Assembly: GCF_014191255.1 (NCBI RefSeq)
Contig: NZ_JACHWH010000008.1
Location: 1-64,000 of the forward strand
Direction of reading: 5' to 3'
DNA length: 64,000 nt
Source: Amycolatopsis bartoniae
GTDB taxonomy: Bacteria; Actinomycetota; Actinomycetes; Mycobacteriales; Pseudonocardiaceae
The position numbers and the translations under genes are program-made. Shown one piece after another: positions 1 to 64,000 of this stretch; position 1 is the first letter of the stretch; each line of letters opens with the position of its first letter. The notes under the pieces were generated by a model. It was not told the origin of the DNA. It did no database searches and saw only the letters and a list, made by a program, of their open reading frames with translations.

Positions 1-450
1 CGCAGGCGCAGCAACCACATCCGCCCACGACTCGCCGCCCGGCGGCCGGTAGTAGAACTTCCCGTGCCGCTGCTTGCGGCGCAGCTCGTCGGGCCAGCGC
101 TCACGCACGCCCTTGGTGGTCAGCAGGTCGAGCACGCCGAGCTCGCGGTCGCGCAACCGCTCGTCGATGGTCACCTGCTCCGGCACCCGCGCGCCCTGGC
201 GCGCGGCCGCGGCAAGCGCTATCCGGGCGGTCTCCGCGGACCGCACGTACGGCGACGCCACGACGACGTCGACCGGATGCCGCACGAGCCAGTCGCCCGC
301 CGCCTCGGCCTGCTGCGCACCCAGCTCCGTCAGCGGCACGTCCGCGTCGCGCTCGGCGATGTCGATCACCTCGCGACCGTCGGACTCCGCCTCCTCCCGC
401 GCCACGTTGCCGGTGCTCTGGCCGTGGCGGAGCAGTCCCACCCATTCCAT
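1..450 (-). CDS. Histidine phosphatase family protein (3' part)
   Basis: Partial gene whose C-terminal end runs off the left edge. The protein opens with a short strand followed by LLRHGQSTGN, the RHG phospho-acceptor motif of the phosphoglycerate-mutase/histidine-phosphatase superfamily. It continues with the usual 'PLTELGAQQAEAAG' helix and 'VVASPYVRSAETA' segment, so it is a cytoplasmic phosphomonoesterase of unknown substrate. I chose the ATG at 450 because it directly precedes the first beta strand. A GTG four codons upstream (462) is equally possible, and neither has a strong ribosome-binding site. It reads away from the small gene at 504-674. Confidence 0.85.
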   Translation of the reverse strand, partial: MEWVGLLRHGQSTGNVAREEAESDGREVIDIAERDADVPLTELGAQQAEAAGDWLVRHPVDVVVASPYVRSAETARIALAAAARQGARVPEQVTIDERLRDRELGVLDLLTTKGVRERWPDELRRKQRHGKFYYRPPGGESWADVVAAPA

Positions 451-503
451 CCGCGTGCTCACGAACGGGGGACTACCCACCGGGCGGAGATCGTAAAAAC
501 GCG

Positions 504-674
504 CTACCCGCGCTGGTCCTCCGCCGACTCGGCGGACTGCGCCGCCCGCCCGGCCTCCACCACCGTCCAGTTGCCGAGCCCCCCGGCGAACTGGTCGGCG
601 TAGCGCTCCGCGGCCGCCTGCGTCGGAAACCGGATCTCCTGCGGACGCGACCGGTGCATGATCTTGTAAGCCAT
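504..674 (-). CDS. Small conserved hypothetical protein, 56 aa
   Basis: A 56-residue protein starting MAYKIMHRSRPQE, with an acidic/alanine-rich tail. The ATG is preceded by a very strong ribosome-binding site (GGGGAGGGG on the coding strand, about 4 bases upstream), which argues that this short frame is translated. It contains a 'FPTQAAAERYADQFAG' stretch typical of small actinomycete proteins that cap or bind another protein, but no domain can be named. It sits between the histidine phosphatase and the XRE regulator on the same strand. Confidence 0.65.
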   Translation of the reverse strand: MAYKIMHRSRPQEIRFPTQAAAERYADQFAGGLGNWTVVEAGRAAQSAESAEDQRG

Positions 675-748
675 CCGAACCCCTCCCCTGCGCGACTCTC
701 TCCCTCGCAGCCACCCTAGAACAGGCGTTCGAGCGCGGCAACCCGGCC

Positions 749-1687
749 TCAGGCGAAGTCCCTGCCGACCCGCCGCAGGAAATCCCGCGTCCCCCGCGGG
801 GACAGGGCGGCCTCGCTCGCCCTCGCCCACTGGTCCTCGTAGTGCCGCACGTCGTCCTGCCAGCAGATCTCCTCACCCGTCCTGGTGAAGACGTAGTCGA
901 GGTGCCCCGGCAGCCCGCCGGTCACCCCCGGCAACGCGAGCCGCAGCAACGCGAACCGCTCCAGGATGCCCTTGTGCGAGATCCCGGCCCGGCCGGCACC
1001 GGCGGAGAACGGCACCACCTGCACCGTGACGTGCGGGTGCTCGGACAGCTCCAGCAGGAACTCGATCTGCTGCCGCATCACCGCCTCGTCGCCCTGCACC
1101 CGGCGCAGCGCCGACTCGCTGAGCACCGTGGCCACGGCCGGTGGCTCGTCGCGGAAGAACACGTTCTGCTGCCGCGCCAGCGTCGCCTGCACGGTGAACT
1201 CCTCGTCGGAGCTGGGCCCCTCGACCGCGCGGGGGAACTCGGCCCGCACGTAGGACTCGGAGTGCAGCAGCTCGGGTATCCGCTCGTTGGCGACGTAGCG
1301 GATCGACTGCGCGTCCTCCTCCAGGTCGATGAGGCGGCGGTAGGACTCGGAGTAGATCGAGCGGTACCCCTGCCAGCGGCCGCGCTGCGAAAGCCCGGTG
1401 TTGAGCAGGCTCGCCAGCTCCCAGTACTCGCCCTCCACGGCGTCGTACACCGCGAGCAGCTCGTACAGGTCCTCCTGCCTGATCCCGGCGTCCGCGCTCT
1501 CCAGGCGCGCCAGCTTGTTCTGCACGCTGCCGGCACTGGCCTTCGGCCACACCGCGTGCCCGGCCTCGTGCTGCGTCAGCCGCCGTCGCTCGCGCAGGTA
1601 CCGCAGCAATGCGGCCAGCTGCAGCTTGCGGCCGGTCGGGGTGCGGGCCACGTCCACGTTTCTCCACCTCTCGCGAGGGGGCGTCAT
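749..1687 (-). CDS. Helix-turn-helix regulator, XRE family with DUF5753 (Scr1-like)
   Basis: The first ~75 residues form an XRE-type helix-turn-helix (LRYLRERRRLTQHEAGHAV). The remainder (~110-310) matches the actinomycete DUF5753 domain, with landmarks 'IYSESYRRLIDLEEDAQSIRY', 'IPELLHSESYVRA' (interrupted here), 'FLLELSEHPHVTVQVVPF' and 'FTRTGEEICWQDDV'. Such proteins are DNA-binding regulators, often paired with a small DUF397 protein. None is next door, although the 56-aa gene downstream may take that place. I start at the ATG at 1687 (MTPPRERW), where GAGG lies 6 bases upstream; an upstream frame extension to 1732 looks spurious. Confidence 0.85.
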   Translation of the reverse strand: MTPPRERWRNVDVARTPTGRKLQLAALLRYLRERRRLTQHEAGHAVWPKASAGSVQNKLARLESADAGIRQEDLYELLAVYDAVEGEYWELASLLNTGLSQRGRWQGYRSIYSESYRRLIDLEEDAQSIRYVANERIPELLHSESYVRAEFPRAVEGPSSDEEFTVQATLARQQNVFFRDEPPAVATVLSESALRRVQGDEAVMRQQIEFLLELSEHPHVTVQVVPFSAGAGRAGISHKGILERFALLRLALPGVTGGLPGHLDYVFTRTGEEICWQDDVRHYEDQWARASEAALSPRGTRDFLRRVGRDFA

Positions 1688-1750
1688 CGCATCCTCGCTC
1701 AAAGCGGCGCGGGAATCAAGCCGTGCCAGCATACTCCACTGTGGACAGTG

Positions 1751-3133
1751 CTACTGGACCGCCTGCGCGGTCAGCGACTGGTACCAGGAGTCCCAGGGGT
1801 GGTTGGTCGCCGGGTAGTTCACCAGCGGGTCGGTGGCGAGACCGGCGGAGTCGAAGTCCCAGCCGCGGACGACGTGACCCGCCTTGCGGGCCGCGACGAG
1901 GAACGACGAGTCCGTGGCCGCGGCGGCGTAGAAGACCGCGCCCTGCTGGAGTTCCGCGCTGTCGCCGTCCTGGTACTCGTCGAACGCCGTCTGCGGGTAC
2001 TGGATCCGCGCGCCGGTGACCTTCGGCGTGGAGTAGCGCAGCGTCTGGGCCGGCGTGGCGCCGTCCGCACCGGTCCAGACCAGTACGCCGCCACTCGTCG
2101 TCTTGTCGTAGCGGCTGTCGGAGGTCTTCGCGTTGCCGCTCCAGGAAACCGTCGAGCCGCCGACCGTGCCCGTCCACTGCCAGTTCTGGCTGTTGCTCTG
2201 GCTCTGGTGGACCTCCCGGACGGTGTTCGCCCCGGTGAACGCAACGGTCGGCGAAACCCCGTTGTCGTACTGGGTGCTCGCGCCCCAGGTGACCTCGCCG
2301 TCCGCGCCGAGCTGTCCGACGTGGGACCAGAGCGTGGTGTTGCTCTGCGACTGGTGCACCTCGACGAGCTGACCGTTGTCGTTCAGCGCGATCGCGGGTG
2401 TCTTGCCGCTGTCGTACCTGCCGTGCCGCAGCCAGGTGATCCGCCCGTCGGCGCCATAGGTGCCGGTCCAGTACCAGAGCGCGCCGCCGCCGGAGTCATG
2501 CACCTCGACGACCTGGCCCTTGCTGTTCACGGCGATCGCCGGGCTCGACCCGGTGTCGCGGCGGTACGCGGCGCGCGTGGTTCCGTTGCCCGACAACAGG
2601 GGCAGCACGCGGCCGCGGAGCGAGTCGACGGACGGCATGTTCGCCGGGTACTGCGCGGCGGTCGCGAGGCTGCTGCCGAACACGTCGGTCAGCTCCTGGT
2701 CGAGCGCGGCGAGGTTGCCCGCCGCGTACGAGGTGTTGTCGGTGAGGTCGTCCTTGAGGTCGAGCATGACGACGATCGGCGCGTGCGAGGGGTGTGCGTC
2801 GGACCAGGTGTCGACCACGCGCAGCCAGTCCCGCAGCGCGTTCGAGGCCGGGTTTCCGTTGTGGTCCACGAGGTTCCCGGGCGAGTCGTGGCCGACGGCG
2901 TAGTCGTGCAGCGTGCCGTAGTCGTTGTCGTGGATGTCGAACTCGACGAAGCGGACGCCGTTGTCGAGCTGGTAGGTGATCGAACCCTTGGCGCCGTCGA
3001 CGTTGCCGGAGTAGCTGTTGTGCGTCGCCTTGAACAGCGCCGAGGCGAACGGGACGTCGGCCGTGGCGGCGGGCGCCGCCACCACGGAGACACCCAGCAC
3101 GGCGGCGGCCAGTGCGGTCTTGAGTCGGCTCAC
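1751..3133 (-). CDS. Secreted PI-PLC-like phosphodiesterase with WD/lectin-like insert
   Basis: A 460-aa protein with a clear Sec signal peptide (MSRLKTALAAAVLGVSVVAA, cleavage near residue 25). The mature N-terminus carries the TIM-barrel phosphodiesterase signature of calcium-dependent PI-PLC-like enzymes: the first catalytic His in KATHNSYSG (H38), the metal-binding 'FVEFDIHDNDYG' and a second His in 'AVGHDSPGN'. The barrel is interrupted at ~195-370 by repeats of the form 'VEVHQSQSNxxLW', each ~45 residues, probably beta-propeller blades. It resumes with 'DSSFLVAARKAGHVVRGWDFDS' (split by context here). The start is GTG. Two tandem GAAAGCGCTTTC-like palindromes lie 19-45 bases upstream and may control it. 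Confidence 0.8.
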   Translation of the reverse strand: MSRLKTALAAAVLGVSVVAAPAATADVPFASALFKATHNSYSGNVDGAKGSITYQLDNGVRFVEFDIHDNDYGTLHDYAVGHDSPGNLVDHNGNPASNALRDWLRVVDTWSDAHPSHAPIVVMLDLKDDLTDNTSYAAGNLAALDQELTDVFGSSLATAAQYPANMPSVDSLRGRVLPLLSGNGTTRAAYRRDTGSSPAIAVNSKGQVVEVHDSGGGALWYWTGTYGADGRITWLRHGRYDSGKTPAIALNDNGQLVEVHQSQSNTTLWSHVGQLGADGEVTWGASTQYDNGVSPTVAFTGANTVREVHQSQSNSQNWQWTGTVGGSTVSWSGNAKTSDSRYDKTTSGGVLVWTGADGATPAQTLRYSTPKVTGARIQYPQTAFDEYQDGDSAELQQGAVFYAAAATDSSFLVAARKAGHVVRGWDFDSAGLATDPLVNYPATNHPWDSWYQSLTAQAVQ

Positions 3134-3151
3134 CCCGGCAGGGTGCCAGCG

Positions 3152-3177
3152 GAAAGCGCTTTCAGGAAAGCCCTTTC
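3152..3177. repeat. Tandem pair of GAAAGCGCTTTC-type palindromes
   Basis: Two 14-bp direct copies abut: GGAAAGCGCTTTCA at 3151-3164 (12-bp perfect palindrome inside) and GGAAAGCCCTTTCA at 3165-3178 (one central base changed). They lie just upstream of the PI-PLC-like gene start. The sequence is the same element as in the array at 40330-40972, and it resembles the operator type recognised by LacI-family repressors (central CG, GAAAGC half-site). Whether it is an operator or a dispersed repeat cannot be decided from this window. Confidence 0.6.
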
Positions 3178-3186
3178 AGCCGGAGT

Positions 3187-3843
3187 TCAGGCCTGCGCCA
3201 GCAGGATTTCCACGAGCTGCCCCGGCGCGGTCACCATCGCGTCGTGGCCGGTGCGCAGTTCCGTGCTGGGCCAGCCGAACTCGGCCACCCACTGCGCGAA
3301 CGGCAGGCGCTTGTTGGGCAGGCACAGCACAGCGTGGCACGGCACGTTCTCGACGGCGCCGGTGAGGCGGGTCGGCTCACTGAACGTGCGGCGCGGCTGC
3401 GGCTGGAGGTTCGCCTCCAGCCACGCGACGTCGGCGGGTTCGGTGACGGCCACCGTGGCCGCCGGCGGCGGGGCGATCATGCCGTCGGTGGTCAGCGAGT
3501 CGACCCACTGGACGAACCACTCGGGCGCCCGGCTGTCCATCGAGTCCCCGTCGCGGCCGTACCAGGCGTCGACGAGCACCAGCCGCGCGACGCGTTCGGG
3601 CAGCCGGTCGGCCGCCTCGCGTACGACGAAGCCGGAGTAGCTGTGCCCGACGAGCACGACGTCGTCGAGGTCCGCGAGCAGCGCGGCGACCTCGTCGACG
3701 TGCGTGCGCAGGCCGATTCCGGGGTCGCCGGTGCTCAGCGTGGGGGTGAACACGCGGTGCCCGCGCTCCCGCAACGGCCCGGCGACCCGCTCCCAGCACC
3801 AGCCGCCGTGCCACGCTCCGTGCACCAGCACGTAGTCCGCCAT
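3187..3843 (-). CDS. Alpha/beta hydrolase (esterase-like)
   Basis: A 218-aa cytoplasmic alpha/beta hydrolase. The oxyanion-hole region HGAWHGGWCW follows strand 1, the nucleophile elbow is GHSYSG with Ser68, and the likely catalytic His is in 'RTGHDAM' near the C-terminus. This short form, with HGAWHGGWCW and the GHSYSG elbow, is typical of salicylate/methyl-ester esterase-like hydrolases found near secondary-metabolism genes. Substrate unknown. The gene is the 5'-proximal member of the pair with the PI-PLC-like gene, but the 53-bp gap between them holds the tandem palindromes, so they may be separate units. Confidence 0.85.
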   Translation of the reverse strand: MADYVLVHGAWHGGWCWERVAGPLRERGHRVFTPTLSTGDPGIGLRTHVDEVAALLADLDDVVLVGHSYSGFVVREAADRLPERVARLVLVDAWYGRDGDSMDSRAPEWFVQWVDSLTTDGMIAPPPAATVAVTEPADVAWLEANLQPQPRRTFSEPTRLTGAVENVPCHAVLCLPNKRLPFAQWVAEFGWPSTELRTGHDAMVTAPGQLVEILLAQA

Positions 3844-3904
3844 CGTCCCCTCCCCCGAATGAATGTACGTAGCCTAACCTGCGAGCCGGTGCAGGTGGCG
3901 GAAC

Positions 3905-3989
3905 CTGAGGTGGCCTCTCGCTCCGGGATCCCCTCCTCATGACCGCCAGGTCACCACGTCGGGGCTGTCCTCGCGAGAGGCCACCTCAG
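3905..3989. terminator. Large stem-loop with 17-bp perfect arms at the end of the MFS gene
   Basis: CTGAGGTGGCCTCTCGC at 3905-3921 is the exact reverse complement of 3973-3989. The 51-base loop contains a second small hairpin (TGACC-GCCA-GGTCA). The outer right arm includes the stop codon of the DHA2 transporter, so the structure forms at the 3' end of that transcript and could terminate transcription before the hydrolase gene. There is no T-run, as usual in high-GC actinomycetes. A dispersed palindromic repeat (REP/MITE-like) is the alternative. Confidence 0.55.
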
Positions 3990-5299
3990 AACCCGCGGCG
4001 GTGCCAGTTGACGGCCCGCGGCAAGCGGCTCCGCCGCTCTGAAGAAAGGCCTAACGCGACCAGCGCCCCCGCTCCCGCGGCGATCGCGTCCCCGAACAGG
4101 GCCGCCCGGTAGCCGCCGCCGGTGGCGACCACCGTCAGCACCGCGAGGCCCAGTGCGGCGCCGACCTGCCGGGTCGTGTTGACCAGGCCCGCCGCCAGGC
4201 CCGCTTCCGCGCCCGTGGTGGCCGCGCCCGTCGCGGCGACGAACGCGACGCCGATGCCCGCCGCCGTCGTGACCATCGGCACCAGCACGTGCGGCACGTA
4301 GCTCGCACCCGGCGTGACCAGCGCGAACAGCGCCGCGCCCGCGCCGGTCAGCAGGAGGCCCAGCACCAGCACCGGACCCACCCGCACGAACCGGCCCGCG
4401 AGCCGCGAGCACAGCACCAGCGTCACCGCCATCGGCACGAACGCGAAACCCGCCTCGGCCGGGCCGTACCCCAGGACCCGTTGCAGCTGCAGCGTCACGA
4501 AGTACCACGTGGACACCATCGTGCAGCCCAGCAGCAGCACCACGAGGTTGGCCAGCACGAGCCGCCCGTCGCGGAACACCCGCAGCGGCAGGACGGGCGC
4601 CGCCGAGCGGTGTTCGACGAGCACGAAACCCAGCAGCAGCACGGATCCCACGCCCAGCACCCGGAAATCGTGGTGCACCGTCCCGTACACGAGCGCCATC
4701 AACCCGGCCGACGCCGTCACCGCGCCGGGGACGTCGAGCGCCCGGACGCGGCGCGCCTCGCCGGGCAGGACCCGCCGCGCCGCGACGAGCGCCAGCAGCC
4801 CCGCGGGAACGTTCACCAGGAACACCCACTGCCACCCGGCGAACTGGGTCAGCAGCCCACCGGTCACGAGGCCGAGCGCGGCCCCGCAGCTACTGGCCGC
4901 CGCCCACGCCCCCAGCGCCCGGGCGCGCTCACGCGGGCCGGAAAAGGCCGACGTCAGCACGGCCAGCGTCGCCGGCGCCACGATCGCGTCCCCGAGCCCC
5001 TGCAGTGCCCGGGCCGCCACGAGCGTGCCCGCGTCCGGAGCCAGCCCGGCCAGCAACGACGAACCCGCGAACACCGCGAACCCCACCGTCAGCACCGTCC
5101 GCGCCGGCCACACGTCCACCGCCCGGCCGCCGAGCAAGAGGAACCCGGCGAGGACGATCGTGTACGCGTTGAGCACCCACTGCAGCCCGGTCGCCGAGAA
5201 CGCCAGGTCCGCCCCGATCGCCGGAAGCGCGATGTTCACCACCGACACGTCGAGCGCGATCATCAGCTGGCTGAGGCAGCAGAAGGCCAGCACGCGCAC
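3986..5299 (-). CDS. MFS drug transporter, DHA2 (EmrB/QacA) family
   Basis: A 437-aa polytopic membrane protein. It opens with 'QLMIALDVSVVNIALPAIG', the DHA2 signature around helix 1 with the conserved Asp, followed by 'GRAVDVWPARTVL' (loop 2-3) and the antiporter motif region 'GAWAAASSCGAALGLVTGGLL'. About 12-14 hydrophobic segments fit a proton-driven exporter. No regulator is adjacent. Its final codons overlap the stem-loop at 3905-3989. Confidence 0.9.
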   Translation of the reverse strand: MRVLAFCCLSQLMIALDVSVVNIALPAIGADLAFSATGLQWVLNAYTIVLAGFLLLGGRAVDVWPARTVLTVGFAVFAGSSLLAGLAPDAGTLVAARALQGLGDAIVAPATLAVLTSAFSGPRERARALGAWAAASSCGAALGLVTGGLLTQFAGWQWVFLVNVPAGLLALVAARRVLPGEARRVRALDVPGAVTASAGLMALVYGTVHHDFRVLGVGSVLLLGFVLVEHRSAAPVLPLRVFRDGRLVLANLVVLLLGCTMVSTWYFVTLQLQRVLGYGPAEAGFAFVPMAVTLVLCSRLAGRFVRVGPVLVLGLLLTGAGAALFALVTPGASYVPHVLVPMVTTAAGIGVAFVAATGAATTGAEAGLAAGLVNTTRQVGAALGLAVLTVVATGGGYRAALFGDAIAAGAGALVALGLSSERRSRLPRAVNWHRRGF

Positions 5300-5344
5300 G
5301 GCTCGAACGTAACGCGGGCGGGAAAGCCCTTGCCACCCCCCGAA

Positions 5345-6448
5345 TTACGCCGCTATCCACGCGGTGGTGTCGATGATCCGCTTGAGCACCTCCCGCCGGG
5401 GGGCGACACCGAAACCGGGCCCCGTCGGCACTTTCAGGTGCCCGTCCTCCAGCAGGAACGGTTCGGTGAGGTCCTGCTCGAAGTACCGGTCGGACGCCGA
5501 GTTGTCTCCGGGCATGAACCCGGGCAACGCCGCGAGCGCGACGTTCCCCGCCCGCCCGAGCCCGGTCTCCGCCATGCCGCCGCACCACACCGCGATCCCG
5601 TTCGCCCGGCACAGGTCGTGGATTCGTCGGCCTTCCAGATAACCGCCGACTCTGCCCGGCTTGATGTTGACAATCCGACATGCCTTCAATCCGACAGCAT
5701 CCGCCGCAGACTCGGCGGAAAGGATCGTCTCGTCGAGGGCGATCGGGGTGCGGACGAGACGGGCCAGCTCGGCGTGCTGACGCATCTGCTCCTCGCCGAG
5801 CGGCTGTTCGAGCAGCTGCAACCCGAACTCGTCGAGCCGCGCGAGGTGCTCGGCGTCGGCGAGCGTGTAGGCGCAGTTGGCGTCCACCTGCAACGGCAGG
5901 TCGTCGCCGAACTCGGCGCGCAGCGCCCGCACCGGCTCCACGTCCCAGCCCGGTGCGATCTTGATCTTGATCCGCCGGTAGCCCTCGTTGAGGAACCCGG
6001 CCACCACGTCGACGAGCTCCCCCACGGACTGCCGGATGCCGATGGACACCCCCGCGGGCACGCGGTCGCGCGTGGCGCCGAGGTAGTCGGCGAACGACAC
6101 GCCCCAGCTGCGCAGCTGCGCGTCCAGGACGGCGGCCTCGATCGCGGCCTTCGCCATCCGGTGCCCGCGGATCGGGTGCAGCACCTCGGCCACCGTCTCC
6201 GCCGTGACCTCCCCGCGCTCCAGCAACCTGGGCGCCAGGAACCGTTCGAGCACCGTCGCCGCCGCGTCCGCGTATTCCGAGGAATACAACGGATCCGTGG
6301 GCGCGACGCATTCGCCCCAGCCGTCGGCGTCCGGGGTCACCGCGCGCACCAGCACCAGGTCCCGCCGGGCCAGGCTGCCGAACGACGTCCGGATCGGGTC
6401 GCGCAGGGAGATCGAGGCGCGGACGATTTCGATGCCGTCGAGCTTCAC
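5345..6448 (-). CDS. N-acylamino acid racemase / o-succinylbenzoate synthase (enolase superfamily)
   Basis: A 367-aa member of the MLE subgroup of the enolase superfamily. All catalytic residues of the characterised Amycolatopsis NSAR/OSBS are present at the same numbering: K161 and K163 (RIKIKIAPGWD), metal ligands D189 (LQVDANCAYT), E214 (LLEQPLGEE) and D239 (IALDETI), and K263 (VNIKPGRVGG). The GxMxETGLGRAxN stretch is also intact. The family catalyses either dehydration in menaquinone synthesis or racemisation of N-succinyl/N-acyl amino acids. Here no men genes are nearby; the neighbours are an MFS transporter, a gamma-glutamyltransferase and an amidase. That favours the N-acyl amino acid role, possibly with OSBS activity in reserve. 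Confidence 0.9.
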   Translation of the reverse strand: MKLDGIEIVRASISLRDPIRTSFGSLARRDLVLVRAVTPDADGWGECVAPTDPLYSSEYADAAATVLERFLAPRLLERGEVTAETVAEVLHPIRGHRMAKAAIEAAVLDAQLRSWGVSFADYLGATRDRVPAGVSIGIRQSVGELVDVVAGFLNEGYRRIKIKIAPGWDVEPVRALRAEFGDDLPLQVDANCAYTLADAEHLARLDEFGLQLLEQPLGEEQMRQHAELARLVRTPIALDETILSAESAADAVGLKACRIVNIKPGRVGGYLEGRRIHDLCRANGIAVWCGGMAETGLGRAGNVALAALPGFMPGDNSASDRYFEQDLTEPFLLEDGHLKVPTGPGFGVAPRREVLKRIIDTTAWIAA

Positions 6449-6518
6449 GCTGATTCACCTCTCGATGCCAGGGTAGGAGCCGGAAGCGCGCCCGCGAGGC
6501 GGAGTTCTTTCCACCGCC

Positions 6519-7904
6519 TCAAGCGGAAACCTCCTCCAGCACCCGGCCCCGGCTCTCCGGGCCGAAAGCCAGCACCAGCAACGCGCCGACCGCGAAGCAG
6601 CACGCGAACGCGAGGAACGTGCCCGTGTACCCCCACGCGACCAGCACAACGGGCACCAGCAGCGGCCCGGTGATGGCGGAGATCCGGCCCGCCGTGGACG
6701 CCGTGCCCATCCCGGTGCCGCGCGTGCGGGTCGGGAACAGCTCGGGCGTGTAGGCGTACAGCGAGGTCGCCACGCCGGTCAGCGCGAACTGCATCACCGC
6801 GCCCGCGACGACCACCAGCGTGAACGTGGCCGCGTGACCGTAGGCGAAGGCACCGGCCGCGACGAGCACGAGCGCGCCGCTGAGCACCGCCTTGCGGCCG
6901 ACGCGATCCATCAGCCAGCCGGTGAGCCAGGCCGCGGGCAGGCCCGCCGCCGAGATCAGCAGTCCGACGAGGATCGACTTGGACACGCTCATCCCCCGGT
7001 CCACCAGCAGTTTCCCGACCCACGTCGTGATGCCGTAGAAGGCCAGCATGATCACGAGCCACATCGCCCACGCCAGCAGCGTCCGGCCCGCGTAGCCGGG
7101 GGCGAACAGCTCGCGCAGCACGTTGCGGGACGGCTCGCGATCCGGCGCCGGGGCCACCGAAACCGGTTCCGGCAACGGTTTCCCGTACTCCTGCTCGGTC
7201 CGGCGCTCGATCTCGCTCAGCACCGCGTCCGCCTCACCCGGACGGCCGTGTGCCGCGTACCACCGCGGCGACTCCGGCACCCGCCGCCGCGCGATGAGGG
7301 CGAACAGTGCGGTGAAGAACATCACGACGAACATCGCACGCCAGCCGAAGACCGTGCCCCCCACGGCCACGACGAGCAGCGAAAGGGCGTTGAACGCCAC
7401 CAGTCCCGCCGCGCCGGCGACCTGCACCCAGCCCGTGAGCCGTGCCCGCCGTCCGGCCGGCATGAACTCCGCGAGCAGCGCGAACGCGACGGGCAGCTCG
7501 GCGCCGAGGCCGATGCCGGTGACGATGCGGAACACGAGGAACGACTGCAGGTCCCAGGCGAACGCCGTGAGCAGGCTCGCCGTGCCCCACAACAACATGC
7601 TGTTGACCAGCACGAGCCTGCGGCCGAACCGGTCGGCGATCAGCCCGGCGCACGTGGCCCCCACGCCCATCCCGATGAAGCTCGCGCTCGCCGCCCAGGC
7701 CGCGGCGCCCTTGCTCAGCCCGAGGTCGGCGCTGATCGGCGCGAGCAGGAACGACAGCATGTTCAGGTCGACGCCGTCGATCATGAAGCAGGTGGCCAGG
7801 ATGGCGGCGAGCCGTTTCCGGTATCCGGTGAACGGCAGCCGCTCGAAGCGGGCCGCGAGCGCGGCCGACGTGCCCGCTTCATGCTGGGGATCCAACACAC
7901 TCAC
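6519..7904 (-). CDS. MFS transporter (sugar/aromatic-acid symporter type)
   Basis: A 461-aa, 12-helix major facilitator. Features: 'GVDLNMLSFLLAPI' in helix 1, 'GLIADRFGRRLVL' (loop 2-3 motif), 'PAGRRARLTG', a central charged loop at ~215-265 and 'GWLMDRVGRKAVL' in the second half. This is the layout of proton symporters for organic acids (AAHS/SHS type). I use the GTG at 7904 (VSVLDPQHEAG), with AGGA 8 bases upstream; longer upstream extensions lack hydrophobicity. It is transcribed toward the racemase gene with a 70-base gap, and divergently from the gamma-glutamyltransferase. It probably imports the substrate of this block. Confidence 0.88.
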   Translation of the reverse strand: MSVLDPQHEAGTSAALAARFERLPFTGYRKRLAAILATCFMIDGVDLNMLSFLLAPISADLGLSKGAAAWAASASFIGMGVGATCAGLIADRFGRRLVLVNSMLLWGTASLLTAFAWDLQSFLVFRIVTGIGLGAELPVAFALLAEFMPAGRRARLTGWVQVAGAAGLVAFNALSLLVVAVGGTVFGWRAMFVVMFFTALFALIARRRVPESPRWYAAHGRPGEADAVLSEIERRTEQEYGKPLPEPVSVAPAPDREPSRNVLRELFAPGYAGRTLLAWAMWLVIMLAFYGITTWVGKLLVDRGMSVSKSILVGLLISAAGLPAAWLTGWLMDRVGRKAVLSGALVLVAAGAFAYGHAATFTLVVVAGAVMQFALTGVATSLYAYTPELFPTRTRGTGMGTASTAGRISAITGPLLVPVVLVAWGYTGTFLAFACCFAVGALLVLAFGPESRGRVLEEVSA

Positions 7905-8000
7905 CGCTCGAGTCCTTTCGCAGGAGAACACGCGGGAAAAAGGGCCGTGCCGACGGGAGTTAGTGAGGTGTTTCGGGGACGATAGCACCCCGCGCCGATA

Positions 8001-8019
8001 TGTTCCAGCAGGTGAAACA
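8001..8019. promoter_or_regulatory. 19-bp inverted repeat in the ggt/MFS divergent region
   Basis: TGTTCCA-GCAGG-TGAAACA: 7-bp arms with one mismatch. It sits just upstream of the putative -35 of the gamma-glutamyltransferase promoter, between two divergent genes, so it is a candidate operator for a regulator not encoded in this stretch. Confidence 0.4.
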
Positions 8020-8025
8020 GTCGTA

Positions 8026-8054
8026 TTGACTCGTTCCGAAAAGGCACTTAGTGT
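8026..8054 (+). promoter_or_regulatory. Sigma-70-type promoter for the gamma-glutamyltransferase gene
   Basis: TTGACT at 8026-8031, a 17-base spacer, and TAGTGT at 8049-8054. The start codon is ~49 bases downstream. The -35 is near consensus; the -10 matches loosely. Confidence 0.5.
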
Positions 8055-8102
8055 TCATCGACGTCGTCCTGCCACCCCTTAACGCACGAGCGAGGAGCTG
8101 GA

Positions 8103-9719
8103 ATGGACCGGATCGCGAGCGGTGTCGTCGTCTCCCCGGAGCCGCGGGCCGCCGAGATCGGGGCGGACGTGCTGCGCCGCGGCGGCAACGCCTTCGACGC
8201 GGCGGTGGCCACGGCGTTCGCCCAGACCGTGTTCAGCCCCTTCATGTGCGGCCTCGGCGGCTGGGGCCTCGCGACGACGTTCTCCGCGAAAACCGGTGCC
8301 AGCGAACACTTCGGCTTTCCCGCGCGGGTCGGTTCGCTGATGCGGCCCGATCTGTGGGCGAACGACATCACCGGCTACACCGACATGTGGCACGTCGCGC
8401 TCGTCGAAGGCCATCCGAACCTCGTGGGCTACGGGGCGATCATGACGCCCGGCACGGTCGCCGGGCTCGGCGAGCTGCACCGCGCGCACGGTTCGCTGCC
8501 GTGGGCGGAACTGATCGAGCCGAGCGCCGTCGCGAGCGAGGAAGGTTTCCCGATCAGCGAACAGGTCGCGAGCGTCTCGCGCAGTTTCGTCTTTCCCGGG
8601 ATGCCTTCCGTCGAGGACCACTACTGCTGGTCGCCGCCGGCGAAACAGTTGTGGACCGGTCCGGACGGGAAACTCAAGCAGGCGGGCGAGCCGTTCCGCA
8701 ATCCCGACCACGCGAAAACCCTGCGGCAGCTGGCCGAACGCGGCGCCGAGGACTTCTACACCGGCGAGCTGGCGGAGGTGATCGCGGAGGACTTCGGACG
8801 TAACGGCGCCTTCGTCACCGCGGGCGACCTCAAGGACTACCAGGTGGACGTCGGGCGCCCGCTCGCCGGTTCCTACCGCGGCCACGGGCTGGAATCCGCC
8901 GCGCTGCCCAACGGCGGGCTGCTCGTCCTGCACATCCTCAAGGTGCTGGAGCGGTTCGAGCTGGGACGGCTGGAGCACAACGGGCCCGAGCACGCGTTCC
9001 TGGTCGGTGGTGCGCTGGCGTGGGCCGGGGTGATCCGCTTCCGCCACCTCGCCGACCCGCGGCACCAGGACGTGCCGGTGGACTGGCTGCTGTCCGACGA
9101 GTACACCGACGAGATCGCCGGGCACCTGAACCGCCGCGAGCTGCCGGACCTCGACGTGTTGCACGAGCCCGGCGGCACCACGCACCTGTCGGTCACCGAC
9201 GCCGAGGGCAACTGCGTCTCGCTGACCCACACGCTGACCATTCCGTCCGGAGTGGTCATTCCCGGTACGGGGTTCACCTGGAACGGCTGCGCGTGCCTGA
9301 TGGACCCCGAGCCGGGCCGCGTGAACTCGTTGGTACCAGGGCGTTCCCGGGCGAACGCGGCCGCACCGACGATCGTGTTCCGCGACGGCAAGCCGGTGCT
9401 GGTGGCCGGTTCTCCCGGCGGTTACTCGATTCCCAGCGCGGTCACGCAGGCGCTGAGCAACGTTCTCGACTTCGGCATGTCGCCGGCGGAGGCCGTGTCC
9501 GCGCCCCGGCTGCACTCCGAGGGCAGGCCGGTGTTCGCCGAGGGCCGGTTCTCGCAGCGCACGATCACCGCGCTGCGCGACCGCGGCATGCCGATCGTGC
9601 AGAAACCGGCGAACTACCTCGCGTCCTTCGGCCGGGTCCAGCTGATCGCCCTCGAAGACGGCAGGCCGACCGGCGCCGCAGACCCCCGCAACGACGGCGG
9701 AATCGCCTGCTACGCCTGA
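8103..9719 (+). CDS. ggt: Gamma-glutamyltransferase (Ntn hydrolase)
   Basis: A 538-aa GGT. The N-terminal region has 'ADVLRRGGNAFDAAVATAF' and 'GLGGWGLA', the autoprocessing site and nucleophile are in PGGTTHLSV (Thr359), and later come 'GSPGGYSIPSAV' (substrate binding), 'APRLHSEG' and the usual C-terminal 'GAADPRNDGG'. The enzyme cleaves or transfers gamma-glutamyl groups from amides. No signal peptide is visible, so it is likely cytoplasmic, unlike E. coli Ggt. It has a strong Shine-Dalgarno (GAGGAG). The amidase follows 10 bases after its stop, so the two are co-transcribed. Confidence 0.92.
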   Translation: MDRIASGVVVSPEPRAAEIGADVLRRGGNAFDAAVATAFAQTVFSPFMCGLGGWGLATTFSAKTGASEHFGFPARVGSLMRPDLWANDITGYTDMWHVALVEGHPNLVGYGAIMTPGTVAGLGELHRAHGSLPWAELIEPSAVASEEGFPISEQVASVSRSFVFPGMPSVEDHYCWSPPAKQLWTGPDGKLKQAGEPFRNPDHAKTLRQLAERGAEDFYTGELAEVIAEDFGRNGAFVTAGDLKDYQVDVGRPLAGSYRGHGLESAALPNGGLLVLHILKVLERFELGRLEHNGPEHAFLVGGALAWAGVIRFRHLADPRHQDVPVDWLLSDEYTDEIAGHLNRRELPDLDVLHEPGGTTHLSVTDAEGNCVSLTHTLTIPSGVVIPGTGFTWNGCACLMDPEPGRVNSLVPGRSRANAAAPTIVFRDGKPVLVAGSPGGYSIPSAVTQALSNVLDFGMSPAEAVSAPRLHSEGRPVFAEGRFSQRTITALRDRGMPIVQKPANYLASFGRVQLIALEDGRPTGAADPRNDGGIACYA

Positions 9720-9729
9720 GAGGAGCGAC

Positions 9730-11250
9730 ATGCGCCCACCCGGGCCGGACGAGGTGGTCCGGTACGCGAACCGCCTGCGGGTGCGGGTTGCCTGTGACGA
9801 GGTGGCCGCCTACCGGGAGGCCGTGACGGCCCACCTCGCGCTGTTCGACCGGCTCGGCGAGTTCCCGCGGACCACGACCGCCCTGCGCCACCCCGCCCGG
9901 TCGCCCGGCGAACGGTCCACATCGGACCCGTTCGGAGCGATCGCACGCTGGTGCGAGGTCGCGGGCGACCCCGGTGGTCCGCTCTCCGGAATGACGTTGG
10001 GGGTCAAGGACTCCATCGCCGTCGCCGGAGTTCCGGTGACCGACGGCAGCGACCGGCTCCCGTGCCCGGTGCCGCTGGAGGACGCCGTCGTGGTGGAGCG
10101 CGCGCTCGCGGCGGGCGCGCACCTCGTCGCCAAGACGAGCCTCGCGGATCTGTCGATGGGCCTCGGTACCGTGAGAAACCCCCACGACACGCGGTTTTCC
10201 GCCGGCGGCTCGTCGTCCGGCTCGGCCGCCGCCGTCGCGGGCGGGCTCGTCGACCTCGCGCTCGGCGCCGACCAGGGCGGCAGCATCCGCGTGCCCGCCG
10301 CGTGGTGCGGAATCGTCGGGATGAAGCCGACCTTCGGCCTCGTGCCCGCCCACGGGCTCACGCACCTGGAACACAGCCTCGACCACATCGGCCCCATGAC
10401 GACCACCGTCGCCGACAACGCCCTGCTGCTCCAGGTCATCGCGGGCGGCGACTGGCGCGACCCGGCCACCGATCCCGACCGCACCCCCGAGCACTACCCC
10501 GACGCGGCCGGCGAAGGCATCGAGGGGCTGCGCATCGGCGTGGTCGAGGAAGCACTGGCGCACTGCACGCCCGACATGCTGGAGGCGTTCGAGCGCGCAC
10601 GGCAGGTGCTCGCGGGAGCGGGCGCGAAGCTCGTGCCCGTCTCGGTGCCGTTGTGGCCCGCCGCGTCGGTGGTCGTGCGGGTGCTGACCACGTTCTCGTT
10701 CGCCGCGACGGCCGCCACCGGCGGGCACACTCCCGGCGACCTCGCCCGCGTCGACGTCAACGCCGTGGCCACGGCGGGTGTGCACTACGGCGATGGCATG
10801 GGGCAACTGCCGTTCGTGCTACGGGCACGCCTGCTCGCGCTGGAACACGTGCGGGAAACCAACCGCGGGGTGCACCTCGCGCACGCCCGCAACCTGCGGC
10901 TCGACCTGCGCCGCCAGCTCGACCGGACGCTCGCGGACGTCGACCTGCTGATCACGCCGACCACTCCGGCCGGTCCGGTGCTGCTGGCCCAGGAACCTGC
11001 CGCCGACGTCGCGTACAACACGAGCCCGTTCAACCTCAGCGGCCACCCCGCCCTGACCGTGCCCGCCGGGCCGGGCGACTCCGGACTGCCCGCCGGGCTG
11101 CAGATCGCCGGGCGCCGGTTCGACGAGCGGACGGTGTACCGCGCCGGGTTCGCGTTCGAGGCGGCGGCCGAGGCCGTGCCGTGGGTCCTCGATCCCGAGG
11201 GCGAGGCGGACCTCCTGCCTCAGCCGTCCAGCCGGACCTCGGGGCGGTAG
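9730..11250 (+). CDS. Amidase (amidase signature family)
   Basis: A 506-aa amidase-signature enzyme with a full Ser-cisSer-Lys triad: Lys93 (LGVKDS), cis-Ser163 in GGSSSGSAA and nucleophile Ser185 in DQGGSIRVPA. It hydrolyses a carboxamide; AtzF/allophanate-hydrolase-like and GatA-like members share this layout. Co-transcribed with ggt, it probably acts on the same pool of amides. The last 31 bases overlap, tail to tail, with the 3' end of the asparagine synthetase gene. Confidence 0.9.
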   Translation: MRPPGPDEVVRYANRLRVRVACDEVAAYREAVTAHLALFDRLGEFPRTTTALRHPARSPGERSTSDPFGAIARWCEVAGDPGGPLSGMTLGVKDSIAVAGVPVTDGSDRLPCPVPLEDAVVVERALAAGAHLVAKTSLADLSMGLGTVRNPHDTRFSAGGSSSGSAAAVAGGLVDLALGADQGGSIRVPAAWCGIVGMKPTFGLVPAHGLTHLEHSLDHIGPMTTTVADNALLLQVIAGGDWRDPATDPDRTPEHYPDAAGEGIEGLRIGVVEEALAHCTPDMLEAFERARQVLAGAGAKLVPVSVPLWPAASVVVRVLTTFSFAATAATGGHTPGDLARVDVNAVATAGVHYGDGMGQLPFVLRARLLALEHVRETNRGVHLAHARNLRLDLRRQLDRTLADVDLLITPTTPAGPVLLAQEPAADVAYNTSPFNLSGHPALTVPAGPGDSGLPAGLQIAGRRFDERTVYRAGFAFEAAAEAVPWVLDPEGEADLLPQPSSRTSGR

Positions 11251-13064
11251 AGGTCGAGCCAGTGGTGCAGGTCGAGGACCTGGTCGAGCCCCGCCCGGGT
11301 GCGCCGCGGCACGGTCTCCGGGTCGTACTCGGCGGCGGCGGTCACCCAGCCCGCGTCGACGAGGTCGAACACGGGTAGCCCCGGCTCGGCGAGCAGCTCC
11401 TTCGCCTGCTGCTGCAACGCCGCCGCGTACTGAGGGTCCTGTGTGGACGGATACGGATTCTTCTTCCGGTTGGCCACCGACTCGGGCAACACGTGCTTTG
11501 TCGCGTGTCGCAACAGGCTCTTTTCCTGTCCGTCGAATGTCTGCAATCCCCAAGGAACATTGTAGACATATTCGACGAGCCGATGGTCGCAGAACGGCAC
11601 CCGCACCTCCAGCCCGGCGGCCATCGACATGCGGTCCTTGCGGTCGAGCACCATCCGCAGGTACCGCGTCAGGTTGAGGTGCAGCACCGTGCGCATCCGC
11701 CGCCGCAAGCCCTCCTCCCCGGGCAGGTGCCCGACGCCCGCGACCGCCGTCGCGTACTGGTCGGCGACGTACTCGGGCAGTTCGAGCGCGTCCAGCACGT
11801 CCGGCCGCAGCACCTCGTGCCGGTCCGCGGTCAGCGATCCGGGGAACGCGCGCCACGAAAACTCCTCCGCCCAGCGCGGTGCGTCCTCGTGGTACCAGCG
11901 GTAACCGCCGAACACCTCGTCCGCGGACTCCCCGGACAACGCGACGGTGGAGGTCTCCTTGATCGCCTTCGACAGCAAGTACAGCGAGGGGTCGAGGTCG
12001 CCGAGCAGCCCCGGCATGTCCCGCGCGGTGATCACCCTCCGGCGCAGCTCCGGATCGGCGAGGTCCCTCGTGTCGAGCAGGATCTCCTCGTGCCGCGGGT
12101 GCAGCAGGTCGACGACGTCCCGGATGTAGGGTGCGTCCACGGTGTCCCGCAACGGGTCGGGGCGGAACCGCTCCTCGTGCCCGAGGTAGTTGACCGAAAA
12201 GGTGCGCGGCCGTTCCCCTTCCCGCGCAAGGGTTTTCGCGGCCAGCCCGGTGATCGCGCTGGAGTCCAGGCCGCCGGACAGCAGCACGCACCGCGGCACG
12301 TCCGCGACCAGCTGCCGCTCCACGATGTCGGTCAGCAGGTCCCGCACGTGCGCGATGGTCTCCTGCCGGTCGTGCTCGTGCTCGCGGGCTTCGAGCCGCC
12401 AGTAGGTGCGCGTGCGGATGCCGTCGGCGTCGACGAGGACCAGTGTGCCGGGTTCGACCTCGCGCATTCCGCGCCACAGCGCCCATCCCGGCACGCGGGC
12501 GAAGGTGATCAGGTCCCGCAGGCCCGCCGCGTCCACCACGCGCTCGGCGAGCGGGTTGGCCAGTATCGCCTTCGGCTCCGAACCGAACAGCACCCCGTCC
12601 GACGTCGGGTAGTAGTAGAACGGCTTTATCCCCATGCGATCCCGCGTCAGCAGCAGCGTCGCGGTGCGCTCGTCCCAGATCGCGAACCCGTACATGCCGT
12701 TGAGGCGCGTCACCACGTCCGGGCCCCACTCCAGATAGCCGCGCAGCACCACCTCGGTGTCGCTGCTCGTGGTGAACCGGTGTCCCCGGCCCACCAGTTG
12801 TTCGCGCAGCTCGCGGAAGTTGTACGTCTCTCCGATGTAGACGATCACGACCGCGCCGTCCGGGGTCTGCACGGCCATCGGCTGCCGTCCGCCGGCCAGG
12901 TCGATGATCGACAGGCGCCGGTGCCCCAGCGCGGCCCGCTCGCCGAGCCAGATCCCGTCGTCGTCCGGCCCGCGGCAGGCCATGGTGCCGCTCATCGCCT
13001 CGACGATGTCCCGCTCCGGGCGAAGGTCACGGGCGAACGAGACCCAGCCGGCGATTCCGCACAC
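11220..13064 (-). CDS. Asparagine synthetase-like amidotransferase (AsnB family)
   Basis: A 614-aa, two-domain enzyme. The N-terminal glutaminase has the nucleophile Cys2 (MCGIAGW) and 'CRGPDDDG'. The C-terminal AMP-forming synthetase domain has the PP-loop LLSGGLDSSAI and 'LSGESADEVFGGY'. The family converts Asp + Gln + ATP to Asn, but actinomycetes also use paralogues to amidate natural products. One oddity is that the oxyanion-hole motif, normally NGEIYN, reads YIGETYN: the Asn at residue 77 is Ile. The gene overlaps the convergent amidase by 31 bases and is third in an operon after the condensation-like and CitE-like genes (19-base gap to the former). Confidence 0.85.
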   Translation of the reverse strand: MCGIAGWVSFARDLRPERDIVEAMSGTMACRGPDDDGIWLGERAALGHRRLSIIDLAGGRQPMAVQTPDGAVVIVYIGETYNFRELREQLVGRGHRFTTSSDTEVVLRGYLEWGPDVVTRLNGMYGFAIWDERTATLLLTRDRMGIKPFYYYPTSDGVLFGSEPKAILANPLAERVVDAAGLRDLITFARVPGWALWRGMREVEPGTLVLVDADGIRTRTYWRLEAREHEHDRQETIAHVRDLLTDIVERQLVADVPRCVLLSGGLDSSAITGLAAKTLAREGERPRTFSVNYLGHEERFRPDPLRDTVDAPYIRDVVDLLHPRHEEILLDTRDLADPELRRRVITARDMPGLLGDLDPSLYLLSKAIKETSTVALSGESADEVFGGYRWYHEDAPRWAEEFSWRAFPGSLTADRHEVLRPDVLDALELPEYVADQYATAVAGVGHLPGEEGLRRRMRTVLHLNLTRYLRMVLDRKDRMSMAAGLEVRVPFCDHRLVEYVYNVPWGLQTFDGQEKSLLRHATKHVLPESVANRKKNPYPSTQDPQYAAALQQQAKELLAEPGLPVFDLVDAGWVTAAAEYDPETVPRRTRAGLDQVLDLHHWLDLYRPEVRLDG

Positions 13065-13082
13065 GTTCGCACTTCCTCCCGC

Positions 13083-14246
13083 TCAGGCCGTCGCGGCGAT
13101 GTCGGCGAGCACTTCGGTGATCCGCCGGGTGATTCCTTCGCCCTCCGCCACGGAGAACACCTCGGTGGGGTAGGCCGACATGATCGTCATCCGGCCCTGG
13201 AACGTGTAGAAGCCGTGCCACGGGGTGTCCAGCGCGGTACACGGGTAGAGGCGGCTCGTGCCGGTCACCTCCAGGTCCGGCGGGAACTCCATCTCCGGGA
13301 TCACGGCCATGTTCGTGGTGACCACCGACGACAGCCGCGGGTCGAGGGGCTCGGGCGGGTCCATCGGCGGCCGCATCAACGGCACCTCGTGGGCCTCGAT
13401 CGCCTTCGTGAGCTGGTCACGGACCTGACGGCCCAGCGGCACCGGATCCTCGTCGCCGCGCACGGTGAGATCGGTCCGGTGCCAGCCGACCAGCCGCGTG
13501 GTTTCGAGCTTGCCGACCGGGGCGGTGAGCCGGTGCCGCAGGTTCACGGCCGACATGCACAGCATCGGCCACTCGCCGGGCAGCGGATCCAGGCGCCGGT
13601 GGACCAGCAACATGGCGCCGCACAGCAGGCCGTGCACGGTGGTGCCCGCGCGGTGCGCGACCGTCCGCAGGCCCGTCACCACATCCGGATCGAGTATCCG
13701 GTCGATCTGGTGGATCGGCTTCACCACGGACGGCGAGGGCCGGTAGTCACAGGGAATGCCGAGCCGTTCGAGCACAGTGGACGGTGGTACGGGCAGCGCG
13801 CCGGTTTCCTCCGTGGGAAGCGCGCCCGTGGTGACCAGTCGCGTGTAGCGCGACCACAGCTCGGCGAACAACGCCAGCCAGCTCTGCCCGTCCACGACGA
13901 ACAGGTAGGTCTGCAGCACGATCGCCCCGCCGGTCGCGTCGGTGACCAGGTTCAGCCGCGCGACCCCGTCGGCCGGGTCCGGCAGCTCCCCGATCTCCTC
14001 ACGCAGCCGGGCCAGGTCGCCGCGGCGTGCGTGCACCTTCGGCAGGTCGTCGTCCCGCGCTTCGAGGTAGTAGCCGTCACCGTCGTGGCTGATCCGCGCG
14101 TTCAGCACCGGATGCCGCACGCACAGCGACTCGTACGCCCGCGCGAGCAGCTTTTCGTCGAGCACGCCCCGGTAGGTGTAGACCTGCGCGGCCTGTTCAT
14201 GGAGCCACTTCACCTCGATCCGGTCCAGCGGACGCTTGTGGTGCAC
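13083..14246 (-). CDS. Condensation-domain-like acyltransferase lacking the HH motif
   Basis: A 387-aa stand-alone protein with the fold signature of PapA/NRPS condensation enzymes: 'PLDRIEVKWLHE' at the start, 'YESLCVRHPVLNARI' at ~38-52 and the 'ELWSRYTRL' helix after the active-site loop. The HHxxxDG motif is degenerate: residues 114-120 are YLFVVDG, so the catalytic base His is Leu115. The C-terminal half has 'VNLRHRLTAPVGKL' and 'PWHGFYTFQGRMTIM'. It may be a non-catalytic or redirected acyl carrier/acceptor-binding protein. It lies between CitE-like and AsnB-like genes in one operon. Confidence 0.8.
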   Translation of the reverse strand: MHHKRPLDRIEVKWLHEQAAQVYTYRGVLDEKLLARAYESLCVRHPVLNARISHDGDGYYLEARDDDLPKVHARRGDLARLREEIGELPDPADGVARLNLVTDATGGAIVLQTYLFVVDGQSWLALFAELWSRYTRLVTTGALPTEETGALPVPPSTVLERLGIPCDYRPSPSVVKPIHQIDRILDPDVVTGLRTVAHRAGTTVHGLLCGAMLLVHRRLDPLPGEWPMLCMSAVNLRHRLTAPVGKLETTRLVGWHRTDLTVRGDEDPVPLGRQVRDQLTKAIEAHEVPLMRPPMDPPEPLDPRLSSVVTTNMAVIPEMEFPPDLEVTGTSRLYPCTALDTPWHGFYTFQGRMTIMSAYPTEVFSVAEGEGITRRITEVLADIAATA

Positions 14247-14279
14247 GCGTGGAACTCCCTTCTGCCAGGGAAAACGCGG

Positions 14280-15098
14280 TCAGGAGGCGAACTTCAGCAG
14301 GCGGCGGGCCCGTTCGAGCATCGGCTTGCCCACCACCTGGCCACGCAGCTGCTGGATCGACCCGTCGGCGGCGGCGTCCAGCACCTCGCGCGCCCACTCC
14401 AGCTCGTACTCGCTCGGCGAGAAGATCTGGTTCACCACGGGCACTTGCGACGGGTGCAGGCAGAGCTTGCCGCTGAACCCCATCGACAACGCGTGCCGCG
14501 CGTCGTCGGTGATGGCTTCGACACTGCGCAACCGGATGGTCACCCCGTCGATGGGCGGCGGCAGCCGCAGCGCCGCGGACGCCATCACCATGCGTGAGCG
14601 CGGGTACGCGAACGCAGTCCGTTCCTCGGGCGCCACGCCGATTTCCGTGCCCAGGTCGGCGTTTCCGAACACCGCGCGCAACACGCCGGGCACGGCGAGC
14701 AACGAGTCGACCGCGAGCACCCCGGCCGCGGTCTCGACCAACGGCAGCACCCGCGCGTCGGACGCCAGCCGGGACAGCGCCTCGGCGATCTGGTGCGGCG
14801 CGGTCACCTTGGGCAGCATGATCACGACGTCCGGGTGCTCGGCGAGCATCGCGAGATCCTCGTCGTACCACGGGGTGCCGGCCGCGTTCACCCGCACGAC
14901 CCCGCGCCCGCCACCGGCGAGCCAGGCGTCGATGTGCTCGCGCGCGGCCGGTTTCGACTCCGGCCCCACGGCGTCCTCGATGTCCAGCACGACGACGTCC
15001 GCCCCGCTGCCGGCGGCCTTCGCGAACCGGTCGGGACGGTGCCCGGGCACGAAGAGCAGGGAGCGGCTGTGGGCGACGAGCTCGGCGTAGCTGGCCAT
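14280..15098 (-). CDS. HpcH/HpaI aldolase / citrate lyase beta-like CoA-ester lyase
   Basis: A 272-aa TIM-barrel lyase of the CitE family. Landmarks are 'RSLLFVPGHRPDRFAKA' (start of barrel), 'VVVLDIEDAVGPESK' with the metal-binding Glu/Asp, 'VRVNAAGTPWYDED', 'LPLVETAAGVL', 'FGNADLGTEIG' and 'GFSGKLCLHPSQVP'. These enzymes cleave or form malyl-, citramalyl- or HMG-like CoA esters. I start at the ATG (15098), with AAGGGG 6 bases upstream. It is the first gene of the operon with the condensation-like and AsnB-like genes. It may feed an acyl-CoA to the acyltransferase; this is inference. Confidence 0.85.
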   Translation of the reverse strand: MASYAELVAHSRSLLFVPGHRPDRFAKAAGSGADVVVLDIEDAVGPESKPAAREHIDAWLAGGGRGVVRVNAAGTPWYDEDLAMLAEHPDVVIMLPKVTAPHQIAEALSRLASDARVLPLVETAAGVLAVDSLLAVPGVLRAVFGNADLGTEIGVAPEERTAFAYPRSRMVMASAALRLPPPIDGVTIRLRSVEAITDDARHALSMGFSGKLCLHPSQVPVVNQIFSPSEYELEWAREVLDAAADGSIQQLRGQVVGKPMLERARRLLKFAS

Positions 15099-15140
15099 GG
15101 CGGTCCCCTTCACGCGGCGACACCGTCACGTTAGGAGCGC

Positions 15141-15168
15141 CGCCTCCCCCGCCCAAGGGAGGCGTTTT
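15141..15168. terminator. Hairpin CGCCTCCC...GGGAGGCG
   Basis: Perfect 8-bp arms (15141-15148 and 15157-15164) with an 8-base loop, located between the stop of the HD gene and the start of the CitE-like gene. The TTTT run lies on the plus strand, where no gene reads in. On the minus strand it would act as a U-less terminator for the HD gene, so the orientation is uncertain. Confidence 0.4.
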
Positions 15169-15172
15169 CGGC

Positions 15173-15931
15173 TCAGCGGCCGTGCCGGCGGAGGAACTCC
15201 TCGGTGCGCCGCACGGCGGCGGCCCGCTCGTCGCCGTTGCGGTCCAGCGCCCGCACCACCGGATCGTCCGGCCCGCGCCGGGCCCGCAACTCGGCCATGC
15301 GCTCGTCGAACGACATGTGCGCGCCGTCCGGGCTGGTGGTCATGTCGCAGTACCACAGCGCGTCCCGCACCACGCCGCGCTCGTCCTCGAACTCGGCCAG
15401 CTCACCGGAAAGCCCGTTCAGCTCGGCGACGGCCGCCGCTCCCGCGTGGTGCGCGACCAGCGCGCAGACCCGCCGCGGCACGCCGTGGCGCGCGAGGTAG
15501 CGGGCCCCGTCGAGCTGGTGGAAGCCGGTGTCCGCGACCTCGGCGGCATACCCGATGTCGTGCAGCCACGCCGACACCACAAGCACCTGGCCCTCGTCCC
15601 GCGGCAGCAGCCGGGCGATCTCCGCCGCGCGACCGGCGACGCCCTGGCTGTGCTGCCAGCGGCGCGGCAGCTCGTTTTCGAGCAAGCGCTTGGCCCACGC
15701 CGCGGCGTCGGCGACGGCACCGGCCTTGAGCCGCGCCCGGACCAGCCGCTCGACGAGGATCGGCAGGAAGGACGTCACACTGGCGCCGGCGAAGCGCCCG
15801 CGCGCGTCCTCCACCCAGCCGTGCAGGAGCTGCGGCGGCACGTCCTGCTCGCGCCGCAGCCGCTCCTCCAGCCGTGCGATCTGCTCGTCGACGAACGACT
15901 CGCGCAGCTGTTCCGCCGTCGAACTGCCCAT
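15173..15931 (-). CDS. HD-domain phosphohydrolase with N-terminal helical dimerisation domain
   Basis: A 252-aa protein. Residues ~10-70 look like the actinomycete three-helix-bundle dimerisation domain (DEQIARLEERL, then 'PPQLLHGWVEDARGRFAGA'). Residues ~90-200 are an HD domain: 'RWQHSQGVAGRAAEIA' gives the first His, 'VVSAWLHDIGY' the HD pair, and 'ALVAHHAGA' the later His. HD proteins of this size are metal-dependent phosphohydrolases acting on nucleotides. The substrate is unknown, and it has no obvious functional link with its neighbours. Confidence 0.78.
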   Translation of the reverse strand: MGSSTAEQLRESFVDEQIARLEERLRREQDVPPQLLHGWVEDARGRFAGASVTSFLPILVERLVRARLKAGAVADAAAWAKRLLENELPRRWQHSQGVAGRAAEIARLLPRDEGQVLVVSAWLHDIGYAAEVADTGFHQLDGARYLARHGVPRRVCALVAHHAGAAAVAELNGLSGELAEFEDERGVVRDALWYCDMTTSPDGAHMSFDERMAELRARRGPDDPVVRALDRNGDERAAAVRRTEEFLRRHGR

Positions 15932-15981
15932 GAACTCAGGTTAAACAGAGATTTCGCTGTCCGCACCGGGTGTGACGATTA

Positions 15982-17316
15982 TCAGGCCGAGGCCCGCGCC
16001 CGCTGCTGCTTCTTCTGCTCCTGTTTCCCGCCCTGCTCCGGCTCGCTCCAGTCGATCCGGTACGCGTCCGGACGGTCGACGACGATCTGCGGCCGCCGCC
16101 GGGTTCCGTAGTCCCAGAACCAGCTCACGACGGCGCCGATCCGCTCCCGGACGCCCGACATCAGCGCCACGTGCACGCCCAGCCAGGCCAGGAACGCCAG
16201 CGGCCCCGCGAAGTGCTGGTGCTTGCTGCCCAGCTCCGCGATCGCCGCGCCGCGGCCGATCATCGCCATGATGCCCTTGTCCCGGTAGACGAACGGCTCG
16301 CGCCGCCCGCCACGCAGGTCCGCGAGGATGTTCCGCGCCACCCACTTCCCCGACTGCTGCGCCACCGACCCGAGCTGCGGCAGCTTCTGGCCCTTCGCGT
16401 CGGTGATGTTGGCCGAGTCGCCCAGCGCGTACACGCCCTCGAAACCGGGCACCGTCAGCTCCGGGCCCACGTCGATGCGGCCGCCCTTGCCCTGTGGCAG
16501 CCCCGAGTCGCCGAGCAGCCCGCGGGCCTTCAGGCCACCGGCCCACACCACGGTCCGCGACGGGATGAACGTGCCGTCCTTCAGCAGCACGCCGTCCTTG
16601 CGCACCTCGGTGACGCTCACGCCCAGCTTCAGCTCGACCCCCGCCGCCCGCAGCCGCTCGGCCGCGTACTTGCGGGACTTCTCGCTGAACGGCATCAGGA
16701 TGTCCGGCAGCATGTCGACCAGGTACACCTTGCCCGAGGCCGCCACCTCCTTCGACAGGTACGCGGGCACGACCTCCCGCATGCTCTCGGCCACCGCGCC
16801 CGCCGTCTCGACACCGGTGGCCCCGCCACCGACGATCACCACGTTGAGCGCGCCCTTCTCCACATAGCGGCGATCGCGGTCGGCGGCGTCGAGCGCGCCG
16901 AGGAGCCGCGAGCGCAGTCGCGCCGCGTCGTCGAGCGAGTACAGCGGGAAGGCGTGCTCGTCCGCGCCCGGGATGCCGAAGAAGTTGACCTCCGCACCGG
17001 TGGCGATCACCAGGATGCGGCCGCGGAACTCCAGCCCGTCGGAGGTGGTGACGGTGCGGGTGCCGGCATCGATCTTCGTCACCTCGGCGGTGGTGACCTT
17101 GACGCTGCGGTCGCGGCGGAAGATCGCGCGCAGCGGCCGCGCGACGTCGCGGTTGGCGATCTGGGCGGTGGCGACCTGGTAGATCAGCGGCTGGAACTGG
17201 TGGTAGTTGTTCTTGTCGACCAGCAGCACGTCCACGCCGTGCGAGGCGAGTTCCTTCGCGGCGCTCACCCCCGCGAACCCCGCGCCCACGATCACGACCT
17301 CGTGCGTCTCCACCAT
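15982..17316 (-). CDS. ndh: NAD(P)/FAD-dependent oxidoreductase, NDH-2 type
   Basis: A 444-aa type II NADH dehydrogenase-like flavoprotein. The FAD Rossmann motif is VIVGAGFAGVSAAKEL near the start and the NAD-binding motif is VVIVGGGATGVETAG at ~160. The quinone/FAD end has 'VYALGDSANI' and 'PQLGSVAQQSGKWVARNI'. The C-terminal hydrophobic helix 'GPLAFLAWLGVHVALM' is the usual membrane anchor, and a basic/Gln-rich tail follows. It transfers electrons from NADH to menaquinone without pumping protons. It stands alone upstream of the HD gene. Confidence 0.9.
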   Translation of the reverse strand: MVETHEVVIVGAGFAGVSAAKELASHGVDVLLVDKNNYHQFQPLIYQVATAQIANRDVARPLRAIFRRDRSVKVTTAEVTKIDAGTRTVTTSDGLEFRGRILVIATGAEVNFFGIPGADEHAFPLYSLDDAARLRSRLLGALDAADRDRRYVEKGALNVVIVGGGATGVETAGAVAESMREVVPAYLSKEVAASGKVYLVDMLPDILMPFSEKSRKYAAERLRAAGVELKLGVSVTEVRKDGVLLKDGTFIPSRTVVWAGGLKARGLLGDSGLPQGKGGRIDVGPELTVPGFEGVYALGDSANITDAKGQKLPQLGSVAQQSGKWVARNILADLRGGRREPFVYRDKGIMAMIGRGAAIAELGSKHQHFAGPLAFLAWLGVHVALMSGVRERIGAVVSWFWDYGTRRRPQIVVDRPDAYRIDWSEPEQGGKQEQKKQQRARASA

Positions 17317-17421
17317 CGTCGCTCCCCTGTCGTCTGACCGGACACGACCCGGCTACCCCCTCCGTCCCGGCTCGACACGTCCCGCCGCGCGTCCGGGGTG
17401 CGCTGCGCGCCATACTTTCGC

Positions 17422-19062
17422 GTGACCGTCGCGCTGGAGCACCGCCGTCCGTGGCCCTGGGCCCTCGTTCCCGTCCTCGCCGCCGCGGCGACGTCGCTGT
17501 GGATCGGGCTGAACTTCGACGTGCGCTATGCCTTCGGCGGGCTGCGCGTCGCACCCGAGGGCGTGTACGGCGCGTTCATCCACCGCCCGCTCGCCTACCG
17601 GGTGTTCGTCGCGCTGCTGGACCTGCCGACGCGCCTGTTCACCGACCGGACGGGCACGTTCGCGGAGGCCGTGGTCCGGGCCGAGGTGCTCGTCCTGGTC
17701 GCGGCCGTCACCGCGCTGGTGTGGTTCGGGCTGCACCGGCGGGAGGTGCGGGGCGCGGGGTTCATCGCGCTGGCGCTGGGCATCGCGCTGGCGCTCGCTC
17801 CGAACTGGACCTTCCTCGAACCGGACTGGACGGGTGCGTTGTGGGCGACCGCCGCGTTCGGGGCCGCGTTGCTGCCCAGTCGTTTCGCGGCGCCGCTGGC
17901 CGGGCTGTTCGCGGTGCTGTGCGTCGCGACGAAGTTGTCAACCCTGCCGTACGCGGTGATCGCGATCGTGGCGGCCTGCTTGGTGGTCAAGGGGTGGTCG
18001 GCCGTGGGGTGGTCGGCCGGGTTCGGCGGGCTTTGGGTCCTGGTGACCTGGCTGTTCCTGCCGACGGAGTGGCAGTGGACGCAGGACATGGCGGGGCTGT
18101 TCCCGTACTCGCTGCCCCGGGCGGGGCTGGACCTGGACTGGCGGACGTTCGGCGAGTCGGCCGCGAACCTGCTCGTCGTCTCGCCGATCGTGCTCGCGCT
18201 GCCCGCGGCCGCGGTGCGGCGCCCGGTGCCCGCTGCGGGCCGCCCGGTGCCCGCAGGCCCTGACGGCCCGGTGCCCGCGGGCGCGGTTTGGCGGCCGGTG
18301 CTCGTTCTGGCCGGTGTCGTGCTGATCGCGGCGGGGGCGCTGGTGCAGGGCGAGGGCTACCTGTACCAGTGGGCGGCGCTGCCCGTCTTCGCCGCGGGAG
18401 TGGTCGCGGCGACCCGTTCGGTGGCCGCACTCGTCCCGGCGGCGGTCGGCGGGCTGGCGTCGGCCTTCGTGCTCTACCACCCGGCGGCGTGGCGCAGCGA
18501 GCACTTCGCCGCGATCACGGTGGTCTTCCTGGTGATCGCGGCGCTGGGCGTGTTCGCGAACCGGCTGCGCGTGCCGCGGAACTGGGTGCCGTGGGCGGCG
18601 ATCGCCATGACACTGGCCTTCGGGGCGGCGAACCTGCCGCACGCCGCGTACAGCGTGAACATGGCGCACGCGGCGGAGACGAACACGTCGCTGTTCGGGA
18701 AGACGGCGGACCTGCGCACGCGGTTCCTGCAGGCGCGCACGGAGATCGGGCCCGAGACGCCGGTGCTGTACCTGACGTTCGGCGATGTGGACTACCTGCT
18801 CGGCAACCCGACCGACTGCCGGTACGCGTCGCCGGTCTGGCTCCAGCGCTCGACGTTCCTGCCGTACGTCCGCGAGCTGGACAGCTACCGTGACAACGTC
18901 GGCTGCGTCGAGAACACGCGGGCGTCCTGGCTGGTCCTGGACCACGGGTGGCTCGACCCGGCGAAACTGGAACCAGCGGTGCGAACCCGCCTGACAGCGA
19001 CCTTCGACTGCACCGCGCCACTGACGGTCACCGACACGATCGAGCTGTGCCCGCGCCGCTGA
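17422..19062 (+). CDS. Polytopic membrane protein, GT-C-like
   Basis: A 546-aa protein with about ten hydrophobic segments followed by a ~110-aa extracytoplasmic C-terminal domain. The first loop has 'FIHRPLAYRVFVALLD', which resembles the acidic/arginine loop of GT-C mannosyl- or arabinosyltransferase-like proteins, but the catalytic DD/DE pair is not clear. The C-terminal domain has four Cys (e.g. 'PTDCRY', 'DNVGCVEN', 'TFDCTAP', 'ELCPRR') that could form two disulfides. A proline-rich loop at ~267-286 is coded by three identical 13-bp repeats. GTG start; function unknown. Confidence 0.7.
   Translation: MTVALEHRRPWPWALVPVLAAAATSLWIGLNFDVRYAFGGLRVAPEGVYGAFIHRPLAYRVFVALLDLPTRLFTDRTGTFAEAVVRAEVLVLVAAVTALVWFGLHRREVRGAGFIALALGIALALAPNWTFLEPDWTGALWATAAFGAALLPSRFAAPLAGLFAVLCVATKLSTLPYAVIAIVAACLVVKGWSAVGWSAGFGGLWVLVTWLFLPTEWQWTQDMAGLFPYSLPRAGLDLDWRTFGESAANLLVVSPIVLALPAAAVRRPVPAAGRPVPAGPDGPVPAGAVWRPVLVLAGVVLIAAGALVQGEGYLYQWAALPVFAAGVVAATRSVAALVPAAVGGLASAFVLYHPAAWRSEHFAAITVVFLVIAALGVFANRLRVPRNWVPWAAIAMTLAFGAANLPHAAYSVNMAHAAETNTSLFGKTADLRTRFLQARTEIGPETPVLYLTFGDVDYLLGNPTDCRYASPVWLQRSTFLPYVRELDSYRDNVGCVENTRASWLVLDHGWLDPAKLEPAVRTRLTATFDCTAPLTVTDTIELCPRR
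18221..18278 (+). repeat. Three in-frame 13-bp direct repeats in the membrane protein gene
   Basis: GCCCGGTGCCCGC occurs at 18221, 18242 and 18266 (spacings 21 and 24, both multiples of three). It encodes a thrice-repeated PVPA motif in a cytoplasmic or periplasmic loop. This is a likely slippage-prone, length-variable segment. Confidence 0.7.
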
Positions 19063-19063
19063 G

Positions 19064-19204
19064 CTATTCGTCGTCGCGCAGCCGGGCGCCGCAGCGCGCG
19101 CAGGTGACGGCCTCGTCGTCCTCGGCGAAGAGGCCGCATTCGGGACAGACGCGGGCCAGCCAGCAGACCGGATCCCCACCCTCGGTGCGGTGTTCTTCGG
19201 CCAT
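19064..19204 (-). CDS. Small zinc-ribbon protein, 46 aa
   Basis: A 46-residue protein (MAEEHRTEGGDPVCWLARV...) with two CxxC knuckles, VCPECG and TCARCG, 13 residues apart, plus an acidic C-terminus. This is a rubredoxin-like zinc ribbon, found in many actinomycetes as stand-alone proteins of unknown role. The start ATG is at 19204. Its stop lies one base beyond the stop of the convergent membrane protein gene, and it follows the LysR gene on the same strand with a 20-base gap, so it may be translated from the LysR transcript. Confidence 0.7.
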   Translation of the reverse strand: MAEEHRTEGGDPVCWLARVCPECGLFAEDDEAVTCARCGARLRDDE

Positions 19205-19224
19205 GTCCGCAGGATAGAGCAGAG

Positions 19225-20148
19225 CTAGGCCGAGGCGGGCACGCCGACTGCGCCGACCAGCCGCGGAGCGCCCAGCGACTCCCGCGCCACCCGGCGGAAC
19301 TCCGCCACCAGGTCGTTGCGCTCACCCTCCCGGGTGGCGACCACCACGCGGGACGGATCGATTCCCTCGACCGGCACCGTGACCAGGTCGTCGCGGAGGA
19401 AGAGGCGGCGGTCGCCCGCCGGCAGGAGCACGATCGCCTGGCCTTCCGCGACCGCTTCGAGCTTCTCTTCCAGGCCGTCGATCTGGACGGACGTGACCCG
19501 CACCGGGCGGCCGTCCGGGCGGGGTTCCAGGTGCGCGAACGCCTCCCACTCGCTGGTCGCGTTGGGACACGGCACGTGCTTCTCGTCGGCGAGGTCCTCC
19601 GGCGTGACCGACGCCCTGCCCGCCAGGCGGTGGAACACGGGCACCACCAGCACCCGCGGCTCCTCGTACAACACGGTCTCCCGCAGCTTGTCCGACGGCG
19701 TCGCCAGCGGCGCCCTCGCGACGAGCGCGTCCACCCGGCGCTCCAGCAGCGCCGCGGGCGCAGTGGTCCAGTCCAGGTGCCGGGTGTGGACCTGCGCGTC
19801 CGGGTGACGGCGGCGCAGCTCGCGGACGGCGGGCGTGATCACCAGCGCATCGGTGTAACCCACCGTGATGGAGCGCGCCGGGGCGGACGCGCGGGCGACC
19901 GACGCGGCCTGGTCGGCCGCGGCCAGCAATGCCCGCGCCTGCGGCAGGAACGCTTCCCCCGCCTCGGTGAGCCGGCTGCCCTGCGGGGTGCGGTCGAACA
20001 GCCGGACGCCCAGCTGGTGCTCCAGCCGCTGGATCTGCCTGCTCAGCGACGGCTGCGCGAGGTGCAGCGCCGCGGCGGCCCGCCCGAAGTTCAGGTGCTC
20101 CGCGACAACCGTGAAGTACCGCACCAGCCGGAGATCGAAGTCGGGCAT
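19225..20148 (-). CDS. LysR family transcriptional regulator
   Basis: A 307-aa LysR protein. The winged helix-turn-helix occupies residues 1-62 (FGRAAAALHLAQPSLSRQIQRLE, 'GVRLFDRTPQGSRLTEAG' in pieces). The periplasmic-binding-like effector domain follows at ~90-290. It is divergent from the SDR gene at 20267. A perfect LysR-type T-N11-A box (20163-20185) lies 15 bases before its own start, which predicts autorepression and control of the SDR gene. Confidence 0.9.
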   Translation of the reverse strand: MPDFDLRLVRYFTVVAEHLNFGRAAAALHLAQPSLSRQIQRLEHQLGVRLFDRTPQGSRLTEAGEAFLPQARALLAAADQAASVARASAPARSITVGYTDALVITPAVRELRRRHPDAQVHTRHLDWTTAPAALLERRVDALVARAPLATPSDKLRETVLYEEPRVLVVPVFHRLAGRASVTPEDLADEKHVPCPNATSEWEAFAHLEPRPDGRPVRVTSVQIDGLEEKLEAVAEGQAIVLLPAGDRRLFLRDDLVTVPVEGIDPSRVVVATREGERNDLVAEFRRVARESLGAPRLVGAVGVPASA

Positions 20149-20162
20149 GTCCCCAGATTACG

Positions 20163-20185
20163 CGTCATGCACGGGCGGTATGACG
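20163..20185. promoter_or_regulatory. LysR T-N11-A box
   Basis: CGTCAT - 11 bases - ATGACG, perfect 6-bp arms with the T and A exactly 11 bases apart, as in the classic LysR recognition site. It lies between the divergent LysR and SDR genes, close to the LysR start. Confidence 0.6.
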
Positions 20186-20223
20186 AGGTGCGGAACAGGT
20201 CTTGGACGCCTTGGCGCCGTCGA

Positions 20224-20245
20224 ACTTGACTGGAAGTAGTCAAGT
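20224..20245. promoter_or_regulatory. Palindromic operator upstream of the SDR gene
   Basis: ACTTGACT-GGAAGT-AGTCAAGT: perfect 8-bp arms, 6-base spacer, ending 21 bases before the SDR start codon. It overlaps the likely promoter, so it fits a repressor site. It differs from the LysR box at 20163, so a second regulator (for example HxlR or TetR type) is plausible. Confidence 0.55.
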
Positions 20246-20266
20246 ACGACGAAAGGATTGTCAACA

Positions 20267-21010
20267 ATGGGCAAGTACGACGGTAGGAATGTCGTCATCA
20301 CCGGCGGCAGCAGCGGGTTCGGCCTCACCACGGCGGAACGGCTCGTGGCCGGTGGCGCCCGGGTGCTGATCACCGGGCGTACCCAGGAGACCCTCGACGC
20401 CGCACGGGCACGACTCGGGGACAACGCGATCGCGGTCCGCAGCGACGCGGCGTCGCTGTCGGACATCGACGAGCTCGCGGACCGGGTGAAGACCGAGTTC
20501 GGCACCGTCGACGCGCTGTTCGTGAACGCGGGTGTCAGCGGGTTCGCCCCCTTCGAAGGGACGACCGAGGAGGAGTACGACCGGCTGCTCACGATCAACG
20601 CGAAGGGTCCGTACTTCACCGTGCAGAAGCTCGCCCCGCTGCTGAACGAGGGCAGCGGGGTGGTGCTGACCACCTCGGTCGTGAACGTGCTGGGCTACCC
20701 GGGCGTGAGCGCGTACGCGGCGAGCAAGGCCGCGCTGCGTTCCATGGCGCGCAGCCTCGCCCGCGAGCTACTGCCGCGGGGCATCCGCGTCAACGCGGTC
20801 AGCCCCGGGCCGATCGACACCGGCATCCTGGACAAGCAGCTGCCGAAGGAGGTCGCCGAGCAGACCAAGGCGCACATGCGGGAGAACAACCCGATGCTGC
20901 GCTTCGGCAAGCCCGAGGAGATCACGAACGCGGTGCTGTTCCTCGCCTTCGACGCGACCTTCACGACCGGCGCCGAACTGCCCGTGGACGGTGGCGGCAC
21001 CCAGCTCTGA
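20267..21010 (+). CDS. Short-chain dehydrogenase/reductase (SDR)
   Basis: A 247-aa classical SDR. The cofactor motif TGGSSGFG (residues 12-19), 'NAGVSG', the catalytic Ser in 'TTSVVNVLG' and YxxxK in 'AYAASKAAL', and the C-terminal 'PVDGGGTQL' are all in place. An Arg in the loop after strand 2 ('ITGRTQ') suggests NADP(H). The ATG at 20267 is chosen over an upstream TTG because AAAGGA lies 9 bases before it. It is divergent from LysR, which probably controls it. Confidence 0.9.
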   Translation: MGKYDGRNVVITGGSSGFGLTTAERLVAGGARVLITGRTQETLDAARARLGDNAIAVRSDAASLSDIDELADRVKTEFGTVDALFVNAGVSGFAPFEGTTEEEYDRLLTINAKGPYFTVQKLAPLLNEGSGVVLTTSVVNVLGYPGVSAYAASKAALRSMARSLARELLPRGIRVNAVSPGPIDTGILDKQLPKEVAEQTKAHMRENNPMLRFGKPEEITNAVLFLAFDATFTTGAELPVDGGGTQL

Positions 21011-21082
21011 GGAACCACGCGCACTCCCGCGCCGTCGTAACGGGCCGGAAGGGGAATCCGACTCCTCCCGGGGTTGTCGATC

Positions 21083-21397
21083 TTGAGGCGGGCGCGTGTG
21101 TGGGTGATGTGGGTGGTTTCCGCCGTGGTGCTCGGAGTCGCCGGGTTCGCCGGGGTGCTGCTGCCCCGGCGACGGGCACGCGCCGAGCTCGACCGCACGG
21201 CGTGGTCCACGGCACGGGCGGCGGTCGCGATGGCCGAGGTCAGCCGGGACGCGGCCGGTGACGTCGCCGAGGCCGAGCAGCTGCTCGCCCGTGCGGAGCG
21301 GATGATCGCCGACGGCGACGGCGCCCGCGCGGCGGAGGCGGCCACCGAGTACGCCCGCCGCGCCGACCGCCTGTGGCGGGAGGCCGCCCGTGACTAG
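21083..21397 (+). CDS. Small membrane-anchored protein of a three-gene membrane operon
   Basis: About 104 aa. A short basic N-terminus is followed by one transmembrane helix (VWVMWVVSAVVLGVAGFAGV), a poly-Arg stop-transfer (PRRRAR), and a cytoplasmic helical region rich in Ala/Glu ('AEAEQLLARAERMI'). The start is uncertain (TTG 21074, TTG 21083 or GTG 21098). Its last 8 bases overlap the next gene, so it belongs to one transcript with 21390-23602. Function unknown. Confidence 0.6.
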   Translation: MRRARVWVMWVVSAVVLGVAGFAGVLLPRRRARAELDRTAWSTARAAVAMAEVSRDAAGDVAEAEQLLARAERMIADGDGARAAEAATEYARRADRLWREAARD

Positions 21398-22733
21398 GCG
21401 CCGGTGGGAGTGGGTGCGCTGGGGCTGTCTGGCGGCCGCGGTGGTATTCGTCGTGGTGTTCCTCGTCGCGCAGAAGCAGAGCGTCAGCGTCAGCTACGGC
21501 CAGGCACCCAAGGCCGAGGACCCGATTCCGGAGGGGTCGGCCGGGGAGCTCAGCGGGGCGACGGTGCCCTCGACCGACGAGATGACCGCACTGGTCCACG
21601 CGAACGCGGTGGTGCGGCTGCCCGGGTCGGTCGCGTCCTGGGACGAGCAGCGGGTTCGCGACGCGATCGGCGAAGCGGACCTGCGCATCCTGGTCGCCCC
21701 GCCCGGGCTGGACGAGGCCGCCCGCGACCGCGTGAAGGCGGTGGACGACGCGGACCTCGTCGTGCTCGGCACGCAGGTCACGGGCGGCGGCAGCCAGGCG
21801 GTGCCCAGCACGTTCGCGGAGTGGCAGGCCCAGTTCGCGACCGGCGACGTCACGGACCTGCTGCTCACGCTGATCGCCAAGAAGTACAACCGGCCTTCGC
21901 CGGACGGGGTCGAGGCGGTGCGGTGGCGCCCGCCGAGCGCCGCGGAGCTCGCGCAGGTCACCGGCGCCCTGCGCGGCTCCGGGAAGTACCTCGCGCCCGG
22001 CACCACGGTCACCGACATCCCCGCCGGGGCGGCGCAGGCGGCGTTCCCGTCCCCGGCGCTGTACGTGGTCCTGCCGCCGCAACCGTTCGGGCAGCCGTTG
22101 CCGCAGTACGGGCCCGCGCTGACCGTGCTGTTCCCCGGCCGCCCGATCGTCGTGGTGTACGGCTCGTGGATCGAGTACGACGGTCCGCAGGCGGCCGACT
22201 TCGCCGACGTCGCGGCGGCCGGTTTCTACGGCCAGTTCGGGGACCGGCTCAGCACCTACGCCTACCCGCAGCGCAATGTCCTGGCCGCGTACCTGAACAA
22301 CGTCGCCGCCGTGCGGTACGCGGGCCTGTTCGACCGGCCGCTGCCGTACGTGCCGTTCGACGCGCTGCGCGTCGCGCTCCCCGTGCTGCCGTGGTTGTTC
22401 GCCGCCTGCGCGGCGGTGTTCCTGGTCCTGTCGGCGCGGTCGGCCCGCACGAAGGCGCCCCGGCTCGCCGACGCGGCCACGCACGTCCGGCTGGCCGGGC
22501 TGACCGCGCTCGCGATCGAGGTGTCCGGCCTGACCGGCGCGGCGACCGACGCGGCGCTGACCCGCGCGATCACCGCGCTCCAGGCGGCGCGGGACGCGGT
22601 GCGGGACCGCCTGCCGGACGACCAGGTCCGGACGTTGCTGGCGGACGCGAGCGGTGAGCTCGACCAGGTGGCGGCGGGCCTTGGCCGGACCGACTACCGT
22701 CCGGAGAACTACCTGCGGGGGCGGCTGGCATGA
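21390..22733 (+). CDS. Membrane protein with large extracytoplasmic domain, unknown function
   Basis: A 447-aa protein. A transmembrane helix at ~12-28 is followed by an extracytoplasmic domain of ~300 residues (containing 'EADLRILVAPPGLDEAARDR' in part and 'TDLLLTLIAKKY'), a second helix at ~337-354, and a cytoplasmic helical tail ('ALTRAITALQAARDAVRD' then 'LLADASGELDQVAAGL'). The GTG start overlaps the previous gene and its stop overlaps the next start (ATGA), so translation is coupled. The domain order is shared with the next gene, suggesting the two pair in the membrane. No family recognised. Confidence 0.75.
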   Translation: MTRRRWEWVRWGCLAAAVVFVVVFLVAQKQSVSVSYGQAPKAEDPIPEGSAGELSGATVPSTDEMTALVHANAVVRLPGSVASWDEQRVRDAIGEADLRILVAPPGLDEAARDRVKAVDDADLVVLGTQVTGGGSQAVPSTFAEWQAQFATGDVTDLLLTLIAKKYNRPSPDGVEAVRWRPPSAAELAQVTGALRGSGKYLAPGTTVTDIPAGAAQAAFPSPALYVVLPPQPFGQPLPQYGPALTVLFPGRPIVVVYGSWIEYDGPQAADFADVAAAGFYGQFGDRLSTYAYPQRNVLAAYLNNVAAVRYAGLFDRPLPYVPFDALRVALPVLPWLFAACAAVFLVLSARSARTKAPRLADAATHVRLAGLTALAIEVSGLTGAATDAALTRAITALQAARDAVRDRLPDDQVRTLLADASGELDQVAAGLGRTDYRPENYLRGRLA

Positions 22734-23602
22734 GGGTGTTGCGGTTCTTCACCAGCGTTTTCGGGCTCGCCGTGCTGGGTTGCCTGGTGCTCACGGGCTG
22801 GGCGTTGTGGTCCGGCGGGCTCTTCGACGGCCCTGTCGCGCGGGAGGTCCGCGCGTCGTCGCTGTACGTCGCGCCGGGCATCGACGTGGACAAGACGGCG
22901 GGCGAGCGGATCCTCGGCAACCGCAGGCTGGTCGTGATCCTGCTGCAACCGGGTTCGGACCTGCGGAAAACGTGCGACGACGTGACGAACGCGGCCGAGG
23001 GCAACGTCGTGCTGGTGCTCAGCCCCGGGAAGGACGAGTACGACACCTACGGCTGCGCGCTGCTGCCGGGGCGGGACGACGAGAACTTCGGCAAGGCGTT
23101 CGTCGCGGAGTCGGTGATCATCGACGGGATCAACGCGTTCCCGGACCGGCCGCTGGACATGCTGAAGGTGGTGGCCGTCAACTACGACCGCCTGGTGCAG
23201 AGCGATCTGGTGCCGGACGGGGCGCGCACGGTGAGCCCGTCGCTGCCCCGGTACCTCGTCGCGGGCGCCGCGGTGGTGGCGGTGCTCGGCGGCGCGGCGG
23301 GCATCTACTTCACGGCCCGCCGCGCGGCACGGCTCGCCGCCGAGCGCCAGGAACGCCGCGCCGCGGCGGCCGACGCGCGCAGCGAGCTCAGCGCGAGCGC
23401 CGCGGTGCTGGCCCAGCAGCTCATCGACCTCGACGCCCGCTACGCGTCCCTTCCCCGGGAGGACCGCCTGGCGAAGCGGTACCGGGCGCTGGTGGCGGAC
23501 TACGTCGATCTGCTGGAGGACCCGACTCCCGAGGGCGTGAACGACCTGATCCGCCGCTGCGGCCGCCTGAACCAGGCGCTGGCAGCGTCCGGTTCAGGCT
23601 GA
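22730..23602 (+). CDS. Membrane protein paired with 21390-22733, unknown function
   Basis: A 290-aa protein with the same plan as its upstream partner: a transmembrane helix at ~8-28, an extracytoplasmic domain (~30-175) with two Cys ('KTCDDV', 'YGCALL') that may form a disulfide, a second helix ('LVAGAAVVAVLGGAAGIYF'), and an Arg/Ala-rich cytoplasmic coiled region. It starts at the ATGA overlap and is the last gene of the operon. The extracytoplasmic 'RRLVVILLQPGSDL' resembles a Rossmann-like strand. I cannot assign a function. Confidence 0.75.
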   Translation: MRVLRFFTSVFGLAVLGCLVLTGWALWSGGLFDGPVAREVRASSLYVAPGIDVDKTAGERILGNRRLVVILLQPGSDLRKTCDDVTNAAEGNVVLVLSPGKDEYDTYGCALLPGRDDENFGKAFVAESVIIDGINAFPDRPLDMLKVVAVNYDRLVQSDLVPDGARTVSPSLPRYLVAGAAVVAVLGGAAGIYFTARRAARLAAERQERRAAAADARSELSASAAVLAQQLIDLDARYASLPREDRLAKRYRALVADYVDLLEDPTPEGVNDLIRRCGRLNQALAASGSG

Positions 23603-23608
23603 CCGCGT

Positions 23609-24904
23609 TCACGTCAACGGCTTGCCCCGCGTCTCCGGCGTCAGGAACGTCGTCACCAGGCCGATCGCCACCAGCACCACGAGGTAGCACGAGAACACCC
23701 AGTCCAGCTGGTGCGCGTGCAGCCACGTCAGCACGTACGGCGCCGTCCCGCCGAAGAGCGCCACCATCACCGAGTACGGGACGCCCACCCCGGACGCGCG
23801 GACCTCCGTCGGGAACAGCTCGGCGAAGTACGCGGGCATGATGCCGACGAACGCGCCCAGGAAGAACAGCGCCACGCCCATCAGCACCCCGAGCCGGACC
23901 GCCGAGTCGTCGATGAGCCCCATCAGCGGGAACGACAGCACCAGGAACGCGATCCCGTACGCGATGAACACCGGTTTGCGGCCGAAGCGGTCGGACAGCT
24001 TGCCCCACAGCGGCAGCGTGATCATGAAGAACACGTTCGCCGCCACCGTCGCCCACAGACCGGCCGTCGCGTCGACGCCCTTGCTGTCGATGGCGAAACC
24101 GGTGATGCCGACCGCCCAGATGTAGTAGACGACCGTTACTCCCGCGGTGAGCCCGAGGATGCGGGCGAGACTCTTCTTGTTGCGCCCCAACGCACGCAGC
24201 AGTTCGCGGGTACTGCGGGTGCTGGCGCCTTCGCGGTACGCCGCGGTTTCCCGGAGCGTCCGCCGCAGGTACAGCCCGACGAGCCCGAGCACGCCGCCGA
24301 GCAGGAACGGCAGGCGCCACGCCCAGTCCCGCAACGCCTGCTCGCCGAACAGGCTCGACCCGGCCGCGCCGATCAGCGACGCCAGCACGATGCCCGCCGT
24401 GACCGAGAAGTACAGGCTCGTCGCCCACAGGCCGCGGCGCGCGGGCGGCGCGATCTCGGCGACGTAGGTGTACGAAGCCGCGATCTCCCCGCCGTGCGCC
24501 AGCCCCTGCAGCAACCGCGCCAGCAGCAGGATCACCGCCGCACCCACGCCGATCGTCGTGTGCGTCGGCGCGACGCCGATCAGCAGGCTGCCCGCGGCCA
24601 TCATGATCATCGAGGCGGTCAGCGAGAACCGCCGCCCCCGCCGGTCCGCGAGCCAGCCGAAGAAGAACCCGCCCAGCGGGCGCATCAGGAAACCGACCGC
24701 GAACACGGCCAATGTGGACAGTAGGGCGCTCGTCGCGTTACCACCGACGAAGAACTGCTTCGCGAAGAAGGGCGCGAAGATGGCATAAACGCTCCAGTCG
24801 TACCACTCGAGCGTGTTGCCGATGCCCGCGCCGAACAGTGTGCGGAACTTGCCGGGCACGGGCCCGGCCGGCGCCGTCGCGGGCGCCGAGATGGGAGCCG
24901 TCAT
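23609..24904 (-). CDS. MFS transporter, metabolite:H+ symporter (MHS) type
   Basis: A 431-aa, 12-helix transporter. 'GAGIGNTLEWYDWSVYAIFAP' in helix 1 is the diagnostic MHS-family sequence (split here); 'GWLADRRGRRFSL' and 'GKLSDRFGRKPVF' are the two loop motifs, and 'QGLAHGGEIAASYTYVAE' marks helix 5. MHS members import citrate, ketoglutarate, tricarballylate and similar acids. ATG 24904 has GGAGGA upstream. It lies 17 bases after the FAD oxidoreductase gene, in the same operon. Confidence 0.9.
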   Translation of the reverse strand: MTAPISAPATAPAGPVPGKFRTLFGAGIGNTLEWYDWSVYAIFAPFFAKQFFVGGNATSALLSTLAVFAVGFLMRPLGGFFFGWLADRRGRRFSLTASMIMMAAGSLLIGVAPTHTTIGVGAAVILLLARLLQGLAHGGEIAASYTYVAEIAPPARRGLWATSLYFSVTAGIVLASLIGAAGSSLFGEQALRDWAWRLPFLLGGVLGLVGLYLRRTLRETAAYREGASTRSTRELLRALGRNKKSLARILGLTAGVTVVYYIWAVGITGFAIDSKGVDATAGLWATVAANVFFMITLPLWGKLSDRFGRKPVFIAYGIAFLVLSFPLMGLIDDSAVRLGVLMGVALFFLGAFVGIMPAYFAELFPTEVRASGVGVPYSVMVALFGGTAPYVLTWLHAHQLDWVFSCYLVVLVAIGLVTTFLTPETRGKPLT

Positions 24905-24921
24905 GGGTCCTCCAGGAACGC

Positions 24922-26298
24922 TCAGGCGGTGGCGGCCGCGGAACCGGCCACCCGCCCGAACACCAGGCCCCGCAGCACGGACGTGCCGCCGGGATACTTG
25001 TCGTGGTAGATGCCGGTGCACTCGCCTGCGGCGTAGAGCCCGGGGATCGGCGCGCCCTGTTCGTCGACGACGCGGGCCTGTGCGTCGGTCTCCAGCCCGC
25101 CGAAGGTGAAGACGATCGCGCAGGCCACCGGATACGCCAGCAACGGGGCCTCGTCGACGGGCAGCGCCCAGTTGCTCTTCGGCGGCGTGAGCCCTTCGGT
25201 GTGCTTGCCGTCCGGACGGCGCCAGTCGAACTCACCGTCCACAACGGACTTGTTGTAGGCGGCCACGGTCTCGCGAAGACGTGCCACGGGCAGCTCCAGC
25301 GCGGCCGCGAGGTCTTCGACGTTCTCGGTGGTGACCGGCTTGCACCCCGTCAACAGGCCGCGTTCGCGGTCGCCGACCAGTTCGAACCTGCGGTCGGTGA
25401 TGAAGTAGGCGATGCCGCCCGGTTGCGCCCACACCGCCCGCGCCGTGCTCTCGTAGGTCTCGTCGACGGTGCCGCGCCCCTCGTCGAGAAAGCGCTCTCC
25501 GAGCTTGTTCACCAGTATCCCGTACGGGAACACCATCACCAGCGCCTCGGGGTTGTCCGCGCGCGGGTCGACCGGTTCGGCGTGGAAGCTGTCCCACTGC
25601 CCGCCCCGCTTCGCCCCGGCCGCCAACGCCATGCGGATGCCTTCGCCCTTGTTGAACCTGACCCCGGGCGCGATGGGGATGAGCGTGCTGACGTCCCCCG
25701 GCAGCGCCTCACCCAACGCCGCCGGGTCGCCCTCGAACCCGCCCGAGGCGATGATCACCGCGCGGGCGGGCAGCACGTGCTCGCCGTCCGGATCGCTGAC
25801 CCGGACGCCGGTGACCCGGCCGTCCTCGCCGGTCACCAGGTGCTGCGCCGTGGTGTGGTACCGGAACTCGACGCCGAGCTTCTCCGCGGCCGGCCGCAGC
25901 GCGGCCAGCAACGCCTCCCCACCGCCCTGCGGCTGGAGGCGGGGCCGGTTGCTGTTGATGAAGTAGGTCGGCAGACGCCGGAACCGCGCGCCATGGCCCT
26001 GGATCCACTCCATCGCCTCGGGCAGGCGCTCGACCAGCGCCTCGACGTACCACGACGGGGTGCGGCCACCGGAGAACCCGACCAATTCGTCCACAAAGGA
26101 CTTGCTGGGCTCGTAGACGTCGTCCAGGCGCAGGTACGCCGACGTCCACCTCGTGTTGCCACCCGCCTCCAGCGGGCCGGCCCGGTCCACCAGTACGACG
26201 GGAGCGCCCTGCTCGGCCGCCGAGACGGCGGCCGAGAGGCCCGCGATGCCCGCGCCGACCACCACGACGGGGTCCGGCGACGTTGCCGATGTCGTCAT
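24922..26298 (-). CDS. FAD-dependent oxidoreductase, fumarate reductase/TcuA-like
   Basis: A 458-aa flavoprotein of the succinate dehydrogenase/fumarate reductase family. It has the dinucleotide motif VVVGAGIAGLSAAVSAAEQG, then 'GGNTRWTSAYLR' (FAD contact), 'VIIASGGFEGDPAALG', and the C-terminal 'PIPGLYAAGECTGIYHDKYPGG' (in part). The best functional parallel is tricarballylate dehydrogenase TcuA, which is also encoded beside an MHS importer. The ATG at 26298 follows AGGAGAAG. Predicted role: oxidation of an imported carboxylic acid. Confidence 0.85.
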   Translation of the reverse strand: MTTSATSPDPVVVVGAGIAGLSAAVSAAEQGAPVVLVDRAGPLEAGGNTRWTSAYLRLDDVYEPSKSFVDELVGFSGGRTPSWYVEALVERLPEAMEWIQGHGARFRRLPTYFINSNRPRLQPQGGGEALLAALRPAAEKLGVEFRYHTTAQHLVTGEDGRVTGVRVSDPDGEHVLPARAVIIASGGFEGDPAALGEALPGDVSTLIPIAPGVRFNKGEGIRMALAAGAKRGGQWDSFHAEPVDPRADNPEALVMVFPYGILVNKLGERFLDEGRGTVDETYESTARAVWAQPGGIAYFITDRRFELVGDRERGLLTGCKPVTTENVEDLAAALELPVARLRETVAAYNKSVVDGEFDWRRPDGKHTEGLTPPKSNWALPVDEAPLLAYPVACAIVFTFGGLETDAQARVVDEQGAPIPGLYAAGECTGIYHDKYPGGTSVLRGLVFGRVAGSAAATA

Positions 26299-26312
26299 GC
26301 TCTTCTCCTGTG

Positions 26313-27830
26313 TCAGGCGCGGGGGTTGAACGGGTCCTTGACGCCCTGGCCGGTGTCGACCCAGACGCTCTTCTCCTCGGTGTACTCGCGCAGCGCGTCG
26401 GCGCCGTTCTCGCGGCCGAGGCCGCTCTGCTTGTAACCGCCGAACGGGGTGGCGTAGGAGGTCTTGCGGTAGTTGTTGATCCACACCGTTCCCGCGCGGA
26501 GCCTGCTCGCGACGCGGTGGGCGCGCTGGACGTTACCGGTCCACACCCCGGCGGCGAGGCCGAACTGGGTGTCGTTGGCGATGCGCACGGCCTCGTCCTC
26601 GTCGGAGAAGCGGATCAGCGAGGCGATCGGGCCGAAGACCTCCTCCTGCGCGATGCGCATGTCGTTGGTGACGTCGGCGAACACCGTCGGGCGGACGAAC
26701 AGGCCGTCGGGGAAGCCGTCGACCTGCGCGGTGGTGCCACCGGCGACGAGCCGCGCCCCGTCGGCCTTCGCGACCTCGATGTAGGACAGCACCTTCTCGT
26801 ACTGCGGGCGGCACGCGACGGTGCCCATCTCGCTGGCCGGGTTCTGCGGGTCGCCGACCTCGATCGCCTCCGCGCGCCGCGTCAGCTCCTCGACCACCTG
26901 GTCGTAAACGGTGTCCTGCACCAGGATCCGGGACCCCGCCATGCAGGTCTGGCCGCTGGCGCCGAAGATCCCGGCGACGAGGCCGTTGACCGCGCTCGTG
27001 AGATCGGCGTCGTCGAACACGATGTTGGGCGATTTCCCGCCGAGTTCCAGGGAAACCCGCTTGAGCGTCCGGCCCGCCTGTGCGGCGATGGCCTGCCCGG
27101 TGGCGGTGGAACCGGTGAACGCGATCTTGTCCACACCCGGGTGCCCGGTCAGCGCGGTGCCCGAGGGGCTGCCCAGCCCGGTGACGACGTTGAACACGCC
27201 CGGCGGCAGGCCGACCTCGGCGGCGAGCTGTGCGAAGCGGATGGCCGAGACCGGCGTGACCTCGGACGGCTTCGCGATCACGGTGTTGCCGGCGGCGAGC
27301 GCCGGACCCAGCTTCCACACCAGCAGCAGCAACGGTGAGTTCCACGGCGTGATCGCCGCGACCACGCCGAGCGGCTCGCGCACGGTGTAGTTGAGCATCT
27401 GCTGGACGTGCAGGGGGTTCGTGCTGCCGGTCGGCATCTGCGCGAGGCCCGCGTAGTAGTTGAAGTACTCGGGCATGAGCTTGGCCTGCCCGACCATCTC
27501 GCGGATCAGCTTGCCGTTCTCGTTGACCTGCAGCTGGGCGATCTCGTCGGCGTTGTCGGCGATGGCCTCGCCGAAGCGGATGAGGAACTTCGCCCGGTCG
27601 GCCGCCCGGTGAGCGGGCCAGTCACCCTCCTCGAACGCGCGGCGGGCGCTCTCGACCGCCGCGTCCACGTCCTTGGCCGAGGCGTTGGGCACCTGCGCCC
27701 AGACGCGGCCGGTCGCGGGGTTGACCACGTCGAGGTAGTCACCCTCGATCGGGGCCGACTGCTGGTTGTCGATGAACAGGCCGTAGCGGGTGACACCCTC
27801 GACTGGGGTGTCCGGCAGGGACTGCGACAT
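26313..27830 (-). CDS. Aldehyde dehydrogenase, NAD(P)-dependent
   Basis: A 505-aa classical ALDH. 'ITPWNSPLLL' and 'GNTVIAKPSE' bind cofactor, Glu262 in 'LELGGKSP' is the general base, and Cys296 in 'GQTCMAGS' the nucleophile; 'EEVFGPI' and 'PFGGYKQSGLGRE' close the fold. The sequence resembles betaine/gamma-glutamyl-aminobutyraldehyde dehydrogenases. It is first in the operon with the FAD oxidoreductase and MHS transporter. A GntR-type palindrome (27873-27887) lies 43 bases upstream, so the divergent GntR protein probably controls it. Confidence 0.92.
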   Translation of the reverse strand: MSQSLPDTPVEGVTRYGLFIDNQQSAPIEGDYLDVVNPATGRVWAQVPNASAKDVDAAVESARRAFEEGDWPAHRAADRAKFLIRFGEAIADNADEIAQLQVNENGKLIREMVGQAKLMPEYFNYYAGLAQMPTGSTNPLHVQQMLNYTVREPLGVVAAITPWNSPLLLLVWKLGPALAAGNTVIAKPSEVTPVSAIRFAQLAAEVGLPPGVFNVVTGLGSPSGTALTGHPGVDKIAFTGSTATGQAIAAQAGRTLKRVSLELGGKSPNIVFDDADLTSAVNGLVAGIFGASGQTCMAGSRILVQDTVYDQVVEELTRRAEAIEVGDPQNPASEMGTVACRPQYEKVLSYIEVAKADGARLVAGGTTAQVDGFPDGLFVRPTVFADVTNDMRIAQEEVFGPIASLIRFSDEDEAVRIANDTQFGLAAGVWTGNVQRAHRVASRLRAGTVWINNYRKTSYATPFGGYKQSGLGRENGADALREYTEEKSVWVDTGQGVKDPFNPRA

Positions 27831-27872
27831 GATTGCCTTCCTGGGTCTTCGATGACCCGGCCGACGCTAGAT

Positions 27873-27887
27873 GATTGTCCCACAATC
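27873..27887. promoter_or_regulatory. GntR-type operator GATTGT-CCC-ACAATC
   Basis: Perfect 6-bp arms with a 3-base spacer, in the divergent region between the aldehyde dehydrogenase operon and the GntR gene. A matching half-site ACAATC recurs at 27948-27953, close to the GntR start. This is consistent with autoregulation and operon control by the FCD-type GntR protein. Confidence 0.6.
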
Positions 27888-27975
27888 GGTCAACTTCGAG
27901 TTTCTGAGCTGCTCTTTCTCGAGTTTGGTCCGATCGTTGTTTGACCTACAATCCGGCAATCACTAGGCTGGCGCC

Positions 27976-28620
27976 GTGAAGGTGATCCACGCCGCCGCGC
28001 CGGTCCGCACCCAGGCGGTCGAGGCCATCCGCGCCGAGATCGTCAGCGGCACGCTGAAGCCGGGACAGCGGCTCGTCGAGCGGGAGCTGTGCGAGCGTCT
28101 CGACGTGTCGCGCAACACGGTGCGCGAGGCTTGCCGGCAACTGGAGGCCGAGGGCTTTCTCGTCATCCCGCCGCACAAGGGCCCCACGGTCGCGCAGCTC
28201 AGCGACGAGGAGGCCCGGGCGATCTACGAGGTGCGGGAAGCGCTGGAATGCTTCGCCGTGCGGTTGTTCGTGGAGCGGGCGTCGGACGAGACGGTGACCC
28301 GGCTGCGGGACGCGCTGGCGAAACTCAAGGCAGCGCACGAGTCCGGGCGCGTGGCCCGGATGCTGAGCACGAAGACCAAGTTCTACGACGTGCTGTACTC
28401 GGGCGCGGGCAACGAAGTGCTGCACTCCCAGGCACACTTGCTGCACGGCAGGCTGGCCCAGCTGCGGGCGCGGTCGCTGAGCCACAGCGGCCGCCCGCAG
28501 TCCAGCATCGCGGAGATCGAAGAGGTGGTGGCACGCATCGCCGCGCGCGACGCGGACGCGGCGAGCGCGCTGTGGCGCGACCACATCCGCAACGCGGCGG
28601 CGACGGCTCTTTCGCGGTGA
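27976..28620 (+). CDS. GntR family regulator with FCD effector domain
   Basis: A 214-aa FadR-type regulator. The winged helix is at ~10-72 ('IVSGTLKPGQRLVERELCE' then 'VSRNTVREACRQLEAEG') and the all-helical FCD domain at ~80-205 ('EVREALECFAVRLF', 'ARDADAASALWRDHI' carrying the metal/effector His). GTG start. It is divergent from the catabolic operon 27830-23609, whose promoter has a matching palindrome. It is likely a repressor released by a carboxylic acid. Confidence 0.9.
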   Translation: MKVIHAAAPVRTQAVEAIRAEIVSGTLKPGQRLVERELCERLDVSRNTVREACRQLEAEGFLVIPPHKGPTVAQLSDEEARAIYEVREALECFAVRLFVERASDETVTRLRDALAKLKAAHESGRVARMLSTKTKFYDVLYSGAGNEVLHSQAHLLHGRLAQLRARSLSHSGRPQSSIAEIEEVVARIAARDADAASALWRDHIRNAAATALSR

Positions 28621-28652
28621 GCCGGGTGGGCCGCACGGACCCACCCGGCTCA
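28618..28652. terminator. Bidirectional terminator made of both stop codons
   Basis: TGAGCCGGGTGGG (28618-28630) and CCCACCCGGCTCA (28640-28652) are perfect 13-bp arms with a 9-base loop. The outer TGA of the left arm is the stop codon of the GntR gene; the outer TCA of the right arm is the stop codon of the convergent darcynin gene. A GC-rich, U-less hairpin between two converging genes fits a two-way terminator. Confidence 0.8.
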
Positions 28653-29009
28653 CGCCTCGATGGAAGCCACGGCCTCCACGCCGTAGTTCCTGGCGTACCC
28701 GTTCTCGACGCCGACGAGCAGCTCGACGACTTCGAAGTACTTGTCCCAGAACGGGGTTTCGCGCAGCGCGTCCACCAGGAGCTGGTACGCCTCGTGGTCC
28801 CGCGCCTCCCACACCCACACGTCGGTCACGCGCGCGGAGTAGAACTCAGTGTCGAAGAAGCGCGATCGGACGTCCTTCGCCTTCGCCTTGACCACCGGGA
28901 GGACCTCGGTCTCGAACGCCTTCACCCGCTCCCCGACCGACAGCCGCAACCACTCCGGCGTGGTCTTGACCAGCATGAACGCCGTGACGTTCGCCTCGAA
29001 CTCAGGCAT
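28650..29009 (-). CDS. Darcynin-like protein
   Basis: A 119-aa soluble protein. The sequence '[17 protein letters not shown]', the '[17 protein letters not shown]' strand and '[20 protein letters not shown]' (in part) match the darcynin family, small proteins of unknown function with an alpha-beta barrel-like fold. The ATG at 29009 overlaps the stop of the upstream epimerase by 8 bases, so the two are translationally coupled. It is probably part of the LysR-controlled set with the epimerase and the MFS exporter. Confidence 0.8.
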
Positions 29010-29895
29010 ACGCACCGTCCTTGAGGTCGTCGGCCAGGCTCGGGCCGCCCGGTGTCCAGCCCAGCAGCGTCCGCGTCGCCTCGCTGCTCGCCGCCATGTC
29101 CGTGCCGAAGAACCTGTTGAGCCACCCGAAGTGCTCCCCCGCCCGCTCCTGCGGAACGGCGACGACGGGCAGGTCGAACGCCCGTCCGATGGCCGTGGCG
29201 ATGTCGCGCGTCGGAACGCCCGGCTCGGCCGTGGCGTGCAGGATCGTGCGTGCCGGCGCCTTCCTGTCGAGGGCGAGCCGCACGACGCGTCCGGCGTCGT
29301 CGCGGTGGATCGCCGCCCAGCGGTGGGTGCCGTCGCCGAGGTACGCCGACTCCCCCTTGGCTCGGGCAACCGCGACGAGCCCGGCCAGGAAACCGTTGTC
29401 CCCCTTGCCGTGCACGGTGGGCGCGAAGCGCACGACGACCGTGTTCACTCCCTGCGCGACGAACTCCAGCGCGAGGTTCTCGCTGCCGCCCCGCACGGAC
29501 TCGACCCCGTGGAACGGGGACGGGTCCTGTTCGGTGGCGACCTTGCCGGGCGCCAGGGAGTGCAGGCCCGCGGCGAGGACGAACGGCCGGTGCGAGCCCG
29601 CGAGCGCCTCGGCGATGGCCCGCACCGCGTCGCGCTCGGTCCGGTTGGTCTCCGCCGGGTGGGCCCAGTCGTGCTTGTTCGCGAGGTGGACGACCGCGTC
29701 GGCGCCGTCGGCGCCGGCGCGGAGACCGTCGAGGTCGTCCAGGTCTCCGCGCCGCGCGCGGGCGCCCTTCGCCGCGAGCGCGGCGGCGGAGGCTTCGGAG
29801 CGCGCGAGGCCAGTGACCTCGTGCCCGGCGTCGAGCAGGTGGTCGACCGCGGCCGAGCCGATCCACCCGGTCGCGCCCGTGATGAAGACGTGCAT
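29002..29895 (-). CDS. NAD-dependent epimerase/dehydratase-like (extended SDR)
   Basis: A 297-aa extended SDR. The cofactor motif is [12 protein letters not shown] near the N-terminus. The usual YxxxK is not visible: the expected position reads '[16 protein letters not shown]', so the protein belongs to the atypical branch of the family that binds NAD(P) and often acts as a reductase or regulator. The final codons overlap the darcynin start, and the MFS gene ends one base before its own start region. Confidence 0.8.
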
Positions 29896-29896
29896 T

Positions 29897-31348
29897 TCAG
29901 GACTCCTTCTTCTTGGTGAGGGATGGGAGGACGACGAGCCCGCCGAGGACGAGCACCGTCACCCCGATCACCCGCAGTCCGCCGTCTGCGGCGACGACGA
30001 ACGCGGTGACGACTTCCGGTCCGCGGGCAGGTGCCGCGGCCAGTGCCTGTGCCACGGTGTGCGCACCGCGGAGGTCCGCGGGGAGCGCGGTCGCGAACCG
30101 TCCATTGAGGAGGGTGCCGATCACCGCGACGCCGAGAGCGCTGCCGAACTCCCGGGTGGTGGCCTGCAGTCCGGTGCCGACTCCGGCCTGCGCCGGGGGC
30201 AGCGATCCCGCGATCACCCCGGAGAGCGTCGGCAGTGCCAGCGTCACCCCGGCTCCCGTCACGACGAGCCAGGCGGCGTAGACGAGGTACGACGTCGTTA
30301 TGTCGCTTGTTGACAATCCGACTAGACCACTGCCGACAAAAAGAAAAGCGAACAAGAGGACAGTAGGAAGACCGACACGTTGCGCCAGCCGTCCGACGTG
30401 CCGGGCGCCGACGATCACCGGCACGGTCAGCGGGATGATCCCGAGCCCGGTCTCCAGCACGCTGAAACCCTTGCCGTACTGCAGGAACGACGCGTTGACG
30501 TAGAACAACGCGAACATGCCGAAGAAGATCGCCGTCAGGCCGAGGCACGCGTTGCGCAGGTTCGGCAGGCGGAACAGGCGGGGATCGAGCAGCGGGTGTT
30601 CGGCCCTCAGCTCGACGAGCGCCCACGCCACGAACAGCGCGGCGGAGCAGGCGAACCCGGTGACGACCACCGGACTCCCCCAGCCCGCCTCAGGCCCCTG
30701 CACGATGCCGAGCAGCAGCGCCACCGACGCGGCGACGAGCAACACCGCGCCGAGCGGGTCGAGGCGGCGGTCGTGACGTGGCGACACCGGCGCGACGCGT
30801 CCCACGAACACAGCGAGCACCAGCGCGATCGGCACGACGGCGGCGAACAGCCAGCGCCAGGAGCCGCCCGACAGCACCACCCCACCGCCGACATTGCCGG
30901 CGACCCCGCCGATGCCGGTCATCGACGCCCAGGTCGCGATCGTCGCGCCCCTGCGTTCGGCGGGAACGGCGTGCAGCAGGACGGCGAGCGTGTTGGGCAG
31001 CACGGCGGCGGCGCCGATCCCGGTCACCGCGCGGCCGGCGAGCAGGAGCATGACGTCCGGCGCCACCGCCGACAGGAGCGCGCCCGCGGCGAACAGCACC
31101 AGGCCCGTGAGCAGAACCCCTTTGCGCCCCAGACGATCCCCCGCCGCACCGCCGGGGATCACCAGGCAGGCGAAGAAGATCACGTAGGTGTCGACGATCC
31201 ACACGAGCACCGGCGCGGACGGATGCAGCGGACTCGCGGCGAGCATCGGCACGGCGAGGTTGATGGCGGCGACCATCCCGACGACGAGCACGACGCACGC
31301 GCACATGAGCGTGAGCAAACCGTTGCGCGAGACCACGTTGAGTTGCAT
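29897..31348 (-). CDS. MFS exporter, DHA2 family
   Basis: A 483-aa, 14-helix exporter. Landmarks: 'VWIVDTYVIFFACLVIPGGAAGDRLGRKGVL' (read in parts: helix 2 and loop 2-3 with DRLGRK), 'TGIGAAAVLPNTLAVL', and the helix 5 antiporter motif 'GIGGVAGNVGGGVVL'. ATG 31348 is taken as the start; the longer upstream frame is not hydrophobic and crosses the promoter. It is divergent from the LysR gene at 31424 and is followed by the epimerase and darcynin genes. Confidence 0.88.
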   Translation of the reverse strand: MQLNVVSRNGLLTLMCACVVLVVGMVAAINLAVPMLAASPLHPSAPVLVWIVDTYVIFFACLVIPGGAAGDRLGRKGVLLTGLVLFAAGALLSAVAPDVMLLLAGRAVTGIGAAAVLPNTLAVLLHAVPAERRGATIATWASMTGIGGVAGNVGGGVVLSGGSWRWLFAAVVPIALVLAVFVGRVAPVSPRHDRRLDPLGAVLLVAASVALLLGIVQGPEAGWGSPVVVTGFACSAALFVAWALVELRAEHPLLDPRLFRLPNLRNACLGLTAIFFGMFALFYVNASFLQYGKGFSVLETGLGIIPLTVPVIVGARHVGRLAQRVGLPTVLLFAFLFVGSGLVGLSTSDITTSYLVYAAWLVVTGAGVTLALPTLSGVIAGSLPPAQAGVGTGLQATTREFGSALGVAVIGTLLNGRFATALPADLRGAHTVAQALAAAPARGPEVVTAFVVAADGGLRVIGVTVLVLGGLVVLPSLTKKKES

Positions 31349-31404
31349 GGCTCCGACGCTAGGAGTGCACGATGTCTTCGCGCGACGCAACTTCGGTAAA
31401 GACT

Positions 31405-31423
31405 AGTTGCGTACGATGCAACT
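31405..31423. promoter_or_regulatory. LysR operator AGTTGC-N7-GCAACT
   Basis: Perfect 6-bp arms with a 7-base spacer; the inner T (31408) and A (31420) are 11 bases apart, the T-N11-A rule. It ends exactly one base before the GTG of the LysR gene, so a bound regulator would cover its own start. A further half-site (CGCAACTT, 31385-31392) lies toward the MFS promoter. Confidence 0.65.
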
Positions 31424-32323
31424 GTGCCCGAACAACTGGACCTGAACCTGCTGCGCGTGTTCGACGCCCTGCTGCGGGAAGGCAGCGTCACGGCGGCGGC
31501 CGAACGACTCCACCTGTCCATCCCGGCGACGAGCCGCGCGCTGGGCCGGTTGCGGCGGGCGATGGCCGACCCGATCCTGGTGCGCGCGGGCCGCGGCATG
31601 GCCCCCACCCCGTTCGCGTTGCGCACCGCGCCACGCGTGCGGTCACTGCTGGACGAGGCGTCGGCGTTGATCAGCGCCGACCGCGAGATCACGGTCGGCG
31701 AGCTGGAGCGCACCTTCACGATCCGCATCAACGACGGCGTCGCGGCGACCCTCGCGGCGACGGCGGTCGAAGCCGTGGCCGCGGCCGCGCCGGGTGTGAC
31801 CTTGCGCTTCGTCGCGGAGGGCAACGAAAGCACGGAGGCCCTGCGTGACGGTTCGGTGGACCTGGACATCGGCGCGGGTGAACCCGCGGCGCCGGACCTC
31901 CGGACGGCGGAGTTGTACCGGGAACGCCTGGTCGGCATCGTGCGCGCGGACAGCCCGCTGGGCCGCCACCGCCGCCCGACGCTGGCGCAGCTGTGCCGGT
32001 ATCCGCACGTGTCGGCGTCCCGCCGGGGACGCGCTCGCGGCCCTCTCGACGAGATCCTCGAAGCCGAGGGCCTGCGCCGTCACGTCGCGGCCGTCGTGCC
32101 CACCTCCGCCGTGGCCGCGTTGCTGGTCGCGTCGAGCCCCTACGTCGGGCTGGTGCCGCAGCGCCTGGCGGAGCAGTACGGCGAGACGCTGGGCATCCGC
32201 TGGTTCCCCCTCGCGGCCGACCTGCCGGTGGTCGAGGTCCGCCTGAGCTGGCACGTCCGCCTCGACGCGGACCCGGCGCACCGCTGGCTGCGCGACACGA
32301 TCCGGGAAGCGCTCAAGGCCTGA
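31424..32323 (+). CDS. LysR family transcriptional regulator
   Basis: A 299-aa LysR protein with the helix-turn-helix at residues 1-65 ('LNLLRVFDALLREGSVTAAA', 'SIPATSRALGRLRRAM'), of the NodD/LinR-like branch, and an effector domain to ~295. GTG start. It is divergent from the MFS-epimerase-darcynin operon and abuts a perfect operator. Its 3' end overlaps the convergent gene at 32313 by 11 bases. Confidence 0.88.
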   Translation: MPEQLDLNLLRVFDALLREGSVTAAAERLHLSIPATSRALGRLRRAMADPILVRAGRGMAPTPFALRTAPRVRSLLDEASALISADREITVGELERTFTIRINDGVAATLAATAVEAVAAAAPGVTLRFVAEGNESTEALRDGSVDLDIGAGEPAAPDLRTAELYRERLVGIVRADSPLGRHRRPTLAQLCRYPHVSASRRGRARGPLDEILEAEGLRRHVAAVVPTSAVAALLVASSPYVGLVPQRLAEQYGETLGIRWFPLAADLPVVEVRLSWHVRLDADPAHRWLRDTIREALKA

Positions 32324-33413
32324 GGTCGAACGCCTCGCGCAGGTCGGCCAGCAGCCGCGCATATCCGCTTCCGAACGTGACGACTGCGTGGAACAGGGTC
32401 TCGACCGCCGCGGCGAGCGGTTCGTCCGCGGCCGCCGCCCGTAGCGCCGGAAGTGCCGCGTGCTGCTGGGAAATCCGGTCGTGCCGCCCGTCCCAGGAAG
32501 CGACAGCGGTCCGCGGCACGCGGGGGTCCGTGTTCAGCAACTGAAACGCCGCGTTGTGGTCGGCGAGAGGCAGCAGTTCCCCGTTCTCCAGCGCCGCCAG
32601 CGCCTCCGCGACCCAGTCGAGACCGCTCAGGCTCGCCGCGTCGCACGCCTGCCGGGCCAGCCACCCGGCCACCGCACGCTGGGTCGGCTCGTCGGCGCTC
32701 TCGATCGCCTCCACGAGATCCCGATCCAGCCGCAGCAGCGTGAGCCCGCCGTTGACCCTCCGAACACGTTCGCTGGGTATCCGCCCGCCCCACCGCCGCA
32801 GCTCGGCCTCCCGCGCCGCCTCCCTGACCGCCGTCTCCCGGGCGAGACGCTCCCGCCGGAGCGTCTCCGCCCGCTGCTCGGGAGCCGGCGGTGGGGGAAG
32901 CGTCCGGGCGTGGTCGTGCCAGTACGCCGCCTGCTGGCTGGTCTGGCGGACGACCACATCCGGGGCCGCGGGAGCGGGCCACAGCTGCAGCAGGTACCGG
33001 TCCAGCAGCGGTTCCCCGTCGAGCCGCGTGTCCTTGGCGTGCGCCCGGTCCATCCCGGAGGCGCAGTACCGCACGCGGTAGCCGACCGGTTCGAGCGCCA
33101 GCGGCCGGACCGCCTCACTCGCCCACTGCACCAGCTGCACCCGGTCGCTCTGCGGCCGGAACGAGACCTCGACGACGTCCTCCCAGTCGTCCCCGACCGG
33201 CGGCGGCGCGTCGCACAGCTCGACAGTCACCTCGACGTTACCGGTGTGCAGTCCCGTGGTGAGGAACAACAGCCCCGGCACGGCGGCGCCGCACAACCCG
33301 TTGCGCTGACCGCCCCGCGTCTCGGTCAACCCGTGGAAGTAGTCACCCATCCGGCTTTCCACGTAGAAGTGGCTGTAGTGGACGTGCAACTCCCCCTCGA
33401 ACAGCTTCGCCAC
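32313..33413 (-). CDS. Hypothetical protein, 366 aa
   Basis: A soluble protein of two parts: an N-terminal beta-rich region (~1-150, 'GELHVHYSHFYVESRMGDY', 'VEVSFRPQSDRVQLVQW') and a C-terminal helical region (~190-366). The two are joined by a proline/Arg/Glu-rich linker ('LPPPPAPEQRAETLRRERLA'). No catalytic motif is recognised. The GTG at 33413 is the only start before the stop-free region turns into antisense of the kinase gene; the Shine-Dalgarno is weak. It is divergent from the histidine kinase. A surface-capture or immunity role is possible but unsupported. Confidence 0.6.
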   Translation of the reverse strand: MAKLFEGELHVHYSHFYVESRMGDYFHGLTETRGGQRNGLCGAAVPGLLFLTTGLHTGNVEVTVELCDAPPPVGDDWEDVVEVSFRPQSDRVQLVQWASEAVRPLALEPVGYRVRYCASGMDRAHAKDTRLDGEPLLDRYLLQLWPAPAAPDVVVRQTSQQAAYWHDHARTLPPPPAPEQRAETLRRERLARETAVREAAREAELRRWGGRIPSERVRRVNGGLTLLRLDRDLVEAIESADEPTQRAVAGWLARQACDAASLSGLDWVAEALAALENGELLPLADHNAAFQLLNTDPRVPRTAVASWDGRHDRISQQHAALPALRAAAADEPLAAAVETLFHAVVTFGSGYARLLADLREAFDLRP

Positions 33414-33452
33414 AGCCGCAGTCTGCCACTCCCCTCCCGCTACACTTTCCGC

Positions 33453-34589
33453 ATGTCGACGCGCCCCGGGCGCTGGAGTGCGAGCCTGGCGGCCGACCCC
33501 TCGCTCGCCCTCGTGCTCGCCGTCCTCGCCTTCGTCCCGTTCGCGGCGAACGTGGGGCCGCAGTTCGGCGATCTGCCCCTGCGCCACGGCGACGCCCTCG
33601 GCGTGCTGCTCGCCCTGGGCATGACCCTGCCGCTCGCGGTCCGCACCCGCTGGCCCGCCGCGTGCTTCGGTGTCGTCGCGGCGTGCTTCGTCCTCCACGA
33701 GACCCTCGCCTACCCGCCGACGTTCGGCGCGCTGGGCCTGCTCCTCGCCCTCTACACCGTCGCCGCGCACCAGAACCGCGGGCGCTGGGCCGTGGCAGTG
33801 GCGAGCACCGCCCTGTACGCCGGCTTCTGCGTCGTCCTCACCCTGCGCGGCTCGCCCGAGCGACTGCCCGACTTCGTGCTGTTCTACCTGGCACTCCTCG
33901 TGGGCGCGGGCATCGGCGCGCTCGTCCGCAGCAGGCGGGCGGCCGAGGCCGTGCGCCGCAGGTTCGAGGCGGAGGCCGCCAAGACCGCCGAACGCGCACG
34001 CATCGCCCGGGAACTCCACGACGTCGTGACCCACCACGTCACCGCGATGGTCGTGCAGGCGAGCGCCGCCCGCTACCTGATCGGAAACCCGGACCAGGTA
34101 GGCGAATCCCTGACCACGATCGGCGATACCGGCCGTCAGGCGCTCAAGGAACTGCGCTCGCTGCTGAAGATCCTCGAAGCCACCGGCGACCAGGGCGAAC
34201 CGGCGCTGGACGACGTCGCGGACCTCGTGGTCCGGACCAGGCTCGGCGGCCAGCCGGTCGAGCTGGTCGAGGAGGGCGAGCGCACCCCGCTGCCCACCGC
34301 CGCGGAGCTCGCGGGCTACCGGGTGGTGCAGGAAGCGCTGACCAACGCCGTGAAGTACGCCGGCGGTCATCGCACCGTCGTCCGCATCGGATACCGCGAC
34401 GACACGGTCGACATCGAGGTGACCAGCGACGGCACCGGCGACTCCCCCGACCGCAGCCTCTCCGGCGGCCGGGGGCTCACCGGCCTCGAAGAACGCGTGC
34501 GGAACGTCGGCGGCGAACTGACCGCGGGTGCCGTACCCGGCGGTGGATTCCGGGTGCACGCCACGATTCCGACGGGGGACGAGCGGTGA
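33453..34589 (+). CDS. Two-component sensor histidine kinase (NarL/DesK type)
   Basis: A 378-aa kinase. About four or five transmembrane helices (~15-150) serve as the sensor, then the HisKA_3 dimerisation box ARELHDVVTHHV with phospho-acceptor His189, and an HATPase_c domain with 'VVQEALTNAVKYAGGH' (N box) and 'GGRGLTGLEERV' (G box). ATG 33453. Its stop overlaps the GTG of the response regulator, so the pair is co-translated. Confidence 0.9.
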   Translation: MSTRPGRWSASLAADPSLALVLAVLAFVPFAANVGPQFGDLPLRHGDALGVLLALGMTLPLAVRTRWPAACFGVVAACFVLHETLAYPPTFGALGLLLALYTVAAHQNRGRWAVAVASTALYAGFCVVLTLRGSPERLPDFVLFYLALLVGAGIGALVRSRRAAEAVRRRFEAEAAKTAERARIARELHDVVTHHVTAMVVQASAARYLIGNPDQVGESLTTIGDTGRQALKELRSLLKILEATGDQGEPALDDVADLVVRTRLGGQPVELVEEGERTPLPTAAELAGYRVVQEALTNAVKYAGGHRTVVRIGYRDDTVDIEVTSDGTGDSPDRSLSGGRGLTGLEERVRNVGGELTAGAVPGGGFRVHATIPTGDER

Positions 34590-35254
34590 TCCGCGTACTC
34601 ATCTGCGAGGACCAGGCGCTCATCCGCGCGGGTTACGCGACGATCTTCAACGCCCAGCCGGACATGGAGGTCGTCGGCGAAGCGGCCGACGGGCCCGCCG
34701 GCCTGGCCGCCGCCGAAGAACTCCAGCCGGACGTCATCGTGATGGACATCCAGATGCCGCTCATGGACGGCATCGAGGTGACGCGACGGCTCGCGGGCTC
34801 CGGTTCGGCCAACCCCGCGAAGATCCTGGTGATCACGACTTTCAACGTGGATGAATATGTGTACGCGGCGTTGCGTGCCGGGGCCAGCGGTTTCCTGCTC
34901 AAGGACGCGCCTCCGGAGGAGCTGGTGAACGGCGTCCGCACCATCGCCCGCGGCGAGTCCCTGCTGGCCCCGGCCGTCACGCGCACCCTGATCGGACAGT
35001 TCGCCGAGCGGATCCGGCCCGCCGACGCGGCTTCCGGTGACCAGCCGCTGGCCGTACTGGCCCCGCGCGAGCGCGAGGTGCTCAAGCTCATCGCGAAGGG
35101 CTTGTCCAACAAGGAGATCGCGGCCGAACTGGTGCTCAGCATCGAGACCGTGAAGACCTACGTGTCGCGCATCCTGACCAAGCTGGACCTGCGTGACCGG
35201 GTCCAGGCCGTCGTCCTCGCCTACCGGACGGGACTGGTCGCCGCTCACGAGTGA
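34586..35254 (+). CDS. Response regulator, NarL/LuxR family
   Basis: A 222-aa regulator: receiver domain 1-120 with phospho-acceptor Asp54 (VIVMDIQMP), acidic pocket 'CEDQ', Thr/Lys at 'VITTFN' and 'LLKDA', then a LuxR helix-turn-helix ('LAPREREVLKLIAKGLSNKE', split by context). It overlaps the kinase by 4 bases, and its 3' end overlaps the convergent CPBP gene by 10 bases. The CPBP protease or the gene at 32313 may be a target, but no operator was recognised. Confidence 0.92.
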   Translation: MIRVLICEDQALIRAGYATIFNAQPDMEVVGEAADGPAGLAAAEELQPDVIVMDIQMPLMDGIEVTRRLAGSGSANPAKILVITTFNVDEYVYAALRAGASGFLLKDAPPEELVNGVRTIARGESLLAPAVTRTLIGQFAERIRPADAASGDQPLAVLAPREREVLKLIAKGLSNKEIAAELVLSIETVKTYVSRILTKLDLRDRVQAVVLAYRTGLVAAHE

Positions 35255-36084
35255 GCCTTGGCGCGGAACGGCACCAGCAGGCCCCGGCGCGCGGCCTTGC
35301 GGAGCAGGAACACCGCGGGCGTCGCGCAGGTGAGCACAGCGATGAGGCTCGCCTCCGGCCCGAAGCCCCCGCCGGTCAGCAGCGCGGGCCCGGACAGCGC
35401 GGTGTTCAGCAGCCCCTGCGCGGTTCCCGAAGCGCCGGACACGGTCGTGCCGAACACCCCGGACTCGAACAGGTTCCAGGCGAAGTGGATGCCGATCGGC
35501 AGCCACAGCGAACGGGTGCAGGCGTACGCGGCGCCCAGCATGACCCCGGCCTCGACGGCGATGGAGACGGCGCCCCACAACGTCGCGTTCGCGTTGAGCA
35601 GGTGCGTACCGCCGAACAGCACCGCGGACAGCACCAGCGCGGGCCAGGTGCCCGCCCGTTCCTGCGTGATCCGGAAGATCACACCGCGGAACAGCAGCTC
35701 CTCGTTGACCGCGGCGCTCGCCATCACGCCGATGCTCGCGAGGAACCCCCAGAACGAGCCGCCGGAGACGTGGTCCCAGCCGCCGAACATCCCGATCAGC
35801 AGCATGGTCGCGGCGAAGGCACCGGCGCCGAGCGCCGATCCGCGCAGGAGCCCTGGTTTCGCGTCGGCGCGGGCCAGCTCGGGTACATCCGGCCGCTGCT
35901 CGGCGAACCGCGAAAGGCGGGTGTAGCAGAACAAACCGCCCGCCGCAGTGGCCAGGCCGACGACGAGCGAGACGGGTCCGAGGTCGCCCAGCGCGGCGTT
36001 CAGGAGGCTCGCGACCACCATCACGGCGATCATGCCGACCAGCAGGATCGGGAAGCGGAACTTGTGGAGTGACTGAGTTTTCAT
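35245..36084 (-). CDS. CPBP family intramembrane glutamic protease (Abi/CAAX type)
   Basis: A 279-aa polytopic protein with about eight helices. Motif 1 is 'NEELLFRGVIF' with catalytic Glu128/Glu129 and Arg132, motif 2 is 'GGTHLLNA', and motif 3 'GIHFAWNLF', each supplying conserved His/Asn of the CPBP active site. Start ATG 36084 (MKTQS). These proteases process membrane or prenylated peptides, and some protect against bacteriocins. It is convergent with, and overlaps, the response regulator. Confidence 0.88.
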   Translation of the reverse strand: MKTQSLHKFRFPILLVGMIAVMVVASLLNAALGDLGPVSLVVGLATAAGGLFCYTRLSRFAEQRPDVPELARADAKPGLLRGSALGAGAFAATMLLIGMFGGWDHVSGGSFWGFLASIGVMASAAVNEELLFRGVIFRITQERAGTWPALVLSAVLFGGTHLLNANATLWGAVSIAVEAGVMLGAAYACTRSLWLPIGIHFAWNLFESGVFGTTVSGASGTAQGLLNTALSGPALLTGGGFGPEASLIAVLTCATPAVFLLRKAARRGLLVPFRAKAHS

Positions 36085-36177
36085 ACCGGGAAAGCTAGGC
36101 AACTCCGCGGCTCGGAAAATCACCTTGAGAAGGACATCCGGGGGTAGCTTTCAGGAGGGACAAGCACCGTTCTCGCC

Positions 36178-36189
36178 GAAAGCGCTTTC
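36178..36189. repeat. Solo GAAAGCGCTTTC palindrome
   Basis: A perfect 12-bp copy of the element repeated at 40330-40972, here alone in the divergent region between the CPBP protease and the conservon. It is 100 bases upstream of the cvnA start. Confidence 0.6.
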
Positions 36190-36289
36190 CTCCCCCCTAG
36201 CCAGGCGCCTGTGACACGTACTACTCTCCGGGACTCGTCCGCGCCCCCGAGTCATTCCCCCGTCTCTCTCGTCTCGAGGAATCTCAGCT

Positions 36290-37645
36290 ATGTCGGTACC
36301 GAACTCCGCCCGCTCCCGTACGGCCGCGCCGTTGCTCGTGCTGCTGGTCGCCGTGCTGGTCACGGGCGGCGGCTGGACCTGGGTGGTGCTGGAAACCCCC
36401 GCCGAGGTGCGGATGCTGGTCGGCGTGGCCGGTGGCGTGCTCGCGCTGCTGCTGTCCGTCGCCGCCGCCCTGCTCGCCCAGCGCGCCGCGCGGCTGCGCC
36501 GGGAGCGGGAGCAGATCTCGGCGCTGAACGACGAGCTGGGCCACCTCGTCGACGACCTCCTGCCCGCCGCGGTGCAGCGGCTGCGCAGCGGCGCGTCCGC
36601 CGACACCGTCCTGGCCCAGCTACCCAAGCCCCGCAACGAGGCGCACCAGCGACTGCTGCGCACGCTGACCCGCGAGATCAGCGTCGGCGAGCGGCGCCGC
36701 GCCGCCGCGATGGCGGCCTGTGGCAACGCGGCGGGCCGCGTGCAGGCGCTGGCCACCAGCATGCTCGCGGACCTGCGTGACATGGAACACCGCTACAGCG
36801 AGGACGCGCTCGGGGACCTGCTCAAGATCGACCACAGCACCGCGCAGGCCGGGCGGCTGGCCGACAGCATCGCGGTGCTCACCGGTGCCAGGACCGGCCG
36901 CCGCTGGACGAAGCCGATCGTGATGGAGAGCGTCCTGCGTGGCGCGATGGGCCGCATCGGCGCGTACCAGCGCGTGCACGTCCACTCGACCTGCACGTCG
37001 GCCGTCGTCGGGTACGCGGCGGAGGACGTCATGCACGCGCTCGCCGAGCTGATGGACAACGCGACGAAGTTCTCCGCTCCTTCGGAAGAGGTCCACGTCT
37101 ACGTGGAGGAGCTGCACAACGGCGTCGTGATCACCATCGAGGACGGCGGCCTCGGCATGAAGCCGCAGGCGCTCGAACGCGCGAAGGCCGCCATCGCCTC
37201 CACCGAGCCGCTCGACCTCGCGCAGCTGTCGGGCACGCGCCTCGGCCTCGCCGTCGTCGGCACGCTGGCCCGCAAGCACCAGCTGCAGGTGTTCTTCCGG
37301 CCGTCCTCCCGCGGCGGCACCGGCGTCGTGCTGCGGCTGCCGAACCAGCTGATCACCCAGCCCCGCCAGCGGCCGGCCGAGGCCGCACCGGCGCCGCGGC
37401 CCGCGCTCGAAGTACCCGCCGCCCGCCCGGCGAACCACGTCGAGTCCGCGGTGGCCGTGGAGGAGCCCAAGGCCCTGCCGAAGCGCCCGCGCGGCCAGAC
37501 GTTGAACGCCACCCGGTCGTCGGGCTCGCCATCCGGGCCGTCGTCGAACCGGCCGCGGATGGACTCCGGCGCCCGGTTCGGCGCCTTCCGCCAGGCCCGC
37601 GCCAGGAACTCCGAGGGCGGCAAGCCGTCCGACGACAGCGAGTGA
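36290..37645 (+). CDS. cvnA: Conservon sensor kinase-like ATPase (CvnA)
   Basis: A 451-aa protein with two N-terminal transmembrane helices (~14-35 and ~43-62), a helical linker, and a HATPase_c domain with the N box 'LAELMDNATKFSAPSE' and G2 region 'GTRLGLAVVGTLARKHQ'. The C-terminus is a long Pro/Ala/Arg-rich disordered tail. In Streptomyces conservons CvnA senses and recruits the CvnB-D proteins at the membrane. ATG with GAGGA 9 bases upstream. It is followed by cvnB-E in the canonical order. Confidence 0.92.
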   Translation: MSVPNSARSRTAAPLLVLLVAVLVTGGGWTWVVLETPAEVRMLVGVAGGVLALLLSVAAALLAQRAARLRREREQISALNDELGHLVDDLLPAAVQRLRSGASADTVLAQLPKPRNEAHQRLLRTLTREISVGERRRAAAMAACGNAAGRVQALATSMLADLRDMEHRYSEDALGDLLKIDHSTAQAGRLADSIAVLTGARTGRRWTKPIVMESVLRGAMGRIGAYQRVHVHSTCTSAVVGYAAEDVMHALAELMDNATKFSAPSEEVHVYVEELHNGVVITIEDGGLGMKPQALERAKAAIASTEPLDLAQLSGTRLGLAVVGTLARKHQLQVFFRPSSRGGTGVVLRLPNQLITQPRQRPAEAAPAPRPALEVPAARPANHVESAVAVEEPKALPKRPRGQTLNATRSSGSPSGPSSNRPRMDSGARFGAFRQARARNSEGGKPSDDSE

Positions 37646-37683
37646 CACAGAGATTGGAGTGCGGGGGCACCCCCGGAATTTCG

Positions 37684-38100
37684 ATGAACGCAGCAGACGC
37701 CAGCCTCGAGTGGCTACTGGAGAACCTGGTGGACGGCACCCCGGGCGCGAACCACGCGCTGGTGCTGTCCAAGGACGGTCTCAAGCTCTGCCACACCCAG
37801 CGGCTCTCGGTGGACAAGGCGGACCAGTTGGCCGCGATCGCCGCGGGCGTGCAGTCGCTCGCCCACGGTGCCTCGGTGGAGTTCGGGGACGGCAGCGGCG
37901 GGGTGCGCCAGTCGATGACCGAGTTCCACGGCGGGCTGCTGTTCATCGTGGAGGCGGGGGAAGGCGCCCACCTCGCGGTGCTCGCCTCCGACGACGCCGA
38001 CGTCGGCCTCATCGGGCACAACATGGACGAGCTGGTGGAGCAGATCGGGGCCTTCCTGACCTCGCCGCCCCGGCAGTTCCAGCCCGCGCGCCCGGCATGA
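37684..38100 (+). CDS. cvnB: Roadblock/LC7 domain protein (CvnB)
   Basis: A 138-aa protein, roadblock/LC7 fold: 'LEWLLENLVDGTPGANHALV', 'LSKDGLKLCHTQ' and 'LIGHNMDELVEQIG' (C-terminal helix). Conservon CvnB proteins act on the CvnD GTPase, similar to MglB. ATG at 37684 chosen because the upstream 14 codons are not family-like. Its stop overlaps the start of cvnC (ATGA). Confidence 0.92.
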   Translation: MNAADASLEWLLENLVDGTPGANHALVLSKDGLKLCHTQRLSVDKADQLAAIAAGVQSLAHGASVEFGDGSGGVRQSMTEFHGGLLFIVEAGEGAHLAVLASDDADVGLIGHNMDELVEQIGAFLTSPPRQFQPARPA

Positions 38101-38459
38101 TCCACCGCGCGGTCGACGACGAGGACCCGGATCGCCTCTACACGGTGACCGGGGGCCGCAGCCGGGCCGCGGACGTCGACCTCGACCTCGTCACGTTGAT
38201 CGTGAGCGAGGCCGATCCCGTGCCCGGTATGCAGTCGGAGTACGTGAAGGTGCTGCGGACGTGCCGGTTCCCGACCGCGGTCGTGGAGGTCGCCTCCGAG
38301 CTGGGGCTGCCCGTGAGCGTCGTGAAGATCCTGCTGGCGGACCTGCTCGCCGACGGCCGGATCTCCGCGCGGCACCCCTCCACGGTGTTCCGCCACGGGT
38401 CCGGCCTGCCCGACTCCGAATTCCTGAAGAAGGTGCTCGTTGGACTCAAGAACATCTGA
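38097..38459 (+). CDS. cvnC: DUF742 protein (CvnC)
   Basis: A 120-aa DUF742 protein: 'DPDRLYTVTGGRSRA', 'LDLVTLIVS', then a winged-helix-like region 'FPTAVVEVASELGLPVSVVK' and 'LLADLLADGRI'. Known conservon component that binds CvnA and CvnD. Starts in the ATGA overlap with cvnB; its last 20 bases overlap cvnD. Confidence 0.92.
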   Translation: MIHRAVDDEDPDRLYTVTGGRSRAADVDLDLVTLIVSEADPVPGMQSEYVKVLRTCRFPTAVVEVASELGLPVSVVKILLADLLADGRISARHPSTVFRHGSGLPDSEFLKKVLVGLKNI

Positions 38460-39048
38460 CCTGGCCACCCGCACGCCGCTGAGCAGCACCGCGACGGACG
38501 GGATCAAGATCGTGATCGTCGGCGGGTTCGGTGTCGGCAAGACGACGATGGTGCGCTCGGTCAGCGAGATCCGCCCACTGTCCACAGAGGAGACGATGAC
38601 CCAGGCGGGGCTGGGCATCGACTCGAACGCCGGCGCCTACGGCAAGACCACCACCACGGTGGCCTTCGACTTCGGCCGCATCAGCCTGAACGCCGAGATG
38701 GTGCTGTACCTGTTCGGCGCGCCCGGGCAGGAGCGGTTCTGGTTCCTGTGGGACAGGTTGTTTTCCGGCACGCTCGGCGCGGTCGTGCTCGTCGACACCC
38801 GGCGCGTCGAGGACTCGTGGTACGCCATCGACCGGCTGGAGCACCACGGCACGCCGTTCATCGTGGCGCGCAACAACTTCGAGCCGCCGCAGCACGACCT
38901 GGACACGGTGCGCGACGCGCTGACCCTGCCCGACGACGTGCCCCTGATCGACTGTGACGCGCGGGACCGCGAGTCGTCGAAGCGGGTGCTGGTCGGGCTC
39001 GTCGACCACCTCTATCGTCTTTCCACCGCACGGGAGACCGCATCATGA
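38440..39048 (+). CDS. cvnD: Conservon GTP-binding protein (CvnD)
   Basis: A 202-aa small GTPase-like protein. The P-loop is GGFGVGKTT (residues 28-36), the switch region is 'TVAFDFGRI', 'LFGAPGQERFWFLWD' is the G3-like motif (GxPGQ instead of DxxGQ, typical of this family), and 'VARNNFE' stands in for NKxD. TTG start inside cvnC; its stop overlaps cvnE by 4 bases. Confidence 0.92.
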   Translation: MDSRTSDLATRTPLSSTATDGIKIVIVGGFGVGKTTMVRSVSEIRPLSTEETMTQAGLGIDSNAGAYGKTTTTVAFDFGRISLNAEMVLYLFGAPGQERFWFLWDRLFSGTLGAVVLVDTRRVEDSWYAIDRLEHHGTPFIVARNNFEPPQHDLDTVRDALTLPDDVPLIDCDARDRESSKRVLVGLVDHLYRLSTARETAS

Positions 39049-40301
39049 CCGACAACCCCACTCCCTCGCCGGGGCCGCTGCGGCTGTATGGTCCGCGGTT
39101 CCAGCAGGACCCGGCGGCGCTCTACGCGACGATCCGGCGCGAGCACGGCCCGGTGGCGCCGGTGCTGCTCGACGGCGACCTCCCGGCGTGGTTCGTCTCC
39201 GGGTATCGCGAGATCCACCAGATCTGTGATGACTCGCAGCTGTTCGCGCGGGACACCCGCCGCTGGAACATGTGGGACCGGGTGCCGGAGGACTGGCCGT
39301 TGTTGCCGTACGTGGCGCACAACCCGTCGGTGATGTTCACGGAGGGCCCCGAGCACCGCCGTCGCGCGGGCGCGATCGGGGACGCGCTCAGTGCCGTGGA
39401 CCAGTTCGAGCTGCGCGCGCACTGCGAGCGGGTGGCGGACCAGCTGATCGACGTGTTCGCGGGCACCGGCGAGGCGGATCTCGTGGCGCAGTACGCCATG
39501 CGGATGCCGCTGCTGATGGTCGCGTGGATGTTCGGCTTGCCGGAGCACGAGATCCCGGCGCTGGTGCGGGACATCGCGCTGTCGCTGGACGTCGGGCCCG
39601 ACGCGATTCCCGCGTACGGCCGGGTGCAGGAGGCGATGGGGCGGCTGGTGGCGGAGAAGCACGATGCGCCCGGTGCGGACCTGCCGTCGCAGCTCATCCA
39701 GCACGAGGCGAACCTGTCCGACGAGGAGATCGTGCTGGACCTGCTGGTGGTGGCGGCGGCCGCGCAACAGCCGACAGCCAACTGGATCGGCAACACGATC
39801 CGCCTGATGTTGACAGATGAACGTTTCGCGATGACGCTGGCCGGCGGGCGCGGCAGTGTGGGGCAGGCGCTGAACGAGGTGCTGTGGCAGGACACCCCCA
39901 CGCAGAACTTCATCGGCCGGTTCGCGACCAGGGACACGCAACTGGCCGGGCAGCGGATCCGGACGGGCGACATGCTGGTGCTGGGCCTGGCGGCGGCGAA
40001 CGCGGACCCGGCGGTGCGGCCGGATTTCGCCGACCAGCACACGGGAAACCAGGCGTACATGTCCTTCGGCCACGGCGAGCACGGTTGTCCGTACCCCGCG
40101 CCGGAGGTCGCGCAGGTCATCGCGAAGACGACGGTGGAGGTGCTCCTCGACCGGCTCCCGGACCTGGAACTGGCCGTCCCGGCGGAGGAACTGGTGTGGC
40201 ACCCGTCGGTCTGGATGCGCGGCCTGGAGCGCCTGCCGGTGGCCTTCACACCGACGTACGTGGCGTCTCAAACCGGGGCGGGGGTTCCGTCGGCCTGGTG
40301 A
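39045..40301 (+). CDS. cvnE: Conservon cytochrome P450 lacking EXXR (CvnE, CYP157-like)
   Basis: A 418-aa P450. The heme loop is FGHGEHGCPYPAPE with Cys348 as ligand. The EXXR motif, otherwise nearly universal, reads E278-V-L-W281 (NEVLWQDTP), so the Arg is missing. The same loss is documented for the conservon P450 family CYP157 of Streptomyces, which keeps the P450 fold. The I-helix reads 'AAAAQQPTANW' instead of AGxxT. It overlaps cvnD by 4 bases and closes the conservon. Its redox or signalling role is unknown. Confidence 0.9.
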   Translation: MTDNPTPSPGPLRLYGPRFQQDPAALYATIRREHGPVAPVLLDGDLPAWFVSGYREIHQICDDSQLFARDTRRWNMWDRVPEDWPLLPYVAHNPSVMFTEGPEHRRRAGAIGDALSAVDQFELRAHCERVADQLIDVFAGTGEADLVAQYAMRMPLLMVAWMFGLPEHEIPALVRDIALSLDVGPDAIPAYGRVQEAMGRLVAEKHDAPGADLPSQLIQHEANLSDEEIVLDLLVVAAAAQQPTANWIGNTIRLMLTDERFAMTLAGGRGSVGQALNEVLWQDTPTQNFIGRFATRDTQLAGQRIRTGDMLVLGLAAANADPAVRPDFADQHTGNQAYMSFGHGEHGCPYPAPEVAQVIAKTTVEVLLDRLPDLELAVPAEELVWHPSVWMRGLERLPVAFTPTYVASQTGAGVPSAW

Positions 40302-40330
40302 GGCCGGGGTTCGGGGATGCGGAGTGTCGC

Positions 40331-40972
40331 AAGAAAGCGCTTGCTGACGCCTCCGCGTACCCCCTAACGCCGCTCGTCGAAAAGGGCGCTTTCTGCCCTC
40401 CAAGTGGCCCCAGCCGCCGAGAAAGCGGCTTCCTTGCCGCCCGCGCACCCCTGCGAGTGGCGCTGGCCTCCAGGAAGCGCTTTCTTCCACGCCTGGCGCC
40501 TCTGCGAGCGGCGCCGCCCGCTGAGAAAGGGCTTTCCGGACTCGTAGCCACACCCCAAGCGACACCACTCCGGGGGAGAAGGCGTTTCTGCGCCCCCATG
40601 TGCCCCACCCAAGCCGGGCCGTTGCCGGGACCGGGCCGGTTGCCGGGAAAGCACCTCCGTCCCCTCGATCCATCCCCTAAGCGACACTGCCGGGCGCGAA
40701 AACACTCGCCCCACTCCCCATATCCCTCGCCGAGCCCGCGCTGCCCGCCGAGAAAGCGCTTCCATCCACGCATGCCGCTCCTTCAAATGAAGCGACCGCC
40801 CAAGAAGCGCTTCCTGGGCTGCCTACCCCCTTCCATCCCCCGTAACCTCGGCGCGAGCAAGCGCTTTCAGACCCAACCATCCGCTCCATCGAGCCACATC
40901 GCCTGGAGAAAGCGCTTTCTACGGCCTCCAGCAGCGTCGCGAGCCACGCGCGGCTTTGAAAAAGCGCTTTCC
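40331..40972. repeat. Array of 13 phased palindromes, consensus AGAAAGCGCTTTCT
   Basis: The 697-base gap between two converging P450 genes holds 13 palindromic units, intact or degenerate. Their centres fall near 40338, 40387, 40426, 40478, 40530, 40583, 40652, 40703, 40757, 40808, 40862, 40913 and 40965. Ten of the twelve intervals are 49-55 bases, close to five helical turns; the other two are about 39 and 69. The unit at 40907-40920 is the perfect 14-bp form. Intervening ~38-base segments are related in places (CTGCGAGTGGCGC / CTGCGAGCGGCGC; AAGCGACAC twice), so the array grew by duplication of a ~52-bp unit. It encodes no convincing protein and is not a CRISPR. Solo copies lie at 3152 and 36178. 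Confidence 0.85.
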
Positions 40973-40998
40973 TCACCACGCACCCGTTCAGGCCGGAA

Positions 40999-42228
40999 TC
41001 ACACCGCCGTCGGGATCCGGGGTGTGAAGGTGATCGGCAGTGTGGCCGGGCCGCGCGTGAACAGGCCCTGCTCCACGGGGCCCGCGCCGTCCGCCAGGCG
41101 GGCGTCCGGCATGGCGTCGAGCAGCTGGTTGAGCCCCACCTCGACCTCCGACTTCGCCAGTAGCGCTCCGACGCAGAAGTGGCGGCCCAGTGCGAACGCC
41201 AGGTGCCCGGCAGCCGCCGAGAAAGCGGTTTCCTCCGCCAGGTCCGTGCGAAAGACGTCGAACCGGTCGGGGTCGGCGAACCGGCGCGGGTCGCGGTTCG
41301 CCGCGCCGATCAGGCAGGTCACCGTGGCGCCCTTGGGCACCGTGCCCGTGCTCAGCTCGACGTCCCGCGCGGGCTGGCGCATGATCATGTGCACCGGCGG
41401 CGTGTACCGCAGGGTCTCCGCGAAAGCGCGTGGAATCAGCGACCGGTCCGCAAGCACCGCCTCGAACTGGTCCGGGTGCTCCAGCAGGTTCTTGACCACG
41501 CTCGCGATGGCCTTGTCGGTCGTCTCCCCACCGGCGGCGAGCAGCAGGCTGACGAACGCCTTGATGTCCTCGTCGCTCATCGACGTGCCGTCGACCTCGG
41601 CCTTGCACAACGTCGACAACAGGTCGTCGCCGAGGTTTTGCCTGCGTTCGCGGATCACCGGAATCATGTACTCGGCCAGCTCGTCCCGCGTGCGCAACCC
41701 GTCGGCGGCCACTTCCGGGTCCTGGCTGAGGTTCCCGAGGAACGCGATGATCGACGTGTACCACTTCTGGAAGCGCGCGTGCTCGCTGCGGTCCAGCCCG
41801 AGCATGTCCACGATGACGTTGATCGGGAAGTGCCGCGCGAACTCGGAAACCAGGTCGACCTCGCCGCGGTCGCGGAACGAGTCGATGAGCTGACGGGCGT
41901 TGCGTTCGATCACCGGCAGGAACTTGCGCTCCAGTTCGCTGCCGCGGAACGCCGGCGCGACGAGCGCCCGGCGCACCGCGTGCTCCCGGCCGCTCATCTG
42001 CAGGATCGTCTTGCCATGCACCGGTTCCAGCTGCCAGTTGTAGTTGTCGGTTGTGAAAGCGGGCTCCTTGAAAGCCCGCGCCACGTCCTCGTACCGCGAA
42101 ACGACGTAACTCTGCGTCGCCTCGTGCCAGAACAACGGCGCGGTGTCCAGCATGACGCGATAAGCCGCATAAGGGTTTTCGGCGAATTCCGGGGAAAGTA
42201 TGTCAGGTGCTTCGCCTGCCGCGGGCAT
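40999..42228 (-). CDS. Cytochrome P450
   Basis: A 409-aa P450 with all core motifs: I-helix 'LLLAAGGETTDK', K-helix EXXR as 'FAETLRYTPP', and the heme loop 'FALGRHFCVGALLAKSE'. Overall it resembles CYP107-like bacterial P450s of secondary metabolism. The 5' end is ATG 42228. It is transcribed toward the conservon P450, with the palindrome array between the two 3' ends. No ferredoxin gene is adjacent. Confidence 0.9.
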   Translation of the reverse strand: MPAAGEAPDILSPEFAENPYAAYRVMLDTAPLFWHEATQSYVVSRYEDVARAFKEPAFTTDNYNWQLEPVHGKTILQMSGREHAVRRALVAPAFRGSELERKFLPVIERNARQLIDSFRDRGEVDLVSEFARHFPINVIVDMLGLDRSEHARFQKWYTSIIAFLGNLSQDPEVAADGLRTRDELAEYMIPVIRERRQNLGDDLLSTLCKAEVDGTSMSDEDIKAFVSLLLAAGGETTDKAIASVVKNLLEHPDQFEAVLADRSLIPRAFAETLRYTPPVHMIMRQPARDVELSTGTVPKGATVTCLIGAANRDPRRFADPDRFDVFRTDLAEETAFSAAAGHLAFALGRHFCVGALLAKSEVEVGLNQLLDAMPDARLADGAGPVEQGLFTRGPATLPITFTPRIPTAV

Positions 42229-42378
42229 TACGCTCCCTAGCTCTGCTCAGGAATCGGGCAACCAAGGCTAGACCCGGAAACCGATCGCACTGGGCCGTTG
42301 GAACGGATTTCAGCACTATGGTCTAGTTGCCGATCACCCACCGCACAAAGCACTGCTCCGAAAGCATCACCGGATGGT

Positions 42379-43605
42379 TCATCCGGCCGCGTCCGTCCAG
42401 GTGACGGGAAGTTCGTGGACGCCGTAGATGTTCATGTCCGTCCGGAGCCGGACCTCGCTCGCGGGAACGGCGAGTTCGAGCGTCGGGAAGCGGCGCAGCA
42501 GACCGGCGAACCCGGCACGCATCTCGATGCGGGCGAGTTGCTGCCCGAGGCACTGGTGGACGCCGTGCCCGAAGGACAGCAGGCCACGGGTTTTGCGGCG
42601 GAAGTCCAGCGTGTCCGGGTTTTCGAAGCGCTCCGGATCGCGGTTGGCGGCCAGCAGCGAGACGACCACCGTAGAGCCCTTCGCGATCGTTTCCCCGCCG
42701 AGTTCGAGGTCCTCGGTGGCGTAGCGGAAGAAGATGTCGGCCACCGACAGGTACCGCAGCAGTTCCTCGACGGCACCGGGCAGCAGCTCTGGGTCGGCGC
42801 GCAGTTCGGTGAGCTGCTCGGGGTGCTCCAACAGCGCGAAGGTGCCCAACGACAGCATGTTCGCGGTGGTCTCGTGCCCCGCGAGCAGCAGCAGGAACGC
42901 GATCCCGGTCAGCTCTTCGATGCTGAGGTCGTCCTGGCGCGCCAGGTCGGACAGGATGTCCTCCCCCGGAGTGGCCCGCTTCCGCGTGACCAGCTCGGCG
43001 AGGTAGGTGTTCAGCGCGACGTACGCGCCCATCTTCTCCTGGAGCGACTGGTCCTTGACCATGAACTGGGCGGAGTGCGCCTGGAAGGAGTCGCGGTCCG
43101 CGTACGGCACGCCGAGCAGCTCGCAGATCACCAGCGAGGGCACGGGCAGCGCGAACTCCTTGACCAGGTCGACCGGCGGGGCCAGCCGCGCCAGGTGATC
43201 GAGCTGCCGCTCGACGATGTCGGCGATGTGCTCTTCGAGCTGCTTCATGCGCTTGACCGTGAACGCGCCGGTGAGCCTGCGCCGCAGCCGGCTGTGGTCC
43301 GGCGGGTCCATGGCGATGAACATGCCCGGGAGCTGCGGGGACGGTTCGGTGGCGACGGGCATGCCAGGGGTCTCGTACGGCACGTGCACGACGTCGAGGT
43401 CCAGCCGCGAGCTGAACCGGGTGTCGGCCATCATCTGCCGCACCGCGTCGTAGCCGGTGACGAGCCAGCCCTCGTGACCGTCCGGGAAGACCAGGGGGCT
43501 GACCGGCCGAGCCGCGCGCAGCCGGCTGATCTCGCTGGGCGGGTCGAAGGGGCCGGCGTCACGCTCCATGGGGAGGCCGTTCGGAATGTTGACAATCTGA
43601 TTCAT
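42379..43605 (-). CDS. Cytochrome P450, CYP105-like
   Basis: A 408-aa P450: I-helix 'LLLLAGHETTANM', EXXR in 'AVEELLRYLS', heme loop 'FGHGVHQCLGQQLARIE', and 'FIAMDPPDHSRLRRRLTGAF' in the C-helix region (in part). These are hallmarks of CYP105 proteins that oxidise polyketides or xenobiotics. ATG 43605, with AGGAAAG upstream. It is divergent from the SARP gene; three 11-bp-spaced TCTGACAC repeats lie in between, which predicts control by that SARP. Confidence 0.9.
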   Translation of the reverse strand: MNQIVNIPNGLPMERDAGPFDPPSEISRLRAARPVSPLVFPDGHEGWLVTGYDAVRQMMADTRFSSRLDLDVVHVPYETPGMPVATEPSPQLPGMFIAMDPPDHSRLRRRLTGAFTVKRMKQLEEHIADIVERQLDHLARLAPPVDLVKEFALPVPSLVICELLGVPYADRDSFQAHSAQFMVKDQSLQEKMGAYVALNTYLAELVTRKRATPGEDILSDLARQDDLSIEELTGIAFLLLLAGHETTANMLSLGTFALLEHPEQLTELRADPELLPGAVEELLRYLSVADIFFRYATEDLELGGETIAKGSTVVVSLLAANRDPERFENPDTLDFRRKTRGLLSFGHGVHQCLGQQLARIEMRAGFAGLLRRFPTLELAVPASEVRLRTDMNIYGVHELPVTWTDAAG

Positions 43606-43650
43606 GGACTTTCCTATCGTCGGCGTGCTGACAACACGATCACCGAACGA

Positions 43651-43680
43651 TCTGACACGCCTCTGACACGGCTCTGACAC
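43651..43680. promoter_or_regulatory. SARP-type direct repeats (TCTGACAC x3, 11-bp period)
   Basis: TCTGACAC begins at 43651, 43662 and 43673, exactly one helical turn (11 bp) apart, in the divergent region between the CYP105-like gene and the SARP gene. SARP proteins bind heptamer direct repeats spaced 11 or 22 bp. The near-identical CCTGACAC repeats before drrA (48531) point to a common regulator. Confidence 0.7.
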
Positions 43681-43732
43681 CGGCGATCCTCGGCGCCGTC
43701 ACCAGCGGAACCCGCGGTGGCAAAATCGGCGG

Positions 43733-46700
43733 GTGCAGATCGGGATGCTGGGACCGTTCGAGGTACGCACGGACGACGGCCTCCTGGCCGACGTGCCGGG
43801 CGCCCGGTTGCGCGCACTGCTGATCGCCCTCGCGCTCGAACCGGGCCGCGTGGTTCCCAAGGGCACGCTCGTCGACTGGATCTGGGGCGAGCGCCCGCCC
43901 GCCGACGCGACCAACGCCCTGCAGCGCCTGGTTTCCCGGCTGCGGAAGGCACTGCCGGAAGGCTCGGTCGAGGGGCAGCCCAACGGCTACCGGTTGGCGG
44001 TGCCGCCCGATGAGGTCGACGCCGTGCGGTTCGAACGCCTCGTCGGCGAGGCCCGCGACGACGACGATCCGCGCCGGCTGCGCGAGGCGCTCTCGCTGTG
44101 GCGCGGCGCGGCCATGCAGGAGGTCGGCCTGCAGGACAGTGCGGCGTTCGACGCGGCGGTCACCCGGCTCGAGGCTCTGCGCCTGACCGCGCTGGAGGAC
44201 CGGTTCGACGCGGATCTCCGCCTCGGCCACGGCGCAAAGCTCGTCACGGAGCTGACCGACCTGGTGGCCGCGCACCCGGTACGCGAGCGGCTCGTCGGCG
44301 CGTTGATGCGGGCCCTCGTCGCGAGCGGCCGCGACACCGAGGCGCTGCTGGTTTATGAGCGCACGCGGGAAACCCTGGCCGAAGAGCTGGGCGCGGATCC
44401 GTCGCCGGAGCTGTCCGCGTTGCACGTCTCGTTGCTGCGCGGCGAGCTGAGGGAGCGGAAGGAAACCCCGAAGACCAACCTGCGCGCCGAGCTGACCAGT
44501 TACGTCGGCAAGGACGCCGACGTCGCCGCGGTCCGCGAACTCGTCACCGGGCACCGGCTCACCACGCTGATCGGGCCGGGTGGTTCGGGAAAGACCAGGC
44601 TGGCCACGGAAACCGCGCGCACGCTGCTCGACGACCTGCCGGACGGCGTGCGGCTGGTCGAGCTCGCCGCCATCGGTGTCGAGGACGACGTGGCGCAGGC
44701 GACGCTCGCCGCGCTCGGCCTGCGTGACGCGTTGCTCGGCGACGTACCGGACGCGGAGCCGACCGACCGGGTCATCGCGGCCGTCCGCGAGCGGGAAATG
44801 GTGCTGGTACTGGACAACTGCGAGCACGTGATCGAATCCGCCGCGGCGTTCGCCCACCGCGTGCTCGGCGAGTGCCGCCGGCTGCGGATCCTTGCGACGA
44901 GCCGGGAACCGCTCAGCATCACCGGGGAGGCGCTCTGGCCGGTCGCGCCACTGGAACTGCCCGGGGAGAACGCCGACCCGCGCGAGATCGAGTCCTCCCC
45001 GGCCGTCAAGCTGCTGCTGGACCGGGCCGCCGCGGTGCGCAAGGAGCTCGGAGCCGACGCCCGCACGTTGGCCACGATGGCGCGCATCTGCGGGGCGCTG
45101 GACGGAATGCCGCTGGCCATCGAACTCGCCGCGGCGCGGTTGCGCACCCTGTCCCTCGACCAGCTCGCCGCCAGGCTCGACGACCGGTTCCGCCTGCTGA
45201 CCGGCGGCAGCCGCACGGCGCTGCCGCGGCACCGGACGCTGCGGGCGGTGATCGACTGGAGCTGGGAGCTGCTCACCGACGCCGAACGCCTTGTGCTGCG
45301 CAGGCTTTCGGTGTTCTCCGGCGGGGCGAGTTTGGCAGCGGCCGAGCGGGTCTGCGCCGACGAAACCGCCGAGGAACTGCTGACGGCGTTGACCGAGAAG
45401 TCGCTGCTGGTGGTCACCGAAGAGGATTCGGTGCCGCGCTACCGGATGCTCGGCACCATCAAGGAGTACGCCGCGCAGCGCCTCGCGGAGGCGGGCGAAT
45501 CGGATTCGGCCCGCCGCGCGCACCTCGCGTACTTCACCGAACTCGCCGAAACCGCGGAGCCGCACCTGCGCCGCGCGGAGCAGCTGGAATGGCTCACCAC
45601 CCTCGAAGCCGAGCACGACAACCTCACGGCCGCCATGCGCGGCGCGCTCGCGGCGGGCGAGGCTACCGAAGCCATGCGGCTCGCGGCGGCCGCCGGCTGG
45701 TACTGGTGGTTCGGCGGCCACAAGGTGGAGGGCAACGAGCTGCTCTTGGCGGCCACCGCCGTGCCAGGCGAGGTGCCGGACGAGATCCGGGCCGTGGTCT
45801 ACGCCTTCGTCTCGATGTTCGTGGTTTCCGGGCGGAGCGACCAGTTCGCGGCTGCGGAGTGGATCCGCAGGGCGGACGAGATCAGCCGGCGAGTGCCGCA
45901 CTGGCACCCCGCGCTGCGGGTGATGGCTCCGATGGAACACATGCTGCACGGCCCGGACGCGCTCCTGTCCGCGTGGGAACCGCTGATCGACGACGAGGAC
46001 CCTTGGGTCCGCGGCCTCGCCCGGCTGCAGCACGGCAAGATGCGGATCGTGCTCGGCCACGGCGGACGCGACGTCGACGCCTACTTCGAGAAAGCGCTTA
46101 CCGACTTCCGGAGCGTCGGCGACCGGTGGGGAATCTCCTTCGCTCTCGCCGAACTGGCGGACCGAATCGCCGTGCGTGGTGAGTTCGCCGCCGCGTGCGA
46201 GTACTACGAACAAGCGGTCGCCGTCGTCACCGAGGTTGGGTCCACAGAGGACCTCGTGCGAATGCGGTCGCGGCAGGCACAGTTGTACTGGCTGCTGGGC
46301 GACGAGGAGTCGAGTGCGGCGGCGATGGCGGAGGCGCAGCGGTACGCGGGACTGGTCGCCTGGCCGGAGGCGCACGTCGAGCTCGCACTGGCGAAAGCGG
46401 AGCTCGCGCGCTGGAGCGGCGATTTCGAGGAGGCGCAACAACAACTCGCCGCCGCGACAGCTGTACTGGGCAGCGACGCCGAGCGGGCGCAGATCCGTGC
46501 GGTGACCCACGATTTGCTCGGCTACCTGACCGAGGATCCCGCTGCGGCCCGTGAACACCGGGCCGCGGCGCTGCGGGCGGCGACCGAGGGAGGATATTCG
46601 GCTCTGATCGCCCAGGTGCTCGTCGGTGTCGCGGATTTGGCGCTGCGCAACCAACAACACGAGCAGGCCGCGCGGTTGCTCGCGGCGAGCGCCACCGTGC

Positions 46701-46849
46701 GCGGCCTGCCGGACCATTCCCAGCCGGATTCCGCCCGGATCGAGCAGGCCGCGCGAAGCCGCCTCGGTGACCAGCGGTTCACCGAGGCGACTGCGGAGGG
46801 GACGAAGGCGGACTGGCAGGAGCTGGCCGCCGTCACGCTCGCTTCTTGA
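43733..46849 (+). CDS. Large SARP regulator with NB-ARC and TPR domains (AfsR-like)
   Basis: A 1038-aa protein. Residues ~1-90 are an OmpR-type winged helix ('GALRTLL'-like region 'ALLIALALEPGRVVPK', 'LQRLVSRLRKAL'); ~95-240 a bacterial transcriptional activator domain ('FERLVGEARDDDDPRRLREA' in part); ~255-530 an NB-ARC ATPase with P-loop GPGGSGKTRLA (~280) and 'LVLDNCEHV'; the rest is TPR-like helices. No Ser/Thr kinase partner is adjacent. GTG start. The gene overlaps the convergent drrB by 17 bases. It likely activates its own promoter, the CYP105-like gene and drrAB through TGACAC repeats. Confidence 0.92.
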   Translation: MQIGMLGPFEVRTDDGLLADVPGARLRALLIALALEPGRVVPKGTLVDWIWGERPPADATNALQRLVSRLRKALPEGSVEGQPNGYRLAVPPDEVDAVRFERLVGEARDDDDPRRLREALSLWRGAAMQEVGLQDSAAFDAAVTRLEALRLTALEDRFDADLRLGHGAKLVTELTDLVAAHPVRERLVGALMRALVASGRDTEALLVYERTRETLAEELGADPSPELSALHVSLLRGELRERKETPKTNLRAELTSYVGKDADVAAVRELVTGHRLTTLIGPGGSGKTRLATETARTLLDDLPDGVRLVELAAIGVEDDVAQATLAALGLRDALLGDVPDAEPTDRVIAAVREREMVLVLDNCEHVIESAAAFAHRVLGECRRLRILATSREPLSITGEALWPVAPLELPGENADPREIESSPAVKLLLDRAAAVRKELGADARTLATMARICGALDGMPLAIELAAARLRTLSLDQLAARLDDRFRLLTGGSRTALPRHRTLRAVIDWSWELLTDAERLVLRRLSVFSGGASLAAAERVCADETAEELLTALTEKSLLVVTEEDSVPRYRMLGTIKEYAAQRLAEAGESDSARRAHLAYFTELAETAEPHLRRAEQLEWLTTLEAEHDNLTAAMRGALAAGEATEAMRLAAAAGWYWWFGGHKVEGNELLLAATAVPGEVPDEIRAVVYAFVSMFVVSGRSDQFAAAEWIRRADEISRRVPHWHPALRVMAPMEHMLHGPDALLSAWEPLIDDEDPWVRGLARLQHGKMRIVLGHGGRDVDAYFEKALTDFRSVGDRWGISFALAELADRIAVRGEFAAACEYYEQAVAVVTEVGSTEDLVRMRSRQAQLYWLLGDEESSAAAMAEAQRYAGLVAWPEAHVELALAKAELARWSGDFEEAQQQLAAATAVLGSDAERAQIRAVTHDLLGYLTEDPAAAREHRAAALRAATEGGYSALIAQVLVGVADLALRNQQHEQAARLLAASATVRGLPDHSQPDSARIEQAARSRLGDQRFTEATAEGTKADWQELAAVTLAS

Positions 46850-47576
46850 ACGTGGCGCACGCCCACAGGTAACCGACGACGGCGAGACCGGTGCACCAGC
46901 CGACGGCGGCGATCGCGTAGCCGGCGGACGGCGTGCCGTTGAGCAGTCCGCGGATGGTTTCGATGATCGGTGTGCAGGGCTGGTACTCGGCGAACTGCCG
47001 GAGCCCGGGGCCCATCTTCTCGGCCGGCACGATGGCGCTGCTGAAGAACGGGAGCATGACCAGCGGCACGGCGGCCATCCCCGCGGTTTCCGGGGTCTTG
47101 GCGAACAGTCCTAACGCGACGGTGAACCAGCCTGCCGCGACGGCCAGCAGCAGCACGAGACCGCCCACGCCGAGCCAGCCGAGGAAGCTCGCGGACGGGC
47201 TGAAGCCCAGCAGGAAGGCCACTCCGAGGATGGCCGCGATGGCGAGCAGGTTGGTGAGCACGCTGGCGATGACGTGCCCGGTGAGCACCGCACCGCGGGA
47301 GACGTCCATGACCTTGAACCGGTTGATGATCCCCTTCGTCATGTCGGCGTTCACCGACGTGGCAACGGAACCCAGCCCGTAGCAGACGGCCAGCAGCACC
47401 AGTCCCGGTGTCGCGTAGTCGACGTAGTCCACGCCGACGCTGAACGCGTCGCCGAGCATGTACACGAACATCAGCATGACCACGACCGGCATCAGGATCG
47501 CGTTGAACACCGACATCGGGTTCCGGGCGATGTGCTTGAAGTTGCGGCGCAGCATCACGATCGAGTGGGCGTTCAT
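46833..47576 (-). CDS. ABC transporter permease (DrrB-like)
   Basis: A 247-aa ABC-2 type permease with six helices. The N-terminal amphipathic 'NAHSIVMLRRNFKHIARNP' and 'RFKVMDVSRGAVLTGHVIA' are typical of daunorubicin-resistance permeases. It starts in an ATGA overlap with drrA. The C-terminal end overlaps the convergent SARP gene by 17 bases. With drrA it forms an ATP-driven exporter of a lipophilic compound. Confidence 0.9.
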   Translation of the reverse strand: MNAHSIVMLRRNFKHIARNPMSVFNAILMPVVVMLMFVYMLGDAFSVGVDYVDYATPGLVLLAVCYGLGSVATSVNADMTKGIINRFKVMDVSRGAVLTGHVIASVLTNLLAIAAILGVAFLLGFSPSASFLGWLGVGGLVLLLAVAAGWFTVALGLFAKTPETAGMAAVPLVMLPFFSSAIVPAEKMGPGLRQFAEYQPCTPIIETIRGLLNGTPSAGYAIAAVGWCTGLAVVGYLWACATFKKRA

Positions 47577-48508
47577 TTCGCGAGCACCTCCGTGGGGCGG
47601 CCCGTCAGGGCGAGGAAGACGTCATCGAGGTCAGGCGTGTGGACGGAGAGTTCTTCGGCGCTGATCGAGTACTCGTCGAGCCTGTCGAGCAGGGTGCGCA
47701 GGGAGTTCGTGCCGCCGTCGCCGGGAACACGCAGGGTCAGCGCCTCGCCGTCGCGCGTGGAGTCGGTGAGCACGCGCGCGGCAGCGTCGAGCTGTGCGGC
47801 GTTCGCGAACCGGAGCCGGACGTGCGTGCCGGGAATGCGGCGCTTGAGCTCGTCGGGAGTGCCCTGGGCGACCAGGCGGCCGTGGTCGAGCACCGCAACC
47901 CGGTTGGCGAGCTGGTCGGCCTCGTCGAGGTACTGGGTGGTGAGGAAAACGGTCACGCCGTCGGCCACCAGCTCACGGATGATTGTCCACAATGCGCGCC
48001 GACTACGTGGGTCAAGTCCTGTTGTAGGCTCGTCCAGAAAGAGGATCCTCGGATTGTTGACAAGCGTCATGGCCAGGTCGAGCTTGCGGCGCATGCCCCC
48101 GGAGTAGGTCGAGGCGGGCTTGTCCGCTGCCTCCACGAGGTCGAAGCGCTCCAACAGCCGGGCGACGGTCTGCCGGGTCGCCTTCGCGTGGCCCAGGTCC
48201 ACCATCAGCTGCAGGTTCTCCCGCCCCGTCAGCAGTTCGTCGACCGCCGCGAACTGCCCGGTGACGCCGATCGCCGCACGCACCGCCTTGGCCTCGGTGA
48301 CGACGTCGTGCCCGGCGACGCGCACCGTGCCGGCGTCGGCCTTGAGCAACGTCGTGAGCACGTTGATCATCGTCGTCTTGCCGGCCCCGTTCGGCCCGAG
48401 CAGTGCGAACACGGCCCCCACCGGAACGTCGAGATCGACCCCGTCGAGCACGGTTCTGTCCTGGTAAACCTTCCGCAGCCCGGAGGCCGCGATCGCTGAT
48501 TCCGTCAT
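47573..48508 (-). CDS. ABC transporter ATP-binding protein (DrrA-like)
   Basis: A 311-aa ATPase. Walker A is GPNGAGKTT (residues 38-46), Q-loop 'GVTGQFAAVDELLTG', signature 'YSGGMRRKLDLAM', Walker B 'ILFLDEPTTGLDP', and the DrrA-type C-terminal domain ('LHTPDLDDVFLALTG'-like end, seen as 'SVHTPDLDDVFLAL'). ATG 48508 taken as start. Four CCTGAC repeats (48531-48570) lie just upstream and match the repeats of the SARP/P450 promoter. Confidence 0.92.
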   Translation of the reverse strand: MTESAIAASGLRKVYQDRTVLDGVDLDVPVGAVFALLGPNGAGKTTMINVLTTLLKADAGTVRVAGHDVVTEAKAVRAAIGVTGQFAAVDELLTGRENLQLMVDLGHAKATRQTVARLLERFDLVEAADKPASTYSGGMRRKLDLAMTLVNNPRILFLDEPTTGLDPRSRRALWTIIRELVADGVTVFLTTQYLDEADQLANRVAVLDHGRLVAQGTPDELKRRIPGTHVRLRFANAAQLDAAARVLTDSTRDGEALTLRVPGDGGTNSLRTLLDRLDEYSISAEELSVHTPDLDDVFLALTGRPTEVLAK

Positions 48509-48530
48509 GGGAGCCACTGTCGGCGTACCG

Positions 48531-48571
48531 CCTGACACCACCCTGACCCCGGCCTGACACGGGACCTGACA
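48531..48571. promoter_or_regulatory. SARP-type direct repeats upstream of drrA (CCTGAC x4)
   Basis: CCTGAC begins at 48531, 48542, 48553 and 48565 (steps of 11, 11 and 12), with CCTGACAC at three-quarters of the positions closely matching. The last copy is 23 bases from the drrA start. The core TGACAC is shared with 43651-43680, so the SARP at 43733 probably drives the exporter. Confidence 0.65.
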
Positions 48572-48577
48572 TCGAGA

Positions 48578-49549
48578 TCAGGTGATCGGGTGCTCCGGAG
48601 GTGCGAGGACCCGGTATGCGCATCCGCGGTCATGGGGGAAGTAGTAGTACCTCATGGTGCGGAAGCCTGCCGCGGCCAGCACGTCGAGTGCGGCCCGCAG
48701 CAGGATTTTCTCGGCCTCGAACACGTACGACGTCAGCTCGGTACTGCGATCCTGTGAATCCAGGATGTCGTGGTACCGAGCCGAGTCCTGGATCGGCGCG
48801 TGCCAGCGCAGGAGGACCCCGTGGGGCTCCATCGACAGGTTCACCTCGACGGAGACACCGGCCGGTCCACCGCCGAACGTGCCGACATCGACCGTGGCGC
48901 GGATGCCGACCCGGTCGAGCTCCGCGCGAACCTTCTCCGCCAGGTCCACCCAGGCTGCGACGGCCTCGGCAGGAGGGTCCCAGGGCAACGGCCGTCCGGC
49001 CCCTTCGTGGAGCTCGTCGACATCGAGTGGATCCGTCATGAGATGCCCGCGCGACGACCGCGAGTCGCGGGCGCTCCAAGCACGGAGGCGCGCGATCGCC
49101 CGCGGGCCCCACGGCGGGGCGCCCGTGGTCATCCACTCGGGCGGGCCTGTGGGCCAGGAGTCGAGTGTCAGCACGCACGCCTGCTGGATGCGGACTCCCA
49201 GCGACGGCCACACTGCCCGCAGGTCGTCCAGGTCGGCGCGGCTCAACGCGACACGCAGGAACGTCGCCACGGTGGCATACCGGTCCGGGTCGCTGTCGTC
49301 GCCCAGGGCGTCGTCGAGCACCGTCAGCACGCGGAGCCGTTCCGCCGCGTTTATGTCCACATTGGACCGTAGTTCCTCGCCGAGGTGAATGACCCGCATA
49401 CCTCGCGGCATTTCCGCCTCGTCAGGTCTTTCGAAGTCCTCCGGTGGGTAGCGTGCCCGCCAGTCGCCGTGGAACGCGTCGTCGGCCGCGGCGAGGTGCT
49501 GGCTCGCCGCCAGCAGCGCGCTCCACCACCGCGGTACTGGTACTCTCAT
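48578..49549 (-). CDS. Hypothetical protein, paralogue of 49568-50419
   Basis: A 323-aa soluble protein with three parts: a helical N-terminus (PRWWSALLAASQHLAAADDA), a middle segment with 'AAERLRVLTVLDDALGDD', and a C-terminal alpha/beta part ending AAGFRTMRYYYF...YRVLAPPEHP. The neighbour at 49568 shares this order and ends AYRVLAPPQRP, so the two are tandem duplicates that have diverged. GGAGGAG lies before ATG 49549. No known family recognised; the pattern (tandem variable paralogues, acidic, soluble) is like contact-toxin immunity proteins, but no toxin gene is present. Confidence 0.65.
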   Translation of the reverse strand: MRVPVPRWWSALLAASQHLAAADDAFHGDWRARYPPEDFERPDEAEMPRGMRVIHLGEELRSNVDINAAERLRVLTVLDDALGDDSDPDRYATVATFLRVALSRADLDDLRAVWPSLGVRIQQACVLTLDSWPTGPPEWMTTGAPPWGPRAIARLRAWSARDSRSSRGHLMTDPLDVDELHEGAGRPLPWDPPAEAVAAWVDLAEKVRAELDRVGIRATVDVGTFGGGPAGVSVEVNLSMEPHGVLLRWHAPIQDSARYHDILDSQDRSTELTSYVFEAEKILLRAALDVLAAAGFRTMRYYYFPHDRGCAYRVLAPPEHPIT

Positions 49550-49567
49550 GCTCTCCTCCTGGCGGAA

Positions 49568-50419
49568 TCATGCGAAGGGCCGCTGCGGCGGGGCCAGCAC
49601 CCGGTAGGCGCGTCGGCCGCCGAACAGGAAGTCGTACTCCAGCAGGGTCCGGAACCCGGCCGCGGCCAGCACCTCCAACGCCGCTCGCGCCAGCAGACCC
49701 CGGACGTCACCGATGTAGTCAGCCAGATATGCCGTCCCGGAGCGGGACTCGGTGAGAGCCCGGTACCGCCGCGATCCGCTGTCCAGGGGGTTCCACTCCA
49801 GGAAGACGCCGTAGGGTTCTTCGAGGCTCACCGACAGGCACACCCCCGTCGGCACGGCATCCGCACCGGAGGCGGTCACGGACGCGGGAACTCCGCAGCG
49901 CTCCAGCTCGTCCCTGGCCAGCTCGGCGAGCTCCTGCCACGACGCGACGACCTCCGCCGCCGGGACGAATCCCGACTCCGCGAACTGACGGGCCAACGTC
50001 ACCGGATCCGCCAGCCGCACGACGGGTTTCGCCGGTGCGGGCACCGCGGGCTCCATCCAGTCCGGCACAACTGCGGCGAGCAACGCCAGCTCCTGCCGCA
50101 CCCGAGGCCCCAGCGACGACCACAATCGCTGCAGTTCGGCCAGCCGAGTGCGCTCGGCAAGAGGTGTCAGAAATGTCAGCGCAGCCGGACGATGAGCCGG
50201 GTCTTCGAGCACGTCCTCCAAGACCGCCAGCACTCGAACCCGCTCGGCGGTACCGATTTCGGCAGCGGATGCGAACTCCCGGCCCGCCTCCCCGATCCGC
50301 AAGTAGACCTGAGCCTTGTCCACAAAACGAAACTCGCCCAGTTCGGAAACGGTGTCCACGGCCGCAAGGCGCTCGCCGGCCGCCACCACCCGCGGCCACC
50401 ACTCGGGTACCTGCGTCAC
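49568..50419 (-). CDS. Hypothetical protein, paralogue of 48578-49549
   Basis: A 283-aa soluble protein aligning with its downstream neighbour by eye. N-terminal 'PEWWPRVVAAGERLAAVD' aligns with 'PRWWSALLAASQHLAAAD', 'GTAERVRVLAVLEDVLEDP' with 'NAAERLRVLTVLDDALGDD', and the C-terminal 'ALEVLAAAGFRT' is near-identical. GTG start with GAGGGGG upstream; 18 bases separate the two genes, so they form an operon. Confidence 0.65.
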   Translation of the reverse strand: MTQVPEWWPRVVAAGERLAAVDTVSELGEFRFVDKAQVYLRIGEAGREFASAAEIGTAERVRVLAVLEDVLEDPAHRPAALTFLTPLAERTRLAELQRLWSSLGPRVRQELALLAAVVPDWMEPAVPAPAKPVVRLADPVTLARQFAESGFVPAAEVVASWQELAELARDELERCGVPASVTASGADAVPTGVCLSVSLEEPYGVFLEWNPLDSGSRRYRALTESRSGTAYLADYIGDVRGLLARAALEVLAAAGFRTLLEYDFLFGGRRAYRVLAPPQRPFA

Positions 50420-50479
50420 CGATCCCCCTCACGACTGCCCGGCGACCCGGACCCTACCGCACGGCGCCTCCGAAAGCCG

Positions 50480-50632
50480 CTCGCATGGAGGAACTGCGGA
50501 CGTGCCAACCGTTTCGGTGTCCTCCTGCGGAATGCACGCAGGAAGGCCGGGATGCCCCGGGACGAGCTGGCGCCCCTGCTCGCCGACGCGCTGGTCGTCT
50601 CGCCGCTCAACGATACCTGTGGTCCGGCATAG
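50480..50632 (+). pseudogene. Possible fragment of an XRE helix-turn-helix gene
   Basis: One frame ending at 50632 reads RFGVLLRNARRKAGMPRDEL, which matches the start of an XRE domain (FGxLLRxxRxxAGxxxxELA), but the recognition helix is absent and no good start codon precedes it. It looks like a truncated N-terminus left over from a deletion. Evidence is weak. Confidence 0.3.
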
Positions 50633-50675
50633 GCTTTCTGTTTCCGGAAAAGGGCAATACCTCGTAGAGAGACCG

Positions 50676-51110
50676 TCAACTGTCCACCCTGTCGACATCG
50701 CGGTGGTCAGAGAGGCGTGGCTGCAACACGGCGGCGAGCTTGAGGAAATGTTTCAACCGCATCAAGCGTGACATCGTGGCGCGGTCCAAGGTCCGCCAAA
50801 ACGGCCCGAGTCGCATCGCCTCGGCCACCCGTTCCTCGGTAACGTTCGCCAAGACCACCCGAAACAAGCGGTTCGCATCGAATGGTGTCCCGGGCTCGAT
50901 GACGATGCCGGCCAGCAGACGGTGGTCGGGGGAGAGCGTTTTCTCCAGCTCAGCCCTGAACTTCGCCAGCACGACCTGGACCAGGCCCGACCACGAATTT
51001 CCGCCCGCGCCCTCATTCAGCCGACCACCTGATTCCCACCATTCGAGCGCGTCCTTGATGTCGCCGCGACCGATCCTGGCGAGTTCTGATTCCGTCAGAA
51101 ATGGTTCCAC
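50676..51110 (-). CDS. Hypothetical protein, 144 aa
   Basis: A small soluble, mostly helical protein with no recognised motif. It has 'ARIGRGDIKDALEWWESGG' and 'NRLFRVVLANVTEERVAEAM' (in part). GTG start, weak Shine-Dalgarno. It lies in a stretch of unrelated hypothetical genes (48578-52076), and base composition is slightly lower in GC than its neighbours, which hints at foreign DNA. Confidence 0.5.
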   Translation of the reverse strand: MEPFLTESELARIGRGDIKDALEWWESGGRLNEGAGGNSWSGLVQVVLAKFRAELEKTLSPDHRLLAGIVIEPGTPFDANRLFRVVLANVTEERVAEAMRLGPFWRTLDRATMSRLMRLKHFLKLAAVLQPRLSDHRDVDRVDS

Positions 51111-51305
51111 CTTGCCGAGTAGACCAGGGCCACCTATAGCGCAGGCTACAGCCCGAATTGGCAGTCAAGGCCAGAATGGCGCTTCCGTCAGGGCGAAAAG
51201 GCGGTCAGCAACCTGCCCAGTCCACCTGCCAAGCTGGGTCCGCGCCCGTAGCATCGCCGCGGTCAATCCCGGACGGTTCGGCGCGACAGGTCGAAATCCG
51301 GTTCC

Positions 51306-52076
51306 GTGAGAAGTGCGGTCGATGAGAAGCTGCCTGCCATGGGCTCGGACTGGTCATGGACGCTGGCGCTACCCGATGGGACGTTGAACGCGGCGACGGT
51401 CGAACGACTGCTGGCTCTGGTCGAGACGTTCGGACTGTCGCCACATCGACCGGGCGGCGGGATCAACGGCTTCGACAACTCCCGGGGGCACGAGGGCGAA
51501 CACCGCGTGCTGGCCTGGGAACAGCTGGTGCACAGCCTTTCCACCGGCTCCTGGAGTACCAACCTGTGGACCCGGTCCGAGGAGGAGGAGGAGGAGGTCT
51601 TCGTGACCACCAGGCCCGGCGGCGCGAACGGCTGGGACTTGGTGACACTGTCGCTGGACGCCGTTCACTGCCGGCGGACTCCCACTGCCCAGGCTGAACC
51701 GTTCCGGGAACTACACCGGATACTCACCGAACTGTGGATGGCCATCGCGACTGAGACCGGTGCGCTGTTCGGCCGGGTCGAGGACGAGTGGTCATTGGAG
51801 CAGATCTGGTCCGAACTGCCCGATCCGTTCTTGGGCGTCACCCCGCCGCCGTTGGGTTCCTGGCCGGACTGGCTAAGCTGGGTGACCTACTTCGATGCCG
51901 ACCGCTACCGGCTGCTCTCGCCAGTCCTCGGACAGCTGGGCGCCGACGTTCGCCGAACCCGCCATGAGGCAGCAGTCGTCGTGTTGTTGACCGACCCGGG
52001 CGCCGTCGATCCCGTGCGGTTCGCTCGACTGCACCACGAATACCGGCGTGCCGTCAGAACCAGCCTGCCGTCTTGA
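51306..52076 (+). CDS. Hypothetical protein with a poly-Glu run, 256 aa
   Basis: A soluble protein with the look of an immunity protein of the Imm52 type ('FGLSPHRPGGGINGFDNSRG', 'WLSWVTYFDADRY', 'AVVVLLTDPG'), but this is inference from style, not a match. A GAG repeat (51582-51599) codes for six Glu. The GTG at 51306 is taken; ATG 51339 (MGSDWSW) with GAGAAG upstream is a good alternative. No partner toxin is visible. Confidence 0.5.
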   Translation: MRSAVDEKLPAMGSDWSWTLALPDGTLNAATVERLLALVETFGLSPHRPGGGINGFDNSRGHEGEHRVLAWEQLVHSLSTGSWSTNLWTRSEEEEEEVFVTTRPGGANGWDLVTLSLDAVHCRRTPTAQAEPFRELHRILTELWMAIATETGALFGRVEDEWSLEQIWSELPDPFLGVTPPPLGSWPDWLSWVTYFDADRYRLLSPVLGQLGADVRRTRHEAAVVVLLTDPGAVDPVRFARLHHEYRRAVRTSLPS

Positions 52077-52494
52077 CCCAGCAACCCGCCGACGCTCACC
52101 AGGGACACTTGACGATCACTCGTAGACCCAGCCCGCGCTGCGCCGCCACCACTATACCGCCCACGAAGGGCACCACCCAGCAGCCGTCACCGCAGAACCA
52201 GCTTGACTCCGGTAGTTTTGCGGATTCGCGGACAACCGGTGACGACACCGGTCGAGGAACCTCAAACGTGTGGAGTCCCCTCGAGATCGTTGAGCTGGGC
52301 CCGAATCGCACTCACCGCAGTCACGAGTTCCTCGTCAGTCAAATCATCCGGATCACGAAGACGAACGCCGTGCACCGGCACGACCACATCGTTGACCTGC
52401 CAACGAAAGTCTGATTAGAGTCCGGATGATCGCGTCCGGTTTCGGGGCCCGGACACCACTCGTCATTCTTCTGTTCTTGGACGTAGGGGAAACC
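52077..52494. other. Intergenic stretch of 418 bases with one possible small gene
   Basis: Apart from the 41-codon minus-strand frame at 52262-52387, I see no gene, RNA or repeat. Base composition drops here relative to neighbours, as in much of 50400-62100. Confidence 0.5.
52262..52387 (-). CDS. Possible small protein, 41 aa
   Basis: The frame VVVPVHGVRLRDPDDLTDEE continues to LEGTPHV. Its acidic 'DPDDLTDEELVTAVSAIRAQL' segment (read in two parts) looks like genuine amphipathic helix with a protein-like composition. GTG start without an obvious Shine-Dalgarno; a stop lies just upstream. It could be the tail of a longer, truncated gene. Confidence 0.35.
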   Translation of the reverse strand: MVVPVHGVRLRDPDDLTDEELVTAVSAIRAQLNDLEGTPHV

Positions 52495-52981
52495 ATGCGC
52501 TTTCGTGCGCGTTTCATCGCCATCGGTGCTGCCATCGGAGCAGCCGTCATTGCCACCGTGTCCTCAATCGGTGTCTCCTCCGCCGGGGACGCCACCCTCC
52601 ATCGTCGAGGACCACAGCTATCCGGGGGCCGCGAAAGTTCTCGCAGACCGGGCACTGACGTTGATCAGTGGAGACGGGCACATCATGCTCGCCGACTGCG
52701 CGAGCGGCACCGGGTTGCTGCAGGTGCACGCCTACAACTCCGCCGACCACAGCAGCGATCCCAGCCACTACTGCTTCAAGGTCACCGGGTCCAGCGGCTA
52801 CCTACGTATAGAAGTGCCCTACGCCTACCAGATCCGCGGCGACGACCACACGGTCGAAGCCACCGTCACCATCAACGGTGAGGACAGCACCGTCGCGGTC
52901 GCGAAGAACAGCTGGACCGGCATCGGCGAAGGCGCCGGCACCGACCCCGCCACCCTCGTCGAACTCCGCGCATCTTCCTGA
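52495..52981 (+). pseudogene. Secreted protein gene interrupted by a frameshift
   Basis: The start frame encodes a clean Sec signal peptide (MRFRARFIAIGAAIGAAVIA, cleavage after ~VSSA) but then turns into nonsense. From about 52585 the +1 frame takes over with a protein-like sequence (SIVEDHSYPGAAKVLADRAL..., with 'LADCASGTGLLQVH', 'HYCFKVTGSSGYLRI' and 'NSWTGIGEGAGTDP') to the stop at 52981. Removing one C from the run near 52594 joins the two into a ~160-aa secreted protein with two Cys. It is a frameshift mutation, a sequencing error or, less likely, programmed. It is followed 81 bases later by the pseudo-trypsin gene. Confidence 0.65.
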
Positions 52982-53062
52982 CCGTTCCCGGCGCACCCGT
53001 TCCCCCAACTCCCGTTCCGCTGCGACGTCGCACGCGACACCCACCCTTGCCTGGAGACTTCC

Positions 53063-54574
53063 ATGCCTGCGTTCTCACGAAGACACTTCCGCCGCACCGC
53101 CGCCATCATCGCCTTCGGTCTCGCCGTCTCGGCCCCGGCCACCTACGAGTTCGTGGTCAAACTGACCAACGACACCGGCGACTGCAGCGGCGTGCTCACC
53201 GCATCGCAATGGGTGCTGACTTCCAGCACCTGCTTTCCCGGCACCGCCCAAATCGGGGCACCTACAACGCCGACGACCGCCACCGTTGGCCGGGCCGACC
53301 TCTCCGGCACGACCGATCACGTGGTCAAGGTCGATTCCATCGTGCCCCAGACTGGCCGCTCGCTTGTGCTGGCGCACCTGGCTACCGCGGTTACCGATGT
53401 CGACACCCTGACCGTTGGTGCCACCGCGGCGCAGAACGGCGATTCGCTGACCGTCGCGGGCTATGGCCGCACCGCCACCGAATGGGTACCCAATCAGGTT
53501 CATACCAGTGTGGTCACCGTCGACGCCACCACCGCCACCACGCTGTCGGTCAACAGCAGCGGCGGGCCCACCACGTGCAAGGGCGATGCTGGCGGCCCCG
53601 CTTTACGCGACAACAACGGCACCCCCGAACTCGTCGCGCTCAACCACGCCTCCTGGCAACGTGGTTGCCTCGCGGAAACCGAAACCCGCACCGGCGCAGT
53701 GGAGACCCGGGTCGACGACCTCCACGACTCGCTCACCGGGCAGACGAACTCCCCCATCCTCACCCGCTACCTCGCACTCGGCGGTACCGCGTCCTTCCTC
53801 GCCGCGCCTGTCGGCGGGGAAACCTCTGTGGCCGGCGGCACCGTCCAGAACTACGAACACGGCGCCCTCTACAACTCCCCCAGCAGCGGCACGCACTACG
53901 TCCTCGGCGCCATCCTCGGTCGATACCAGCAAATCGGCGGTCCCGCCGCGATCGGGTTCCCCACCACAGACGAAACCGGAACGCCAGATGGCGTAGGCCG
54001 CTACAACCGCTTCAGCCTCGCCTCGGGTGCCTCCATCTACTGGACTCCAAGCACCGGCGCGCACGCCGTCCTAGGCGCCATCCGCGGCAAGTGGGCCGCA
54101 CTCGGTTGGGAAACCAATCTCGGCTACCCCACCACCGACGAGACCGGCACCGCGGATGGTTTGGCCCGCTACAACGACTTCAGCCGCTCCGACGGCGCCT
54201 CCATTTACTGGACCAGCGCCAACGGCGCTCACGCCATCCAAGGTCTCATTCGCGCAAAATGGATAGCCCAAGGTCAAGGAGCGGCCCTCGGCTACCCCAC
54301 CACAGATGAATCGGTGACGCCAGATGGCGTAGGCCGCTACAACCACTTCAGCCTTGCCTCCGGTGCCTCCATCTACTGGACTCCCAGCACTGGCGCGCAC
54401 GCCGTCCTAGGCGCCATCCGCGGTACCTGGGCCTCCCTCGGCTGGGAAGCCGGCCGACTCGGCTACCCGGCGAGCGACGAATACGGCATCACGGGCGGTC
54501 GACGTAGCGACTTCCAACACGGCTACATCATTTGGACTGCCAGCAACAACACCGTCCAGGCCTTCTACTACTGA
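53063..54574 (+). CDS. Secreted trypsin-fold pseudoprotease with LGFP repeats
   Basis: A 503-aa secreted protein with signal peptide (MPAFSRRHFRRTAAIIAFGL). Residues ~28-230 are a trypsin-like (S1) domain, but all three catalytic residues are gone: TAAHC reads TSSTC (His to Thr56), the DxALL position reads SLVLAHL (Asp to Ser100), and GDSGGP reads GDAGGP (Ser to Ala176). Both flanking Cys pairs (C57, C172) remain. Residues ~235-500 hold four LGFP-type repeats ('AIGFPTTDETG', 'NLGYPTTDETG', 'ALGYPTTDES', 'RLGYPASDEYG'), which bind cell wall in actinomycetes. Predicted wall-bound ligand or inhibitor scaffold, not a protease. ATG with GGAG upstream. Confidence 0.85.
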   Translation: MPAFSRRHFRRTAAIIAFGLAVSAPATYEFVVKLTNDTGDCSGVLTASQWVLTSSTCFPGTAQIGAPTTPTTATVGRADLSGTTDHVVKVDSIVPQTGRSLVLAHLATAVTDVDTLTVGATAAQNGDSLTVAGYGRTATEWVPNQVHTSVVTVDATTATTLSVNSSGGPTTCKGDAGGPALRDNNGTPELVALNHASWQRGCLAETETRTGAVETRVDDLHDSLTGQTNSPILTRYLALGGTASFLAAPVGGETSVAGGTVQNYEHGALYNSPSSGTHYVLGAILGRYQQIGGPAAIGFPTTDETGTPDGVGRYNRFSLASGASIYWTPSTGAHAVLGAIRGKWAALGWETNLGYPTTDETGTADGLARYNDFSRSDGASIYWTSANGAHAIQGLIRAKWIAQGQGAALGYPTTDESVTPDGVGRYNHFSLASGASIYWTPSTGAHAVLGAIRGTWASLGWEAGRLGYPASDEYGITGGRRSDFQHGYIIWTASNNTVQAFYY

Positions 54575-54583
54575 CCCGGTGTC

Positions 54584-54634
54584 GCAGGACAGGGTGGCTT
54601 CTCCGCGTCTTCCGGACGAGCCTCCCTGTCCTGC
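54584..54634 (+). terminator. Terminator stem-loop after the pseudoprotease gene
   Basis: GCAGGACAGGG (54584-54594) pairs perfectly with CCCTGTCCTGC (54624-54634), with an inner GGCT/AGCC pair extending the stem. It starts 10 bases past the stop codon. U-less, as expected here. Confidence 0.65.
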
Positions 54635-54717
54635 TAGGTGTGGAGGACCCCGACGCAGCCGGTCCGGGCACCGCGCTGTGCGCTGCACATGCATCGACAA
54701 GCAGGAGGGTCGCCGCT

Positions 54718-56235
54718 GTGCGGGAAACGCGGTCCGACACACTGCCCGTGATGGATGCTTTGATCGCGTTTCGCGCCCGGGCGAAGTGCCCGCCCCCGGA
54801 GCGGCCACGGCGGATCGTCCGCGCGGCGGCGGCCTTCGCGGCGGCCATATTCACCCTCGCGGCGATCCTGATCTCCACCGGGTTGGCCACTGGAACGGTG
54901 GTCGGAGCCGCGGACAACGGCGACGGCAGTCGGCTGTACTGCGGGGCAGGCCTGGCGCCGGCCACACCGGGCGGCAATTCGGCGTGGCTGGGCGGCGTGG
55001 TGCTGCACTTCGTGCCAGCGGCACGTTGCCCGGACCCGTACCCCTCACTGGCGCAGGTCCTCCTCGACGTCGTGGGCACTGGAAGTGGCGCAGACCTACG
55101 GGTGCTCGGCGCGCTCTACGCCCTCGTATTCACGGCAGTAGCCGCGTGCGCTGGATGGGTAGCGACCTCCCGAGGCGTCCGGCGCGCGGTACTGCTGGTC
55201 CCGGTGATCATGCCACTGTGGGACTCCGCATTCACCCGAATGCTGATCTCGACCTTCAGCGAACCGGTGGGGCTGCTGGCGGCGTTCACGGTGGCGTGCG
55301 GGATCGCCGCAGCGGTGACCCGCCCCGTTGGCTGGGATCGAGCGCTGATGCTGGGGCTGCTCGCCGTCGGGGCCATCGGCGCGGCCTGGGCGAAACCCGC
55401 CTATGCGCCGCTGGCCCTGGTTGCCGCAGCAGCCGCCGCGCTGTCGGGTGGCCGACGCGCGTGGCGGGCCAGCGTTGCCACCGCCGCGGGGATCGGCGTC
55501 GTGAGTGGGGCGCTGTTCATCCACCTCAGCAGCTTGCAGACCCGACACTATGCAGCGATCAACAGCCATAATCTGGTGTATACGCTCGCGCTGACCGAGA
55601 TGCCCGGCTCGGCGCCGGCACTCGGTCTGCCCGCGGCGGCGCAGAACGCGGCGGGCAGGGCCTACTACCCGGCGGGCCCGGAGGGAGTACCGGGTGCGGA
55701 CGTGGTCGCGGCCGCTCCCGGCGCGGTGCGGAACCGGGTGCTTGTCGAGCTCGCCGAGCATCCCGCGGCGATGGTCCGCGCCTTGTCGGTGGCCGTGCAG
55801 GCCACAGCCGGCCGGGAACTCTCGTACCTGCCGTCGCGGGCGTGGTCGCCGGGGATGTCGCCGACACCGCTGGGCCAGACGACGGGGGAGCAGGCCGCGG
55901 ATGCGGCACAGCTTCGGACCTGGCTCGCGGGGCTGCCGGCGCCGTGGTGGCCTGGCACCGTGCTGATCGCCGGCTGCGTGGTAGGGCTGGTGGGGTTACG
56001 GCGGGGCCACACCCTTGGGCTCAGGGCGGCGCGGCTGGCGGGCGCGACGGCGGTTGCCGGTCTGGGACTGTCCGCGGCAGCGCTGGCGGACGGGTACTTC
56101 GAGATCGCGAAGCACGTGTGGCTGGCCGCATACATGGTGGACGTGACGGCATGGGTACTGGTGGTGGCCGGTGCCGCGGGCGTGTGGACCATGTGCCGAC
56201 GAGCACGCACATCGCCGGTGAGGCCGCAGGAATGA
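54718..56235 (+). CDS. Polytopic membrane protein of unknown function
   Basis: A 505-aa protein with about nine or ten hydrophobic segments and a soluble extracytoplasmic loop (~75-120, with Cys pair 'YCGAGLAP' and 'ARCPDPYP'). The plan is like actinomycete membrane proteins of the GT-C/DUF2029 type, but no catalytic acidic motif stands out. The GTG at 54718 follows AGGAGGG by 8 bases, an excellent Shine-Dalgarno; upstream frame extension overlaps the terminator. Monocistronic. Confidence 0.7.
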   Translation: MRETRSDTLPVMDALIAFRARAKCPPPERPRRIVRAAAAFAAAIFTLAAILISTGLATGTVVGAADNGDGSRLYCGAGLAPATPGGNSAWLGGVVLHFVPAARCPDPYPSLAQVLLDVVGTGSGADLRVLGALYALVFTAVAACAGWVATSRGVRRAVLLVPVIMPLWDSAFTRMLISTFSEPVGLLAAFTVACGIAAAVTRPVGWDRALMLGLLAVGAIGAAWAKPAYAPLALVAAAAAALSGGRRAWRASVATAAGIGVVSGALFIHLSSLQTRHYAAINSHNLVYTLALTEMPGSAPALGLPAAAQNAAGRAYYPAGPEGVPGADVVAAAPGAVRNRVLVELAEHPAAMVRALSVAVQATAGRELSYLPSRAWSPGMSPTPLGQTTGEQAADAAQLRTWLAGLPAPWWPGTVLIAGCVVGLVGLRRGHTLGLRAARLAGATAVAGLGLSAAALADGYFEIAKHVWLAAYMVDVTAWVLVVAGAAGVWTMCRRARTSPVRPQE

Positions 56236-56389
56236 AACCACGCCGCTGTCTCGCAGGTATGAGCCATATTCGGCGACACCACTGACTTAAAGCGGTTCGC
56301 CTTCAAGCAGAATGGACCCGGCCCACAGTCGCTCAGCCGCTGTGCCCGCTCCGTCGCCTACCAGGTCAGAGCCCTGGAAGAACTCCGCG

Positions 56390-56780
56390 AGAAGCTTCCC
56401 AGGCTCGACACACCCGAGCCCCCGGCGATCAAGCGCGATCGCCCCGGCCGCGCCCGTCAACTCGGCCCCGAACAGATCGAGCAGTTGATCGCCGACTACC
56501 GGTCCGGCGCGACTGTGTACGAACTCGGCAACCAGTTCGGCATCGAACGACGAACGGTCAGCACCATCCTCCACCGGCACGGTGTGCCGATGCGCCGCCG
56601 CGGCCTCTCGCCTGAACAGGTCGACGACGCCATCCACCTCTACAACCTCGGCTGGTCCCTCGCGCGAGTCAGATCACCTCGGCGTCAACCACACCACCGT
56701 GCTCAACAAACTGCGCGAACGCGGCATCCCTACCCGAGACACCCACGGACGCCCGCGCGTCGAAGCAGGTGGTGCCCGAT
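56390..56780 (+). pseudogene. Frameshifted tandem HTH (recombinase-associated) gene
   Basis: One frame gives [20 protein letters not shown], then '[20 protein letters not shown]' and '[12 protein letters not shown]', and stops being protein-like at ~56668. The next frame continues with [20 protein letters not shown] and the RDTHGRPR end. The intact homologue at 60465-60905 has the full sequence, so a base was lost or gained near 56670 after transfer. Confidence 0.7.
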
Positions 56781-56853
56781 AAGCCAGCCTGCAACTATTC
56801 CAACTCGATCAGGTTCGGACGGGTCTTCTGTCGTTCACGCCGTCACCCTGATC

Positions 56854-57449
56854 ATGGGCGTCGTCGTCGGCCTCACCTTCCTGTTCGGCTTCGGCAACGT
56901 CCTCAACCTCGCGCTCCGGCTCGGAGTCCCGGTCTGGGTCGCGCCGCTTGTCGCACCTGCGGTCGATCTGTCGATCCTTGGTCTGCTGCTGGGTACTAGG
57001 CATCTGGCGCTCGCAGGCGCGTCAGCGGACGTGCTGCGGCCAGCCCGTCGACTCCTGATCTTCGCGAGCGTGGTCACGTCGGCCTTGAACGTGGCCGTCC
57101 CGATAGCGGCGGGTGAGTACGGAAAGGTAACTTTCGACGCCGTCGGCCCGCTCCTTTTGATCGGCTGGGCTGAAGTGGGCCCCAGCTTCCTGCAGGCGCT
57201 CGGTGACTTCAGTTCTTCGACGGCCACGCGCAGTTGGGATTGGCGCGGGAAGCGGACGCTGCGCATCGAACCGCACATCAGAAGCCGATTTCGGCGGACA
57301 CGCTTCGTGTTCAATTGGGCGTAGGTGCGACTCAGGCGCGACGGCTGGTCAAGGCCGTGCGCTCCGAGTTCCAGGCTCGAATCGAAGGCGGTCAGCAGCT
57401 GAGCGGCGTTCCGCAAGACGGTGGGCGGAGCGAGCCTGTTACCGCCTGA
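56854..57449 (+). pseudogene. Frameshifted DUF2637-type membrane protein gene
   Basis: The first frame (from ATG 56854) encodes three or four helices ('[20 protein letters not shown]', '[16 protein letters not shown]', '[17 protein letters not shown]'), the layout of SpdB/DUF2637 proteins of actinomycete integrative elements. Near 57225 the reading continues in another frame with the family's C-terminal '[20 protein letters not shown]' and 'TQARRLVKAV'. So the gene is broken by a frameshift. It follows the broken HTH gene. Confidence 0.65.
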
Positions 57450-57490
57450 TGTACCAGGCCAGCAGCGGTCGCGATCAATGCTGGCTCTTT

Positions 57491-57524
57491 GTCGTCTGCC
57501 ACGAGCATGCTCGTAGCAGACGAC
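57491..57524. repeat. 34-bp near-perfect palindrome
   Basis: GTCGTCTGC / GCAGACGAC outer arms with a perfect inner palindrome ACGAGCATGCTCGT; only one mismatched pair (57500/57515) in 17. It sits in the convergent gap between the DUF2637 remnant and the monooxygenase gene. It may be a terminator, a regulator site or a recombination site. Confidence 0.6.
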
Positions 57525-57648
57525 AGGCTCCTCGCCAACGCGTGATCAGGTTGGCAAAGGCTCAGTGCTGCATCAGGCAACGTTGGGTAGCTAATCGGGC
57601 TTGCGGTGGCGACTGCCGATCCGTTCCGTGGTTGCGCCGGGTGGTGAG

Positions 57649-58803
57649 TCAGCGGTGGTGGCGGTGACCGTATGTCGTCGCGCGGTCCATCATTTTCCGC
57701 AGGTTTTCGGGTGCGTTGTAGCCGAAGGTTTGCTCGAACGACTGGTATCCCTCCCTTGAGGATGCAGCGCTGCGTGGCAGCATCTCGGCAGCGAAACCCG
57801 AGAAAGCCGACTCGATGTCGTCGGGCGACGCAGCGATTGCCTTTCCGAGTTGGGCGCCGTCGTAGAGGGCCCAGTTCGCTCCGTCTCCGTCCGGAGGTGT
57901 CAGGTGCGCGGCGTCACCGATGAGCATGGCTCCCGGCACCCGGTCCCACGTGTGTCCGAGTGGCAGTCCCCAGATCGGTCGGGCGACCGGCATGGTCTCG
58001 CCGCTGGTGATCAGTTCCAGGAGTTCGGGAGCCCACCCGTCGCCCAGTTCTGCAGCGAGGTTGGTCAGCGCCTGCTCACGGTCGGAGAAGTCGGTCGAGC
58101 TCGTCCACTCGAGCGGCTTCTTCATGACGACATACGTGTGAATCACGTCGTTGGCTTCGCGGTGGCCGAAGATCCCTCGTCCGGGTTCCATCGCCAGCAT
58201 CGCACCTCGGCCGACCAACGCGGCGCTTCGCTGGTGGCGCGTGTCGACGTCGTGGAGGAAGGTCTCCACCCAGACGGTGCCCAGGTATTCCGGCGAGGCC
58301 CCGGAGAGGAATGCCCGTACGCGCGACCAGGCGCCGTCCGCGCCGACCAGGACGTCGGTGTCGACCGTCGAACCGTCGCCGAACGTGACCCGGTACGCCC
58401 CGCCGGCGCCGACGGCGTCGATCGAGTCGACCTTGTGGCCCCAGTGGATCGTGCCGTCCGGCAGTGACTCGATGAGGATGCGACGCAGTTCCCCGCGCAG
58501 AACTTCGGGGTTGCTCAGCTTTCCGTCGTCGGGGATCTCGCCCACCAGTTCTCCGTCCGGGCTCAGGAACCTCATGGCTTCCGCGCCGAAGTTGATGACC
58601 GAGCGGAACTCGTCGAGGAGCCGGCATTCGTCGAGGGCGACCTGGCCGTTGAAGTCGTGGATGTCGAGCTGGCCTCCCTGCGTACGGGACATCGGAGAGG
58701 CTTCCGCCTCGTAGATGGTCGAGGGGATGCCGTGGACGTGCAAGACCCGGGCGAGGGTCAACCCGGCCAGGCCGGCTCCGATGATCGTGATCGAGCGGTT
58801 CAT
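57649..58803 (-). CDS. FAD-dependent monooxygenase, TetX-like
   Basis: A 384-aa class A flavin monooxygenase. FAD motif 'ITIIGAGLAGLTLARVLHV' at the start, 'GGQLDIHDFNGQVAL' (characteristic of the TetX group), 'VGADGAWSRVR' (DG motif), and 'GAMLIGDAAHLTPPDGDGAN' (GD motif). ATG 58803. It is divergent from the MarR gene and has a near-consensus promoter at 58904-58875. Substrate probably an aromatic antibiotic or similar compound. Confidence 0.9.
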   Translation of the reverse strand: MNRSITIIGAGLAGLTLARVLHVHGIPSTIYEAEASPMSRTQGGQLDIHDFNGQVALDECRLLDEFRSVINFGAEAMRFLSPDGELVGEIPDDGKLSNPEVLRGELRRILIESLPDGTIHWGHKVDSIDAVGAGGAYRVTFGDGSTVDTDVLVGADGAWSRVRAFLSGASPEYLGTVWVETFLHDVDTRHQRSAALVGRGAMLAMEPGRGIFGHREANDVIHTYVVMKKPLEWTSSTDFSDREQALTNLAAELGDGWAPELLELITSGETMPVARPIWGLPLGHTWDRVPGAMLIGDAAHLTPPDGDGANWALYDGAQLGKAIAASPDDIESAFSGFAAEMLPRSAASSREGYQSFEQTFGYNAPENLRKMMDRATTYGHRHHR

Positions 58804-58874
58804 GTGCTGCTCCCACCTTGTGGTGACCGTCGCGGCGCGTACGACCGACGCCGAAACAACCTGCTGTCGCAAAG

Positions 58875-58904
58875 TTATTATGCGGCAAAACTATTTTGTG
58901 TCAA
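58875..58904 (-). promoter_or_regulatory. Promoter of the monooxygenase with MarR-type operator in the spacer
   Basis: On the minus strand: TTGACA (58904-58899), 18-base spacer, TAATAA (58880-58875). The spacer carries the palindrome CAAAA-CTA-TTTTG (58886-58898), a natural site for the divergent MarR protein. Binding there would block RNA polymerase. Confidence 0.7.
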
Positions 58905-58940
58905 GTAGTAGTCTGTGCCCCACAACGGAGGGAGCTGGAG

Positions 58941-59435
58941 ATGACCGAGGCCGTGCCGGCCGGGGCCAGCGACGCGTGCACGCGCGTGGTGCAGAGCTTC
59001 ACCGCGTTCAGCGCTGCGCAGAATGAACTGTCGCGGTTCTTCGCCCGGAGCATGAGCATGCACACGACCGACGCCACCGCGGTCGTACAGATCATCGAAG
59101 CGGAGGAGCTCGGCCGTCCACTGACACCCGCACGCCTCGCGGAACGCGTGGGCCTCTCCCCCGGGGCCACTTCGATCCTGCTCGGACGCTTGGAGGAAGC
59201 CGGGTACGTGGAGCGCACCAGGGAAGACACCGACCGGCGCATCGTGACCTTGCACTCGACCGCTGCGATCAACGCTGCCGCCGACGCGTTCTTCGATCCT
59301 TTGCAGCAGCGGCTCGAGAAAGTGCTCGGCGAGTTCACGGCAGCGCAACTGGACACCGTCGCCCGCGCTGCCGACAAACTGCGAGCCGCAGTGGAGTCCT
59401 ACCTCGGCGATTCCACACCACCTGCACGGGACTGA
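58941..59435 (+). CDS. MarR family transcriptional regulator
   Basis: A 164-aa MarR regulator with the winged helix at ~45-115 ('LTPARLAERVGLSPGATSIL' then 'LEEAGYVERTREDTDRRIVT') and helices for dimerisation at both ends. ATG 58941 with GGAGGGAG upstream. Divergent from the monooxygenase gene; it likely represses it and itself through the palindrome at 58886-58898. Confidence 0.9.
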   Translation: MTEAVPAGASDACTRVVQSFTAFSAAQNELSRFFARSMSMHTTDATAVVQIIEAEELGRPLTPARLAERVGLSPGATSILLGRLEEAGYVERTREDTDRRIVTLHSTAAINAAADAFFDPLQQRLEKVLGEFTAAQLDTVARAADKLRAAVESYLGDSTPPARD

Positions 59436-59483
59436 CCCAAACCCCGTCCCTGAGGCAGTCGCCGGTAGCGGCGGCGAAGGCGC

Positions 59484-59615
59484 TGGGCCGACGACGGCAA
59501 CTGGGAACTCCCCGGCGTGCCGCGTCGAGATCGGCAAAACGCCACACGTCCCGTCATCCGCGAAGTCGCCGAGCAATCCGGGCTCGCCGTCACCGACGGC
59601 CACCGCGTCGACTGA
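59484..59615 (+). pseudogene. Nudix hydrolase remnant
   Basis: The frame reads WADDGNWELPGV and then IREVAEQSGLAVTDG, which corresponds to the core WELPGG...REVxEExGL of a Nudix box with the middle part missing or mutated. No start and no N-terminal domain. A decayed fragment. Confidence 0.5.
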
Positions 59616-59909
59616 CCGGCCCGCCAAGGCTCGACCTCACGATGGCAACGCGAGTTCCTCAGTCAGCCGTCAAGGCTGGACCGTGGTCGTGTCGCCGCAT
59701 CGCGTGGTCTGACTCGTTACGCCGGGACCATCCACGACTTCGTGATGCTCAACGCTCTACACGACACGTACGCGGCAAAGGCTGCGATCCGACAGGGCCT
59801 CCGGATTCCTCCACACAGCGCTGCATGACGAGGTCGCGAGCCACCGAGGCGCTGACCGCATCAACATGCGCGGTCACCACGACTGGATGGCCAGACATCA
59901 CAGCGGATC

Positions 59910-60038
59910 GACGAAGCCGAGCAGCTGTATGTCCCAGGCTGGTCGTCGGCCCGCATCGCTGAGCGGTTCGGAGTGACGACCTCGACCGTCCACAAACGGA
60001 CTCTTCGACTGGCGTCAGCCGTAACGCATCGGTGTTGA
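59910..60038 (+). pseudogene. Fragment of a recombinase-type HTH gene
   Basis: The frame DEAEQLYVPGWSSARIAERF followed by GVTTSTVHKR is a helix-turn-helix of the kind found in the genes at 56390 and 60465, ending at a stop at 60038. No start is visible; it is truncated at both ends. Confidence 0.5.
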
Positions 60039-60047
60039 TCCGCCCGG

Positions 60048-60300
60048 TGCGGCAGTGGCCGGGGACGCCGCGCACGCCTGCCACGCCACCGCCGCGCACA
60101 TCGCGATCGAGCGCGGTGGTCACTACGCGCTCACGGTGAAGGGCAACCAGCCCGGCCTGCTCGCCCAGGTCACCGCCGTGTTGTCGCCGGCCGCGCCGGG
60201 CAGCGAGCACCACGTAACCGAAGACCGCGGCCGCGGGCGCGGCCGGATCGTGCGTCGGGCCAACTGGGGTCGCACCCGCCGAGGGCATCGATTTCCCGGT
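60048..60300 (+). pseudogene. ISAs1-type transposase fragment
   Basis: The frame carries 'AAHIAIERGGHYALTVKGNQ' and 'EHHVTEDRGRGRGRI', which are diagnostic of the central part of ISAs1-family DDE transposases (AHYxLTVKGNQP and HxTxDRGHGRxExR). The 5' catalytic Asp region and the 3' end are missing, and the frame shifts near 60270. It is an insertion-sequence relic. Confidence 0.65.
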
Positions 60301-60464
60301 GCGACACAGGTGTTCCGGACCCCTACCCGCCCACAAGTCTCGATGCGGCAGCCGCGGGCTCAGACAGGCCCTGGTCGCTGACAACAACCCTGATCGGGCA
60401 TCGAATGGATCGCACTACACAACGAAAGCGACTCAATCCGGCATCGCGTGTCCAAAAATAGTCT

Positions 60465-60905
60465 GTGGACCTTGGGGGAACTTACTACAACACAAAACCC
60501 CAGGTAGAAGCCCTGGAGACCCTGCTCCAGAAGCTCCCGGCCCCATCCGCTCCCGCTCCGCCGCCCGCAAACCGGCCGAAACCAGCTCGTGCACGGCAAC
60601 TCGACGCCGACCAGGTCCAGGAACTCATCGCCGGGTACCAAGCCGGAGCAACCGTGTACGAACTGGGCGACCGGTTCGGCATCGACCGGCGGACGGTCAG
60701 CAACATCCTCAAACGACACGACGTGCCGATGCGCCGCCGCGGACTGGTCCCCGAGAAGGTCGACGACGCCATCCACCTTTACAGCCTTGGCTGGTCGCTC
60801 GCGCGGGTCGGCGCACACCTGGGCGTCGACCACACGACCGTGCTGGCCAAACTCCGCGAACGTGGCATCCCCACTCGCGACACCCACGGACGACCACGAT
60901 CATGA
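60465..60905 (+). CDS. Tandem helix-turn-helix protein (recombinase-associated)
   Basis: A 146-aa protein with a Pro/Ala linker followed by two helix-turn-helix units: '[20 protein letters not shown]' and '[20 protein letters not shown]', ending RDTHGRPRS. The same pair of units occurs in broken copies at 56390 and 59910. Such C-terminal modules are found in serine recombinases and in stand-alone proteins linked to them. GTG start. Intact, so possibly still functional DNA-binding. Confidence 0.6.
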
Positions 60906-61020
60906 ACGGCGCGGTCGTCGGCACTGTTCATGTCGCGGGTCGCCTGTGCGAAGCTGGGCTTGTCGCCGCTGGTCGGGGAGGCGAGGACGGCAGTATGTCG
61001 AGGTCGGGAAGGAGCCGTTT

Positions 61021-61812
61021 GTGGCGCTCGAGGGCAATCCCAAAGCTTTGATCGAGACGATCGATGGCGTCCTGGTCCGCTCGTTCGGCGTCCACCCTGA
61101 CCGTGACCACGACGAGGTATGCGCCCTGGCCACGACCGGTTACGTGGTGTCGTGCTGGCGGAATACCGTTCTCGAGGACATCCATGCCGGCGGGTTTGTC
61201 TCCACGGCGCGACGTGGATCGTATGCCCGTGACGGGATCCCAGACCGGGACATGGCCCGGCTCAACGTGGCAACCTGGCTCCAAATCCGACCGCACGTCC
61301 ATCCAACGGGGATCGATGTCATGGCGGTTCGGGACCTTCTGCGTGACAAGAAGCGGACCATAACGATGAGCGCGAATACGTTCACATGCGGTGACCTATT
61401 CGCGGGTACCTGGACGAAGCTGGTATGGCATCTCAACGAGGGCGCGTGGTTGCCGGTTCATCTGGCAGACCGGATGTTCGACGGCGACGAAGCCGCAGCC
61501 ATGAGGTACTACGCGGTTTGTGGCGGTAACTATGCCTCACATTGGTTCGGCAACCCTTGGTGGGAGGTAGCGATCACGGCCTGGGCCGAGCAGAATCCGC
61601 CAGCTCGCGCCGAGGATCTCACCCTTGCCCTGCACGCTCCGAATCAGCTCGATGACGACGCTATCCGGTGGCTGATGAACGCGAATTATGACCGATCGTT
61701 CAGGGATGCGATAACGACCTGGAAGCTGGACCGTGGAGTCGACCAGGCTGATCTCGCTGCCGGCCTTTGGTTTCCTCCAGGAGTACCTGAGCTGCCGAAG
61801 TACCTTCTGTAG
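61021..61812 (+). CDS. Hypothetical protein, 263 aa
   Basis: A soluble protein without recognised domain. It contains 'GYVVSCWRNTVLEDIHAGG', 'FTCGDLFAGTWTKLVWHL' and 'NPWWEVAITAWAEQNPP'. GTG with AAGGAG 7 bases upstream is a strong start. It is flanked by mobile-element remnants and by the metal module. A GC-rich hairpin at 61916-61944 may terminate it. Confidence 0.6.
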   Translation: MALEGNPKALIETIDGVLVRSFGVHPDRDHDEVCALATTGYVVSCWRNTVLEDIHAGGFVSTARRGSYARDGIPDRDMARLNVATWLQIRPHVHPTGIDVMAVRDLLRDKKRTITMSANTFTCGDLFAGTWTKLVWHLNEGAWLPVHLADRMFDGDEAAAMRYYAVCGGNYASHWFGNPWWEVAITAWAEQNPPARAEDLTLALHAPNQLDDDAIRWLMNANYDRSFRDAITTWKLDRGVDQADLAAGLWFPPGVPELPKYLL

Positions 61813-61915
61813 GTTTCTACACCCAGCGTCTGCGCCAAGAAGCTCACGGCCGAAGAGAGCTCCGCTGCTTAGCCGGGTCGGCAGACACCTGACCATCGAC
61901 CACCACGCTGCTGAG

Positions 61916-61944
61916 GCGGGTGGGAGCGTGACGTTCCCACCCGC
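61916..61944 (+). terminator. Hairpin downstream of the 263-aa gene
   Basis: GCGGGTGGGA (61916-61925) and TCCCACCCGC (61935-61944), perfect 10-bp arms, 9-base loop, about 100 bases past the stop codon. No T-run. Confidence 0.5.
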
Positions 61945-62098
61945 GACGCCCGGACGACCGCGATAGTGAATCCATCGGTCCGCCTCGTTCCAGAGCCTCT
62001 CGACACGGGTGGCGCATGGGGTCAGGCGGGCTCACGGTCGAGCTGGGGCCGGGGATCCCGCGTCGGCGGGGGTCCCCAGCCGTCGTCCTGCGGGTTGG

Positions 62099-62743
62099 TC
62101 AGCTCTGACCGAGGATGCCGTTCATTTCGGTGATCTCGGCCTGCTGGGCGGTGATGATCTTTTGCGCCAGCGCTTTGGCTTCGGGGCTGCTGCCCTGGGT
62201 GAGTTCGGTGTTGGCCATGTCGATGGCGCCCTGGTGGTGCTGGACCATCATTTGCAGCCACATTCGGTCGAACTCAGCGCCCTGCATGCCTTGCAGTTTG
62301 GTCATGTCGGCGTCGCTCATCATGCCGGGCATCGGGTTGCTGCCGCTCATGCCCGGCATGGACTGGCCGTCGGTCATGCCGGGCATGTTCATGCTGCTCG
62401 TTGCCGGCGCGGCACCCCAGGTGGACAGCCAGCCGGTCATCTGCTGGATCTCGGGGTCCTGGGCCTTCTGGATGCGATCGGCCAGGTCAATCACCTTGGC
62501 GTTGATGGTGCGGCTGGGCACCAATTTGGCCATGGTCACGGCCTGCTGGTGGTGCGGGATCATCTCCTGGGCGAAGGCGACGTCGGCCTGGTTGTGATTG
62601 CCCTGCTGGCCGGCGGGCGCGCTGGTCGAGCTGGTCATGGAGGCCATGTCGTGGTCGCTGCTGGTGTTGCCGCTGCAACCGGCGAGCACGGTACCGAGGG
62701 TCAGGACGGCCAGCGCCGTCCCGACCAGGGTTTTCCTGGTCAT
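62099..62743 (-). CDS. DUF305 lipoprotein (metal-associated)
   Basis: A 214-aa lipoprotein with signal sequence and lipobox (LAGCSG), and two DUF305 halves ('FAQEMIPHHQQAVTMAKLV', 'MWLQMMVQHHQGAIDMANTE'), each with the paired His that give the ferritin-like helical bundle. A Met-rich middle (MNMPGM, MPGMSG, MPGMMS) is the type of copper-binding sequence seen in periplasmic copper proteins. ATG 62743. It heads the module with DUF6153 and the permease. Confidence 0.9.
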   Translation of the reverse strand: MTRKTLVGTALAVLTLGTVLAGCSGNTSSDHDMASMTSSTSAPAGQQGNHNQADVAFAQEMIPHHQQAVTMAKLVPSRTINAKVIDLADRIQKAQDPEIQQMTGWLSTWGAAPATSSMNMPGMTDGQSMPGMSGSNPMPGMMSDADMTKLQGMQGAEFDRMWLQMMVQHHQGAIDMANTELTQGSSPEAKALAQKIITAQQAEITEMNGILGQS

Positions 62744-62827
62744 TACTAGGGTCCTCACGTTCTGTTGATGGCTGTGGCACAGGGTTCGGCGTGCCGCGCA
62801 CACCGGTGGTGGGCGGTACTGGCCCTG

Positions 62828-63262
62828 TCACAGCCGCAGAACGCAGAGGGACAAGAGAAGACAGCTGGTCGGGCGAGCACGAGGAGGTCCGCGGCCCGCG
62901 CTGGTCACTGCGGCACTCGGGGTGTGGTGTCTGGTGGTGTTCTGGCTGTGCTGCCACAGCAGCCACGCGATGGCCAGGCCCGCGAGTGCGACGAGCACGG
63001 CCAGGCACAGGTGCAGCGGGTCGTGGCTGTGGCCGGGTGAGTGGCCCGAGCCGCTGTCGACAAGGTGGTCCAGGCAGCACGCCGGTTCGGCTACCGGAAT
63101 CGCCATGGCCGGACCGGAGACCTCCGGGGAGGCGCTCACCATGGTCATCGCCTGGGCGGGTGCCGAGCCGGGGGCAACCAGGCTGTGCATGCCGATCAGG
63201 GCGAACGCGAGCGCGGACAGCAGCGCCCACCGCAGGGTTGCTGAACTCGCCGCGGACACCAT
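62828..63262 (-). CDS. DUF6153-type small membrane protein
   Basis: A 144-aa protein. A first helix (LRWALLSALAFALIGMHSLV), an extracytoplasmic segment with 'EPACCLDHLVDSG' and the His-rich 'SGHSPGHSHDPLHLC', a second helix ('LAVLVALAGLAIAWLLW'), and a short tail. Such Cys/His-rich proteins travel with DUF305 genes in actinomycete copper clusters. It lies 84 bases upstream of the lipoprotein gene on the same strand. Confidence 0.8.
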   Translation of the reverse strand: MVSAASSATLRWALLSALAFALIGMHSLVAPGSAPAQAMTMVSASPEVSGPAMAIPVAEPACCLDHLVDSGSGHSPGHSHDPLHLCLAVLVALAGLAIAWLLWQHSQNTTRHHTPSAAVTSAGRGPPRARPTSCLLLSLCVLRL

Positions 63263-63477
63263 GTCTCCACCGTAAGGTCAGCCTCGCCTGGCCGCTTCGG
63301 GCGGGTGATCGGTGAAGACCGGCACATCACGAGGTACGGCGCGGCCAGCCGCACGGTTCACGACTGCCTTGCGCGACATGGGGTCTGACTGCCTTTGCGA
63401 TCCACTGCACTGGATGTCGTTATGGCTGGTGATGGCCGTAGTGGGGGTGGTGGCTGTCGGGCTGCGGCTCGTGCCGG

Positions 63478-64000
63478 TCATGCCCGCCGTGCTCTTTCGT
63501 GTGCCGGCGCGTGACCGCTGTGGTGGTCGTGATCGGTCGCCGAGTCCGGTGAGCCGCCCATCATGGCGAGCATATCCCGGCCGCCGGTCCGGAAGAACCA
63601 CACGAGCAGGACGGCGGCGAGGATCAGGAAGGCGATGTTGAGCCAGGTCGTGTAGTTCCACGAGATCCCTTCCTCCATCACCATCGCGTTGCGTTCCTTC
63701 GGGATGAGACCGGCCGCGCCGAAGAGCAACTCGACGAGGTATCCGGCGCCGACCATGGCGGCGTAGAAGGTGCCGAGCAGCACCAGCGTCATGCGGGTGC
63801 CGTAGTACTTCCGGTAGATGTTGAGAATCGGCAGGATCAGCAGGTCGGCGAAGATGAACGCGACCACGCCGCCGAAGCTGATGCCGCCGTTCCACAGCAC
63901 CGCGGCCAGCGGGACGTTGCCGATCGAGCAGACGAAGGACAGGATCGCCACGATCGGGCCGATGATCGGCCCCACAGCGCCGAGGCCAGCGGGTGGTCGG
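63478..64000 (-). CDS. Predicted permease (DUF318/ArsP-like), 3' part
   Basis: The frame is open to the right edge, so the gene begins beyond the window. The visible 174 codons carry 'SFVCSIGNVPLAAVLWNGG' and 'AFIFADLLILPILNIYRKYY', the conserved second half of PF03773 permeases, which include ArsP-like exporters. The C-terminus has 'DHDHHSGHAPAH'. A frame change near 63497 would extend this His-rich tail (HGGHDRHEPQPDSHHPHYGH) to 63433. Likely exports a metal or metal adduct. Confidence 0.8.
   Translation of the reverse strand, partial: RPPAGLGAVGPIIGPIVAILSFVCSIGNVPLAAVLWNGGISFGGVVAFIFADLLILPILNIYRKYYGTRMTLVLLGTFYAAMVGAGYLVELLFGAAGLIPKERNAMVMEEGISWNYTTWLNIAFLILAAVLLVWFFRTGGRDMLAMMGGSPDSATDHDHHSGHAPAHERARRA

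Follow-up and report, generated by a model that had tools for sequence, protein, structure and literature searches.

The gap between two converging genes in a 64-kb stretch of Amycolatopsis bartoniae DNA (the window, meaning the whole stretch analysed) carries an array of 13 palindromic units which, on balance, are probably clustered operators to which a CcpA-like protein of the LacI family would bind, grown in place by tandem duplication of an approximately 52-bp unit. The array would be part of a chromosome-wide set of the palindromic word GAAAGCGCTTTC, which appears to be favoured at the DNA level.

Results

The 14-mer AGAAAGCGCTTTCT and its relatives with at most three mismatches are found 17 times in the window versus 0.77 ± 0.85 times in shuffled sequence (100 shuffles, maximum 4), which bears out the claim of an earlier note on this DNA that 13 palindromes recur at this place (Table 1). 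Ten of the 13 array units differ from AGAAAGCGCTTTCT by three mismatches or fewer, one of them being exact, and the decayed units at ~40577, 40646 and 40697 show five to six mismatches, yet lie close to the common grid. With the unit starts placed by hand from the mismatch listing before the spacings were computed, the start-to-start steps are 49, 39, 52, 52, 53, 69, 51, 54, 51, 54, 51 and 52 bp, such that 10 of the 12 spacings fall between 49 and 54 bp. These are near five turns of DNA, as the note had pointed out in proposing that all units face the same side of the helix, but the series is broken by the steps of 39 and 69 bp. Helical phasing as a general rule is unsupported: arrays elsewhere have periods of 81 and 103 bp, and a Rayleigh test on the 19 spacings in the DNA read gives p values of 0.17–0.58 for periods of 10.0–11.2.

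From stop codon to stop codon the gap spans 697 bp and is, as had been noted, otherwise gene-free; the ORF list with its translations holds only mechanical ORFs there, by which a protein-coding array was ruled out. Neither a sigma-70-like promoter nor a terminator-like site was detected in the gap by a consensus scan, and the comparison with known RNA families returned one sub-threshold match (19.1 bits versus a gathering threshold of 55, E 0.51). The spacers between the units align better all against all than shuffled spacers do (score 0.83 versus −2.10 ± 0.40, 200 shuffles) and, because of this, the array seems to have grown by tandem duplication, in line with the traces of ~52-bp duplication reported beforehand; such duplication would explain the ~52-bp period. 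Tandem Repeats Finder, whose sole output is an 18-bp pair, leaves the 52-bp array unreported; the presumable cause is excessive divergence among the spacers. CRISPR arrays combine longer conserved repeats with unrelated spacers, whereas here the conserved part comprises 12–14 bp and the spacers are related by duplication, and the distinction from CRISPR drawn initially holds.

The gene left of the array was read as P450-like from its own sequence and its place beside the Roadblock and GTPase-like genes, which belong to a gene set that we take to be conservon-type. The palindromes had been described as lying between two P450 genes; copies are indeed located between the genes, but the P450 gene on the right has an extra one in its own coding sequence.

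Table 1. Features of the window and further arrays in the same genome (array locations are given as contig and position)
Feature	Position	Strand	Basis or remark
Array of 13 palindromic units	40332..40972	.	Pattern matching, spacer alignment, shuffles
14-mer starts of the 13 units	40332, 40381, 40420, 40472, 40524, ~40577, 40646, 40697, 40751, 40802, 40856, 40907, 40959		
Exact AGAAAGCGCTTTCT	40907..40920	.	Sole exact unit of the array
Gene left of array, P450-like by eye	39045..40301	+	No Pfam match at E ≤ 1e-5
Cytochrome P450 gene, converging on array	40999..42228	-	PF00067
Histidine-kinase-type ATPase, Roadblock/LC7 protein, GTPase-like ATP_bind_1 protein, small ORF between	36290..39048	+	Pfam and ORFs
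AGAAAGCGGTTTCC, inside right-hand P450 coding sequence	41220..41233	.	Motif scan, 2 mismatches
CGAAAGCGCTTTCC, dispersed, between divergent genes	36177..36190	.	Motif scan, exact core copy
GGAAAGCGCTTTCA, followed by a 3-mismatch copy	3151..3178	.	Motif scan, exact core copy
AGAAAGCGCTCTCC, dispersed	25487..25500	.	Motif scan, 2 mismatches
AGAAAGCGCTTACC, dispersed	46089..46102	.	Motif scan, 2 mismatches
Array, 103-bp repeat	C3:927782		Plain tandem, recognisable spacers
Array, 81–83 bp, five exact copies	C5:149337		Plain tandem, recognisable spacers
Further clusters	C5:159809, C4:153342, C4:406396, C3:609790, C1:114297		
Further group	C3:163428		Shown by wider-word count

The gene pair flanking the array is present in the relatives G003 (83–84% identical) and G010 (76%), the only two in which it matched closely enough for comparison. 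Between the flanking matches of these two genomes no palindrome array is found, the pieces being 53 and 11 bases apart. As the same two genes nearly abut without an array in both relatives, the array is most simply read as a local tandem expansion, which would have taken place in the lineage of the window.

Defined as at least three copies with at most two mismatches, further arrays exist in the DNA read (Table 1), and the array of the window is the largest GAAAGCGCTTTC cluster in the 2.06 Mb of the window's genome (G000) read. At G000:C5:149220-149700, the last part of a gene seems to be where the 81–83 bp repeat begins, with five exact copies before the next gene. In a gap of 2.6 kb where no gene was called, the long stretch G000:C1:114200-115000 abounds in related words (GTGAAACCGCTTTCACG, GAAGCCGCTTTC) and may be an uncalled repetitive gene, and a run of short CAGCCCGCGGCGACC-like repeats lies at G000:C4:153640-153900 beside a three-copy palindrome cluster.

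Absence of the array from both G003 and G010 also suits the view that it is a passive minisatellite in an unconstrained convergent gap, in which the duplicated unit happened to hold a common palindrome, with the dispersed sites possibly being of importance. The periods indeed vary among arrays (81–83, 103 and ~52 bp), two of which (C5:149337, C3:927782) consist of plain tandem repeats. Neutral decay, however, does not predict that palindromes are better kept than spacers, as is the case in the three arrays measured (ungapped conservation of 1.00 versus 0.71, 0.95 versus 0.62 and 0.72 versus 0.37). Within the array of the window, pairwise identity amounts to 72% in the palindrome columns and to 36–37% in the flanks, and ten of the 13 palindromes have stayed within three mismatches though spacer identity (~37%) is not far from chance (~29%). 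We consequently regard a purely passive origin as unlikely.

Outside the window the word is abundant. The genome (7.757 Mb) contains 88 copies of GAAAGCGCTTTC and not one of the same letters reversed, and chance frequency genome-wide, which would have spoken against the motif, was not encountered. A 1.264-Mb sample, drawn partly from stretches already known to hold GAAAGCGCTTTC sites, contains 30 copies versus 0.0097 expected from an order-3 Markov model; because the sample favoured site-holding stretches, the genome-wide excess is nearer to the ~1,500-fold obtained by scaling to the genome by hand than to the ~3,000-fold of the sample. No other 12-mer palindrome comes near this ratio, the next-best in the sample reaching 138 on three copies, and the excess is therefore tied to this one sequence. 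Of 18 symmetric substitutes that preserve the pairing, 15 do not occur in the sample, though each was expected at most 0.45 times, and two position-2 variants are enriched too, with three and two copies.

Based on genes called by the analysis script, the 86 exact copies read in the 2.06 Mb distribute over coding sequence (52), convergent gaps (11), tandem gaps (10 + 6) and divergent gaps (7). After collapsing by hand to 73 loci, 21 are located in gaps of all kinds versus a baseline of 12.5% (p 0.0002) and seven in convergent gaps versus a baseline of 2.6% (p 0.003). By eye, no obvious origin- or terminus-limited placing was seen, including among the 27 sites of G003, a relative with a complete genome.

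Inside genes, 16 coding copies of GAAAGCGCTTTC in the 1.264-Mb sample face 0.0103 expected under independent synonymous-codon choice, a figure which carries the same caution about site-biased sampling. The codons used by the coding copies are rare (GCT 1.9%, CTT 1.1%, TTT 1.9%, AAA 6.6%). The KAL(S) frame holds 11 of the coding copies, with KALS occurring 16 times in the sample, and three of the seven ESAF peptides found there are written with the word, that is with some of the rarest codons. Two near-identical HTH-type proteins, G000:C1:85766 and G000:C14:37107, have the exact word in the same ESAF peptide. The coding copies are positioned evenly along genes (KS p 0.81, n = 52), a spread which ordinary promoter control does not explain, and their host genes look diverse, as judged by eye for 20 of the 52 proteins.

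For comparison with G003, 14 sites were randomly drawn from 48 interior coding sites, 12 of which were alignable across the site. The exact word is retained in two of the 12 orthologues and a version with one mismatch in four; ten alignments have no gap within the 30 columns shown, and in the others G000 is without a palindrome-sized insert. Mobile insertion as the source of the coding copies was rejected, since the differences from G003 are substitutions. Several of the G010 alignments at coding sites have gaps. The word thus appears to be favoured at the DNA level with turnover of single sites, which seem to come and go because so few of the aligned G003 orthologues keep it exactly.

Within the genus, the core GAAAGCGCTTTC was recovered in 19 of 19 genomes searched, with counts from 1 to 88; nine genomes have at least 19 copies and ten have at most seven. 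Outside the genus the top core count is 16 (233 family genomes). The wider word GWAAGCGCTTWC is present 122 times in the window's genome (reversed control 0) and, among the matches listed, 63 times in Kitasatospora cheerisanensis, 40 times in Kitasatospora sp. CB01950, 25 times in K. griseola and 11 times in Amycolatopsis orientalis, with reversed counts of 0 each; arrays, some with 24-bp steps, occur in Kitasatospora too among the matches listed. Among the genomes searched, only some members of the genus have high counts, and Kitasatospora provides a parallel. As regards a substitute palindrome in low-count relatives, in 80 kb of the low-count genome G015 no copy with at most two mismatches and no 12-mer palindrome present more than twice was found, and 40 kb of the high-count genome G012 contain one 2-mismatch copy.

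The word, a near-perfect palindrome with a central CpG flanked by an A/G-rich arm on one side and a T/C-rich arm on the other, looks like a CcpA/LacI-type operator. As best candidate binder we infer the CcpA-like LacI protein P0002 (G000:C1:1229204) or its paralogue P0001. Compared with solved structures, P0002 matches CcpA best (2o20, E 4.6e-43) with PurR close behind (E 5.2e-42), and its recognition stretch VSLATASRVLNG is nearly identical to VSMATVSRVVNG of CcpA. In each of the 19 genomes of the genus P0002 gives the top match, with 76–100% identity over 58–60 N-terminal residues; its gene lies near, not adjoining, a dihydrolipoyl dehydrogenase gene (by eye), with a 134-residue ORF between. 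A word with at most three mismatches is situated at −43/−44 of P0002 in six of the nine genomes with at least 19 copies and in one of the ten with at most seven, a pattern that descent alone could give. The site of P0002 in G000 itself has two mismatches. High-count genomes without the word at this position are G001 (50 copies), G002 (24) and G013 (19), and weaker or more distant words precede P0002 in four low-count genomes and in G013.

At least 117 loci with two motif copies 40–70 bases apart were fetched from public genomes. Among the matches listed, a gene for a P0002 relative is present at 31 of 117 loci (tblastn E ≤ 1e-12) and was not seen at the other 86; as a raw count, a copy lies at most 364 bp upstream of the start of that gene at 25 of the 31. 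These 25 loci are not independent, because approximately 14 of them, again among the matches listed, represent one Streptomyces arrangement with 36–51% identity. The closest relatives among the matches listed are those of Kibdelosporangium (two loci, 67% identity) and Actinoallomurus (63–72%), and two exact copies and one near copy precede them. Many Streptomyces among the matches listed (L082, L087, L097, L108, L114, L130 and others) have two copies ~68 bp apart before a LacI-family gene.

The second candidate, P0001, is 62% identical to P0002 over the HTH and has a one-mismatch copy 45 bases before its start, and in A. orientalis two exact copies precede the apparent orthologue (by eye) of the gene divergent from P0001. 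Other LacI proteins were discarded as binders: of 24 LacI matches, only L271 beyond P0002 and P0001 has a copy with at most two mismatches within 100 bp upstream.

Discussion

Among the functions considered in the earlier note, a platform on which a repressor or nucleoid protein would bind at many sites fares best, because the word is an ideal LacI/CcpA-type operator, its excess is specific to the sequence and the palindromes are better kept than the spacers. More tentatively, several dimers bound to such a platform might stop RNA polymerase arriving from either side, which would insulate the two converging genes, and the wider set of sites might act globally. A CcpA complex bound downstream of a transcription start blocks elongation (PMC3463425), and such a roadblock would fit both the excess of the word in convergent gaps and its presence within genes. 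The array might also act by titration, by bridging or otherwise organising the chromosome, or not at all, and it may be no more than a passive by-product, the site itself being of importance elsewhere. More speculatively, and with considerable doubt, a CcpA-like LacI protein may have become a chromosome-wide architectural or roadblock protein in one branch of the genus and independently in Kitasatospora, with operators placed in synonymous positions of unrelated genes and multiplied into arrays insulating converging genes.

In B. subtilis, the cre boxes of CcpA follow the consensus WTGNNARCGNWWWCAW with near-identical single boxes such as TGAAAGCGCTTTCT, and most of the 418 predicted boxes are also located inside ORFs far from promoters (PMC3463425). 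Cre boxes and LacI-GalR operators share with the word the palindrome with central CpG and, as the candidate binder is CcpA-like, the type of protein, but the word differs in its over-representation at synonymous sites in genes, its tandem arrays and the lack of bias along genes.

In pattern, the nearest analogue are the HIP sequences of cyanobacteria, HIP1 included, which are likewise over-represented palindromes, replaced or lost between related genomes (PMC4390886); the word here is found in coding and non-coding DNA alike. It could be produced by a DNA-level process such as the one proposed for HIPs, methylation-directed mismatch repair, with no dedicated binding protein, for which its palindromic nature, its presence in and between genes, its restriction to lineages and its use of synonymous positions would speak. 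This origin is quite improbable: the word reaches 11 per Mb versus 1000–2000 per Mb for HIPs (PMC4390886), being about a hundredfold rarer, it has 12–14 bp with AT-rich arms and conforms to a known operator type, arrays keep it locally, and it precedes LacI-family genes in other genera.

The array might instead be a sponge that titrates a LacI-type repressor away from regulated promoters. Titration is favoured by the gap, in which no sigma-70-like promoter was matched, by the many copies away from promoters and by the finding that decoys are able to function in E. coli (PMC7826281), but one cluster adds few sites beside 88 exact and many near copies genome-wide and the preference for convergent gaps is left unexplained, which leaves the sponge with little probability. 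Extragenic hairpins of a REP-like kind, also raised by the note, or bidirectional terminators acting as RNA fail and are highly improbable despite the palindromes between converging genes, because called coding sequence holds 52 of the 86 exact copies and AGAAAGCGCTTTCT forms a weak RNA stem (−0.7 kcal/mol, reaching −6 when the arms are extended), added to which the gap has no terminator-like site and no other palindrome is of like abundance.

REP and REPIN sequences are extragenic palindromes that occur in clusters. The word resembles them in being palindromic and clustered, and differs in that the majority of its exact copies in the DNA read are coding and the hairpin is weak. Dispersed sites that organise chromosomes, namely matS/MatP, NBS/Noc and SBS/SlmA, comprise tens to hundreds of short chromosomal palindromes, also within genes. 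Dispersal of short palindromes, some in genes, is common to these and to the word, which unlike them forms arrays and, by eye for the 27 sites of G003, has no obvious terminus or origin limit.

Of six papers in which the 12-mer appears, none is on actinobacteria, judged by titles, and titles and abstract beginnings yielded no such motif or array. Operators of this type are well known; the combination of genome-wide excess at synonymous sites, local arrays and turnover was not found in titles and abstract beginnings. If the binder is confirmed, a repressor-type operator would be favoured within genes in spite of codon bias and would have been multiplied into arrays, a departure from the usual understanding of LacI-family sites. 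It would then also provide a natural test system for intragenic roadblocks, for the insulation of converging genes and for a repressor turned chromosome organiser. The range from 1 to 88 copies within one genus offers the chance to watch such sites arise.

Besides GAAAGCGCTTTC, a second over-represented dyad, ATTGTCAACAAT / GATTGTTGACAA, is present in the 1.264-Mb sample with 8–10 copies where far below one is expected. A third dyad family, GTCCACTGTGGAC with the variants GTCCGATGTGGAC and GTCCACTTCGGAC (TGTCC-N5-GGACA), reaches ~9–17 copies per 12-mer in the G000 sample, and its 5-base arms are enriched in G003 as well.
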